In this document: positions 1-41,419 of the stretch, piece after piece
Layout: every line of letters begins with the position of its first letter
Numbering within the stretch: position 1 is the first letter of the stretch
From: a virus
Virus record (IMG/VR): IMGVR_UViG_3300005253_000515
Location: 1 to 41,419 of that record
Length of the DNA stretch: 41,419 nucleotides
Strand: one strand, 5' to 3'
Notes under the pieces: model-generated
The model's database searches: none
What the model saw: only the letters and a program-made list of their open reading frames with translations
Told to the model about the DNA's origin: nothing
Made by a program: the position numbers and the translations under genes

Positions 1-1
1 G

Positions 2-163
2 ATTAGGTATGTTGACCCTGAAACTGATGCTAAAAAACAAGCTAAACTAGACAGAGATAGGGCAATAGTAAAACTTAGGAAAGAAGGAAAGATTATAACG
101 AAAATAGCAACAGAGTGCAAAGTCAGCCGAACAACTGTACAAAATGTTTTGAGGGGAAAATAA
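2..163 (+). CDS. C-terminal end of an HTH protein, probably a serine-recombinase/resolvase-type DNA-binding domain (5' truncated)
   Basis: An open frame runs from the left edge to a TAA at 161-163 and encodes 53 residues. The last 30 residues have the pattern of a resolvase-type helix-turn-helix: a first helix RAIVKLRKEGK, then ITKIATECKVSRTTVQNVL, with the usual 'I..ia.e..vSr.TV..vL' spacing. The catalytic part, if there is one, lies outside the window, so a small stand-alone HTH regulator is equally possible. The stop overlaps the ATG of the next gene by one base (TAATG), which suggests translational coupling. Confidence 0.6.
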   Translation: MRYVDPETDAKKQAKLDRDRAIVKLRKEGKIITKIATECKVSRTTVQNVLRGK

Positions 164-375
164 TGGAAAAGGAAGTAAAAGACGTATATAAATATCTGTT
201 TAAGGTGAATGGCGTAATCAAGCACATTGGTATAACTAAAGCCCCGGAACGCAGGGAGCAGGAGCATCAGCTAGAGTATCCCGATGGTCATATAAAGGTA
301 GTGGGGTGTTGCACAACAGAAGAGATTGCCAGGGAGTGGGAAGTAGTGATGTGGAGGAAAATAAATGGCTATTAA
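163..375 (+). CDS. Small GIY-YIG-like protein
   Basis: Encodes 70 residues from ATG 163, behind a GAGGGG Shine-Dalgarno at 151-156. The frame can be extended upstream to 115, but the ribosome site and the one-base overlap with the preceding stop favour 163. The pattern YKYLFKVNGVIKHIGIT, then PERREQEH, then a Glu-rich helix EEIAREWE resembles the core of GIY-YIG nucleases (the two aromatic/Gly strands, an Arg helix, a Glu). The canonical Tyr of the second motif is His here, so activity is uncertain; it could be an inactive or structural relative. Confidence 0.5.
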   Translation: MEKEVKDVYKYLFKVNGVIKHIGITKAPERREQEHQLEYPDGHIKVVGCCTTEEIAREWEVVMWRKINGY

Positions 376-766
376 AGATAAATCGGATGCCAAGAGAGAA
401 CCAACGCCAAATCAAGGGAAAATAGATTTCGAGTTATTTCAATCAGAGTTCAAGAAATGGCAGAAGCTGTTTGGGCTTACTGGCTACCGAGTCTATTTCA
501 AGTGTGAGCCGATAGTTGACTCATCTGTTGTTGCTAATATCGATGTTTCTTTGGGGGACATGATTGCTACTGTAACTCTAAATAGTGAACTATCGGCTGA
601 GAAGGAACCCCCCAAAGGTATTAAAAAAGCTGCCAAACACGAGGCAATCCATTTGCTTGTAGGTAGATTAGACCAGGTTGCTCGTTACCGTTATTCTACT
701 AAAGAGGAGGTATATGAAACTACTGAGGAATTAGTAAACAAGCTAGAGGATTTAATAGAGGGCTAG
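365..766 (+). CDS. Predicted zinc metallopeptidase-like (zincin) phage protein
   Basis: Encodes 133 residues and overlaps the upstream gene by 11 bp. Near residue 90 it has KHEAIHLL, a clear HExxH zinc-binding helix preceded by a helix and followed by an acidic helical tail (EEVYETTEELVNKLED). The middle is strand-rich (VYFKCEPIVDSSVVANIDVS), as in small SprT/ImmA-type zincins. Length fits small phage zincin-like proteins. Third ligand and target are not identifiable. Function as a peptidase is inferred from the motif only. Confidence 0.6.
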   Translation: MAIKDKSDAKREPTPNQGKIDFELFQSEFKKWQKLFGLTGYRVYFKCEPIVDSSVVANIDVSLGDMIATVTLNSELSAEKEPPKGIKKAAKHEAIHLLVGRLDQVARYRYSTKEEVYETTEELVNKLEDLIEG

Positions 767-818
767 ATAATGGCTACACGGCTTTATGATTTAGCTGTTA
801 CAGTAGAGAGGATTAGTT

Positions 819-989
819 ATGAGTAACAATCCATCTGCCACAACACAGGTGATTTCCTTCCGTGTCACTAATGAGATGTATAACACCCTTCTAAGAAGGG
901 CTAAGAAACAGGAGCTAAAGCTGTCTGATTATGTTAGAAGCAAAGTCATTTGGGATGCCAAGAGAAGTCATAAGAAGAAGGAGGAATAA
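819..989 (+). CDS. Ribbon-helix-helix (Arc/CopG-type) DNA-binding protein
   Basis: Encodes 56 residues, ATG at 819, stop overlapping the next ATG (TAATG at 987-991). After a short polar N-terminus comes a beta strand VISFRVTNEMY and two helices (NTLLRRAKKQE, LSDYVRSKVIWDAK), the signature of RHH repressors with the strand contacting DNA and LSDYVR as the turn into helix two. The C-terminus is Lys-rich. Likely a small regulator of this gene cluster; the operator is not visible. Confidence 0.7.
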   Translation: MSNNPSATTQVISFRVTNEMYNTLLRRAKKQELKLSDYVRSKVIWDAKRSHKKKEE

Positions 990-1291
990 TGGATAGGTTA
1001 TTAGAAGGCAACAGGTTTCAGATAATGAGGTTTAGTTGTGGGTGTTATGATGCTGGGCACAGCTTATCGGTGGTAATAGAGCGTGATGACGAGGGGAATG
1101 TTATAGAGTGTAGTTTCGAACCTTATCTGGTTGGGAAACCCAGGTTATGGTGGCGCATTAAGCAAGCCATAAAATGCCTCAAGGGGAAAGATGGTGGGTT
1201 AGGAGACTTCACGCTCCGGGAGGAAGATTATTCTGAGATGGTTAATTTGGTAAGTTCATTGGTAAGGACAAATTATACTTCAGGGACATAG
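989..1291 (+). CDS. Hypothetical phage protein
   Basis: Encodes 100 residues behind an AAGGAGG at 979-985. It has an N-terminal FSCGCYDAGH segment, beta strands (SLSVVIERDDEGNVIECSF) and a basic amphipathic helix WWRIKQAIKCLKGK followed by an acidic segment. I recognise the general shape from small phage proteins but not a named family. No membrane segment. Confidence 0.7.
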   Translation: MDRLLEGNRFQIMRFSCGCYDAGHSLSVVIERDDEGNVIECSFEPYLVGKPRLWWRIKQAIKCLKGKDGGLGDFTLREEDYSEMVNLVSSLVRTNYTSGT

Positions 1292-1322
1292 GGGTTAATA
1301 AATGGATACAGAAGGAGGAATG

Positions 1323-1595
1323 ATGACAAAACAAGAAGAGATACGGGAAGATACAGCACGGACTTTCTATGAGGGTTCAGAAATAAGTAGAATGTTAAGT
1401 TGGGTAGACTTGCCCCAGGAAGTTCGGGATATATTTTTTGACAGGGCAGATAGTTATCTATTCCGCATCCATTCTCAGGGAGTAGTCATCAAGGGAAAGA
1501 ACCACCCCAGGCATACTGACTATTTTCAAGTAGAGCCGCTAATCGATATAGGCAAGATACCATACCCTGAGCCAACGTTTAGGAGTAAAGAATGA
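1323..1595 (+). CDS. Hypothetical protein
   Basis: Encodes 90 residues if started at ATG 1323, four bases after AAGGAGG. ATGs at 1302 and 1320 are in frame upstream, but 1302 has only a weak ribosome site. Composition is acidic and soluble, with no recognised domain. Its end overlaps the next start (ATGATAG, 4 bp). Confidence 0.6.
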   Translation: MTKQEEIREDTARTFYEGSEISRMLSWVDLPQEVRDIFFDRADSYLFRIHSQGVVIKGKNHPRHTDYFQVEPLIDIGKIPYPEPTFRSKE

Positions 1596-1930
1596 TAGAA
1601 CAAGCAAGGATACGGAAGTTTTGGGAGAATTGTGGGTTTTGGGAAATGAGTTGGCCTTCACGCCCTAGACCTACAGACTCTTGGTGGTATGGCTCTGAGC
1701 GGGTAAGTTTACCTCTCATAGAAGACATGAACTCACTCATCAAGTATGCGGTGCTAGAAGTACAGAAATGGGGTTATAATATACACATTCATATAGTTAA
1801 GGGTAAGCGTGTGAAGGTGGTTATATCTGACGTCTGTACTACCTTTCAAGCCAGTGACAAAGACCTCACCGATGCCTTATTCCTGGCAATAGAGAAAGTG
1901 TTTGAGGCTACCAAAGGTCAAGCAGCTTAG
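1592..1930 (+). CDS. Hypothetical protein, possibly of the phage alpha-beta-alpha sandwich type
   Basis: Encodes 112 residues, starting inside the end of the previous gene. It is Trp-rich at the N-terminus (FWENCGFWEMSW). It then shows helix (NSLIKYAVLEVQKWG), two strands (IHIHIVKGKRVKVVIS) and a C-terminal helix after TTFQASDKDLTDALFLAIEKVFEA. That order, with a 'DALFLAI.KV' closing helix, resembles small phage proteins of the ABA-sandwich class. This is a fold guess. Its last 23 bp overlap the convergent minus-strand gene. Confidence 0.65.
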   Translation: MIEQARIRKFWENCGFWEMSWPSRPRPTDSWWYGSERVSLPLIEDMNSLIKYAVLEVQKWGYNIHIHIVKGKRVKVVISDVCTTFQASDKDLTDALFLAIEKVFEATKGQAA

Positions 1931-2144
1931 TTACTCCGCCACCAGCACCGAGAATAACGATTGCTATTATAGCCTGGTTGACCTTGCTCCTGATGGTGTT
2001 ACCTTGCACCTTGCTATTCATTTTCTTCATCTCAGACTTCATTTCTTTAACATCACCGACTAACCCCTTGTCCTCTGTACCAGGGATACCGAGTAGGGCT
2101 TGGTGGGTTTCTTGGGCTAATTTGTCTCTCTCTTTATCTTCCAC
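1908..2144 (-). CDS. XhlA-like small membrane protein (coiled coil plus C-terminal membrane helix)
   Basis: Encodes 78 residues from a GTG at 2144 with AGGAG upstream. The first 50 residues are charged and helical (VKEMKSEMKKMNSKV, coiled-coil-like), and one hydrophobic segment closes the protein (AIIAIVILGAGGGVTKLLDLW). This layout is that of haemolysin XhlA-type proteins, which accompany holins in lysis or anchor at the membrane. It is the last gene of the late block. No endolysin is found next to it, so a lysis role is only a possibility. Confidence 0.6.
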   Translation of the reverse strand: MEDKERDKLAQETHQALLGIPGTEDKGLVGDVKEMKSEMKKMNSKVQGNTIRSKVNQAIIAIVILGAGGGVTKLLDLW

Positions 2145-2154
2145 ATTTCTACTC

Positions 2155-2979
2155 CTATACTTCTAAATTAGGATGCTTCATTTGGTATCTTAACTCAACT
2201 AAGTTAATTATTATATCGTCTACCTCGCTAGTATCTGTCTCTAAGTTGAGGGCAAATGCCATAATATCCAAAGCCTCAACCACATTACCACCAGCATCAT
2301 AGTCTACAGTAAAAACTGTTTGAAACTGCTTATACTGTGCTGACTTTCCAACAGTGGTGGCGATTTCCAATGTTTGGGACTTAATGGCTGTCTCACCTTC
2401 GCCCTTATATCTTACAACAAGCTGGAGGTCAACGGTATCGGCATCAGCCCCACCAGTATTATCTACGTTTACTTCAAACCAAACCCTTGCTTGTATGTCA
2501 GTAGCTCCATCCCAGTCTAATTCAATGTGAGCACCATAATAGAGAGTATCGCCTACTGCGATTAGGTTCCAACCGCCTATAGTATTTGCATTCGGTGCTA
2601 CTTGAGTCGCCCCAGACGCTCCTTTAGATAAAGAGGTAGCAAATAAGTCGTGTTCGTGCCACCAGACTGAGGTAGCAGCCCTAATTTTCCCCGTATCTAT
2701 CAAGTCCTGACCATTCCAGTCGAAGGCAGCAGCAGCGTCACCTGATAAGATAGCCATAACTTCAGCAGGACTTATTGCCAAAGGAGTGTTATCCGCATAG
2801 GCATATACAAATGTATTGGCATCAAATAAGCTCTTATTGACAGTATCATTTGGTTCCCCATCTAGCCCAGATAGAGAAATCTCATCATCACCGCCATTTT
2901 GATGACGTGTCTTATGAGCCGTAAAGGTTGAACTTGTTGTCCCTATAAGGGATGCTAACCAATCTGTATATCCACTCAT
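2155..2979 (-). CDS. Tail/appendage protein with HRHxxGG-type N-terminus
   Basis: Encodes 274 residues behind GGGTGAAG. The N-terminal HKTRHQNGGDDEISLSGL is a recurring motif in phage appendage and tail-fibre proteins, where a 'H..RH..GG.DEI' segment joins the attachment end to the distal part. The C-terminal 150 residues are strand-rich and Asp-rich, like a jelly-roll or trimeric fibre tip. It sits among four other adhesin-type genes. Probable adsorption structure; receptor unknown. Confidence 0.65.
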   Translation of the reverse strand: MSGYTDWLASLIGTTSSTFTAHKTRHQNGGDDEISLSGLDGEPNDTVNKSLFDANTFVYAYADNTPLAISPAEVMAILSGDAAAAFDWNGQDLIDTGKIRAATSVWWHEHDLFATSLSKGASGATQVAPNANTIGGWNLIAVGDTLYYGAHIELDWDGATDIQARVWFEVNVDNTGGADADTVDLQLVVRYKGEGETAIKSQTLEIATTVGKSAQYKQFQTVFTVDYDAGGNVVEALDIMAFALNLETDTSEVDDIIINLVELRYQMKHPNLEV

Positions 2980-2983
2980 ATCT

Positions 2984-4093
2984 TCACCCTAAAATAAACG
3001 CTTGAATACTTGCATTGGGATGCCCTGCAACAAGAGCACCTGATGTAAACGCAGGGTATCCGTCATTCACACCACTACTAATGTACCATATAGTCGTAAA
3101 GTCCCATCCAGCATCGGTAAATGTAGATTGTGTTTTCATTTGGGCTGTAGTCTTGCCAGTTCCGCCATCACTGGTAGCATTACCAGAGGTCTCAGTATCC
3201 CAGAAGCAATTTGTGACCGTTCCGTAATTGTCACCTATAAGACCACCTTCTAAAGAGTCATCAACAGTGCTTGCAGTCCCAGTAGAATAGCAGTCATCGA
3301 TAACACCCGCACTATTTCGCCCTATCAGCCCGCCAGCATAATAATCTGTCGTTGCATCAGCGTTTCCTCTGGCATAGCAATCATCAACGGGAGCTTCTTC
3401 ATTATACCCGATGAGTCCTCCAACTTCGCCCACTCCTGAGACGTTCCCTGTGGCATAGCATTTAGATATAGCACCATCCCAGGCTTTGCCTATTAAACCG
3501 CCAGTCTGTGAGTCTGAAGATGTGACTGCACCCGTGGCATAGCATTGAGTTACCGTGGAAGATATGTTATATCCTATTAGGCCACCAGTTTGAGAACCGC
3601 CACTGCCATTAGTTACCGTGCAGGAACTCCAGCAATTATCTATTGCCCCATTATAGGCATAGCCTATCAATCCTCCTACCTGACCATTAGTGGCTGACAC
3701 AACACCAATAGAACTACAGTCATCTATATCAACCGTAGCGTCACTTTCTGTATAGCCAAGTAAAGCTCCCATTGTGCCTTTCCCAGTAATATCCACGCCA
3801 GTTAACTTGATATTTTTAAGAACAATAGGAGCACTAGCATATCCGATTAGACCAACATTAAACTCAGTGGGTCGGTTGATAAACAAATCACTAATAGTAT
3901 AGCCTTTACCATCAAGCTGCCCTGTAAATAAAATTATGGGGTCAAAACCAGCCCCAGCGTTCCACCCTGATGTGGCAGAGGCATCAATATCGCCCTCTAA
4001 CTCATAATAAGAACCAAGATTGTTCTCTATGGCTTGAAGGTCAGTCACATTCTGGATAATATAGGGGTCGTTGACAGTCCCCGAACCAGTCAT
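2984..4093 (-). CDS. GLUG-repeat adhesin / putative tail spike
   Basis: Encodes 369 residues. From about residue 100 to 300 there are seven or so GLUG-type repeats of about 25-30 residues with the core 'GGLIGY...I..CY.TG' (for example TGGLIGYN, QCYATGAV, GGLIGKAWDGAISKCYATG). GLUG repeats build beta-helices in bacterial surface adhesins. The N-terminal part (VTDLQAIENNLGSYYELEGDID) is the usual entry segment of such proteins, and a Ser/Thr-rich stretch with FWDTETSG follows the repeats. Its start overlaps the stop of the 4093-6348 gene (TAATG). Likely a receptor-binding spike; a GLUG fragment recurs at 23614-23820. Confidence 0.75.
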   Translation of the reverse strand: MTGSGTVNDPYIIQNVTDLQAIENNLGSYYELEGDIDASATSGWNAGAGFDPIILFTGQLDGKGYTISDLFINRPTEFNVGLIGYASAPIVLKNIKLTGVDITGKGTMGALLGYTESDATVDIDDCSSIGVVSATNGQVGGLIGYAYNGAIDNCWSSCTVTNGSGGSQTGGLIGYNISSTVTQCYATGAVTSSDSQTGGLIGKAWDGAISKCYATGNVSGVGEVGGLIGYNEEAPVDDCYARGNADATTDYYAGGLIGRNSAGVIDDCYSTGTASTVDDSLEGGLIGDNYGTVTNCFWDTETSGNATSDGGTGKTTAQMKTQSTFTDAGWDFTTIWYISSGVNDGYPAFTSGALVAGHPNASIQAFILG

Positions 4094-6348
4094 TAGGTTG
4101 TTTCCTCCACTACCAGGATTATGCTTAACCTCTTAATTGTGCAATATAGTCCCCAAGTAACTGTGCCGTCAGTTATCGTATCTTCCCACGGCCAGGCTGG
4201 TTCACTAGCACCAGAAGTACCACCCACAGTAGCGATATACTCATACCCATTATCGGTTATCGGTTTGACCTTGGCGCTCCCTGCATATACCGTATCAGCT
4301 ACCCAAGTAGACGACTCGGCAGCATCAAAGGACTTAATATTATAAGCCAAAAGGTCTCCAGCTAAAAAGGCGGTAGTCCAACCCGTTAGTGTAGTATTAT
4401 ACTCTCTCTCAGCATTACTTAGAGTTAGTGGAGCACTGGCTACAATCGTATCGGCTACTGTAGGAGGGAAGTTATCAATTATATCCTTCCATATATCTAC
4501 TACGATATAACCTGTTTGGTCAGCATAGAGGAAGGCATAGAGTATATTACCCTTAAATGGTAGGAAGATATGACCCTTCTCCCCTTTGGGAATTGGATAA
4601 AATCCGTAGTTAATAAGTAAGTGAATTGCCTTCTGTCCATCGCCTACAGGTATCTGGTCTTTGACATATTGCAAGTCAGCATATATATCGTTGATGTATG
4701 CAAAGAACAGACTGGTAGAAACAAAATTAGTAGTAGCGGTAGTACCCGAACCAATCCCTATAAGTTCTACAGGGGCTTCAATGCCACCAAAGCGGAAGTC
4801 CATCTGCCACTTGTTAGGCTCAAACACCCTTAGTATCTGCCCGATATTACCAATCCTGGTGCTACCCCCTTCCCTTGAATCAGTGATAAGAATGTAGTCA
4901 TAAACCTCTTGCCCGCAATTCATTGGGACTGAGCCAAAGCCACCTTCAGCATCTATCTGGTAATGCCCTAGCCTTGCAGTAGCAACAGCACTCGCTTGAG
5001 CGTTACTGGCTAAGAATAATTCAATATATTCAGTCTTTCTTAACGGTACTGGAACTGAGGTATCTGTGGCAGTACCTGCATATTGAGACGTATCAAAGGG
5101 TCGGGAACTCACACTAACAATAGCAGGGATAACTAATTTTTGTCTCCATCCCTTAGTGAAGAAAACGTGAGAACCAGCAGCTAGACTATACTGGTAATCA
5201 TACGAACCCCCTGAAGTGGTTGCTTGGAATATATGTATATCACCATCATCTCCAGCACGCATTGAAAAGCCTGTAAGTCTCAAGAGGGTTTTAATAATCT
5301 CCAGTCGAGAACTACCCTTGTCTATACGCAAGGCATCTTTAGGTTGGTAGGTTTCAAGTAGAGTACCCGCTGTAGAGGTGTCGTAATCAATCTCATAAGC
5401 TATACAGTGACTAAAAGGGGTAGAGGCTGATGTTAATTGATAAGTGTATTTATAGAAGGCATCCCTACCAAAGTGAGATTCCCAACCACTTGTGTATAGG
5501 GTGACTAAGTTTTCCCCTGTTTTTATACTTCCCCCACCATCTGCGTCTGACTGTAATTTCTCGTAGGCAAAGCTCACATAGTTATTGACATCCCCACCTG
5601 TAAACTCGCAGAGAATCTTGGTGTTTTTCCCCGCTGTGTTGATAACGATAGGGGAATCAAAGGTAACTGTCTTTTCCGCATAAGAGGTTGTTAAAGCGGA
5701 GGCATTTCCCAGAACCTTACTTCCTAACTCACTCCCATCTGCATCATCTATATAGAAGGTTATATTCCCCGTAGGAGTCCCTACCTTCTTGAGTTTGAAG
5801 GTGAGCGTATCTACCGTTCTATAAGCGATAGTCAGTTCTTGACCTGCATAATAGAGCACCCCACTATGCAGTATCATATCGCTGTCAGCTTCCTCTTGTG
5901 ATTCTGTACCTGTGGTTGCGGTATCTTCTTTGCTGACTATCTCTTCCAGGAAGTCCTTAACAGACCGGCCATCACCATTCAGTATCTCAAAGTCAGCATT
6001 GGCTTCATCATAACCTATTAAATTAGGGATACCGACCAAGGATAGGTGGTTGGTTAATCGCCCTGTTGGCCCCGTTGCTGATTGGAGTTCTTGGGATACG
6101 ACTGTTAGTGGAGCAGTAGGGGAATACAAATCACCATCTACATAATACCCATAGCTTAATACCGATGAGTAACCTTTGAGGTCAACATCAGTCAATCCAC
6201 CATCATAGTTATCAATGATTACAGTGGCTTGCTGATTGTAGGGTTGCTCTAAGTGTTTGACTCCTAAGAGGACATTAGTGGAATCAAAGGTATAGTTGTA
6301 TACAGTAGTCCCAGACCACAGGTAAACCTTGCATATAGGAGTTCCCAT
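4093..6348 (-). CDS. Large appendage/baseplate-like structural protein (start probably upstream at an ATC, about 6390)
   Basis: Encodes 751 residues from ATG 6348, but that ATG has no ribosome binding site. In frame upstream are 14 more codons reading I-RTLSAELLAAQIA, which matches the familiar N-terminus of phage proteins beginning M-RTLS..LLAAQ. A perfect GGAGG lies six bases before the ATC at 6388-6390. The body is strand-rich (TVIIDNYDGGL, SRLEIIKTLLRLTGF). Near the C-terminus is GTSGASEPAWPWED plus TDGTVTWG, a module common at the ends of phage tail proteins and thought to bind carbohydrate or join trimers. Probable tail or host-recognition component. Confidence 0.7.
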   Translation of the reverse strand: MGTPICKVYLWSGTTVYNYTFDSTNVLLGVKHLEQPYNQQATVIIDNYDGGLTDVDLKGYSSVLSYGYYVDGDLYSPTAPLTVVSQELQSATGPTGRLTNHLSLVGIPNLIGYDEANADFEILNGDGRSVKDFLEEIVSKEDTATTGTESQEEADSDMILHSGVLYYAGQELTIAYRTVDTLTFKLKKVGTPTGNITFYIDDADGSELGSKVLGNASALTTSYAEKTVTFDSPIVINTAGKNTKILCEFTGGDVNNYVSFAYEKLQSDADGGGSIKTGENLVTLYTSGWESHFGRDAFYKYTYQLTSASTPFSHCIAYEIDYDTSTAGTLLETYQPKDALRIDKGSSRLEIIKTLLRLTGFSMRAGDDGDIHIFQATTSGGSYDYQYSLAAGSHVFFTKGWRQKLVIPAIVSVSSRPFDTSQYAGTATDTSVPVPLRKTEYIELFLASNAQASAVATARLGHYQIDAEGGFGSVPMNCGQEVYDYILITDSREGGSTRIGNIGQILRVFEPNKWQMDFRFGGIEAPVELIGIGSGTTATTNFVSTSLFFAYINDIYADLQYVKDQIPVGDGQKAIHLLINYGFYPIPKGEKGHIFLPFKGNILYAFLYADQTGYIVVDIWKDIIDNFPPTVADTIVASAPLTLSNAEREYNTTLTGWTTAFLAGDLLAYNIKSFDAAESSTWVADTVYAGSAKVKPITDNGYEYIATVGGTSGASEPAWPWEDTITDGTVTWGLYCTIKRLSIILVVEETT

Positions 6349-6387
6349 CGCAATCTGGGCAGCTAATAATTCGGCTGACAGGGTTCT

Positions 6388-6401
6388 GATGATGTTCCTC
6401 C
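6388..6401 (-). promoter_or_regulatory. Ribosome binding site that points to an AUC start codon
   Basis: On the minus strand GGAGG (6401-6397) is followed by six bases and then ATC (6390-6388), in frame with the gene annotated from ATG 6348. No ATG, GTG or TTG lies at the right distance. The protein reads through naturally into a known-looking N-terminus. AUC is a very rare initiator, so this is either true non-canonical initiation or a point-mutated start. Confidence 0.5.
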
Positions 6402-6405
6402 ATAT

Positions 6406-8049
6406 CTAATTTCTTGAGAATGACTTAGCAGGCTGAGGTTTAGCCATCCTTTCTAGTTGCCTGATTGCCTCATTCCTCATCAAACTTCCCTTCTCCTCAA
6501 ATAACCTCCAACCACCAGCTACAGCCAAGTTGGTGTTTACCCTTCTCAGATAACCCACTCCCTGATTCATATACTGAGCAGCACTGCTTAACTCGTGGGC
6601 AGCTAATGCCATATAATTACTGGATAATTGCTCATCTGCCTGAGCTTGCTGAATATATGCCTGAGCCTCTACCATATAATTACGAGCAACATCAGCACTA
6701 CCCCTTGCTTCTTCTATATAACCTTGTGCCTCATCGTGGTATCCCCTAGCATTAGCCACATCTCCTTGAGCATACCCTAGATACCTCGCAGATATATCAC
6801 CAAAGGGACTCATAGTTGAAATCGCAGCACGCCCAGTATCTAAATCATCTAATGCTTGAGCTACCTCAGCATCTATCTTATATATTGCCCCACCAGCCTC
6901 AGTAGTTACCAGGTATACCCCTTTGAGTATCTCAGCATCCATCTTGTAAATGGCACCTTCGGCATAGGCTGTGATTAAATCTACCGCTCTATCTGATTCT
7001 GTTATACCCTTATAAAGCAAGCCAGTAGTAGGGTTAGCTGCGACATCTATTATAGCTGTCATATTCCCTATTGCTGTTGAAGCTGTGGTTAAAACAGCTA
7101 TAGCTGTTTGTGCTTCCTGAATAGGTAGTCCAGCCTTGCTCATCATTACTGCCCCTGCTGTGTACTTACAGAATACAGGTTCGGTCATAGTATCTAAGGT
7201 AGATAGCTTTAACGTCATTACAGTATCATTATCCACATCAGCCTCAAGCCCTGGGTAGAAATAAACCGAGGTAACATTGGTGGCTATGGTAGCATCTGCT
7301 GTGACTGTATAGATTTCCTTCCTATACTGAATGGTGAACTCCTGCCCTTCCTCAATCGTACCTGAAGATTGAAGACCATCAATTAGCATCGAAGTATCAC
7401 CGGCAGAATAGCCAGCGGTAAGATAAACTGCTGCTGCTAAATCAGTAAGCTGAGATACCTTGTGCCTCTTATTAAAATAAACGTGAACATCTATTCGGGA
7501 GGCTGTTTCAGCAGAGTCATCTATATACCGTGAGTTAATACCAAAGGTTAGAATATCCCCATCAATATCCTCTATCTCTCTCCACGTTCCCACAGGATAC
7601 TCAAGATGGTCTACCCATAAATAGTCAGTAACATCACCAATGTTAATCTGGTTGGAGGCGTGACACCCTTTGTTGTAAATGTAGTAGGTTTCCCCAGAAG
7701 CCATAATATCCTTAGATAAGGTCACAACCGAGGTTGAGGTATAACCAGTAATAACAGCCCACGTATCATCGGTAGTATTATGAACCACCTTGTCAACATC
7801 ACCTGCTACGAATTGAAGATTGGATGTGTCTACTAAGCTGCCAGTAGTGGTAGCCGTAGCACTACCGCCACGAGACTCAACCTGGTATACCACTCTTACG
7901 ATATGCTTGACGTAATTGGCAACGTCTCGGAGAGAGTCAGCGATAGCCTCTTGTATCTCACCATCTGTCCCCTGGTCATATATTGCCCCAGCGGTATCCT
8001 GGAGGTTAAGTTCGATGCGGTCTTGTAAATTAGCGTATGTTTGTGCCAC
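6406..8049 (-). CDS. Adaptor-like / head-tail connection structural protein
   Basis: Encodes 547 residues from GTG 8049 with GGAG six bases upstream. The N-terminus (LQDRIELNLQD, then EIQEAIADSLRDVANYV) matches the start of phage adaptor proteins that follow capsid genes in podovirus-like genomes. A strand-rich middle follows, and the last 200 residues are a long helical region with repeated Tyr/Ala heptads (YLGYAQGDVANARGYHDEA, YIEEARG, YMVEAQAYIQQA). Such helical tails occur in tail-tube/needle or fibre-collar parts. The adaptor role is by family resemblance at the N-terminus; the C-terminal half is unassigned. Confidence 0.6.
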   Translation of the reverse strand: MAQTYANLQDRIELNLQDTAGAIYDQGTDGEIQEAIADSLRDVANYVKHIVRVVYQVESRGGSATATTTGSLVDTSNLQFVAGDVDKVVHNTTDDTWAVITGYTSTSVVTLSKDIMASGETYYIYNKGCHASNQINIGDVTDYLWVDHLEYPVGTWREIEDIDGDILTFGINSRYIDDSAETASRIDVHVYFNKRHKVSQLTDLAAAVYLTAGYSAGDTSMLIDGLQSSGTIEEGQEFTIQYRKEIYTVTADATIATNVTSVYFYPGLEADVDNDTVMTLKLSTLDTMTEPVFCKYTAGAVMMSKAGLPIQEAQTAIAVLTTASTAIGNMTAIIDVAANPTTGLLYKGITESDRAVDLITAYAEGAIYKMDAEILKGVYLVTTEAGGAIYKIDAEVAQALDDLDTGRAAISTMSPFGDISARYLGYAQGDVANARGYHDEAQGYIEEARGSADVARNYMVEAQAYIQQAQADEQLSSNYMALAAHELSSAAQYMNQGVGYLRRVNTNLAVAGGWRLFEEKGSLMRNEAIRQLERMAKPQPAKSFSRN

Positions 8050-8140
8050 CTTGACTCCTGTACCTGTCTAAATATCTATCAAACAAAAGATATAATCCTA
8101 ATAATCCCAACAGTAGAATGAAACAACCAAGCCACGTCAT
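8030..8140 (-). CDS. Single-pass membrane micro-protein
   Basis: Encodes 36 residues: MTWLGCF, then a hydrophobic stretch ILLLGLLGLYLLFD, then a basic tail DRYLDRYRSQ. A GGAG site lies eight bases upstream, the ATG abuts the stop of the 8141-8431 gene, and its 3' end overlaps the start of the 6406-8049 gene by 20 bp. N-out/C-in topology is expected from the basic tail. It could be a lysis accessory or an unrelated membrane peptide. Confidence 0.55.
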   Translation of the reverse strand: MTWLGCFILLLGLLGLYLLFDRYLDRYRSQGGTNIR

Positions 8141-8431
8141 TTATATCTCCATCTCTGGGCTATCTGGTTTATGTCCTTCTCCCTCATCGTGATAGCAGAT
8201 ACGGTAAATTGCCCTTGTGGTATTCTCCTCGTTGGGCTGTCCTTCATTTATCTTTTGGGCATACTTCTTGAGGTCATGGAGGTCTGCCAGCACAACCTTA
8301 ATCTTATTTGCTACAATGGCAGGTAGAACTATCCCGCCTACTTCTTTCTCATCAATAGTTGTACTAAGTAGTCTAATGCCTGTTTCGCTCTCTGGAATAG
8401 AGTATGAGATTTCTAACCTTAAACTAGCCAT
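8141..8431 (-). CDS. Hypothetical protein
   Basis: Encodes 96 residues. The first 40 form beta strands (ASLRLEISYSIPESETGIRLLS), followed by a helix (ANKIKVVLADLHDLKKYAQKI) and an acidic tail. It shares one base with the stop of the LamG gene and runs directly into the membrane micro-protein. Not recognised. Confidence 0.65.
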   Translation of the reverse strand: MASLRLEISYSIPESETGIRLLSTTIDEKEVGGIVLPAIVANKIKVVLADLHDLKKYAQKINEGQPNEENTTRAIYRICYHDEGEGHKPDSPEMEI

Positions 8432-9759
8432 TAGCTACTGTACCTCCATTTAGTTCTTTGGTAGTTCCTCATCGCTTCACCCGCAGTCAAGGCTCGGTTA
8501 TAGACACGGACTTCACCTATAATACCTTGAGTGAAGTGCCCAGTCCCTAGATTGTCAGCACCAATTCCTAAATTAGTCCCGCTAACAGTTGCTGGAGTTG
8601 GAGTATCAGAGTTATCTAAACCACCATTGATATAGATTATCCTCGTAGTTCCGTCATAAGTGGCTATAATATGTGTCGGTGTACCTGGCGTAAGCACATC
8701 CCCAACAGTATCCAAATCGTTAGCATAGAAAGCGAATCTTATTTTCTTCGTTATTTGGACAACAAGATAAGAATCATCACTGCTTAAAGCTCCCCAGTGA
8801 ACTATCCAGCCATCTGACTCTGTATCATTGGCTGGGTTATACCAAACCTCTATAGATACAGGCTCATTGTTTTGTGGAAGTCCTGCAACCGTTGCTTTTA
8901 TAACATCAACAATACCATCAAAAGTCCTGCCATACTTATCCCAAGTAGCACCGAAGTTACTCATTGGAGTCCATAACCCCGCACTATTATCGAAGTAGCT
9001 TAAACTTTCTATCCAAGTAGCACCTACTGAGGTCATTGTCAGAGAACCTACATCATCTACTGGATTGCCTGTTCCTTCATCCATTGGGAGGTTAAATACG
9101 AGTCCTGTATCATCTGAGGCTACTGCGTTTCTACCTCTCTGGGAGTTGGTAAGAGCTTCTGGTTGTAGCATTTCACGGGAGTAGACACGAGTCCAACCGA
9201 TAGCACCAGTAAAATAGTTAAGGAGAGAGTCAATCTCAATAACACCCACAGTTATATTATCTCGCAAAGCAGTATCGGCGAACCAATCCCCGCTATCTGT
9301 GCCGCCGACAACGGTAAATTCCTCAACAGCCCCATCAAGGAAAAAACTATATGCAGTTCCGTTAGAAGAGAATACCGCATGATGCCACTTGCCATCAGTT
9401 ACAGTAGTCGTTCCTATTATCTTATCATCGGCGTCATTGTTTCTCTGTTGTAGTCGTATTGTATTTGACGTAGAAATTAAAAAGTATATAAACCGAGTGG
9501 CACTACCCTCATCAGCAGAAGAAAATAATGTTTGCCATGCCCCAGTGGTAGTAGTTCTAAACCATATCTCAATAGCACCAGCACTATCCCCGCTCCTGAA
9601 ATTAGCCACAGCATTACTGAGGTAGTCATTTCCATCAAAGCTCTCACAAAACCCCTGCTGCTCAGGGTGCCACAACGGGGAATACATGACTAGCCCGTTT
9701 AGGGGAAAGTTCAAACTCCCCTTGTTACGCCACATATTTTTACCATCATTTGCTAGCAT
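8431..9759 (-). CDS. Double LamG/concanavalin-like lectin protein (tail adhesin)
   Basis: Encodes 442 residues behind AGGAGAG. It holds two laminin-G-like jelly rolls in tandem: residues ~35-200 (SAGAIEIWFRTT, DGKWHHAVFSSNGTAYSFF, GAIGWTRVYSREM) and ~265-440 (NEPVSIEVWYNP, THIIATYDGTTRIIYING, GIIGEVRVYNRALTAGE). 'W(H)H...(Y)..G....lY.dG' and 'G.i.evRvYnRaLt..E' are the family's landmark strands. LamG domains in phages bind glycans. Likely part of the adsorption apparatus. Confidence 0.8.
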   Translation of the reverse strand: MLANDGKNMWRNKGSLNFPLNGLVMYSPLWHPEQQGFCESFDGNDYLSNAVANFRSGDSAGAIEIWFRTTTTGAWQTLFSSADEGSATRFIYFLISTSNTIRLQQRNNDADDKIIGTTTVTDGKWHHAVFSSNGTAYSFFLDGAVEEFTVVGGTDSGDWFADTALRDNITVGVIEIDSLLNYFTGAIGWTRVYSREMLQPEALTNSQRGRNAVASDDTGLVFNLPMDEGTGNPVDDVGSLTMTSVGATWIESLSYFDNSAGLWTPMSNFGATWDKYGRTFDGIVDVIKATVAGLPQNNEPVSIEVWYNPANDTESDGWIVHWGALSSDDSYLVVQITKKIRFAFYANDLDTVGDVLTPGTPTHIIATYDGTTRIIYINGGLDNSDTPTPATVSGTNLGIGADNLGTGHFTQGIIGEVRVYNRALTAGEAMRNYQRTKWRYSS

Positions 9760-9768
9760 TCAACTCTC

Positions 9769-10983
9769 CTAAGTGAGATAGATAAAGCGGACACCTTCAT
9801 CAGTAACAAGGGCATCAATGTAGACTTCAAACAAGTCATCTATCTCAAGCCACGGAGTCCAATCACCAGCATATAAAAGTATCCCATTCCCTGTAGCCAC
9901 TGTAGCGTCTACACCTGGAGCACCAACGGCAATAGCACTGGTATTATCCGTTTGAGCTTGGATTATGACTGACTTAGCAGTTATAGACGCAGTGACTATC
10001 GGTTGGTCTGCACCAGCAGAATCTACAGTCTCGACACCGTGACCTATGCCAGTCTTATTGTGCCCCACTTTACCAACGTCTGCCGTACCTGCTTTAAGGA
10101 CAACCTCGTTGGCATTGGCTGTAACTTGGTCTATACTGAAGATTCCCGCTAGGTTGGAGCCAGTCCTAAGATAAACCCCGTTAGTTGTGCCTTCAGTGGT
10201 CTGGTCTATTCCAACTTTACCGATGACATTAGCACCAGTGGCTATACTTAGAACGTCTACATCGCCAATGTCCACCCCTGTATTAGACAGAAGCGTGACT
10301 TGAGCCAGTGCAGTATCAGCAGCGAAGAGTTCCTGTAATGAAGGTATAATCGGGACAGTTTGCCCGTTGAATTCTGCCTCAGTCAACCATACTGACTGAA
10401 AAGTCCCCGATGCCTCCCAACCATGCTCAAGGGAAACTCTATAAATCTCCCAGTCCCTGAATAGTACGTCAGCTTGGAATTGTGCCCACGTATATTGAGT
10501 TCCAGCAGTAAGCCCCGAACCTGTTAGTGTAGCAACCAAACTTCCAGACCAGTCCTCACCATACCATACAAACTGAGTAGTAGTCTTGAGTAATGTGTGG
10601 CTGTTCCAACCCAGAGTCTTGCCAAGTAATGCCGTACCACCTATTTGAGTTATCTCGGCACGTTGACTTAGATTGGCTGGATTGTGAACCCAGATGACTA
10701 TGTTTACGCCCATAGTCTGGGTTGCAGTCATGTAGTATTTCCATTGGGTAGTTAGTGCATCACTGAAATCCTTGACTAGAACTTGTGCTTGTACGGGGAA
10801 GAAGGCTGCTCCCCAATCGTCTCCTGTCTGTACCCCACCAGTAAGGCAGGCTTGCCAGCCTGTCCCATTCTGCCATTGGCTGTTCGTGTTGATTTTGTTC
10901 CATATGGCTGTTCCATTGTTAGCAGCCCTTAGAATAGGCGAGCCGTATACAGGGTCTAGTATTCGTCTAGTTGGTACTCCCAT
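9769..10983 (-). CDS. Appendage protein with repetitive beta region
   Basis: Encodes 404 residues from ATG 10983 with AGAGGTG six bases upstream; a GTG nine bases earlier is also in frame. Residues ~80-215 look like a beta-sandwich (WKYYMTATQTMGVNIVIWVH). From ~235 a repetitive Gly/Asp/Val region begins (TGVDIGDVDVLSIATGAN, then VIGKVGIDQTTEG), a motif type ('iGdVdV.s') common in phage virion appendages. The C-terminus (WLEIDDLFEVYIDALVTDEGVRFIYL) is strand-rich. Probable virion surface protein. Confidence 0.6.
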   Translation of the reverse strand: MGVPTRRILDPVYGSPILRAANNGTAIWNKINTNSQWQNGTGWQACLTGGVQTGDDWGAAFFPVQAQVLVKDFSDALTTQWKYYMTATQTMGVNIVIWVHNPANLSQRAEITQIGGTALLGKTLGWNSHTLLKTTTQFVWYGEDWSGSLVATLTGSGLTAGTQYTWAQFQADVLFRDWEIYRVSLEHGWEASGTFQSVWLTEAEFNGQTVPIIPSLQELFAADTALAQVTLLSNTGVDIGDVDVLSIATGANVIGKVGIDQTTEGTTNGVYLRTGSNLAGIFSIDQVTANANEVVLKAGTADVGKVGHNKTGIGHGVETVDSAGADQPIVTASITAKSVIIQAQTDNTSAIAVGAPGVDATVATGNGILLYAGDWTPWLEIDDLFEVYIDALVTDEGVRFIYLT

Positions 10984-11054
10984 TTTATTCACCTCTTTAT
11001 TTATTCATGGCTCAGAAGCCCCGAAGAGTTAAACTCTCCACATGAAATCTGAGG

Positions 11055-11192
11055 TCATTTCTTTTTCATCTTTGTCACCTTCTTTTTCCGTTTCATTTCT
11101 TTAATAAGAAGTTCTCGTATATCGAATAAGACCTCAAGCATCTTGTTTTCAAGACCCGAAGGGGATTGGAGTATTTCTTCCCTACTTCTCAT
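11055..11192 (-). CDS. Small basic coiled-coil protein
   Basis: Encodes 45 residues, ATG overlapping the previous stop by 4 bp (ATGA). It has a helical core (GLENKMLEVLFDIRELLIKEM) and a very basic tail rich in Lys. No domain recognised. Similar in size and style to the 39-residue protein at 28697-28816 (LDRIIFLLEQILERL). Confidence 0.55.
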   Translation of the reverse strand: MRSREEILQSPSGLENKMLEVLFDIRELLIKEMKRKKKVTKMKKK

Positions 11193-11320
11193 TTCTTCTT
11201 CTTCTCTATCTTATGAAGTGTTCCGTAGACATACCTTTTGCCACGCTCAGACAAGCCATCCTTTACAAAACCTTTCTTCCTAGCTTGCCTCTTTAACTTT
11301 TCCTCTAGTTTCTTAGGCAT
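11189..11320 (-). CDS. Small basic phage protein (MPKKLEEKLKR family-like)
   Basis: Encodes 43 residues behind AGGAGTG. The sequence begins MPKKLEEKLKRQARKKG and contains RYVYGTLHKI. This resembles a small basic protein seen repeatedly in tailed-phage structural regions ('KLE..L...A.KKGL......YVYGTLRK'). Function unknown. Confidence 0.65.
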   Translation of the reverse strand: MPKKLEEKLKRQARKKGFVKDGLSERGKRYVYGTLHKIEKKKK

Positions 11321-11342
11321 ATCACTCCTATGGGGACAGGGA

Positions 11343-11362
11343 GGGGAGGGTAATCCCTCCCC
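11343..11362 (-). other. Perfect GC-rich hairpin
   Basis: GGGGAGGG (11343-11350) and CCCTCCCC (11355-11362) form an 8-bp stem around TAAT. It lies between the stop of the 40-residue gene at 11379 and the ribosome site of the 11320 gene. There is no T-run after it, so it is more likely an mRNA stability or expression-tuning element than a terminator. A smaller hairpin (CTCGTC/GACGAG) spans the stop codon just upstream. Confidence 0.5.
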
Positions 11363-11378
11363 ATCCCCTCCCGCCTCG

Positions 11379-11501
11379 TCAGACGAGCCAAAAATACATT
11401 GTTACACTATCAGTACAGAATGATTTGACACCATCTATCACAAGGAACTCAGCAACAACTAGAAGTGCCAATATCAGAACCACTACCAGAAACACTTTCA
11501 T
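11379..11501 (-). CDS. Single-pass membrane micro-protein
   Basis: Encodes 40 residues: MKVFLVVVLILALLVVAEFLVI is an N-terminal signal-anchor-like helix, followed by a short polar tail with one Cys. GGAGG six bases upstream; one-base overlap with the stop of the 11501-11947 gene. Function unknown. Confidence 0.6.
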   Translation of the reverse strand: MKVFLVVVLILALLVVAEFLVIDGVKSFCTDSVTMYFWLV

Positions 11502-11947
11502 TATTCCCTCCACCAAGCATACGTTTCAGTTCTTACATCCTCGTACCCTCTTGACTTCCATTCCATTTTGAGTGCCTCATCCTTTACCGAATCTAGTACC
11601 CACCTCCAGGGCGGGTCAAAGTCATAGAGGATAATTATAAAATTCATTAACCTGCGGATAAGTCCCATCCGTTCAGTGGCAAGGAAGCATCTCTCGCACA
11701 ACCAGTCCCTTAATATAATCAGGTTGTGCGAATTAGGATGCCACGTACCCTCCAGTGTCGGTTCTGGCATCTTCGAGATAAGTTGTACAGCCTTCCATAG
11801 TTTACGAGCAGCCTTTACCTTGTCTATTTTAGAAGCATCGGGGTTAAATATTATTTCAACAGACTCAAGGATTGGCTTCTTGATGGAGTTCATCATAAAT
11901 ATCTGCATCGGTATTGTCGAGTAAATCGTGCTTTGTTCCGTAGCCAT
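11501..11947 (-). CDS. Hypothetical protein
   Basis: Encodes 148 residues with a GGAGGAGGG site. Predominantly helical, with Trp- and Cys-containing patches (LRDWLCERCFLATERMG, DFDPPWRWVLD). It overlaps neither neighbour by more than a base or two, so it sits in one operon with the fibre and appendage genes. No family recognised; a virion or assembly protein by position. Confidence 0.65.
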   Translation of the reverse strand: MATEQSTIYSTIPMQIFMMNSIKKPILESVEIIFNPDASKIDKVKAARKLWKAVQLISKMPEPTLEGTWHPNSHNLIILRDWLCERCFLATERMGLIRRLMNFIIILYDFDPPWRWVLDSVKDEALKMEWKSRGYEDVRTETYAWWRE

Positions 11948-12321
11948 TAACCCTCCTCCACTTCAAGGAATTTACCCCTTAGCGGTAGGAGGGTGTTGGC
12001 ATCTATAATACTACCCAAGACCTTGACTTTCTCGAACTCAAACTCATCAGGCCACTCACTGACAAGAACCTCAGCGAACTCCCTTGAATAGTCACCCTCA
12101 TTTTCACTACCAGGCATTACAGAAACCTGTTTTTGGTCAGGGTGAAGTACGCCATACTTCATAACTAACTTTTTCCTTTCACCCTCGATAACCAAGTATG
12201 GTGTCTGTAGCTTGGATAATATATAAGAGATACCCAAGCTATCCTTGGCGGGTAGGTCTAGTTTCCAGACCTTCGCCATATTAGAATAGGCTAACCAAAT
12301 TTCCTGATTGCGTAACTTCAC
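11947..12321 (-). CDS. Hypothetical protein
   Basis: Encodes 124 residues from a GTG at 12321, about eleven bases after AGGAGGG. Mixed alpha/beta (IWLAYSNMAKVWKLDLPAKD, TPYLVIEGERKKLVMKYGV). By position it could be a structural or assembly protein, but no motif supports a specific role. Confidence 0.6.
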   Translation of the reverse strand: MKLRNQEIWLAYSNMAKVWKLDLPAKDSLGISYILSKLQTPYLVIEGERKKLVMKYGVLHPDQKQVSVMPGSENEGDYSREFAEVLVSEWPDEFEFEKVKVLGSIIDANTLLPLRGKFLEVEEG

Positions 12322-12340
12322 CCTATTTTACCCTCCTTTT

Positions 12341-14092
12341 TTATGACCACGTTCCTATTTTCGAAATGTTATGCCACCCAGCGCTATCAGCTATAACGCC
12401 CAGGAGGTCATATTGTGCTCCACTTGTCTTACTGTTTGCTCCATCTATGAATTCAGTGGCATCGTAGCCAAATATGTATACCCCATACGTATGTGAATCA
12501 GTAGCTTTGATGAAATAGGTTGTACCTTCATTCCCTACATAAGTAGGAAGATAGAGGTAAATCCCATCGGTTGAAGCTGTGATTACACCTGCCTCAGCCA
12601 CCGTCAGATATTTGGTATCGACAGCCTTATCAGTTATCAACATTTTTACTGGAGCACCAATCACGAACTCACCAGCAGTCATCGTCAAATCATTGGTGAG
12701 TGTGGTTGTGTTTGCTGTAACCAGAATCTTGTCAACACCAGCGATAGCAACATTTACTCCTGTAGTGCCATTGACCATTGCATAGCCAACCGCATCGGAA
12801 GTCAGGTATTCCCCACCATCCTGCCCATCCAAGTAGATAACTGCCCCTTGAACAATGGATGCGTTGCCTGCTCCGAGGGCTAGTTCCCCTAATGTGAGCG
12901 TCAGGTTATTACTGGCTAGAGTAACTGCACTTGCTGTAATTGCCACTTCATCAGTGCCTGCAACAGCAAGATTTACCCCAGTCGTACCATTCAGCATAGC
13001 GTAGTCCGCAACATCCGAGGTAAGGTATTCTCCCCCCTGGTCTCCGTCAAGGTATATGTACTGCCCTTGAGCAATAGCGACACTACCAGTAGAGAGAACC
13101 AGGTTGTTGCTACCAATAGTCACAGTAGTTGCGCCAATAGCTACTTCAGTAGTACCGCTAACAGCTAGATTAACTTCAGTGGTGGCATTAAGAGTAGCTT
13201 CACTCGCAGTAGGAGAATAAAGATACTCACCACCGTCTTGTCCATCGAGATATATGACAGCGCCCTGCACCACGGAGGCATTGCCTGCCCCAAGAGCCAG
13301 TTCACCTAACGTAAGGGTTAGGTTATTTGAACCCAATGTGACCGCACTAGAACTTACTGCAACTTCGTCTGTTCCCCCGATAGAGATGTTGACAGCAGTT
13401 GTAGCATTAAGAGTAGCCTCATCTGTAGTATCCGAGGTAAGGTATTCAGCACCATCCTGAGCATCAAGGTAAATCACAGCCCCTTGGACTACAGAAGCGT
13501 TACCTGCTCCCAACGCAAGTTCTCCAAGCGTGAGAGTAAGGTTGTTAGTAGCAAGTGTTACAGCACTAGCACTCACCGCCACCTCATCGGTTCCACCAAC
13601 AGCTAGGTTCACCCCAGTTAAGCCATTCAGCATTGAGTACCCAGTGGCATCGGAGGTGAGATATTCCGTACTATCCTGCCCAGCAAGGTAGATAATAGCC
13701 CCCTCAACAACAGAGGCGTTGCCAGCAGTTAAAGTTAGGTCTCCTGCGGATAGGGTAACGTCATTAGTGGCGATTGTAACAGCAGTTCCAGTAACGTATA
13801 CCTCATCAGTTCCCGCAATAGCAAGGCTTAACCCATACGTGCCATTGAGCATTAAGTAGTTGGCAACGTCAGAAGTTATATATTCGCCCCCTTGGTCGCC
13901 ATCAAGATAGATATACTGCCCTTGGTCTATTGCTATATCAACGTTAGCAAGTACCATCGCATTAGCACTTGCATCCCAAAGCCAATATGAACCCGAAGTG
14001 TCACCAAAGAATTTGACATCGTGTCCGGCAGCGTCTTTACCTACGGTTATAGTATTATAGAATCTTTGTGCCCATCTGTGCGTTGTCGGCAT
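12341..14092 (-). CDS. Repeat-built fibre or capsid-associated protein
   Basis: Encodes 583 residues behind AAAGGAGG. Layout: an N-terminal segment (1-50) with GKDAAGHDVKFFGDTSGSYW, a motif also seen at the base of phage and virus fibre proteins; six tandem repeats of 60-73 residues (51-467) with the core 'GE.a.gAGNAS.VQGA.IYLDGQDGGEYLTSD'; and a C-terminal domain (468-583) with TYFIKATDSHTYGVYIFGY. The repeats look like coils of a beta-solenoid or trimeric shaft. It lies directly after the cement and capsid genes, so a capsid fibre is as plausible as a tail fibre. Confidence 0.65.
   Translation of the reverse strand: MPTTHRWAQRFYNTITVGKDAAGHDVKFFGDTSGSYWLWDASANAMVLANVDIAIDQGQYIYLDGDQGGEYITSDVANYLMLNGTYGLSLAIAGTDEVYVTGTAVTIATNDVTLSAGDLTLTAGNASVVEGAIIYLAGQDSTEYLTSDATGYSMLNGLTGVNLAVGGTDEVAVSASAVTLATNNLTLTLGELALGAGNASVVQGAVIYLDAQDGAEYLTSDTTDEATLNATTAVNISIGGTDEVAVSSSAVTLGSNNLTLTLGELALGAGNASVVQGAVIYLDGQDGGEYLYSPTASEATLNATTEVNLAVSGTTEVAIGATTVTIGSNNLVLSTGSVAIAQGQYIYLDGDQGGEYLTSDVADYAMLNGTTGVNLAVAGTDEVAITASAVTLASNNLTLTLGELALGAGNASIVQGAVIYLDGQDGGEYLTSDAVGYAMVNGTTGVNVAIAGVDKILVTANTTTLTNDLTMTAGEFVIGAPVKMLITDKAVDTKYLTVAEAGVITASTDGIYLYLPTYVGNEGTTYFIKATDSHTYGVYIFGYDATEFIDGANSKTSGAQYDLLGVIADSAGWHNISKIGTWS
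12692..13942 (-). repeat. Six tandem protein-coding repeats with scrambled codons
   Basis: Six units of 60, 73, 73, 73, 66 and 72 codons. Units 3, 4 and 6 encode an almost identical segment (NLTLTLGELALGAGNAS, then VVQGAVIYLD or IVQGAVIYLD), yet their codons differ at most third positions. For example, LTLTLGEL is written with different Leu, Thr and Gly codons each time. Protein sequence is conserved, DNA is not. Confidence 0.8.
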
Positions 14093-14183
14093 GAAAACCT
14101 CCTTTAGTTTGACAGGGTATAGGGAGACTTATGCCTCCCCTCCCCTGACATGCCTAACTTATTTATTTGCGTGTTCAATTATT

Positions 14184-14597
14184 TTATACATTCCAGGTCT
14201 GCGGGCCAATCCCAAACCAACCAGAGACTGTGCCCGTAGATGTAGTCCCAGTGATGGTGTATTTAGCACCAAGATACTGTTGCGTGATTAGACCAGCGGG
14301 AATAGGAAGTACGAATATCTTCCCAAGTGTCAGTCTAGACATACCGAGTGCAGCCGTCTGGGCAATTACAACGGAAGTACCAGCCAGCGTGGTGTCTTCC
14401 TCATCAACTATGGCAAATACCACTGCTGTGCCACCAGTAACCGCCACATCAATACAGAAGATGGCATACAGTTGTTCACCTGCCCCGAAGTCACCAAGCA
14501 CCGTGCTCGTGTTGAGAACACTCGTTGAATACTTATCACCAGGAGACTGACTTATATCCTCCCCATCACTAAATCTTAAAAGACTATCTAATAGCAT
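14184..14597 (-). CDS. Bbp16-type capsid cement protein
   Basis: Encodes 137 residues behind GGGAGG. It starts MLLDSLLRFSDGEDIS and continues through FGAGEQLYAIFCIDVAV, IFVLPIPAGLITQQYLGAKYTI and a Gly-rich end. This is the pattern of the Bbp16 family (BPP-1-type cement protein that staples capsomers), including the 'LLlFSd' start and the 'geeLYv.v.vd' strand. Normal length for the family. It lies right after the major capsid gene, as in BPP-1-like modules. Confidence 0.85.
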   Translation of the reverse strand: MLLDSLLRFSDGEDISQSPGDKYSTSVLNTSTVLGDFGAGEQLYAIFCIDVAVTGGTAVVFAIVDEEDTTLAGTSVVIAQTAALGMSRLTLGKIFVLPIPAGLITQQYLGAKYTITGTTSTGTVSGWFGIGPQTWNV

Positions 14598-14628
14598 TTT
14601 GAAAAACCTCCCTTGTTATTTCCTTATT

Positions 14629-15627
14629 TTAGGCTACGACTGTTTCGCTTGAAGTGATGGCATCGCATATTCGGATAGGCGCACCCAAGAACCTGATTAT
14701 AGGAGTACCAGCAGGATTGTCCATCGTGAGATTAACATTACTCTTGTTGGATGCCTGGTGGTGCAAGTATTGACCTATCGTTCTATTGCAATACCAATAA
14801 GTTCTGTTCATACTACCCAATGCCTCGGTTGGTCTCTTCCAGTAAGCGTCAACCATATTTTTCATCAGGTCAACACCCGTAGAAGCATCCACTGTCAAGT
14901 CACCCGTAGCGATATTGCAGATGCGTATATTGTACCTGTAGTCAGGCACAGCCAGACCTATCTTCCATACGAAGTGGGTTACATAAGCCTGATAAGGATT
15001 ACCAGACCCGTCATCCCAAGGTCTCTCGCCAAGGTCTTGTCTCTTCAATCCCGCCACTGACCCTTTAGGGTAAATCAGGGTAGTTGTTTTCTCCCCCCAC
15101 GTAATCAGCCAAAGCGAAGTAAGAGCGCTCGAACCCGCACCATTTATCACGTAGTTAGACGTGCCAGTAGATAACGAACTATACCTTGGAGTAAGTCCGT
15201 GCATCCTCTCTGGAGTTACCCCAGAGTTGGCATAGAGAACATCGTCAACAGCATCCTCACTCAAACCTGCCATAAACGCAGCATCCTCTGAAGCCCTGAA
15301 AGCTGCTGAGTTACCATTAAGTTCTGCCAAGGCTACATCTACTGCCGAATAAGCCTCCAGCATTTCAAGCCCGTCATCCACCTGACGTGTCGTACTCTTG
15401 GTCTCAGCAACACCAGCGTTAAACTGTCTCCTAGTGCCCGCTGGCTGAGTAGTCCTCACTGTACTTCTATGCCCAGTAGGAAGGTTGCCCTCCATCGCAC
15501 TCGCATCCTGAAGCAGTGGATTGGTTTCTGCTATCTGCTCAATCACCATAGAAACCCCACCATCTGGGTCAAGTCTCCTAGCCCAGTCAGCTATGGTTAA
15601 AAATTTAATTCCTAGTTCAGTTGCCAT
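14629..15627 (-). CDS. Major capsid protein, BPP-1/Bbp17-type
   Basis: Encodes 332 residues behind AAGGAGG. Matches the BPP-1-type capsid family from end to end. The N-terminal TIADWARRLDPDG.VSMVIEQIAETNPLLQD is followed by LPTGHRSTVRTTQPAGTRR, the central VDDVLYANSGVTPERMHGL, and the C-terminal RTYWYCNRTIGQYL and APIRICDAI. The fold is HK97-like by family knowledge. Order scaffold, capsid, cement is the expected assembly module. Confidence 0.88.
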   Translation of the reverse strand: MATELGIKFLTIADWARRLDPDGGVSMVIEQIAETNPLLQDASAMEGNLPTGHRSTVRTTQPAGTRRQFNAGVAETKSTTRQVDDGLEMLEAYSAVDVALAELNGNSAAFRASEDAAFMAGLSEDAVDDVLYANSGVTPERMHGLTPRYSSLSTGTSNYVINGAGSSALTSLWLITWGEKTTTLIYPKGSVAGLKRQDLGERPWDDGSGNPYQAYVTHFVWKIGLAVPDYRYNIRICNIATGDLTVDASTGVDLMKNMVDAYWKRPTEALGSMNRTYWYCNRTIGQYLHHQASNKSNVNLTMDNPAGTPIIRFLGAPIRICDAITSSETVVA

Positions 15628-15636
15628 TTTTCCTCC

Positions 15637-16305
15637 TTATTTTGGGAACATAGTTGGATACATTTTCTTTAATGTTTTCTGTTCGCTACTCTCCGCCCCA
15701 CCTTCCGTCTCACCAGAAAAAGGTTCTATCACAGGAGTTGAGGGTTCTTCCTTTTTACTCCAGATAGTATCCGCTAATTTGCGTATCTGCTCTATACTTG
15801 TAACGTCAGCAGTTTCACGCAATGTCTCAAGTTTACTGAGGTCTCCATTCTCGTATTCCTCAACTAACTCACGCATTGAATCCTCAAGTTCTTTAGCTTC
15901 TACTTTCTTGATACGTTCCCCGTAGCGTTCCTCTGTGTCCTCCTGGTCACTGATTCTGTCTTTTAGTTTCTGCTCTTCTTCCTTAAGTCCTCTTAACTTC
16001 TTAACGTAGTCAGATTTGTCAAGGTCATCACTCGACAGTTCATCAATCTGTTGCTGGAGAGATTTCCTTTCTTCGTCAACACCTTCAAGTCTGGTTTTAT
16101 CCTTTGTGGTTTTCCTTTGGAGGGTATCCCTCTCTTCAGTTATTTTAGTAACTGCAACCTTGTGTAATCTGCCTTGTTCTGCCAGAGCATCAATAACCAG
16201 TTTCTTAGCCTCTTCCTTAGTGACCGTTGATGTACTTGCGTTTTCGTCATTTGGTGTACTCGCCCGTGGGGTTTCGCCCTCGTTGACATTATCGCTTTCG
16301 CTCAT
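15637..16305 (-). CDS. Scaffold-like capsid assembly protein
   Basis: Encodes 222 residues from ATG 16305 with GGAGG four bases upstream; a longer frame to 16344 lacks a site. Highly charged: a polar N-terminus, a long coiled coil (about residues 55-130), a Glu-rich segment and a short basic C-terminus (TLKKMYPTMFPK) of the type that docks onto capsid protein. Position immediately before the capsid gene supports the role. No protease is seen, so cleavage of scaffold is not implied. Confidence 0.75.
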   Translation of the reverse strand: MSESDNVNEGETPRASTPNDENASTSTVTKEEAKKLVIDALAEQGRLHKVAVTKITEERDTLQRKTTKDKTRLEGVDEERKSLQQQIDELSSDDLDKSDYVKKLRGLKEEEQKLKDRISDQEDTEERYGERIKKVEAKELEDSMRELVEEYENGDLSKLETLRETADVTSIEQIRKLADTIWSKKEEPSTPVIEPFSGETEGGAESSEQKTLKKMYPTMFPK

Positions 16306-16327
16306 TTCTCCTCCTCTTTTTTGATAA

Positions 16328-16372
16328 TAAAAAAGCCCACTCAAGGACTTCTAAGAGTCTCTTAAATGGGCT
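16328..16372 (-). terminator. Strong intrinsic terminator or attenuator ahead of the capsid genes
   Basis: Reading the minus strand, a stem of 6 + 6 + 4 bp with a single A bulge and a 6-nt loop spans 16372-16334: AGCCCA/TGGGCT, TTTAAG/CTTGAG, GACT/AGTC. It is followed at once by TTTTTTATT. It sits after the Com-like gene and only about 22 bp before the scaffold start, leaving no room for a promoter downstream of it. Partial termination or antitermination is therefore likely. Confidence 0.8.
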
Positions 16373-16409
16373 ATCTTGTAGCTCTACTTATTCAATTACT
16401 GTTAATGTA

Positions 16410-16559
16410 CTATTTAACACTTACCACAATTCGTGGTAGTTTGTCAAGTCTAGTATCAAATGTGTTATAGGTGCTGCACTTAGGACACACAATATTTATC
16501 TGACCATCTAACTCAGCACCTAGTTTCTTGTTGCATTTCTTACATCTGACATCAGCCAT
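16410..16559 (-). CDS. Com-like zinc-finger protein
   Basis: Encodes 49 residues, start overlapping the stop of the giant gene by one base. Two CxxC knuckles: RCKKCNKKLG and VCPKCSTYNTF. Length, spacing (22 residues between) and the 'C..CnklL......i.i.CPrC.t.N' pattern match the Com family known from phage Mu, where Com binds mRNA and activates translation of mom. Here no mom gene is adjacent; the next gene is scaffold, so an RNA-binding role on the late transcript is a reasonable inference. Confidence 0.7.
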   Translation of the reverse strand: MADVRCKKCNKKLGAELDGQINIVCPKCSTYNTFDTRLDKLPRIVVSVK

Positions 16560-19500
16560 CAGCGACCCAACCTCTCCCTCAGTTTTCTACGCCTTTCTTC
16601 TATACTTTGACGTGCTCTCTCGGCTGGGGTTAAGTCCTTCTTTCTAATGATTGCTTCACGTTCCTTGAACACCTCTTCTATGGGCTTGCTGACCTTATCT
16701 GTTAGTACAAGCCACGCATCCAGGTCACGATTATTATATCTAAGTTCCTCTCTCTCTGTTAAGGATAAGCCAAACATACCCACTCGTCTGCCTGTATCTA
16801 ATTCATTATACTCATCGTAGGAAGTCTCCACTTTCTCAGTGGGTATCCAGTCCCATTTAATATCTGTTTTCCAACCTAAGCGACTCTTCATTTCCTTATA
16901 GAACTCAGGATTAGCCTTGAGGTATCTTTCTTGGGCATATCCCTTAGCGTCTAGTGTGTAATACTGCACATAACCATCTATATGCTCAAATGGGAGCTTT
17001 TCATCATAGGCTTTAACCCGCAAGTCATCTTCAGGAGTTCTAGTTTCCTTTTCTTTAATTTCATCATATTCTACTGGTGGAATATAATCGGGAGGTTCTA
17101 TTCCCTTGATTCCTTTCATCTCCGCAGCAAACTCAGGATTTTCTTGCAGATAACGCTCCTGTCTAAATCCTGCTACTGGAAGGTCATAATATGAAACAAA
17201 GTCATCAATCGCAGTAAAGCCTTCAGAGTGAGCTTGTATCTTCCTTTTAACAGTAGCATATTGCTCAGACCCCTCTTCTAAGTCACTGAGGTCAGCGTTA
17301 AGGCGTAGCACTGCCTCCTGTTCTAGTAGTTCCTCTTTTCTATCACTAAGTAGGTCATTGGCTATCGCCCAGTCATAGGTTTCAGGGTTATCAAGTAACC
17401 AGACAAGCGCCTCCGAACTACTAGCACCAAACTCATCTACAACTACCCCCCTATCAGCCCAAACATCTACCCCATTCATACCATCTAGTTTATCAGGTAC
17501 GTCATTATCAATAGCCTCTACACGTCTCATATCCGCTACCCAATTCGGATTATCTTCCTTGAACTGCTCTCTGGCTAGTTTACGTTCTTCCTTATCCTCA
17601 ATAAAGTTAGGTGCTTCAGTATTGCCGAAGTTCTCATACTGATTGGATAGTTCAAAGTTCGTTTGCTCTAGTTCAAACTTCTGAGTAAATAGCTCATCAT
17701 ATTTATCAGGGTCTTGCTGAAATGCGTTGATAGCCTGTGGAGGTATTTTATACTTCTCCATCAGACGTAACAATTCAGTAGCACTATTGGGATTCTGGAA
17801 GTCAGTAACCTTACCAGTCAAGTAAAGTAGCGCTTCTAATTCAGGATTATTTTGTCTCATCACCAGTCTACCACCACTCTTTGCATCAGTGGCTTCATAG
17901 GGTATAAATAAGTCCTCGGCATTGATAATTTCTACCGCTAGTGGTTCACCATCTCTTAATACCTTATTCTTCCCCTGACTATTGACCATTTTATGGACTT
18001 GTTCGGCATAGCTCCCCATATCAAAGTATTCAGCATCTTCACCGATAACCAATTTCTCAAGGTTGCCTATCCTGTTCCTGAATGGTGCTAACTCAGTCGA
18101 GGTATCTACCCCAAAGATTTTATCGTAGCCAGGTATTAGTTCGGTATCTATATTGTTGGCTTCTATCAGTCTTAGAACTTCCTGCCTTGCCATCTCGGAC
18201 GATAATGTAGTGAAGTTCCCCGACACAAACATCTGAGCTTCCAGGATAGGATTTTGTTCACGCCATCTCTTCTGTGCAGTTTGAGTATTAAGTGTCGGGT
18301 AGTCTTTTGCCCTTACCAGTGGGTCTGTTAAATCTTCATAGGACTGCCACCCTTCCTCCCACTTATCCTCAAGTTGCTTTAGTTTGAAGTCTTTACCTTT
18401 CAGATAAAATAATAGTGTGAGCCAATCCTTTTCACCAGTAGCCACAGCTTCTAATTGTTTCAGAATGCTAGGAGTAATCGTTTTGCGTAAATTATTCCAG
18501 CCCGATTTAATCATCCTTTCGTCTTGCATAGTAACGCCAGTTATAAAATCCGCAATAGCACCTTGTAATTCCAACCCAGGGAACTCACCGCCAACTACAC
18601 CCGCCAAATATCTCAAAGAAGTTACACCTGTGTATTCCCAAGCTTTGAGCCTCTCCCTATCCTTAATCACCTTAGCCAGGCCAACAATGAGTATATACAT
18701 CAGGATAGATTGATACGTCTGCGACCAAGGAGCTTTCGTAACTGTCTGTCCTGTAGCTTGCTCGTATTCAGTATAAACACTAGATGGTCTCTTACTAATC
18801 CACTTGGTCATAAGTTCCATCCAGTTGCCCGTCCAAGTGGTGAGCATAGCAAACTGTCTGCCAGGGGCACTCTGTGATATTGCCATACTATTCATCTTGG
18901 TGTAAAGGAACTGGGTATCGGCAGCGACTTCGTCACCCCTAGCAATCCAGACAGCCTCACTAGCGTTTGGCAGACCTTCCTTCGCCTCTGAATATCCAGC
19001 CAGGAAAGCATCCGAGACATTCTGAAGGTCTGCCAAACGGAACATAAACATAGCCGACTGTTGTAATCCCTTTGGCAGTCTGTTTAGAAATGAGTCATCT
19101 AAACCTGCTAGAAACGCTTGTTTACGAGAACGCAAGGCTAGGGACTTAGCCAACACCGATTTGCCTTCACTGGTGAACCTCATCCTGATACCATTGGCAA
19201 AGTGCTTCGTCCCGGTCTCAGCTATAATTAGAGTATGCTGACTCAAGTTCCTAATAGCTGTCGTTGCCTTATAGCCCATCCATAACGGATATAGAACACC
19301 AGTCATATTATAAGAAAACACACCAGCAGGATTGCCCCGCCCTAGTTTATCCGCTACTACATTCCCACCAGGCAAAGGGCGGATTATATCTAACATCTCG
19401 TTCCATGTGGTATTAAACTGTCTATCTATTGGAGACATTTCCCCAGTCATTCTCCTTGAATAATCATCCAAGTATTCCTTAATGAACTTAGGAGTAGTCG

Positions 19501-22500
19501 GGTCATTTGCTATCAGTGCTACCTGTTGCAGGTGAGGCTCATAATATAAAACCCTCAGAGAGACGGCATCATAGGCTTCCATAGCAGCAAAGGGGTCTTC
19601 CAAGAAACCTGTCGCACCGAGACGCTCTTTGAGGAATGGGTCGGTAATCTTGGATTGAGTCTTTTCGTCAAGCATACGAGCTAAGGCAGGGTCAATCTTT
19701 CGTCCTTCTTTTAGTTCAGCCACCATTTCTTCCTCAAATAAATGAGGAATGTAGTCTTTTATTCTCTTTTCAGGAGAGAGACCCTTCTTATCAGCCCATT
19801 CGTTAGCCCACTTCCTGATAAAACTAACTGCCTGCTTCTCTTCATACTTTAGATTATTCCAACCAACACTACCAGCTTCGTTAGCTTCTCTGAATACAAG
19901 GTGACGGCGGTTCTTATCAACCTTTTTCGCTATCGCTCTTTGTTCTTTGAGGCGAGTCACTCTTTCCTCACCAATTAAAACCTCAGCTTCTTGAATACCC
20001 TTGTATAACGGATACTGCCCTAGCTTCTCAAATACCTTCCTACTACTCCTTACCCATCTTTCTTTTATGCCAATATCCCTAATGAAGGCAGTGTTATCTT
20101 CTACCGCTTTAGAGATTGGAGTCTCTGGGTCAAGAGGGACACCATCATTACTAAGCGGTTCTGATGCCTCAGCCATCGCCAATGCTTCTTCTATAGACTC
20201 AGGTATAACACCAATAGTGATTTTAGGAGTAGGTGCTTCAACCTGTTCAGCTACTTTGGGTGCTACTTCAGGTTTGACCCTATACCAAGTTTTACCTTCC
20301 TCTCTCCAAGTTTCAACTCGTCCTTGAGATACTAACTTTCTGAAATCATTTAACTGCGTAGTAGAAAATTGTTTTATATTAGCCACGCCTGTTTTACCAT
20401 AACGTGCCAACAGTTTATAATTTCTTTCAAGATTAGTGCCTGCTCTAAAGGCTTCTCTTTCTTTGATGGGTGCTACTTCCTCAGTAACAGGTGCTTCAAC
20501 TGCTGGGGGAGTTACCGGAGGTTTAGGTTCTGTAGGAGGCTTTCTAACTCCTAAACCCTCTTCGCCTATAAATCTAACAGGAATATCCTTAATCCCTAAA
20601 TCTTGTGCTACTATAAGTCTGTGTATTCCATCCCAAACTATTTGAGAACCATCCTCCCTGACCCTTATTACAATGGGTTCCTTTATACCCTCCCTTCGGA
20701 TTTCCTCAGTTAATCTCTTAATCTCAACAGTCTCATCTCTCCGTATAAGGTCTATTGGTATTCTAGTCTCTAACTGTGATACCTCTTCCAATGATAAAGT
20801 TCTAACAGGTTCAGGCTGCCCAGGCAATCTAACAAAGCCCTCTTCGCCTCTTATGCCTCTAGGTGTTACTTCCCCAACCCCTGCCTCTACCCCTGTAGGT
20901 GCTGTTACAGCCTGTTCAGGGGTTGGAGTTATCTCTGGGGCGACTGGGGCTTTAGGGGGTATACCTATTTCCTCTGGTGTAACTTTGGCATAACTATCTA
21001 TAAGAGACCGTAAGCCTTCTGGTGTTTTAGCTATTTCGTTCAGTGCTTTGAGTTTTGCTTGCTCATCAGTTAATCCTTCGCCTTTAAGCCCACTAACGAT
21101 GTCGTTATATGTATCCGTGAGTTTTTCAGGCTTATACCATTCACCTGTAATTTTATCCTGTTCCCATCCTGTCTTGTCTGGTGTGAGAGCAGCTTCCTCA
21201 GCGGGAACATGACGTGATGAAACAGCCCCACCAAAAATAGCAAATGGTGATGTAGCAATCAAGGTTCTAAGGGCTGTTTCATCTATACCATCAAATAATC
21301 CTCGTTCTTCATCAAACACACCAACAAAGGCATTTGTTACAATATCCTGTCCAATCTCCTGAAGCGTATTAACAACCTCAACCGTACCGAAAGTTGTCCC
21401 AAACTTCTTGATGGCGGTTAGAACTGTTTTTTTAACTACCTCTTTCCTTATTTTATTTCTTGCGATTCTAAAAAATGGAGAAATCACAGATAATAACGGC
21501 AAGTCATCTGCTGCCTCAGTTGCAGACAAAAAGAATCCGATAGGAACTGCAATACTCCCAGCAACATCCTCTGGAGCACCAGCATCTACTAATTCCTGAT
21601 ATAAATCATGCGATATAGAAGGCGTGGCAATGCCAACTCCAGCAGATACACCAAGAAATGGGTTCTTGGTGGTATAGGTAACAGCTAATGTAGTTGCCAT
21701 AATAGCAAGCGTATAAGTAGCTGCTTCACCAATAGTATATCCCCAATACCCAGGGTCTTTTAAGAGTGCCCAGTTTTCAGTGAGGTCTTGCCTATATTCT
21801 TTAGGGGGTTGAAGTTCAGGGTGCTTCTCAAGAAATATCTCATGCTTCTCCTGATTCTCGGCAGCAACACGCCTAAATATATCACGAGCTTGTTTAGTCT
21901 GCCTATTTGATTGAGCAGCTTCCTCAGCAGTAAACACAAGTCCTAACTCCTGTACCTCCTTTTCTGACATACCAGTAACACGCTTAACATCACCAGCTTT
22001 TACTTCCCTTGTATATTCAGCAGGAAGAACACGAGTAAAATATTGCTTTGTACCATAAAAGATATTAGGGACTGAAAGCCGTATGCTATCCCATAGATTA
22101 GCAAAGAAACCTCTGCTAACAAATTCCCCTTCTTGAGTTACAGCACTTGTAAGAGGGGTAGGTTCTGGAATTACCTCTCCAACTGGTTGAAAGACGCTCT
22201 CAACCAACCCATCTATCTCTTCGGGTGTAAATGGTTGCCCTTGTTCATTTACTGACCTTCGCCCGATAGCTCTTAATAAACCCTCAGTAGTAGGTGTTCT
22301 ACCCTTTGCCTTTAACTCTTTAACAAACCCCTCTGTATCGGTAGAAGCCTTCTGCTGGATAGAAGTAAAAGCCTCTTCTACCTTCTGGTCTATCGTAACA
22401 TCTTCACCTTCACGTATAGTCATTAACTCAGGATAAAGAGCGGATATACTTGTCTCCAGTTCCATTCGAGCAACAGACTCTTCCATAGTGGGTTGTGCAA

Positions 22501-23206
22501 CTTCAGGAGCACCTCTTAAACGCTGCTCAATGGTTGAAATCTCTTCCCCAATAAGACGCCTCTTCCCCAAGTCCTTTTCCTGTTTCCACTGTTGTGTTAA
22601 TTCCTTAAACCTAACATCAAGTTGAGATACCTCTTCTATTGTGAGTTCAGGTTCTGAGGGTTCTTGAATCTCTAGTGCTTCAAGTTCTTCTTTGGTAAAT
22701 GTCTCCCCTTCTGGAGACAAGGCGGTATATCCAATAACCTCACCAGCTTCATCATTGATTATATCCCTGAACTCCCATCCTTCAGGAGAAGTAAAAGTAG
22801 CGGAAGGTTTAGCGTCCTCAGTCACTACCCCTTTAGGAGATGGAGGTGGAGCTACCCTAACTCTCCATCCAGGGTCTAAGGTGTAACCAAACTGCTTTGC
22901 CTCTTCTGATGTAAGTTCATAAGCACCCAGAGTATATACACCCTTCTGCCTCTCTCCAGGTGTGGGCTTAAATCCAGTAGGTTTTTCCTCGATTAGAGGT
23001 TTCTCTTCTGCCTTTGGGGGGGCAGGTGGCTTACTTCTGGCTATCTCTCCTAAGTGATAAGCAAGAGTATGGCGAGTCTTACCCAACCTTACCTCTTCAG
23101 CTTGCTTCGCCATAGCTTCTTCTATGTGAAGTTTGCGTAATTTCCTCTTACGCTCTTCTTCAGGTGTATCAAATATATTAGGCTTTTTACGCCTTCTTGT
23201 AACCAT
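16559..23206 (-). CDS. Giant polyvalent-type virion protein with ParB-like domain and membrane segments
   Basis: Encodes 2215 residues. Visible parts: a basic N-terminus (MVTRRRKKPN); Glu/Pro-rich segments; hydrophobic stretches at about 482-522 (IGEAATYTLAIMATTLAVTY) and 549-579 (SIAVPIGFFLSATEA); a ParB/sulfiredoxin-type nuclease-like domain at about 812-885 (IPIDLIRRDE, IKEPIVIRV, WDGIHRLIVAQDLG, the DGIHR standing where ParB has GERR/GEHR); a large helical middle; another hydrophobic segment near 1500 (ILMYILIVGLAKV); and a long charged C-terminal helical region. Located between portal and scaffold, it fits large polyvalent or internal/ejection proteins that enter the host with DNA. Role is inference. 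Confidence 0.7.
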   Translation of the reverse strand: MVTRRRKKPNIFDTPEEERKRKLRKLHIEEAMAKQAEEVRLGKTRHTLAYHLGEIARSKPPAPPKAEEKPLIEEKPTGFKPTPGERQKGVYTLGAYELTSEEAKQFGYTLDPGWRVRVAPPPSPKGVVTEDAKPSATFTSPEGWEFRDIINDEAGEVIGYTALSPEGETFTKEELEALEIQEPSEPELTIEEVSQLDVRFKELTQQWKQEKDLGKRRLIGEEISTIEQRLRGAPEVAQPTMEESVARMELETSISALYPELMTIREGEDVTIDQKVEEAFTSIQQKASTDTEGFVKELKAKGRTPTTEGLLRAIGRRSVNEQGQPFTPEEIDGLVESVFQPVGEVIPEPTPLTSAVTQEGEFVSRGFFANLWDSIRLSVPNIFYGTKQYFTRVLPAEYTREVKAGDVKRVTGMSEKEVQELGLVFTAEEAAQSNRQTKQARDIFRRVAAENQEKHEIFLEKHPELQPPKEYRQDLTENWALLKDPGYWGYTIGEAATYTLAIMATTLAVTYTTKNPFLGVSAGVGIATPSISHDLYQELVDAGAPEDVAGSIAVPIGFFLSATEAADDLPLLSVISPFFRIARNKIRKEVVKKTVLTAIKKFGTTFGTVEVVNTLQEIGQDIVTNAFVGVFDEERGLFDGIDETALRTLIATSPFAIFGGAVSSRHVPAEEAALTPDKTGWEQDKITGEWYKPEKLTDTYNDIVSGLKGEGLTDEQAKLKALNEIAKTPEGLRSLIDSYAKVTPEEIGIPPKAPVAPEITPTPEQAVTAPTGVEAGVGEVTPRGIRGEEGFVRLPGQPEPVRTLSLEEVSQLETRIPIDLIRRDETVEIKRLTEEIRREGIKEPIVIRVREDGSQIVWDGIHRLIVAQDLGIKDIPVRFIGEEGLGVRKPPTEPKPPVTPPAVEAPVTEEVAPIKEREAFRAGTNLERNYKLLARYGKTGVANIKQFSTTQLNDFRKLVSQGRVETWREEGKTWYRVKPEVAPKVAEQVEAPTPKITIGVIPESIEEALAMAEASEPLSNDGVPLDPETPISKAVEDNTAFIRDIGIKERWVRSSRKVFEKLGQYPLYKGIQEAEVLIGEERVTRLKEQRAIAKKVDKNRRHLVFREANEAGSVGWNNLKYEEKQAVSFIRKWANEWADKKGLSPEKRIKDYIPHLFEEEMVAELKEGRKIDPALARMLDEKTQSKITDPFLKERLGATGFLEDPFAAMEAYDAVSLRVLYYEPHLQQVALIANDPTTPKFIKEYLDDYSRRMTGEMSPIDRQFNTTWNEMLDIIRPLPGGNVVADKLGRGNPAGVFSYNMTGVLYPLWMGYKATTAIRNLSQHTLIIAETGTKHFANGIRMRFTSEGKSVLAKSLALRSRKQAFLAGLDDSFLNRLPKGLQQSAMFMFRLADLQNVSDAFLAGYSEAKEGLPNASEAVWIARGDEVAADTQFLYTKMNSMAISQSAPGRQFAMLTTWTGNWMELMTKWISKRPSSVYTEYEQATGQTVTKAPWSQTYQSILMYILIVGLAKVIKDRERLKAWEYTGVTSLRYLAGVVGGEFPGLELQGAIADFITGVTMQDERMIKSGWNNLRKTITPSILKQLEAVATGEKDWLTLLFYLKGKDFKLKQLEDKWEEGWQSYEDLTDPLVRAKDYPTLNTQTAQKRWREQNPILEAQMFVSGNFTTLSSEMARQEVLRLIEANNIDTELIPGYDKIFGVDTSTELAPFRNRIGNLEKLVIGEDAEYFDMGSYAEQVHKMVNSQGKNKVLRDGEPLAVEIINAEDLFIPYEATDAKSGGRLVMRQNNPELEALLYLTGKVTDFQNPNSATELLRLMEKYKIPPQAINAFQQDPDKYDELFTQKFELEQTNFELSNQYENFGNTEAPNFIEDKEERKLAREQFKEDNPNWVADMRRVEAIDNDVPDKLDGMNGVDVWADRGVVVDEFGASSSEALVWLLDNPETYDWAIANDLLSDRKEELLEQEAVLRLNADLSDLEEGSEQYATVKRKIQAHSEGFTAIDDFVSYYDLPVAGFRQERYLQENPEFAAEMKGIKGIEPPDYIPPVEYDEIKEKETRTPEDDLRVKAYDEKLPFEHIDGYVQYYTLDAKGYAQERYLKANPEFYKEMKSRLGWKTDIKWDWIPTEKVETSYDEYNELDTGRRVGMFGLSLTEREELRYNNRDLDAWLVLTDKVSKPIEEVFKEREAIIRKKDLTPAERARQSIEERRRKLRERLGR

Positions 23207-23590
23207 TTATTTGGTCCTTAATTTCAATACTACGGAACTCTCATAAATACCACTTGTTGCCATAACCGTTGCTTTAAGTATGTCCCCCTTATTGATACGC
23301 TGTCCAAAGGTTCGTGTATTCATACTGCTATCTAAGTGTAGAAGAAAACCACCTCGTATATTTGTTATTATTATATCAATAAAACCAAGCGGTTCTGATA
23401 TTACAAAAGCATCAACAACCTCACAATCAAATGGAATATATACTTGGGATTTAAGCCCAGATGGAATGTTCAATAATCTCAATTCTTTCTTCCAATAAGG
23501 GACAAAAAGCCATTTATGTTTTCCCCACTTCTGACCAGTCCCACCACAGAATAGAAAATTGACTGATGCGTGATTTGCGTCTAATATCAT
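23207..23590 (-). CDS. Hypothetical structural protein
   Basis: Encodes 127 residues, AAGGA upstream. Strand-rich, with segments such as SQVYIPFDCEVVDAFVIS and DIIITNIRGGFLLHLD. This resembles small phage proteins with a 'vyiPf.c.v..a..i.ep.Gs.iidi' beta-sandwich. Ends one base before the giant gene. Function unknown; possibly virion surface. Confidence 0.6.
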   Translation of the reverse strand: MILDANHASVNFLFCGGTGQKWGKHKWLFVPYWKKELRLLNIPSGLKSQVYIPFDCEVVDAFVISEPLGFIDIIITNIRGGFLLHLDSSMNTRTFGQRINKGDILKATVMATSGIYESSVVLKLRTK

Positions 23591-23613
23591 TATTTAATCC
23601 TTAATCTTTTTTC

Positions 23614-23820
23614 TTAATCGAAGTAACACCACCCTCTTATTATCAGCATCAGAAACCGCCAAATACGCTTATGGATGGGAAATACCAACCTAAAAATAGT
23701 TCGTGTAATAGTAGGTTCTTCCCGTATCTGCTCTTGATTAGACCCCGTAGCATAGCAACCAGTTATTACACCATTGCTTTCACCTACAAAACCACCAGTT
23801 ATCTCTCCTCTAGTCGTCAT
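23614..23820 (-). CDS. Small ORF with a single GLUG-repeat fragment (possibly a remnant)
   Basis: Encodes 68 residues behind GGAGG. The first 27 residues (ITGGFVGESNGVITGCYATG) are one GLUG repeat like those of the 2984-4093 adhesin, including the shared DNA string TGCTATGC. After ATGS the sequence changes to a basic, hydrophobic tail without GLUG character (TIFRLVFPIHKRIWRFLMLII). It looks like a 5' piece of an adhesin gene fused to out-of-frame or foreign sequence. It may still be translated. Confidence 0.5.
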   Translation of the reverse strand: MTTRGEITGGFVGESNGVITGCYATGSNQEQIREEPTITRTIFRLVFPIHKRIWRFLMLIIRGWCYFD

Positions 23821-23986
23821 ATAAAACCTCCGCCGTCAAAGTCTCGGCTTTATAGCAATAGTCACAATCATCAGGCGTACCTTTATTAAAAGCCTTGCAG
23901 AAAGGACACCAATTAAAAGACCCTGTTAGCTCATACTCCTGATTCAATAACAATCCACACTCTTGTATCTCTTCTTGCTTTGTCAT
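23810..23986 (-). CDS. Small zinc-ribbon protein
   Basis: Encodes 58 residues behind AAAGGAGGG. CPFCKAFNKG and CDYC give two knuckles 14 residues apart, typical of a rubredoxin-like zinc ribbon. Overlaps the following GLUG-fragment gene by 11 bp. One of many Cys-knuckle micro-proteins in this genome; role unknown. Confidence 0.65.
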   Translation of the reverse strand: MTKQEEIQECGLLLNQEYELTGSFNWCPFCKAFNKGTPDDCDYCYKAETLTAEVLYDD

Positions 23987-23998
23987 ATTTACCCTCCT

Positions 23999-24139
23999 TT
24001 ATTTAATCTTCCTTGCAACCGCCTTTATCTTCTCAGCAACCCCTCCCATAATTCCCCCAGAAGGTTTAACTATAGCCTCTAGTGGACTCTTTAACGCAGT
24101 GATATGCTCAAGACAGATTTTCTTATTCCAGCGAAGCAT
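23999..24139 (-). CDS. Small basic protein
   Basis: Encodes 46 residues with GGAGG about ten bases upstream. A basic N-terminus (MLRWNKK), a Gly-rich centre (PSGGIMGGVAEKI) and a basic amphipathic C-terminus (KAVARKIK). Not recognised. Confidence 0.5.
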   Translation of the reverse strand: MLRWNKKICLEHITALKSPLEAIVKPSGGIMGGVAEKIKAVARKIK

Positions 24140-24145
24140 AATCAA

Positions 24146-24325
24146 TTACCTCCTCGTCTTACATAAAACATTCCCGTCTACAGTTACTGTATAAGTGATA
24201 AAGGGCAAGTTTATTATTCTTTGTGTTGCTAATATAGCACGTCCATGCGGCAAACGGTACACCCAAAGATTTTTTGCTACCCAATGATGTATCCTACGTT
24301 GTTTGCTAAAAATTAACCCGAACAT
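24146..24325 (-). CDS. Hypothetical small basic protein
   Basis: Encodes 59 residues; the ribosome site is weak (AAGAGA). One base separates it from the stop of the gene upstream, so it may be translated by coupling. Basic N-terminus (FSKQRRIHHW) and two strand-like stretches. Not recognised. Confidence 0.4.
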   Translation of the reverse strand: MFGLIFSKQRRIHHWVAKNLWVYRLPHGRAILATQRIINLPFITYTVTVDGNVLCKTRR

Positions 24326-24326
24326 A

Positions 24327-24491
24327 CTATCTCTTATACATCTCCATTAGTAGTTCTTTAATGTCTTGCTCGTAGGTTTTGAGTTCCTCTTTTTCCCCCT
24401 CTAACTCTAGGTATATTTCAGGTGGAACCTTCTGGGCAACGGATATAGAGTCACCTTTATCACTAAGTTTAGCGTAAATAACTATTTTCAT
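24327..24491 (-). CDS. Hypothetical small acidic protein
   Basis: Encodes 54 residues behind GGAGG. A beta strand (MKIVIYAKLSD) is followed by a long charged helix (LELEGEKEELKTYEQDIKEL). Not recognised. Part of the row of tiny genes between portal and the giant protein. Confidence 0.55.
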   Translation of the reverse strand: MKIVIYAKLSDKGDSISVAQKVPPEIYLELEGEKEELKTYEQDIKELLMEMYKR

Positions 24492-24492
24492 A

Positions 24493-24606
24493 TTACCTCC
24501 ACATTCTATCGTGATTATATCTATCCCAGTCCATCACAGATGAACCATACAACATAACTATAACGTGAGCAATAATCCCCATAGTGAAGTCCCAAAACCT
24601 TTTCAT
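24493..24606 (-). CDS. Single-pass membrane micro-protein
   Basis: Encodes 37 residues behind AGGAGG, with a 4-bp ATGA overlap with the portal stop. A hydrophobic segment TMGIIAHVIVMLYGSSVM lies between two polar ends. Function unknown. Confidence 0.55.
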   Translation of the reverse strand: MKRFWDFTMGIIAHVIVMLYGSSVMDWDRYNHDRMWR

Positions 24607-26297
24607 ACTACCTCCTGTGGCGGTCTTGTTTGACCTCCGCCACCACTCCCTAACCCTAATAGGGCATTAGCATTACTTTTAGGTTTCTCTACTTGTGGAG
24701 TCGCAGCTTCTTCAGGTAACTGTTGTGGCTGCATACGCTGTTTAACTATTCTTACCCCCTCATCAACCAGCATCATTGATTCCCAGTTCTTAAAATCCTT
24801 TTCTGCACCATCTTCCATATCCTCTGCTGCCCCAGCATATTTCATAGCCCCTTCAAACATACCGATAGAAGGGTCTGCATCTTTCCATTTCTCTATATCA
24901 AGTTCCCCGATTATTCCGTCAGGGTCGTCTACCATAAGGATATTAGTCAGGTTCCATTTTAACGGTAATTTACCATAAGCAGCCGTGAACTCAGCTAAAT
25001 TGGCTATTTCCTGCCTTCTACTTTTAACTGTTAATTGATAATTGACAGTGTACTCGTCAGGATTGCCTAACTTACTCGGAGAATACTTTGTTTTCTTACC
25101 TTGCTTACCAATTAGAACTTCACCTTTACCAACCTTGATAAACTGGGCAATCATCATATCAACTAACTGACTTCTAAATATACCCAGAGCTTGTTTCCTT
25201 GAATTTTGTAACCTCGAAATCATCTCTGTTTCACCAGCTAACAAGATAGCACTTGGGGGAGTATTATACTGTCTTGGAGTTATCGGCCCACCATTCTCTA
25301 TCATAGTTTGGAGGTCTACTCTAGCTGTTTGCCCTGCCTTGTTTATATCGCCCCTTGGTACTGGCAGATGCCTCTCCCCTTCCCTGACAGCTACACTCTC
25401 ATCTAGTTCCGGCACTGGTTCTGATGGTCTACCATCAAAATTTATTCTTTCTTGCTCATAAGCAGGATATAACCCAGCATATCCAGATGTCTGTTCCAGG
25501 GATAATGACCTGGCTAGTTCCGTGTAAAGACCAGCATTAAGGAATAGTATATCTTCGCCCTCGTGTTTCAGATACCCCTCATCTCTCAGCATAAACCCAG
25601 AAGCAGGTATGACTATTACGAATGGAGGATGACCAAAGGGATTCTTTTCTTGCCGTCCTTCTACCTTTTTACCTTCTATCCATAATTCGTTCTTCTCACC
25701 ATCCCAGAAATCCCTGACCTCATACTTCTTATCATCTCCTTCACTTATATTCACATCAGGATACTTTCTTTTAATAGCAGACCCGCTCATAAATATCTGT
25801 GGGCAAACCCACCACAACCCCTCTTCCCCACGTTCAAAGGGTGTCCACCTCATATCTACAGGCAGACAATCAATCTTATATTCACCATCTATGACTTGTG
25901 AAATCCACCTCACTCCTATCGCCCACCGTACACACACATGGTTACATAACCACCCAAACAAAGACGGAATACCATACCTCTTTAACATATATTCATCTGC
26001 TTGAATCAGGTTATCATCTGCAAATGTTTCTATTATATGAGACTGCCTGCCTGATATACTGCCTTCAACCACAGTCTGCCACTTACCACTCATCAAGTCA
26101 GCTACAACGCTGTGAACAAACACTTTAGGCATATTGGGGGTTACGCTAATAGCATCCGTTAATAGTGTCTTGCCATCTGGCTTGACAAGTTTATAAGGCG
26201 TATCATCCCAATGTAGAAACTTTGAAGTCTCATCCATGCGGTCATTTATGTCCGACATAGCTTTAATTCTATTGTCTACCAGTGTCATTGTGTCCAT
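24603..26297 (-). CDS. Portal protein
   Basis: Encodes 564 residues behind AGAGGTG. Long N-terminal alpha/beta part with WICNHV-type helices and Trp-rich strands (RWAIGVRWISQVID), a central EYKIDCLPVDMRW, then GYLKHEGEDILFLNAGLYTELARSL. Next comes the portal-like stem helix region GGPITPRQYNTPPSAILLAGETEMISRL, and finally a Pro/Gln/Gly-rich disordered tail (PPQEVV). Size, position directly after large terminase and before scaffold/capsid, and the overall layout fit a podovirus-type portal. Family assignment is by context and style more than by a diagnostic motif. Confidence 0.75.
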   Translation of the reverse strand: MDTMTLVDNRIKAMSDINDRMDETSKFLHWDDTPYKLVKPDGKTLLTDAISVTPNMPKVFVHSVVADLMSGKWQTVVEGSISGRQSHIIETFADDNLIQADEYMLKRYGIPSLFGWLCNHVCVRWAIGVRWISQVIDGEYKIDCLPVDMRWTPFERGEEGLWWVCPQIFMSGSAIKRKYPDVNISEGDDKKYEVRDFWDGEKNELWIEGKKVEGRQEKNPFGHPPFVIVIPASGFMLRDEGYLKHEGEDILFLNAGLYTELARSLSLEQTSGYAGLYPAYEQERINFDGRPSEPVPELDESVAVREGERHLPVPRGDINKAGQTARVDLQTMIENGGPITPRQYNTPPSAILLAGETEMISRLQNSRKQALGIFRSQLVDMMIAQFIKVGKGEVLIGKQGKKTKYSPSKLGNPDEYTVNYQLTVKSRRQEIANLAEFTAAYGKLPLKWNLTNILMVDDPDGIIGELDIEKWKDADPSIGMFEGAMKYAGAAEDMEDGAEKDFKNWESMMLVDEGVRIVKQRMQPQQLPEEAATPQVEKPKSNANALLGLGSGGGGQTRPPQEVV

Positions 26298-26329
26298 AAA
26301 TTCACCTCTTCTTCATTTCCCTACCCTCC

Positions 26330-27559
26330 TTAGTGATTACTGACTGGCTTTAATATACCCCTGAAAACTTGCTTATATGACGCTACTGCAAAGTCCCTGG
26401 CTGACATCCCGTGACTCCATTGGTGCGTTGTATCGTCACTTAAATACTCCCTCCCCGAATTAGGTTCTCTCTTCTTTATGTATCTGAAGTTCCTTTGTTC
26501 TTTGATACACTCCAAACTGTCTTTTGTCCAATGCTGGTAGAACTGATTAACACGTTGTCTCCTCCACTCCACACTACCCTTCCCTTTAATCGTCTCTCCC
26601 ATATTGAACCCAAGTGCTATCAATTCATCTATACTCTTCTGCTCATCAGGGTCTCCAAAAACAGGTTCTCCCCTTACACCACAACGTGTCATCTCCATAC
26701 CTATCTGATTATTGTCTAATCCAACCCTATTTATAGGGTCAGCGTAGAACATCTGCTGCGAATACAATTTGTCTCCCAAGATAACATTCTTTACTAATAC
26801 TGTCGGGTCTACTTGATAGCCGAAATCCAACCCGTAAAACACATTCCCTTCCGGTAACTGGTCAACCTGCTTGAAATGAGGATATACTAATCCCGTTATC
26901 TTCCCTAATAATCCTAGCCCATATACTTCCCACCTATTAGGGTCTTTGAATTTAGTAGCTTCTATCTCTTCTCTTTTATTTGCAGGAATAACATTAAGGG
27001 CATCTAAATAGGTTGAATGAACATAAACATTATCAGGGTCTGTCAACCACTCCTCTTCACTTATTTGCTTTTCTAATAATCTCTCCTCGTGGAACCAGAA
27101 CTCGCTTGTTGGATTCCAGTCACATATAGTAAATAGCTCAGTCCTAATATCCAACTCCCAATAGGAATCATAAGGGACATTATTAAACTCATTCCCAAAT
27201 AGTATCTGCCTCCTTGCTCCCCTTAACTTCGATGGTTGGTCAGCACTAAAGAACTCTAACTTTGATTTAGTCTCAGGATAATCATAATGGAAGTCACTTT
27301 TATTCCACCTCGCCTCATTAAATTCACCTCCCAGTATGTTAGTAAAATCCAGTATAGCACCCCTCTTCAAGTGAGGCATAGTCTCACTAACCACACTAGC
27401 TAATAGAGGTACCTTGGTCTGGCTTAATAAATTGTGTAAGAACTGGATAGCTGAGTAAGTCTTAGATGACCACGTACCGCCCTCCATGAACACCCGCCTC
27501 TTACCATCTAACCACGCTTTAGTTATCTCCTCTAAGTTCTTAGTGACTATTAAATCCAT
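26330..27559 (-). CDS. terL: Terminase large subunit
   Basis: Encodes 409 residues. ATPase: Walker A at 27-34 (GGTWSSKT, with the Ser-Lys-Thr end), Walker B at 119-124 (ILFGNE). Nuclease: the first acidic strand GLDFGYQVDPT at 243-253 and a further acidic GDPDEQKS near 305, as expected for the RNase H-like headful nuclease. The motor cuts concatemers and drives DNA into the prohead through the portal. Length is at the short end of the normal range (about 410-550). Confidence 0.88.
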   Translation of the reverse strand: MDLIVTKNLEEITKAWLDGKRRVFMEGGTWSSKTYSAIQFLHNLLSQTKVPLLASVVSETMPHLKRGAILDFTNILGGEFNEARWNKSDFHYDYPETKSKLEFFSADQPSKLRGARRQILFGNEFNNVPYDSYWELDIRTELFTICDWNPTSEFWFHEERLLEKQISEEEWLTDPDNVYVHSTYLDALNVIPANKREEIEATKFKDPNRWEVYGLGLLGKITGLVYPHFKQVDQLPEGNVFYGLDFGYQVDPTVLVKNVILGDKLYSQQMFYADPINRVGLDNNQIGMEMTRCGVRGEPVFGDPDEQKSIDELIALGFNMGETIKGKGSVEWRRQRVNQFYQHWTKDSLECIKEQRNFRYIKKREPNSGREYLSDDTTHQWSHGMSARDFAVASYKQVFRGILKPVSNH

Positions 27560-27562
27560 CTA

Positions 27563-27628
27563 TCATTTCTTCTTCGGGTGCTTCTTAGTAGATTTGTAAT
27601 CCTTATCTTTTCCCTTATGTGGCATCAT
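27563..27628 (-). CDS. Tiny basic peptide upstream of terminase
   Basis: Encodes 21 residues, about half Lys or His, between the two-helix membrane gene (4-bp overlap) and terminase (4 bp gap). AAGGAGG is four bases upstream of the first ATG. It may be a real basic peptide or simply a translated coupler that carries ribosomes to terL, whose own site (AAGAAG) is weak. Confidence 0.4.
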   Translation of the reverse strand: MMPHKGKDKDYKSTKKHPKKK

Positions 27629-27804
27629 TTACCCTCCTTAATAATAATTACACATAAAACCATGCACGGCACCATGAGACCAGCCACAGCATAACTCAGC
27701 CACGTTGGAGGCCATCCTGGGTATGACTGCATGGCTATCGCTAGGTTCCATAAACCAAGTAGAATATATCCTATCAGATACTTCTTGGGGTGATTGATTA
27801 ACAT
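27625..27804 (-). CDS. Two-helix membrane protein, holin candidate
   Basis: Encodes 59 residues behind GGGAGGG. Basic N-terminus (NHPKKY), helix one YLIGYILLGLWNLAIAM, a short SYPGWPPT loop, helix two WLSYAVAGLMVPCMVLCVIII, then a basic KEGK tail. Two membrane helices with both ends inside is the class II holin topology. No endolysin lies next to it, so the role is a topology-based suggestion. Confidence 0.5.
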   Translation of the reverse strand: MLINHPKKYLIGYILLGLWNLAIAMQSYPGWPPTWLSYAVAGLMVPCMVLCVIIIKEGK

Positions 27805-27941
27805 TCTATCCCTCCCTTAGTAGAGACACAGTACCCATTCTCGCCACGGGACTCACACTCCTCATCGGGATATAAGCAACTGTTGTCTGTATAAGTGTCT
27901 ATTACTTCCCGTATCTCTTCCCGCTTAGTCGCTGTTACCAT
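27798..27941 (-). CDS. Hypothetical Cys-containing small protein
   Basis: Encodes 47 residues. The ribosome site (AGGAAG) is too close to the ATG to be ideal. Helix EEIREVIDTYT, then four Cys in the last 27 residues (SCLYPDEECES, GYCVS, IEC), suggestive of a metal site. Overlaps the holin candidate by 7 bp. Confidence 0.45.
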   Translation of the reverse strand: MVTATKREEIREVIDTYTDNSCLYPDEECESRGENGYCVSTKGGIEC

Positions 27942-27986
27942 CTTCCTACGCCCTTATCTTAGTCCTCGTGGTGGCTGTTACAGTTA

Positions 27987-28229
27987 TCATTTATCCTCTA
28001 TAAATACTAACCAACCTTTCTTGAGTCCTGTTCCTTTCATTATCTCAATAGCAATGTAATCATCATCATTGTGGTTTTCAGCTATAGCAACTCTCTTCAA
28101 ACCCTTCTCATAAGCATCGGCTCCTGCTTCATAAATAGCTTGGTCTCGTGCTCCAATATCACCATAGTACTCATTATTTTCATTATCGGGTTTATAAGGA
28201 TTCACCCATCCTTCAGGTCTATACATCAT
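27987..28229 (-). CDS. YRPEGW-type paralog A
   Basis: Encodes 80 residues. Begins MMYRPEGWVNP and contains YEAGADAYEKG. The neighbouring gene at 28226-28474 begins MSYRPEGWENP and contains YEAGADAILTA, so the two are diverged tandem duplicates, overlapping by 4 bp. Copy A lacks the Cys-rich insert of copy B and has its own acidic C-terminal half. Function unknown. Confidence 0.65.
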   Translation of the reverse strand: MMYRPEGWVNPYKPDNENNEYYGDIGARDQAIYEAGADAYEKGLKRVAIAENHNDDDYIAIEIMKGTGLKKGWLVFIEDK

Positions 28230-28474
28230 CCCTCCTCTGGTAAATCATATACCCTTGCATATACTTGTTTTATATTAGCATCAAAGGTAAAGGTCTTGAT
28301 TGGGGACTCACTAGCCAGTTCCCATATAGCAGTTAATATCGCATCCGCCCCTGCTTCATATAGAACATATCTTTGCCACGTTTGACACACTATAGCACAC
28401 TGTGTGGTTCTAGATATATTAGGACACGTGCTGCAAGGTTCGGGATTCTCCCACCCTTCAGGTCTATAACTCAT
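28226..28474 (-). CDS. YRPEGW-type paralog B with Cys cluster
   Basis: Encodes 82 residues behind GAGGAGGG. After the shared start (YRPEGWENP) it has CSTCPNISRTTQC plus a further Cys (AIVCQ), a possible metal or iron-sulfur site, then the shared YEAGADA helix. See paralog A for the relationship. Confidence 0.65.
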   Translation of the reverse strand: MSYRPEGWENPEPCSTCPNISRTTQCAIVCQTWQRYVLYEAGADAILTAIWELASESPIKTFTFDANIKQVYARVYDLPEEG

Positions 28475-28485
28475 AATACCCTCCT

Positions 28486-28611
28486 CTAAACACGTACAGG
28501 CTCTCTAAAACAATACCGGCAGAAAGCTACTACCCTTGGGCCAGCACTTACATCAGCAGTTGTAGGTAGAATGTAATACTCCGCTCCGCACCCTGAACAT
28601 TTAACCAGCAT
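28486..28611 (-). CDS. Small zinc-ribbon protein
   Basis: Encodes 41 residues behind AGGAGGG. CSGCG near the N-terminus and CRYC near the C-terminus, about 25 residues apart, form a four-Cys zinc ribbon. It is the first gene after the tRNA-like element on this strand. Role unknown. Confidence 0.65.
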   Translation of the reverse strand: MLVKCSGCGAEYYILPTTADVSAGPRVVAFCRYCFREPVRV

Positions 28612-28628
28612 CCTACCCTCCTATATAG

Positions 28629-28706
28629 TGGGGCCGGCAGGACTCGAACCTGCAACCTTTGGTCTGTTAGCGCAAACCAATACTCTACCTACTGAGCTAC
28701 GCCCCC
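28629..28706 (-). tRNA. tRNA-like gene with enlarged anticodon arm; isotype not assignable
   Basis: 78 nt. Acceptor GGGGGCG/CGGCCCC (one G-G mismatch), TA, D arm GCTC-AGTAGGTA-GAGT, variable loop AGGTT, perfect T arm GCAGG-TTCGAGT-CCTGC, discriminator A; CCA is not encoded. The anticodon stem TTGGT/ACCAA is intact but encloses 12 nt (TTGCGCTAACAG) instead of 7, alternatively an 8-bp stem with a 6-nt loop. No standard anticodon can be read with confidence. It lies inside the late operon, between two protein genes, and must be cut out of the mRNA if functional. Confidence 0.8.
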
Positions 28707-28816
28707 GTATCTTGTGGCAGTCTCTCTAATATCTGCTCTAGAAGGAAAATAATCCTGTCCAGCTTAGAGTAGAATGGAGTAATGTCCTGTCTCTGTAATG
28801 GTGATGTCTCGTTCAT
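28697..28816 (-). CDS. Small helical protein overlapping the tRNA 5' end
   Basis: Encodes 39 residues behind AGGAGGG, with a one-base overlap with the upstream stop. A leucine/isoleucine-rich helix (FYSKLDRIIFLLEQILERL) suggests a coiled coil. Its last three codons and stop are the first ten bases of the tRNA-like gene. Function unknown. Confidence 0.6.
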   Translation of the reverse strand: MNETSPLQRQDITPFYSKLDRIIFLLEQILERLPQDTGA

Positions 28817-29100
28817 TACTCACCCTCCTTATTCTGTATCCGTTCTAGCATTGACTTCCGCTCATAACCCCACCTCGAACGACCATCCCTACAGGTTAAG
28901 GATGTTAAGGTATATTCCTTACTAAAAGCCTCTCTATCGTATACAACTCGGATAGATACAAACCATTCACATTGACAAATAGGGCATTGAAAAAGCAACC
29001 CTGTATAAGCCTCTTTCAGCACTTCATTTTGTTCCACTGCTTCAATAGGTTCAACACCTTCAGATATAACCCCGCAAGTTTTACATAAAACCTTCATCAT
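28816..29100 (-). CDS. Zinc-ribbon protein
   Basis: Encodes 94 residues behind GGAGGG. CKTCG at the N-terminus and CPICQCEW at about 39-46 form a zinc ribbon; the rest is basic and soluble (RSRWGYERKSMLERI). Not recognised beyond the zinc knuckles. Confidence 0.65.
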   Translation of the reverse strand: MMKVLCKTCGVISEGVEPIEAVEQNEVLKEAYTGLLFQCPICQCEWFVSIRVVYDREAFSKEYTLTSLTCRDGRSRWGYERKSMLERIQNKEGE

Positions 29101-29108
29101 TTACCCTC

Positions 29109-29213
29109 CTATCCCAAGATAGTTGCTACCACATAGATAATAAAAACGGTACTGCCCGCGACACTAATACCAAACGCTACTCTAAAAGCCCAGTCACTCC
29201 TTAGTTCTTTCAT
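29109..29213 (-). CDS. Single-pass membrane micro-protein
   Basis: Encodes 34 residues behind GGAGGG, with a 4-bp ATGA overlap with the stop of the TerS candidate. MKELRSDWAFRV, then GISVAGSTVFIIYVVATIL as the membrane helix. Function unknown. Confidence 0.55.
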   Translation of the reverse strand: MKELRSDWAFRVAFGISVAGSTVFIIYVVATILG

Positions 29214-29596
29214 TTACCCTCCTCTATAAGCCCACCATGAGGCTCACCACCGAGTAGCCTTTCCATTAACCCCTTAGCTCCCTCAGTGGTTACTATTATG
29301 TTAAGTATCCTATCACCCTGTACCGGCTCTTCACCTACCGACTTGCCCTCAACCCTGTCCCACACTTCCTTGAACGGAGTAACCTCACGATTGATAGCTC
29401 CCTCAATAGTGGATTCAATAAACTGCCTCCTCTTTTCCTTATCTTTAAGAGCGTGCTTTAGTTCAGAGGTGAGACTATATCCTTCCCTGTTACCTGATTT
29501 ACCAGGTTTGAATTGCGTGGCCTCTCGATTCTCCTCAAGAGCCTTCAGGGTGTTAGGATGTACCTGCTTAGGTGTTTTGTTAGTTTCTCCGGTCAT
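29210..29596 (-). CDS. Terminase small subunit candidate (DUF5681-like)
   Basis: Encodes 128 residues. Residues ~27-40 read TQFKPGKSGNREGY, the hallmark 'FkpGqSGNp.Gr' of the DUF5681 family, followed by a basic helical region (ELKHALKDKEKRRQF) and TPFKEVWDRVEGKSVG. Proteins with this start commonly lie just upstream of large terminases and are taken as small-subunit or DNA-recognition partners. It is the first gene of the leftward late block, about 2 kb ahead of terL. Confidence 0.65.
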   Translation of the reverse strand: MTGETNKTPKQVHPNTLKALEENREATQFKPGKSGNREGYSLTSELKHALKDKEKRRQFIESTIEGAINREVTPFKEVWDRVEGKSVGEEPVQGDRILNIIVTTEGAKGLMERLLGGEPHGGLIEEGK

Positions 29597-29641
29597 TGTT
29601 ATCTAGACTCCAGTGGTAGACTTACCCTAATCACTAGTACA

Positions 29642-29670
29642 TAGATAGCACGAATGGGAGGAAAAGTCAA
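29642..29670 (-). promoter_or_regulatory. Sigma70-like promoter for the late leftward block
   Basis: Minus strand: TTGACT (29670-29665), 17-bp spacer, TATCTA (29647-29642), about 46 bp before the TerS start codon. It is the only good promoter seen at the head of the 27-kb block. Host-type promoter for late genes implies use of host RNA polymerase; no phage polymerase is seen in the window. Confidence 0.6.
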
Positions 29671-29697
29671 GTAAGGTATGAATTAGTGAACAGAAAT

Positions 29698-29720
29698 AGT
29701 GTTGAGTAAAGTGTTGAGTA
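29698..29720 (+). repeat. Tandem AGTGTTGAGTA pair, possible operator
   Basis: AGTGTTGAGTA occurs at 29698-29708 and 29710-29720, a 12-bp period. The same 11-mer occurs in inverse orientation at 35108-35118, in the other intergenic region. It lies about 30 bp upstream of the late promoter -35, a position suited to a regulator. Confidence 0.5.
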
Positions 29721-29902
29721 CTGGGGGGGATAAGATTAACGTAACCTTAGAGTGGAGTTAATCAAGGGGAGGGGAAGGTAAAAGGAATGAGATTTAGAAT
29801 ATAGTATATGCTCTTCGTGAAACTGCGATGTACTTGAGAGCCTCTACGTTTCTCTCGTTAAGTTTAGCATACCATACCAAGAGGGGTAGTCTCAAGCTAA
29901 TC

Positions 29903-30028
29903 TATCACCCAAAAGGATGATTTTGGCATCACCTGAATGGGTGATTTGCTATCACCCAAAAGTATTATCGGCAACTGATATTGTATCACCCAAAAGGATG
30001 AGCACAGAATCACCCATTTGAGGGATGA
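29903..30028 (+). repeat. ATCACCC repeat cluster (iteron- or operator-like)
   Basis: TATCACCCAAAAGGATGA occurs perfectly at 29903-29920 and 29984-30001. Shortened copies begin at 29950 (TATCACCCAAAAG) and 30009 (ATCACCCATTTGAGGGATGA). A palindromic version ATCACC-TGAAT-GGGTGAT lies at 29928-29945. Together five elements fill 126 bp of the divergent intergenic region. The rest of 29597-30091 shows no coding potential I trust. Confidence 0.7.
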
Positions 30029-30091
30029 CAACGTGCTAACGACTGTGCTATTGTGAAACTGTAAGTTAAATAAAACATAGGAGGCGACAAA

Positions 30092-30211
30092 ATGAATATC
30101 AGGTTAGAGATTGCAAAGAGGTTAGCACCGATAGCAGTGCCTGCAATACACGAGATACCGGTGGCGTTGCCGATGCCAGAGGTTATCACTCTACCACTGA
30201 AGAGGCCATAA
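30092..30211 (+). CDS. Short Pro-rich peptide ahead of the structured RNA
   Basis: Encodes 39 residues behind AGGAGG (seven-base spacing). Sequence MNIRLEIAKRLAPIAVPAIH, then PVALPMPEVITLPLKRP. Not recognised. It is the first gene of the rightward block and ends 8 bp before the structured non-coding segment, so it could be a leader peptide or a 5' exon. Confidence 0.5.
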   Translation: MNIRLEIAKRLAPIAVPAIHEIPVALPMPEVITLPLKRP

Positions 30212-30219
30212 TGCCGAAA

Positions 30220-30660
30220 CTACCCTCTGGGGTAGTCGCCAGGGACTAGCAATCCTGGCCTGATGAGGCAAGCTAGACAACAATAGGCTTATATCAGACA
30301 GCTAACGTTAGTGAAACTAGACAAGTTGAAGGTTATACATCGCCAAGTCTGCTAGGCTTAGCCGGGGTATCCCTTGTAACCCGGTGGTCAAAGCAAGGGG
30401 AAGCTATCAAGTGAAAGGAAGCTCTGGAGCGATAGCGAGGTAGTTATACTGAAAGGCTAGGGTACTATAGGCAATCCTTATGACTAGAAGCCTAGATAAG
30501 CCTTACTGAGTAAGCGGGTTAAAGGAAACCTCCCCGACAGCAATAGGATACTAGCCTTCCGCAAGGAAGAGTATAAATAATGAGGGGCTAGCAGCCGGGT
30601 TACGGTTCGGCTGACTACCTCTCTGGGACACAAAGCCTAGCCTCCACGTGGTGTGTCCTG
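30220..30660 (+). ncRNA. Large structured RNA candidate (about 440 nt), family unknown
   Basis: No ORF fits 30212-30690, but complementary segments are dense. A long-range pair links 30231-30237 GGTAGTC to 30613-30619 GACTACC (competing with a local CTACCC/GGGTAG hairpin at 30220-30235). An H-type pseudoknot joins CCGGG 30362-30366/CCCGG 30380-30384 with CCCTTG 30371-30376/CAAGGG 30394-30399. Further stems are GCTATC 30403/GATAGC 30431; AAGGC-TAGG 30453-30461/CCTA-GATAA-GCCTT 30491-30504; and CTAGCC 30551/GGCTAG 30586 enclosing CTTCC-GCAA-GGAAG with a GNRA loop. AGCCG/CGGCT 30593-30612 and GGACACA 30626/TGTGTCC 30652 close the 3' part. Could be a large phage RNA (GOLLD/ROOL type), an intron or something new. 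Confidence 0.6.
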
Positions 30661-30690
30661 GGTAACGCTAATAAGGCTAAGAGGTATAAG

Positions 30691-31089
30691 ATGCTAAAAA
30701 CAATTGAGGCACTAAGATTGGAGAACCAAGCTAGAGTTGATACTACTGCTCGGCGTGATGTAGTCAGGGACGGACTCTATTACAACTTCCGCTATCGTAA
30801 TGACAGCTACAAAGCACGTAAGGCAATGATACACCCTACTTTAATGATTGCCAAGCGGGGTGACTCTATGCTTCGCTTATATGATGATGGCTCACATCAA
30901 CCCACTAAGAACCAAGAAGCCGCTATGATTAGCAAGTGTAAGGGATGGCACCAAAAGGAACGCATCTTAAAACAATTACAGATGCCGGCTTACCGGCAAT
31001 GGCTCAAGGATAACAGGCTAAAAACTAAAGATAATCCCTATTCTTCTTGGCTTATTAACGTGGTAAATAGCTGTAACAGTAGTAAATAA
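30691..31089 (+). CDS. Hypothetical basic protein
   Basis: Encodes 132 residues behind AGAGGT. Rich in Arg, Lys and Tyr (GLYYNFRYRNDSYKARKAM, KGWHQKERILKQLQMPAYRQW). Basic charge suggests nucleic-acid contact. It starts at the 3' edge of the structured RNA, whose folding could affect its translation. Confidence 0.6.
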   Translation: MLKTIEALRLENQARVDTTARRDVVRDGLYYNFRYRNDSYKARKAMIHPTLMIAKRGDSMLRLYDDGSHQPTKNQEAAMISKCKGWHQKERILKQLQMPAYRQWLKDNRLKTKDNPYSSWLINVVNSCNSSK

Positions 31090-31104
31090 AAGGAGGTAAA
31101 GGGA

Positions 31105-31281
31105 ATGAATAACCTAAAGAAACTAACAAAGGGGCAGCTAATACATCTGGTAGTCAACGTCTGTGGCAAGGACACGGGAATGATAGAAGCGAATCTAAGG
31201 AAATGTCTGGCAACACAACAGACCGCTATTGATAGCTGTCGGGACTGCCAGGACATAGCAACAAGGCTTAATGTAAGCTAA
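31105..31281 (+). CDS. Small helical protein
   Basis: Encodes 58 residues behind AAGGAGG. Helical with four Cys, including CRDC near the C-terminus (NVCGKD, KCLA, SCRDCQD). Not recognised. Confidence 0.55.
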   Translation: MNNLKKLTKGQLIHLVVNVCGKDTGMIEANLRKCLATQQTAIDSCRDCQDIATRLNVS

Positions 31282-31371
31282 CCTCTTCACCCACTGGCTC
31301 TCAGGTTCTTCATCGACTCCTGGGTGCCAGCAGTGAGTAGGATAGCTCATAGCACATTAACAATTGAATAG

Positions 31372-31711
31372 TTCGACAAGCTCACTACCTGTGGCGAGAA
31401 GCGGTAGCGAGCTATAAATAGAGCTTAAAGGTTGGATATACCGGGCCGGCGGAAGGAGTAAGCGTGAAAAAGTATAATGTGTCAGTTACATTTACCATTC
31501 AAGCAACCAGCAGAAACCAAGCGTGGGATTTAGCCGAGGAACTTATTGATAAGCACTTACGCAACCTGGCAAATGTTCATAGCGTGACCGAACTCCCAAA
31601 CCCAGACTGGTGGATAGCCGTCAACGAACCTATTAAAGCGAGATAAAATAAAACATAGCCGGCCCGGCATATCGAGCAATTCACACTGAGCATAGTCGAA
31701 GTGTTAAGCTC
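31372..31711 (+). repeat. Inverted, REP-like repeats flanking a small gene
   Basis: Left of the 31464 gene: TTCGACAAGCTCA (31372), GAGCTTAA (31421-31428), CCGGGCCGGC (31441-31450). Right of it: GCCGGCCCGG (31658-31667), CTGAGCATAGTCGAA (31686-31700), TTAAGCTC (31704-31711). Each left element has its reverse complement, perfect or near, on the right. TTCGACAAGCTCA and CTGAGC...GTCGAA are common forms of dispersed palindromic repeats in bacterial genomes. The rest of 31282-31463 carries nothing else I recognise. Confidence 0.6.
31464..31646 (+). CDS. Small alpha/beta protein inside the inverted-repeat cassette
   Basis: Encodes 60 residues from a GTG with GGAAGGAG upstream. Pattern strand (KKYNVSVTFTIQATS), helix (RNQAWDLAEELIDKHL), strand: the same 'V.f.i.A.s...A...A' logic as the 32602-32784 protein. 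Function unknown. Confidence 0.6.
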   Translation: MKKYNVSVTFTIQATSRNQAWDLAEELIDKHLRNLANVHSVTELPNPDWWIAVNEPIKAR

Positions 31712-31734
31712 AAGAATAAGAAGGAGGTAGACTA

Positions 31735-31923
31735 ATGGTAACAGCGAGAGACCTGAGAAAAGTCCTCAAGAAGAGCGGACACAGTGAAGACACAGAAATC
31801 ACCAAGTACAAGGGGAAGTATCACTTACTACATATCTTCAAGAATGGGAATACAGTCCCCTTGATTATCAGTGAGGACATCGAGGAGATTAAAGACCATA
31901 TCGACCTTTACATCATTACCTAA
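31735..31923 (+). CDS. Hypothetical small protein
   Basis: Encodes 62 residues behind AAGGAGG. Helix ARDLRKVLKKSG, then KGKYHLLHIFKNGNTVPLII, resembling small 'toxin-like' or HicA-type folds in rhythm but without their catalytic His pattern. Treat as unknown. Confidence 0.6.
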   Translation: MVTARDLRKVLKKSGHSEDTEITKYKGKYHLLHIFKNGNTVPLIISEDIEEIKDHIDLYIIT

Positions 31924-31971
31924 TACCAGTAATGCCAAGGAAAAGCAAGAATAAGAAGGAGGGATTATAGA

Positions 31972-32190
31972 ATGGAACATGCGACCGACTCAACCATATT
32001 TAAGGAGTATAAGGGAAGGATAAACGACACAAGGCGCCGAGGCGGTCAGTATTGGACCAACCTTGTGGCTTCACTACTACGCCAAGCAGATGCCGAAATA
32101 GGTAAAGACGAAACAAACAAGCTGATTCGTGAATGTAATCTATCTAAGTACGGCTGGCAGGAAGAGAACCAACCATACAGCCAATTCTAG
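31972..32190 (+). CDS. Hypothetical small protein
   Basis: Encodes 72 residues behind AAGGAGGG. Basic, helical (GRINDTRRRGGQYWTNLVAS, LLRQADAEIGKDETNKLIRE). Its leader GGAGGGATTATAGA is repeated ahead of the 32813 gene. Function unknown. Confidence 0.6.
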   Translation: MEHATDSTIFKEYKGRINDTRRRGGQYWTNLVASLLRQADAEIGKDETNKLIRECNLSKYGWQEENQPYSQF

Positions 32191-32227
32191 GGGCTTTAAC
32201 AAGGAAAGTAATAGCAGAGGAGGTAAT

Positions 32228-32602
32228 ATGGACAAGATAGCAATGATACGGGAAGTTAGAAATCAGACAGGTCTAGGTCTGAGAGAATCTAAGGAACTGG
32301 TTGAGGAGTTTCAGAACGGCGACTTGGTGGGGTCTCAAGAACTAATGGCAAAGGTAATGGCTAAAGTAAAAGCCAATCCCCACAGCCGTAGTGATGACGC
32401 TAGGAAGGCTATTAGAGATAAGGTGAAAGGCTTGTATTGGATAGTGGAGGGCTTAAAGGACATTTGCGAAGGGGACTTTGATATGCTCGACTTGCCGGAC
32501 ATCAGAGAACAAACCGAGAAGGTAGCCGATGATGCCCTGATGATTAGGGATAGGTTAGTGCGCCGACTGGAAGATACCCTAGAAACAGAGGAGGTAGACT
32601 AA
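32228..32602 (+). CDS. Protein with a ribosomal L7/L12 C-terminal-domain-like segment
   Basis: Encodes 124 residues from ATG 32228 (GAGGAGG upstream). Residues 3-28 (KIAMIREVRNQTGLGLRESK, then ELVEE) match the helix-turn-helix of the L7/L12 C-terminal domain, where bacteria have K.aVIk.VRe.TGLGLKEAK.LVe. That surface binds translation GTPases such as EF-Tu and EF-G. The Lys, Ile and Arg positions of that surface are kept. The rest is helical and acidic, so this is not a full L7/L12. A translation or transcription-linked role is inference. Confidence 0.65.
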   Translation: MDKIAMIREVRNQTGLGLRESKELVEEFQNGDLVGSQELMAKVMAKVKANPHSRSDDARKAIRDKVKGLYWIVEGLKDICEGDFDMLDLPDIREQTEKVADDALMIRDRLVRRLEDTLETEEVD

Positions 32603-32784
32603 TGAAATGGATAGTCAGGGAAATTGTCAAGCAAGAATATATCTATGAAGTTGAAGCTGAGACAGGAGAACAAGCAACACGGATTGTTGAGCAAGGAGAG
32701 GCTGGTCTAGCCAAGTCGACACGAGAACTAAAACCACAGCATATAACTCACCCTGCTGGCTATCCTTTCTCAGTGCCAGTATAG
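32602..32784 (+). CDS. Small alpha/beta protein
   Basis: Encodes 60 residues, start overlapping the previous stop by one base. MKWIVREIVKQEYIYEVEAETGEQATRIVEQG shows strand-helix order like the protein at 31464. C-terminus Pro/His-rich. Function unknown. Confidence 0.6.
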   Translation: MKWIVREIVKQEYIYEVEAETGEQATRIVEQGEAGLAKSTRELKPQHITHPAGYPFSVPV

Positions 32785-32812
32785 CTCAAATAAATATAGG
32801 AGGGATTATAGA

Positions 32813-33034
32813 ATGAACGCACTCGAAATGACAATGGCTTGGGAATCTAAGAAACGTAAGCATTTACAGGTATGCCTTAGGTGCGGGCACTTGAACAACA
32901 AGGAAGAGGATGTGTATAAACGTATTTGCCGATGCGCCACGCCTGTATTATGCAACGCAAAGAACATAGGCAATAGAACAATAGCTGAGATGCGACAACT
33001 ACCAGAATACCGCCACCACTTTCCCAACCAATAA
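32813..33034 (+). CDS. Zinc-finger-like small protein
   Basis: Encodes 73 residues behind AGGAGGG. CLRCGHLN and CRCATPVLC supply five Cys for a zinc knuckle; the ends are basic (ESKKRKHLQV). Function unknown. Confidence 0.6.
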   Translation: MNALEMTMAWESKKRKHLQVCLRCGHLNNKEEDVYKRICRCATPVLCNAKNIGNRTIAEMRQLPEYRHHFPNQ

Positions 33035-33098
33035 CCGATACCAAGCAGCCCTGAGCCAATTCTAGGAGCAAGGAAAGTAATAGTAGTAAGGAGATAAT

Positions 33099-33275
33099 AT
33101 GATACTGGACGCTATGGTTGATATGGGTATCTTTGAAATTCAGTGCGATAAGGATAAGGTTATATGGAGCGTAACAGAAAGATTAACCAGTTTCACTATA
33201 GAATTTGAATCACTGGACGATGCCCTTTACTGGATTAAGCGAGAAGTCAACTCGGTAGTAATAGAGGAGGACTAA
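33099..33275 (+). CDS. Hypothetical small acidic protein
   Basis: Encodes 58 residues behind AAGGAG. Strand-rich then helical (VIWSVTERLTSFTIEFESLD, DALYWIKREV). Its leader shares AGCCAATTCTAGG and AAGGAAAGTAATAG with that of the 32228 gene. Function unknown. Confidence 0.6.
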   Translation: MILDAMVDMGIFEIQCDKDKVIWSVTERLTSFTIEFESLDDALYWIKREVNSVVIEED

Positions 33276-33278
33276 CTA

Positions 33279-33554
33279 ATGCCAATAAAAGATGAAGTAG
33301 AGTTTATATGTAAGTTTTGTGGACACAAGAAAGCTCGTAGCCCACTAAGAGCTTGCGGTAAATGCGGTCGCTTCACTTTTGAAGGTGCTACACGGCAATA
33401 TCGTGAAACAATAGAGAAGATAAACAAACAAGCTGCTGAGGAAAAAGAGGCTGCCAGAGTTACACTGAGGAAACAGTTAAAGCCACTCAATGTTCAAGCC
33501 CACGAAGAGCTAAAAGCTATCCGAGTCCTTGAGCAGAAAACATTAAGGAGGTAA
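33279..33554 (+). CDS. Zinc finger plus coiled coil
   Basis: Encodes 91 residues. CKFCGH and CGKCGR at residues 11-30 form a zinc ribbon; a long charged helix follows (RETIEKINKQAAEEKEAARV). Typical of nucleic-acid-binding or dimerising adaptor proteins. Function unknown. Confidence 0.6.
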   Translation: MPIKDEVEFICKFCGHKKARSPLRACGKCGRFTFEGATRQYRETIEKINKQAAEEKEAARVTLRKQLKPLNVQAHEELKAIRVLEQKTLRR

Positions 33555-33557
33555 ACT

Positions 33558-33806
33558 ATGAGTAATTATACTAGACATTTTGAATGCGGTTGTAAAATTG
33601 TGGTCATAGGTGAACTGACCAACGCCACGATAATTTACTGCGCCAAACACGAATACGCTCCTGCTATGTATGAGGCTTTGAAGGCACTACAAAGCAAATT
33701 CAAAGTAGCAGCACTCATGGCGGGACTATCAGAACAAGTGATAGCCTGTGAATTAAGTCAATCTAACGAGGCACTATCCCTAGCCGAGGAGGAAAACTAT
33801 GAATAA
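33558..33806 (+). CDS. Hypothetical small protein
   Basis: Encodes 82 residues behind AAGGAGG. CGCKIVVIG N-terminal motif with YCAKH, a possible metal site, then a helix (APAMYEALKALQSKFKVAAL). Overlaps the next gene by 8 bp. Confidence 0.6.
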   Translation: MSNYTRHFECGCKIVVIGELTNATIIYCAKHEYAPAMYEALKALQSKFKVAALMAGLSEQVIACELSQSNEALSLAEEENYE

Positions 33807-34038
33807 CTATACTAAAGGGGAATGGTACACAGTCTATGATAGGGAAAACGATAGCTACCACATATACGCCAGGCAAGAGAAAGTGTCTGATATTTGGATT
33901 ACCGAAATAGAAGATGAAGCCAATGCCCGCTTGATAGCCCAAAGCCCTAGAATGGCTGAATGGATTGCTAAAGTAGCCAAACAAGGCTTTACTACTTTCC
34001 CAGAAGATAGGAAAGTAGCTAGAGAACTCATATATTAG
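33799..34038 (+). CDS. Conserved small phage protein ('ANARLIA' type)
   Basis: Encodes 79 residues. KGEWYTVYDRENDSYHIYAR is followed by DEANARLIAQSPRMAEWI. 'GeWyv........I......a..EANArLIa.aP.m...l' is a very common small phage protein pattern of unknown function. Confidence 0.65.
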   Translation: MNNYTKGEWYTVYDRENDSYHIYARQEKVSDIWITEIEDEANARLIAQSPRMAEWIAKVAKQGFTTFPEDRKVARELIY

Positions 34039-34078
34039 AAATGATTGAGCAAGTCCTATCACTGGTCGAGGAGGGTAA

Positions 34079-34243
34079 ATGAAAATTAAAGAACTGAGGC
34101 TGAGTTTGAAACTGTCTCAGGAGAGGTTCGCTGCCAAGCTAGGGGTTTCTACGTTCACTGTAAGACGCTGGGAGCATCAAATTCATTTGCCTAACTTTGC
34201 GAACCAAAGGGAAATCAAAAGGGTGTTCGGGGTAGACCTATGA
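34079..34243 (+). CDS. Small Cro/CI-type HTH regulator
   Basis: Encodes 54 residues behind GAGGAGGG. MKIKELRLSLKLSQERFAAK, then LGVSTFTVRRWEHQ is a complete XRE helix-turn-helix ('lR..l.lSQe.fA..lgVs..tv.rWE'). It has no C-terminal effector domain, like Cro. Overlaps the next start by 4 bp. Operators may be the repeats described upstream, but that is not shown. Confidence 0.75.
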   Translation: MKIKELRLSLKLSQERFAAKLGVSTFTVRRWEHQIHLPNFANQREIKRVFGVDL

Positions 34244-34437
34244 AGAAAGAGCACGCCCACTTCTGGTTTATCGAGGCAGATGGTAAGGGGTATTGTAAAG
34301 TGCCGGGTTGCCATGCCACTAGAGACTTTAGCAGCCAGCTAATATATCAGGAACCCACTCACCCTAGTGGTCATACTCAGCCTGCGTTAAAGGTTAAACA
34401 CTCCCCGATGCTACCATACGCAGGGCATAGGCTATGA
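34240..34437 (+). CDS. Small His/Cys-rich protein
   Basis: Encodes 65 residues. HAHFWFIEADGKGYCKVPGCHATRDF is a knuckle-like CxxxxC with flanking His, a probable zinc site. Coupled to the HTH gene by ATGA. Function unknown. Confidence 0.6.
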   Translation: MKKEHAHFWFIEADGKGYCKVPGCHATRDFSSQLIYQEPTHPSGHTQPALKVKHSPMLPYAGHRL

Positions 34438-34467
34438 AATATATCAGATATAAGGAGGGGGAAAATG
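34428..34467 (+). repeat. 40-bp perfect leader repeat, copy 1
   Basis: The 40 bp from TAGGCTATG to GGGGGAAAATG are identical at 34702-34741. Each copy spans the stop region of the preceding gene, an in-frame-looking ATGAAATATATCAG, and the AAGGAGGGGG ribosome site of the next gene. Identity across 40 bp shows recent duplication. Confidence 0.9.
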
Positions 34468-34704
34468 GAAACCTTAAAAGAGATAGAGAAGAGACACGAA
34501 AAAGAAAAGGAACAGTTTACATCAGATTGTCCTCATACTGAAGTCAAGGTGTGCGACCAAACCATTGGCTTTAGGCACAGGGAGATAAGCCTAATCTGTG
34601 ATAGGTGTAGGCTCAATCTACTTGGTTATACTATTGATGGTGATATGAGTTATATGTCCTACGTCAGAGATTGCGTGAAGGGACATCCGTCAAATAGGAA
34701 GTAG
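34465..34704 (+). CDS. Zinc-knuckle small protein
   Basis: Encodes 79 residues behind AAGGAGGGGG. Charged N-terminal helix (KEIEKRHEKEKEQF), CPHTEVKVC, then CDRCRLNLLG near the C-terminal half. Four Cys plus His suggest zinc. Bounded by the two leader repeats. Confidence 0.6.
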   Translation: METLKEIEKRHEKEKEQFTSDCPHTEVKVCDQTIGFRHREISLICDRCRLNLLGYTIDGDMSYMSYVRDCVKGHPSNRK

Positions 34705-34741
34705 GCTATGAAATATATCAGATATAAGGAGGGGGAAAATG
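34702..34741 (+). repeat. 40-bp perfect leader repeat, copy 2
   Basis: Identical to 34428-34467. It provides the ribosome binding site of the 34739 gene. The two copies flank the whole 34465 gene, so recombination between them could delete or duplicate that gene. Confidence 0.9.
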
Positions 34742-35092
34742 AAACGTTACCCACATTTTATTCTAAGGACTGTTCATAATGGACGTATAAGGTTCGACAA
34801 CGAATGGTGGATACCACAAGAACCAACTGACCGCTTAAATGGGATACGACTTGCTTTTGGTATCTATGTTGAAGGCGTGCATACGCATCCTGTAAAAAGG
34901 TTAGATATATTATGCCTGTGGGGTAGCGAAGAGGCATACCACGCATGTCAAAGGGAAGAAGATGAAAAAGCGTTCCTTGATGCTGACAATAAGTCAAAAA
35001 TGCTTTTAGCTCCGGAGGGTTTTTTTAGACAATACTGGTGGCATCCTGTGGAGCCACCCAGTGATACTTGTCCTGAGTTTGCCGAAGGATAG
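34739..35092 (+). CDS. Hypothetical protein
   Basis: Encodes 117 residues. Strand-rich and Trp-rich (KRYPHFILRTVHNGRIRFD, NEWWIP, RQYWWHPVEPP). Last gene of this rightward operon. Not recognised. Confidence 0.6.
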   Translation: MKRYPHFILRTVHNGRIRFDNEWWIPQEPTDRLNGIRLAFGIYVEGVHTHPVKRLDILCLWGSEEAYHACQREEDEKAFLDADNKSKMLLAPEGFFRQYWWHPVEPPSDTCPEFAEG

Positions 35093-35138
35093 CCCTACAG
35101 TAAATTCTACTCAACACTTTTATTTATCCTGAGTGGGG

Positions 35139-35158
35139 TTCAAGTCTCTAAACTTGAA
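35139..35158 (+). terminator. Possible terminator hairpin between convergent operons
   Basis: TTCAAG (35139-35144) and CTTGAA (35153-35158) form a six-bp stem; no T-run follows directly, so it is weak. AT-rich sequence (35165-35215) follows. The region 35093-35305 holds no gene I can support. Confidence 0.35.
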
Positions 35159-35256
35159 GGGGTGGGGTATAGTATTATATTATTTAATTTTTATTAAGGG
35201 GTAGTCATAGACAATTTTTACCCAATACTAAATGACAAGAATTTGGACAAGAACTG

Positions 35257-35305
35257 GTCAAGAATGACAAGGCGTCAAGAATGACAAGGAAGTCAAGAAT
35301 GACAA
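35257..35305 (+). repeat. Three GTCAAGAATGACAAGG-type direct repeats
   Basis: Copies at 35257-35272, 35274-35289 and 35292-35305 (the last shortened at its end), with 17-18 bp spacing. A degenerate relative (AATGACAAGAATTTGGACAAG) precedes them from 35231. The array ends exactly at the stop codon of the primase gene. Confidence 0.8.
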
Positions 35306-36949
35306 TCATTCAGAACCCTCAACAATGTTAAAGTAGTTAATTCCCCCGACAAGTTTGTATGTCCAGTTCTTACCTGTCGGGCTGGTTATGATACCATCTA
35401 CCCAGTTCTTAGCAACCACCAATTTGGCTTCCCCTTTGTCTAGTGAGACGGCGATACGAGCTTTCTCCAACATACCTGAACCGCCTTTGGGTAACGCAGC
35501 CCCCTGGTTCTTGTGGCAAGCTATGACGGCTATACCCTTACCCCCTGCCAGCCTATCATATATCCTTCTTATAAGAGCTACCCCTTTGTAATACTCATTC
35601 TCATCACCACCAAGCTCAAGGAAATCTATGAAGTTGAAACCATCAGGGTCTAATACCTCATCGAAGTTACTACTCCTTATAACAGGCTGAAAGATACCCG
35701 CCCATTGCTCTAATGTTAGTTCTTTATCTTGAAGTAAGCGGTTTCTTAATTCATCCCGCCCCATCTCACTTGAATAGTAGGTTATAGCTCGCCCATTATT
35801 TCTATTCATCTTAATGGCATTGAGTATAAACGCTGTTTTACCGGCATCCTTACTACCAAACACAATCACGATATTACCTGCGAATACCTTGCAATAGGTA
35901 TGTATCCCAAAGGGTAAGATTAAGTTTATCGCTGTGCCTGCCTCACCTAGTAAATCTATCGTCTCGACGCTATCATCTATCACCTTAAAGCCACTCCCTG
36001 CTTTCACGATTTGTTTCTTTTTATTCGTTTTACTCAGGTTTAATAATACCTTATTGATAGCGTGCCTGTAGTCAGCTTGCTTTGGGTCAAACGGATTAGC
36101 TCCTATTTGCCTATACCATTGCTCCCTTGTCAGTGTCTCACCAACTAACAGAGGTAGTAAGTCAGTAATAGCTTTGTGAGCTTGAGCATAGTTCCCATCT
36201 CTAGGCGTGGGTAATGCCTCAATATCCTGTTCCATGCCAGGCAACTCAGCAATATCATTCCCTGCGTCTAACCATTCGGTTATATCCTTTACGGGTAGTA
36301 TAACCACCTTCACTTCTCGTGCTTGCTCTTTGAGAGCCGAGCTAACCTGATAGGCATACTCATAGCCAGGAGCATCATTGTCCGGTATCAGTACCACACG
36401 CTTGCCCTTAAAGTATCCTGCATATTCAGGTTTCCAAGCACTTGCCCCTCCAGGGCAGGTAGTGGCGACTTGCCCCCAGCCCCATAAGGTATCGCAATCC
36501 TTCTCCCCTTCGACAAAGTAGATAGTATCAGGCTCTTCCAGTATTTCTGGCAGGTGATACGGAACACGTCTGACATCTTTCATATCCCATACCCACTCAT
36601 TCTTACCATTCTTGTGCCGTTGACTAAATCCTTTCGGGTCAAACCTTACTACCTGAAATAGAAAGGCGCCTGCTTCGTCAGTATAGTTGTATTCAGCGAC
36701 AATCTTCTTGGCAGAGGATGATGGTGCGGGTTTGTCGTCTATGAATAAATCAGTCATCGTAATACCTATCGCTTGGCATACTGCCTCAGTCTGGCACCCA
36801 GACAAACAGTGAAGAAGTAACCTATCCTCCTTCAGTGTTATATGGAGAGATGGATTGCGGTCGGGGTGAGCAGGGCAGAGCGATAGGTAACTGCCATCAG
36901 ATTGCTTTTTAACCTTATTGAGATTGCCGAGTACATCTTCAAGTAGCAT
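35306..36949 (-). CDS. Phage primase-helicase
   Basis: Encodes 547 residues from ATG 36949 (GGAG seven bases upstream; an in-frame TTG lies 18 bp before). Three parts: CHC2-like zinc finger (C25, H28, C48, C52 in SLCPAHPDRNPSLH and LHCLSGC); TOPRIM with VEGEKD (146-151) and IPDNDAPG (188-195); RecA-like helicase with Walker A GSKDAGKT (365-372) and a YYSSEMGRDELRNR segment. This order matches T7 gp4-type replicative enzymes, which make primers and unwind the fork. It is the largest replication protein in the window and ends the leftward operon. Confidence 0.82.
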   Translation of the reverse strand: MLLEDVLGNLNKVKKQSDGSYLSLCPAHPDRNPSLHITLKEDRLLLHCLSGCQTEAVCQAIGITMTDLFIDDKPAPSSSAKKIVAEYNYTDEAGAFLFQVVRFDPKGFSQRHKNGKNEWVWDMKDVRRVPYHLPEILEEPDTIYFVEGEKDCDTLWGWGQVATTCPGGASAWKPEYAGYFKGKRVVLIPDNDAPGYEYAYQVSSALKEQAREVKVVILPVKDITEWLDAGNDIAELPGMEQDIEALPTPRDGNYAQAHKAITDLLPLLVGETLTREQWYRQIGANPFDPKQADYRHAINKVLLNLSKTNKKKQIVKAGSGFKVIDDSVETIDLLGEAGTAINLILPFGIHTYCKVFAGNIVIVFGSKDAGKTAFILNAIKMNRNNGRAITYYSSEMGRDELRNRLLQDKELTLEQWAGIFQPVIRSSNFDEVLDPDGFNFIDFLELGGDENEYYKGVALIRRIYDRLAGGKGIAVIACHKNQGAALPKGGSGMLEKARIAVSLDKGEAKLVVAKNWVDGIITSPTGKNWTYKLVGGINYFNIVEGSE

Positions 36950-37220
36950 CTCTCTCTCCAAGCTCAATAGGATACCAGTCAGAACAAGGATTAGTTACCT
37001 CCGTAGTTTCACGGCAACTACATACACTATCGTTAGAATGGTAGCAGGTCGCACAGGATTTTATTCGGACGCTTTGGATAGTGACGTAACTGATAAAAGG
37101 TATGCCACCGTACTCAATAGAGGGTAGCTTACCTGATTTCACCCAGCGATATAAGGTGGCTTGCCCTTTGCCAATAAGTGGAGCAGCTTGAGGTATGGTG
37201 TAGTAATCTTGCAGAGTCAT
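36939..37220 (-). CDS. MerR/excisionase-type HTH protein with Cys-rich tail
   Basis: Encodes 93 residues. YYTIPQAAPLIGKGQATLYRWVKSGKL is the winged-helix 'helix_turn_helix_17' pattern of excisionases and small regulators. The remainder has CATCYHSNDSVCSC, a probable metal site. Its ATG lies about 10 bp after a -10 box, so the mRNA may be nearly leaderless. Overlaps the primase start by 11 bp. Could regulate the operon or act as a recombination directionality factor; no integrase is seen here. Confidence 0.65.
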   Translation of the reverse strand: MTLQDYYTIPQAAPLIGKGQATLYRWVKSGKLPSIEYGGIPFISYVTIQSVRIKSCATCYHSNDSVCSCRETTEVTNPCSDWYPIELGERDAT

Positions 37221-37229
37221 TATGATAAG

Positions 37230-37258
37230 ATGTTACCACGATAGGACTTAATTGTCAA
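37230..37258 (-). promoter_or_regulatory. Sigma70 promoter, leaderless or near-leaderless
   Basis: Minus strand: TTGACA (37258-37253), 17-bp spacer, TAACAT (37235-37230). The ATG of the HTH gene follows after 9 bp, so transcription would start at or within a few bases of the start codon. There is no Shine-Dalgarno. Confidence 0.7.
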
Positions 37259-37282
37259 GTATATCATTTGGTTGCATTCGTT

Positions 37283-37618
37283 CTAAGCACTCGGCACATC
37301 GCAATCAGGGAAGTGTAAAAGCCCTTTAATAATCTTGGGCTTCATCGGTAGCCCTGATACAAACTCATTAAACTGCTCCTTTGTTTGCCAGCAAGGTCTT
37401 ATCAAATGGCAGTCATCGGCATAATGGTAATCTTTTTGGCAAATCAAGCACCAAAGATGGTCATTAAATTCTGAAAAGACAAGGTCTCCACCTGTATGCC
37501 CCTTCGGACATCTGTAACCCAACTCGCTAGGCTCATCAACAATTATAGCGCCTGGAGGTAGATTACGCCTGCCATATTTCTGGGCTAATTGCTCATCTGT
37601 TAATGTTAGCGAACTCAT
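37283..37618 (-). CDS. Zinc-binding small protein
   Basis: Encodes 111 residues from ATG 37618 (GGTGAAG upstream); a GTG at 37657 is also in frame. It has CPKGHTGG, CLICQKDYHYADDC and a late CWQ, giving several possible zinc ligands. N-terminal helix LTDEQLAQKYGRRNLPPGA. Function unknown; part of the operon that ends in primase. Confidence 0.55.
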   Translation of the reverse strand: MSSLTLTDEQLAQKYGRRNLPPGAIIVDEPSELGYRCPKGHTGGDLVFSEFNDHLWCLICQKDYHYADDCHLIRPCWQTKEQFNEFVSGLPMKPKIIKGLLHFPDCDVPSA

Positions 37619-37632
37619 AGCTTCACCTACCT

Positions 37633-37977
37633 TCACCACTCCAGCACCCAATACCACACCCCGTCTTTCTTAACCACTGTCTGTTTTTTAATAAGATGCC
37701 CTCGGTATATTTCCCCAGCGTACATAGTATCGTTAGGTCTCACTCGATAGATAGTCCCATCCTCTCTCCACTTGTAGGGCACGTGTAGATATTGACAATC
37801 AGGAGCAATTAAACAATCATCAACAAAAGGCTTTGGAGCTTTTAAGTCTTTCTCCCCTTTGAATATAGCTTTGTTAATACTTTGCCCTTCCCAATCAAAC
37901 CCCGACCAATCGAAGGCACGACCAGAACGCCCGCAGACAGTTGAATTATGCTTTGCTACCTTATATGCTTTTCTCAT
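37633..37977 (-). CDS. Hypothetical protein
   Basis: Encodes 114 residues. Aromatic-rich, with VPYKWREDGTIYRVRPNDT and a strand-rich C-terminus ending VWYWVLEW. Basic N-terminus. Not recognised. Sits between the nuclease-like gene and the zinc-binding gene. Confidence 0.6.
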   Translation of the reverse strand: MRKAYKVAKHNSTVCGRSGRAFDWSGFDWEGQSINKAIFKGEKDLKAPKPFVDDCLIAPDCQYLHVPYKWREDGTIYRVRPNDTMYAGEIYRGHLIKKQTVVKKDGVWYWVLEW

Positions 37978-37989
37978 CTACCCTTGCCC

Positions 37990-38433
37990 CTATACCTGTT
38001 TGGCTTTTAGGATTTCTCTGCGGATAGTCTCGTAAGAAACGCCAAATATACCGGCTATCTCCTGGTACGTCTTACCATCTTTCTTATGCAGTACTTCACA
38101 AACTAAACCAGCCAAGGCAACTGGTAAGGTGCTATTACCAAATAGTTCTATACTGCCTTCATTCTCTAAAATCTTGCGCTGGTGTTGTTCACTAACTGCT
38201 CTTAGATTGGGTACATCTGGACTCCATACAAAGGCAGTAGGTGTGCTTCCGTCAAGCGCTCTTAGTATTTGATATTGGGACTCTCGTGGGATTTCCTTTG
38301 AGGAACTTTTGACTTCTACTAGAATTACCTCGTCCCCCTTTTTACAAAGGAAATCGGGGAAGCCGTTATGATAAACTTCCCAACCTTCAGCTACCATCTT
38401 ATCAGCGAAGGCTTGCTCTGTCGCTGTTGGCAT
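37990..38433 (-). CDS. VRR-NUC-like nuclease fused to an HTH domain
   Basis: Encodes 147 residues. N-terminal half shows the PD-(D/E)xK core of VRR-NUC: GFPDFLCKKG, then VILVEVKSSS, then QYQILRAL. The last 25 residues (KTYQEIAGIFGVSYETIRREI) form an HTH of the sigma/transposase type. Stand-alone phage VRR-NUC proteins usually lack the HTH, so this is a fusion. Likely cuts branched DNA or helps replication; adjacent to primase in the same operon. Confidence 0.7.
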   Translation of the reverse strand: MPTATEQAFADKMVAEGWEVYHNGFPDFLCKKGDEVILVEVKSSSKEIPRESQYQILRALDGSTPTAFVWSPDVPNLRAVSEQHQRKILENEGSIELFGNSTLPVALAGLVCEVLHKKDGKTYQEIAGIFGVSYETIRREILKAKQV

Positions 38434-38598
38434 TTAGCCCCCCTTTTTGTTACCCCTGCCACCTTGCTTGCCAGCTTCACGAGCTTGCTTTGGGATACAT
38501 TCAGGACAATACTTCCGCCTCTGCCCTTCATATAGCGGGAACTCGTTGTGGCAACCCCAACAAATATAACTACCTATTCTTCTTTTCGTTGTCTCCAT
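38434..38598 (-). CDS. Small zinc-finger protein, first gene of the leaderless operon
   Basis: Encodes 54 residues. CWGCHNEFPL and CPECIPKQAREAGKQGGRG form a four-Cys zinc ribbon followed by a basic Gly-rich tail. The ATG lies about 6 bp after the -10 box, so transcription would begin at or near the A of AUG. Function unknown. Confidence 0.65.
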   Translation of the reverse strand: METTKRRIGSYICWGCHNEFPLYEGQRRKYCPECIPKQAREAGKQGGRGNKKGG

Positions 38599-38604
38599 AT
38601 CCTT

Positions 38605-38633
38605 AGTCTATCAGAAACTAAAGGGGTTGTCAA
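38605..38633 (-). promoter_or_regulatory. Sigma70 promoter, leaderless
   Basis: Minus strand: TTGACA (38633-38628), 17-bp spacer, TAGACT (38610-38605), then AAGGAT and the ATG of the zinc-finger gene. Spacing places the start site at the initiation codon. Confidence 0.7.
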
Positions 38634-38682
38634 GTGTTTTGATTTATTTTTTATTCAGCTACGGATTATTTTCTAAAAGGGC

Positions 38683-38710
38683 TTGACAATCTCTTTGAAA
38701 GGTGTATAAT
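38683..38710 (+). promoter_or_regulatory. Consensus sigma70 promoter for the right-hand operon
   Basis: TTGACA (38683-38688), 16-bp spacer, TATAAT (38705-38710), both boxes perfect. It is divergent from the promoter at 38605-38633; about 50 bp separate the two -35 boxes. A ~140-nt leader without a recognised structure runs to the first strong ribosome site at 38844. Confidence 0.8.
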
Positions 38711-38856
38711 GAGAGTAGAACCCTTTGCTGGCTGAACTCTATGGTGAACCAGTCACAGAGTAGTATAAGCGAATGAAAACCGAATGTAGTGAAATTCTAC
38801 AGAGGGAACTAAGTCTGGGCTACCAGTCCGCAAGGGGGATAATTAAGGAGGCGAAT

Positions 38857-39054
38857 ATGGATATTACTACATTCCTTAAAGAAAATAATGCTAGGTTAAG
38901 TTACGAAGATAAGTGGTTGGTATGGACTGAGGTTTGGTGCCAATGGCAAGTTTATCAACAGGTATATCGTAGAAGAGTTAGCCGAATCCATGAAGGTGAA
39001 TCGTTAGAGGATGCGCTAGGGGCTTTGGGTGGCGAAGAAGAAAACCTAATGTAA
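38857..39054 (+). CDS. Small hypothetical protein
   Basis: Encodes 65 residues from ATG 38857 behind AAGGAGG; an in-frame ATG at 38773 has no site. Helical with Trp and Arg clusters (YEDKWLVWTEVWCQWQVYQQ). The last part is acidic. Function unknown. Confidence 0.6.
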   Translation: MDITTFLKENNARLSYEDKWLVWTEVWCQWQVYQQVYRRRVSRIHEGESLEDALGALGGEEENLM

Positions 39055-39079
39055 GGAGACTAATTTAAGGAGGCATAAG

Positions 39080-39301
39080 ATGGTAGAACGAGTGGTTTAT
39101 CTTTTTCCAAGGACTCCCAAAGGGCATTTCAATATCCAGATGGACAAGGCTCTGTGTGAGAAGGGCAGCCATTTCTTTTGCCAGGGGCATTTATCTGCCG
39201 TGCCGATAGAAGAGCAGAGCAGAAACATCGAGTATTGTTCAGAGTGTTATGCGAGTATTAAGGAGCAGGAATGCACCTATGAAGGCAAAAGGAATGGATA
39301 A
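39080..39301 (+). CDS. Small Cys-rich protein
   Basis: Encodes 73 residues behind [19 protein letters not shown] and [13 protein letters not shown] provide a zinc site. Overlaps the next gene by about 23 bp. Function unknown. Confidence 0.6.
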
Positions 39302-39536
39302 GAAAGTAATTGATGTAATATCAGGGGAAATGTGTGATGAGGCTCAAAAAGCTGCTGAGAGCTATTCGGCATTTAATTCTACTTACGAAGGGTTAGCTGT
39401 TATTCTTGAGGAATTTGAGGAACTAAAGGCAGAAGTGTTTAAGAAACAATCTCAATATAACTATGAGAAAATGCGTAAAGAAGCCATCCAGCTTGGGGCT
39501 ATGGCTATGCGTTTCATTCACGACACTATTGATTAA
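39279..39536 (+). CDS. MazG-like nucleotide pyrophosphohydrolase
   Basis: Encodes 85 residues from ATG 39279 (39294 is an alternative). All-helical, with [14 protein letters not shown] and [17 protein letters not shown], the pattern 'EE..EL..Ev' plus 'E..[10 protein letters not shown].D' of the MazG-type all-alpha NTP-PPase family, which hydrolyses nucleoside triphosphates to monophosphates. Phage members alter nucleotide pools or ppGpp. Metal-binding Glu and Asp positions appear present. Moderate confidence without alignment. Confidence 0.55.
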
Positions 39537-39545
39537 GGAGGAACT

Positions 39546-39833
39546 ATGGCAAAGAGAGAAGCAATCAGAGACTGTAAGCGGTTCTGGAAGGCGGTAGAGA
39601 AATCAGGGTTGAGTAAAGATGAGTTTTTGCTTACTCCCGAAGGGAAGGTGTGGGAAGCAAAGGATTATATGAACACCTGCCCTTTGTGCGAGTATGGTAC
39701 GGGTAAGGAGGACGACTGCGGAAAATGTCCTCTTAAAACTCAGTATGGCAAGGACTGTTATGAACTTGGCTATGTGTTCGTTGTTCGTTGTCCCCCTAGA
39801 TGGTTCAAAGCTATTAAGGGACTGAAGGAATGA
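39546..39833 (+). CDS. Cys-rich hypothetical protein
   Basis: Encodes 95 residues behind AAGGAGG. CPLCEYGTG, CGKCPLKT and a later C form a likely zinc or iron-sulfur site in the middle; the N-terminal half is helical and basic. Function unknown. Confidence 0.6.
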   Translation: MAKREAIRDCKRFWKAVEKSGLSKDEFLLTPEGKVWEAKDYMNTCPLCEYGTGKEDDCGKCPLKTQYGKDCYELGYVFVVRCPPRWFKAIKGLKE

Positions 39834-39871
39834 CAAAAGCACAAATAGAGGCAAGAGATGGGGTGAATTGA

Positions 39872-40072
39872 ATGACCAACCGGCACGTAGTAACCAAGCA
39901 GCAAGCGCCTTCTATTAAGAGTATCATTGCCGAGTTAGAGGCTCAGTTAGAAATAGAGGTAGACCCCAAAAGCAGAGAGCAACTTATGAAATACCTGGAA
40001 TACTGGGAAGGGATAATTTGGGAAGGGATTATTAAGAAGAAGAAGGCAAAAGGAGAGGAAAGCCGATGTTAA
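39872..40072 (+). CDS. Small coiled-coil protein
   Basis: Encodes 66 residues. Helix-rich (IKSIIAELEAQLEIEV, then KSREQLMKYLEYWEGI) with a very basic C-terminus. Ribosome site is weak. Overlaps the next start. Function unknown. Confidence 0.5.
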   Translation: MTNRHVVTKQQAPSIKSIIAELEAQLEIEVDPKSREQLMKYLEYWEGIIWEGIIKKKKAKGEESRC

Positions 40073-40296
40073 AGCCACTGAGTGATGAGGCTATAAAAGA
40101 AGCAATGATAAAGGCAAGAACAGATGGCCAAGAATACACTCTTACTAATGACGGCAGGGCTATACCTTTCCCTGAACGTAGAGTAGCCCGTGCAGCCGAA
40201 AGAGAGAGGACAAGGCAGATAGTGGAGATACTTGAGGGGGATTACCTGGGTGTCTCTGAGAAACTGATAGATGAACTCAATAAGGATGGCAAATAA
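40066..40296 (+). CDS. Hypothetical protein
   Basis: Encodes 76 residues behind AGGAG. Basic, helical (DEAIKEAMIKARTDG, ERRVARAAERERTRQIVEIL). 'AReeAiRe.....I...' rhythm resembles small phage proteins of unknown function. Confidence 0.6.
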   Translation: MLKPLSDEAIKEAMIKARTDGQEYTLTNDGRAIPFPERRVARAAERERTRQIVEILEGDYLGVSEKLIDELNKDGK

Positions 40297-40312
40297 TGAA
40301 GAGGGTAGATAA

Positions 40313-40462
40313 ATGCTAACTGAAGCAGAGAAGAAGCGAGTAAAGGAACTCCATAGGGAAATATGGGATGAGGAACACAGTGGGAAGGGTGGGTTTTCCC
40401 TAAAATTAGTCAGACTTACCGAAGAAATGCAGGAACTTTACCATAAACAGGAGGGTAGATAA
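40313..40462 (+). CDS. Small helical protein
   Basis: Encodes 49 residues behind GAGGGTAGATAA; the same string precedes the next gene. Helical and charged (EAEKKRVKELHREIWDE, LVRLTEEMQELYHK). Function unknown. Confidence 0.55.
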   Translation: MLTEAEKKRVKELHREIWDEEHSGKGGFSLKLVRLTEEMQELYHKQEGR

Positions 40463-40582
40463 ATGAGAGTCTGTAATTGTGCTTATTGTCGTTCAGGTAC
40501 TACTAGGGAAGAGCGGTTTAAGGCAACAAACAATACGGTGAAGAGGACTATGGAAATACTAAAAAGGAGAGTAAGGAAATGA
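40463..40582 (+). CDS. Small basic Cys protein
   Basis: Encodes 39 residues. CNCAYC at the start, then a basic helix (NNTVKRTMEILKRRVRK). Abuts the previous stop and overlaps the next start by 4 bp. Possible RNA- or DNA-binding peptide. Confidence 0.5.
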   Translation: MRVCNCAYCRSGTTREERFKATNNTVKRTMEILKRRVRK

Positions 40583-41004
40583 TTAAAGAAGAACTACAGA
40601 CACAAATCAAGGTGGTAGCTGAGGCACGGCATAAAATAACCGAACTCAGGGAAGAAAAGAACATCGCTTTGTCTATGTGGGAAAATGAAAACAAGGAACT
40701 CTTACGCTCACTGGACATTATGACGGAAGAAGTGAGTGTGGTTGAGGCATGGTTGCGCACTCTCACACTGAAAGCCTACAATGAGACTGGTAGCAAAGCC
40801 CCTGCCGTTGGGGTATCTGTAAAGATGTTTGAAGTCTTGAATTATGATGCGGATAAGGCAAAGGAATGGGCTTTAGAGCATCGGGTTGTCTTGAGTCTTG
40901 ATAAGAAATCCTTTGAAGATTTTGCAAAGGCTACGCCACTAGAGTTCGTTTCTATTACTGAAGAACCGAGGGCACAAATCGCAACTAACCTACCAGTGGA
41001 ATAG
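40579..41004 (+). CDS. Conserved phage protein, coiled-coil N-terminus
   Basis: Encodes 141 residues. A long N-terminal coiled coil (residues 1-60) is followed by a compact domain: LKAYNETGSKAPAVGVSV, YDADKAKEWALEHRVVLSLD, FEDFAKATPLEFVSITEEP. This pattern occurs in many tailed phages next to recombination or single-strand-annealing genes, but its job is not established. It may work with host-nuclease inhibition or recombination. Confidence 0.65.
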   Translation: MIKEELQTQIKVVAEARHKITELREEKNIALSMWENENKELLRSLDIMTEEVSVVEAWLRTLTLKAYNETGSKAPAVGVSVKMFEVLNYDADKAKEWALEHRVVLSLDKKSFEDFAKATPLEFVSITEEPRAQIATNLPVE

Positions 41005-41037
41005 AGACCCTGATATATTTAAGAAGGAGGGAGAGAG

Positions 41038-41154
41038 ATGAAAGAAATACCAATGTTCTTCATTGTTATTTGGGTGATTAGTGCCTTAGCAGGGCTAGGG
41101 ATGTTAGGTATTGGTGTATGGGCAATTATTAAACTGGTTAATCGTTTTCTTTAA
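41038..41154 (+). CDS. Single-pass membrane micro-protein
   Basis: Encodes 38 residues behind AAGGAGGG. One hydrophobic span (MFFIVIWVISALAGLGMLGI) and a basic end (KLVNRFL). Function unknown. Confidence 0.6.
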   Translation: MKEIPMFFIVIWVISALAGLGMLGIGVWAIIKLVNRFL

Positions 41155-41190
41155 GGAATTATAAATTGATAGAAAGGAGCGTGAAATAAA

Positions 41191-41419
41191 ATGCCGTTTG
41201 AAAGTGTAATTGTACCAAATAAGGCAGACGTGGTAAAGACAGCAAAGAGTGACGCTATGGAAATAGTTTACACAGACAAGGGCAAGGAATATACCAAAAA
41301 GATATTCGACAAGAAGCTATGGCCACTCTTTGCTGTCAACACCCCTGTCAAGATAACAATGGACAAGCAGGGCGAATTCTGGAACATTGTCTCAGCGGTT
41401 AGTGCTAAGGATGAACCGG
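41191..41419 (+). CDS. Hypothetical protein, cut by the right edge
   Basis: At least 76 residues; GAAAGGAG lies eleven bases upstream. Strand-rich: FESVIVPNKADVVKTAKSD, EIVYTDKGKEYTKKIFD, PVKITMDKQGEFWNIVSAV. An OB-fold or small nucleic-acid-binding domain is possible by rhythm only. The C-terminus is outside the window. Confidence 0.55.
   Translation, partial: MPFESVIVPNKADVVKTAKSDAMEIVYTDKGKEYTKKIFDKKLWPLFAVNTPVKITMDKQGEFWNIVSAVSAKDEP

Follow-up and report, generated by a model that had tools for sequence, protein, structure and literature searches.

A type II hammerhead and a theta ribozyme bracket a putative self-excised non-coding RNA in a phage-type virus record

Organization of the locus

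The window analysed here is the entire 41,419-base virus record IMGVR_UViG_3300005253_000515, and the segment under study is 30212-30690. The segment was read and folded, and comparisons were made to Rfam, to viral and genomic contigs and to annotated phages. A previous sequence-only reading had described it as a highly structured non-coding RNA with no credible ORF. No plus-strand ORF of at least 20 aa was found within 30212-30690, which bears out the second part of this description, and the evidence supports the presence of a non-coding RNA here. The segment would belong to an early transcript, flanked by ORFs of 39 aa and 132 aa, with the following features:

30092..30211, plus strand: 39-aa ORF (MNIRLEIAKRLAPIAVPAIHEIPVALPMPEVITLPLKRP) with an AGGAGG ribosome-binding site and a TAA stop at 30209-30211
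30212..30277, plus strand: type II hammerhead ribozyme (Rfam RF02276)
30238..30624, plus strand: predicted released RNA of 387 nt, bounded by two predicted cuts
30625..30680, plus strand: theta (minimal HDV-like) ribozyme, scored with a covariance model built without the window sequence
30691..31089, plus strand: 132-aa ORF of unassigned function, with a possible AGAGG ribosome-binding site 3' of theta P2

The TAA stop of the 39-aa ORF abuts the first base of the hammerhead. Neither ORF has a family match, and a search for relatives of the 132-aa ORF found none. Upstream of the 39-aa ORF, the divergent region (29890-30031) contains TATCACCCAAAAGGATGA repeats and a 24-nt inverted repeat; its local folding z is low (-3.4), and it is possibly operator or origin sequence. 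A tRNA-Arg gene with the anticodon GCG lies on the minus strand at 28628-28706, near the terminase genes.

A type II hammerhead at the 5' edge

When the window was searched against all Rfam families, RF02276 matched the 5' edge with 40.4 bits against a gathering score of 37 (E 5.7e-5). The elements of this hammerhead are, all on the plus strand:

30212-30215/30267-30270: stem II
30216-30219: GAAA
30219-30225/30230-30236: stem III
30238-30243/30254-30259: stem I
30246-30250/30272-30276: CUAGC of loop I and GCUAG of the tail, which can pair over 5 bp
30260-30266: core strand CUGAUGA

The core is complete, with CUGANGA, GAAA and the cleavage triplet NUH. Stem II is open and the other two stems are closed, and minimum-energy folding of 30212-30271 returns this same hammerhead. 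Cleavage is predicted directly 3' of GUC, after position 30237. Most type II hammerheads have a pseudoknot between loop I and the 3' tail (Perreault et al. 2011, PMC3088659), and we found such a pairing of at least 4 bp in 57 of 124 phage type II hammerheads. In its core, its three stems with stem II open, its loop I-tail pseudoknot and its intergenic site just past a stop codon, the window hammerhead resembles the other phage members (RF02276, PMC3088659).

The sequence-only reading had noted a hairpin at 30220-30235 and had suggested that it competes with a long-range pair as a switch. The hairpin exists, though as stem III of the hammerhead. The switch is doubtful because one arm of the long-range pair, the 5' one at 30231-30237, precedes the predicted hammerhead cut and would be missing from the released RNA, and the hammerhead is transcribed about 350 nt ahead of the competing strand at 30613-30619.

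A theta ribozyme at the 3' edge

At the other edge of the segment, a leave-one-out covariance model scored the theta ribozyme with 59.2 bits (E 1.7e-15). Its helices, on the plus strand, are:

30625-30631/30653-30659: P1, 7 bp, with a G-U wobble at the cut
30634-30638/30674-30678: P2
30640-30642/30650-30652: P3

L3 reads CCUCCACG, J4/2 is CUAA with the expected catalytic C at 30668, and P4 is absent. P2 has 5 bp and is one column off the family's usual 6. The cut is predicted before G30625. The Rfam search reported no separate theta family; the neighbouring HDV family RF02682 matched here with 35.0 bits (E 2.7e-4), under its gathering score of 44, as it likewise does for typical tRNA-linked thetas (34.7 bits in contig L025 and 29.3 in L051). 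From this sub-threshold match a pattern was derived, with which 30 viral loci were collected and aligned. The aligned loci make up a single family, which corresponds to the theta ribozymes described by Kienbeck et al. 2024 (PMC10879173), and P1, P2 and P3 covary across it (96.5% of cells paired versus 61.5% after shuffling; covariation score 0.913 versus 0.204). The window ribozyme shares with that family P1, P2, P3, the L3 sequence, the catalytic C, the lack of P4, the cut at the 5' edge and a tailed-phage-type setting. Unlike the tRNA-linked members, it would end an orphan non-coding RNA and precede an ORF, and it is not associated with a tRNA: the locus holds no tRNA or tmRNA, association being defined as a cut at most 5 nt from a tRNA 3' end. 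Thetas not linked to tRNAs were left unexplained by Kienbeck et al. 2024 (PMC10879173). A gate on theta folding through a 9-bp complementarity (30351-30359/30633-30641) was equalled in 23 of 300 shuffles and is not claimed.

The identities of both edge elements as ribozymes are close to certain, and the earlier statement that no hallmarks were recognisable is wrong, since a type II hammerhead and a theta are known self-cleaving ribozymes.

The interior of the predicted RNA

The interior (30278-30624) has no Rfam family match. The earlier exclusion of ROOL, GOLLD and group I and II introns holds: across 29600-31500, the Rfam models for ROOL, GOLLD, OLE, raiA, HEARO, group I/II introns and tmRNA gave no match even at E 10. 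No sequence search returned a homologue of the interior, and therefore its structure has no covariation support. Pattern scans for the interior, and for a hammerhead with the same pseudoknot tail, gave no matches. The candidate elements, on the plus strand, are:

30362..30399: possible H-type pseudoknot, CCGGG 30362-30366/CCCGG 30380-30384 with CCCTTG 30371-30376/CAAGGG 30394-30399
30437..30621: possible 10-bp long-range helix, GAGGTAGTTA 30437-30446/TGACTACCTC 30612-30621
30556-30569: CTTCC-GCAA-GGAAG, enclosed by CTAGCC at 30551 and GGCTAG at 30586

The long-range helix would possibly hold the 3' end of the predicted product. The pseudoknot is weak evidence because 14% of shuffles have one of equal strength. 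The complementary blocks listed in the sequence-only reading are present where it had placed them, including GGTAGTC 30231-30237/GACTACC 30613-30619 and the stem at 30626-30658, which it had taken for a terminal stem and which is theta P1 enclosing P3.

Its description as highly structured divides into two parts. In folding energy the segment is ordinary, with z against dinucleotide shuffles of -0.87 for 30212-30690, -0.75 for 30238-30624 and -0.27 for 30278-30624. A comparison with shuffles had been named in advance as a refuting test, and because the minimum free energy is ordinary, it goes against the fold as a whole, whose stability equals that of shuffles. Perfect Watson-Crick blocks, on the other hand, are in excess: there are 16 of 7 bp versus 5.0 expected, or about threefold (2 of 300 shuffles reach 16), and six of 8 bp versus 1.25 expected (5 of 300 shuffles reach 6). 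The excess is larger in only three of the 119 genome windows compared.

Several other readings of the interior were set aside. CTAG is 8-fold denser in the segment than in the rest of the genome; against a dinucleotide-shuffle average of 6.8 there are 10 occurrences, and we do not claim the enrichment as a signal. Local alignment of the interior with contigs L009 and L022, and with the regions upstream of thetas, gave only a modest z with mononucleotide shuffles, which was lost with dinucleotide shuffles and stricter gaps. A tmRNA had come into question from the size, the pseudoknots and the 3' theta; there is no T arm and no match in Rfam or ARAGORN. For a group I intron, P7-like words are scattered and Rfam gave no match.

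Rarity of the arrangement among phage ribozymes

A scan for type II hammerheads returned at least 120 viral loci, and 107 with enough downstream sequence were compared. Among the matches listed, the next ORF of at least 60 aa follows these 107 hammerheads at a median of 28 nt (90th percentile 159), and none of them exceeds 350 nt. The window hammerhead, in contrast, is followed by 421 nt without such an ORF and then by a second ribozyme. Apart from the window's own, no theta was found in 742 kb made up of the surroundings of hammerhead loci and the window, nor in another 41 hammerhead contigs searched over their full length, where one 15-bit partial match was discounted as chance. Conversely, a search of 50 theta-bearing or terminase-related viral contigs and three phage records turned up no type II hammerhead. 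The window itself was recovered in both the theta and the hammerhead searches. Its terminase relatives (20 loci, 35-58% identity) gave no type II hammerhead, no theta in the nine records searched, and none close enough for an alignment of the region. From these surveys of hammerheads, thetas and next ORFs, the hammerhead-RNA-theta arrangement is rare and perhaps unique in the collections searched, where the patterns were exact and the nearest records are possibly not covered.

These surroundings also bear on the main rival explanation, which is well precedented in phages and in which the two cuts only segment an operon: they would separate the 39-aa and 132-aa messages and give them ends of different stability, and the 387 nt between would be a functionless spacer. 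Since other phages place ribozymes between ordinary small ORFs, such segmentation would look much the same. In phages, type II hammerheads mostly occupy gaps between ORFs, with the short distances given above among the matches listed, and arrays of five to eight hammerheads exist: contigs L067, L133 and L077 carry 8, 6 and 5 type II hammerheads on one strand, spaced by about 250 to 1200 nt. In contig L042 (2506-3262), HDV-like, Twister-P5 and theta ribozymes occur inside 760 nt among small ORFs. The ordinary folding energy of the interior also fits a spacer. However, 387 nt without a sense ORF of even 20 aa differs from all 107 compared cases among the matches listed, the perfect complementary blocks are in excess, and a single cut would suffice for separating two messages. 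We consider segmentation a possible but rather unlikely explanation.

Thetas at the boundaries of other phage RNAs

Many thetas elsewhere cut 0-4 nt past tRNA or tmRNA 3' ends, and therefore marking RNA 3' ends is an apparent role of this ribozyme. The cuts at phage tmRNA 3' ends were seen in contigs L025 (3227-3722), L036 (6500-6905) and L048 (4364-4729). Contig L052 has a RAGATH-1 hammerhead (9447-9521, minus strand) with a tRNA-linked theta about 8 kb away in the same phage contig. Two further orphan non-coding RNAs end at a theta, L194 520-840 and L195 507-760 (both minus strand; G092 and G021). Both are more stable than all of their shuffles (z -3.0 and -5.3), and Rfam gave no match for either. 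The phage G092 encodes a protein with 50% identity to the window ORF at 40579-41004, and its theta-ended RNA lies in a similar setting; no type II hammerhead was found in it, and blastn against the window matched only the theta at this place.

Thetas also adjoin large phage RNAs. Of the eight ROOLs in theta-bearing contigs, six are immediately preceded by a theta or HDV-like ribozyme. This share cannot be extended to ROOLs at large, as these loci were picked for having a theta. Examples are L038 (theta 6636-6693, ROOL 6693-7289) and L050 (theta 11972-12029, ROOL 12037-12643); L056, L053, L030 and L196 are further ROOL-linked contigs. In L032, a theta at 7113-7169 lies upstream of a GOLLD at 7499-7918, about 330 nt before the part modelled in Rfam, and the GOLLD match (77.2 bits) is under the gathering score. 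The text of the theta paper (PMC10879173) names neither ROOL nor GOLLD. Like ROOL, GOLLD and other large ornate phage RNAs (PMC12286853), the window RNA would be a large phage non-coding RNA; it is smaller and has no Rfam match, and its theta is 3' whereas that of ROOL is 5'.

A model for self-excision of the non-coding RNA

The sequence carries intact ribozyme cores in matching order and orientation, with predicted cut positions and an ORF-free sense strand between them. We favour, as the simplest reading and one that is rather probable on the whole, a natural hammerhead-RNA-HDV cassette that excises a functional 387-nt non-coding RNA. The 39-aa ORF, the non-coding cistron and the 132-aa ORF would be transcribed as one RNA. 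The hammerhead just past the first stop would cut after 30237 and the theta just ahead of the second ORF before 30625, so that the 387-nt RNA would be freed without any protein, with a 5'-OH and a 2',3'-cyclic phosphate at its ends. Its 5' end would be folded, made of the retained stem I and loop-tail pseudoknot of the hammerhead, and the downstream mRNA would keep the theta as its 5' leader. A ribosome halted at the stop codon (30209-30211) would sit over the hammerhead's 5' strand, and therefore cutting may await the end of translation. After the cut, the predicted fold suggests that the CUGAUGA strand can refold with about 30285-30297, which would hinder the reverse reaction; in a hammerhead that is still uncut, such refolding could also block activity. 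Both ribozymes likely cut in the cell, and in our judgement the freed RNA would be functional, structural or regulatory, and no by-product. Counting against the excision of a functional RNA, the interior folds no better than shuffles and has neither a homologue nor a family match.

The fate of the ends allows two other explanations. Hammerhead and HDV-type cleavage both leave 5'-OH and 2',3'-cyclic phosphate ends, exactly those that a host RtcB-like ligase could join into a phage circular RNA. In retrozymes and viroid-like agents, ribozyme-delimited RNAs are reported to circularise (PMC4918200, PMC7761336), and an RNA ligase gene is reported in 54.5% of theta-bearing phages (Kienbeck et al., PMC10879173). 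Nevertheless, no ligase was recognised among the scanned window proteins, which are a subset from a possibly incomplete record, and nothing in the sequence demands a circle; we regard circularisation as improbable. By the same end chemistry, the leader with its cyclic phosphate could be ligated to the downstream mRNA with its 5'-OH, and the 387 nt would be removed as a ribozyme-made intron. The ends are compatible, and GGUAGUC at the 3' end of the leader complements GACUACC close to the excised piece's 3' end. However, the joining would fuse no reading frames because the 39-aa ORF stops before the hammerhead, the scanned window proteins again include no recognised ligase, and the two cuts need no coordination. 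Such an intron is very improbable. More broadly, the idea that the locus represents a new class of phage RNA, self-excised by two unrelated ribozymes, a 5' hammerhead and a 3' HDV-like one, and during infection either made into a circle or maintained as a stable structural RNA, is a speculative one that we hold to be doubtful.

Relation to known systems and implications

For the favoured excision of a functional RNA, there is an analogue among laboratory constructs. A 5' hammerhead in the laboratory normally sits wholly upstream of the product. The window arrangement, by contrast, is natural, combines a type II hammerhead with a minimal theta, and would leave part of the hammerhead on the product. 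In order and job the two are alike: in the hammerhead-RNA-HDV transcription cassette (PMC9521606), the hammerhead sets the 5' end and the HDV-type ribozyme the 3' end. Retrozymes and viroid-like RNAs (PMC4918200, PMC7761336) are likewise a few hundred nucleotides long, with self-cleaving ribozymes as borders and ligatable ends. The window differs from them in having two different ribozymes and a single copy in a DNA phage, with no tandem copies and no evidence of replication.

Self-cleaving ribozymes are common in phages, and most have no known role. Here two classes bracket one orphan RNA, and therefore a concrete function becomes testable, the protein-free making of a non-coding RNA with defined ends. 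If true, this would be a natural counterpart of the standard laboratory cassette. Taken together with the thetas beside ROOL, GOLLD and tmRNA, the locus suggests a wide use of small ribozymes by phages to delimit their non-coding RNAs, beyond tRNAs.
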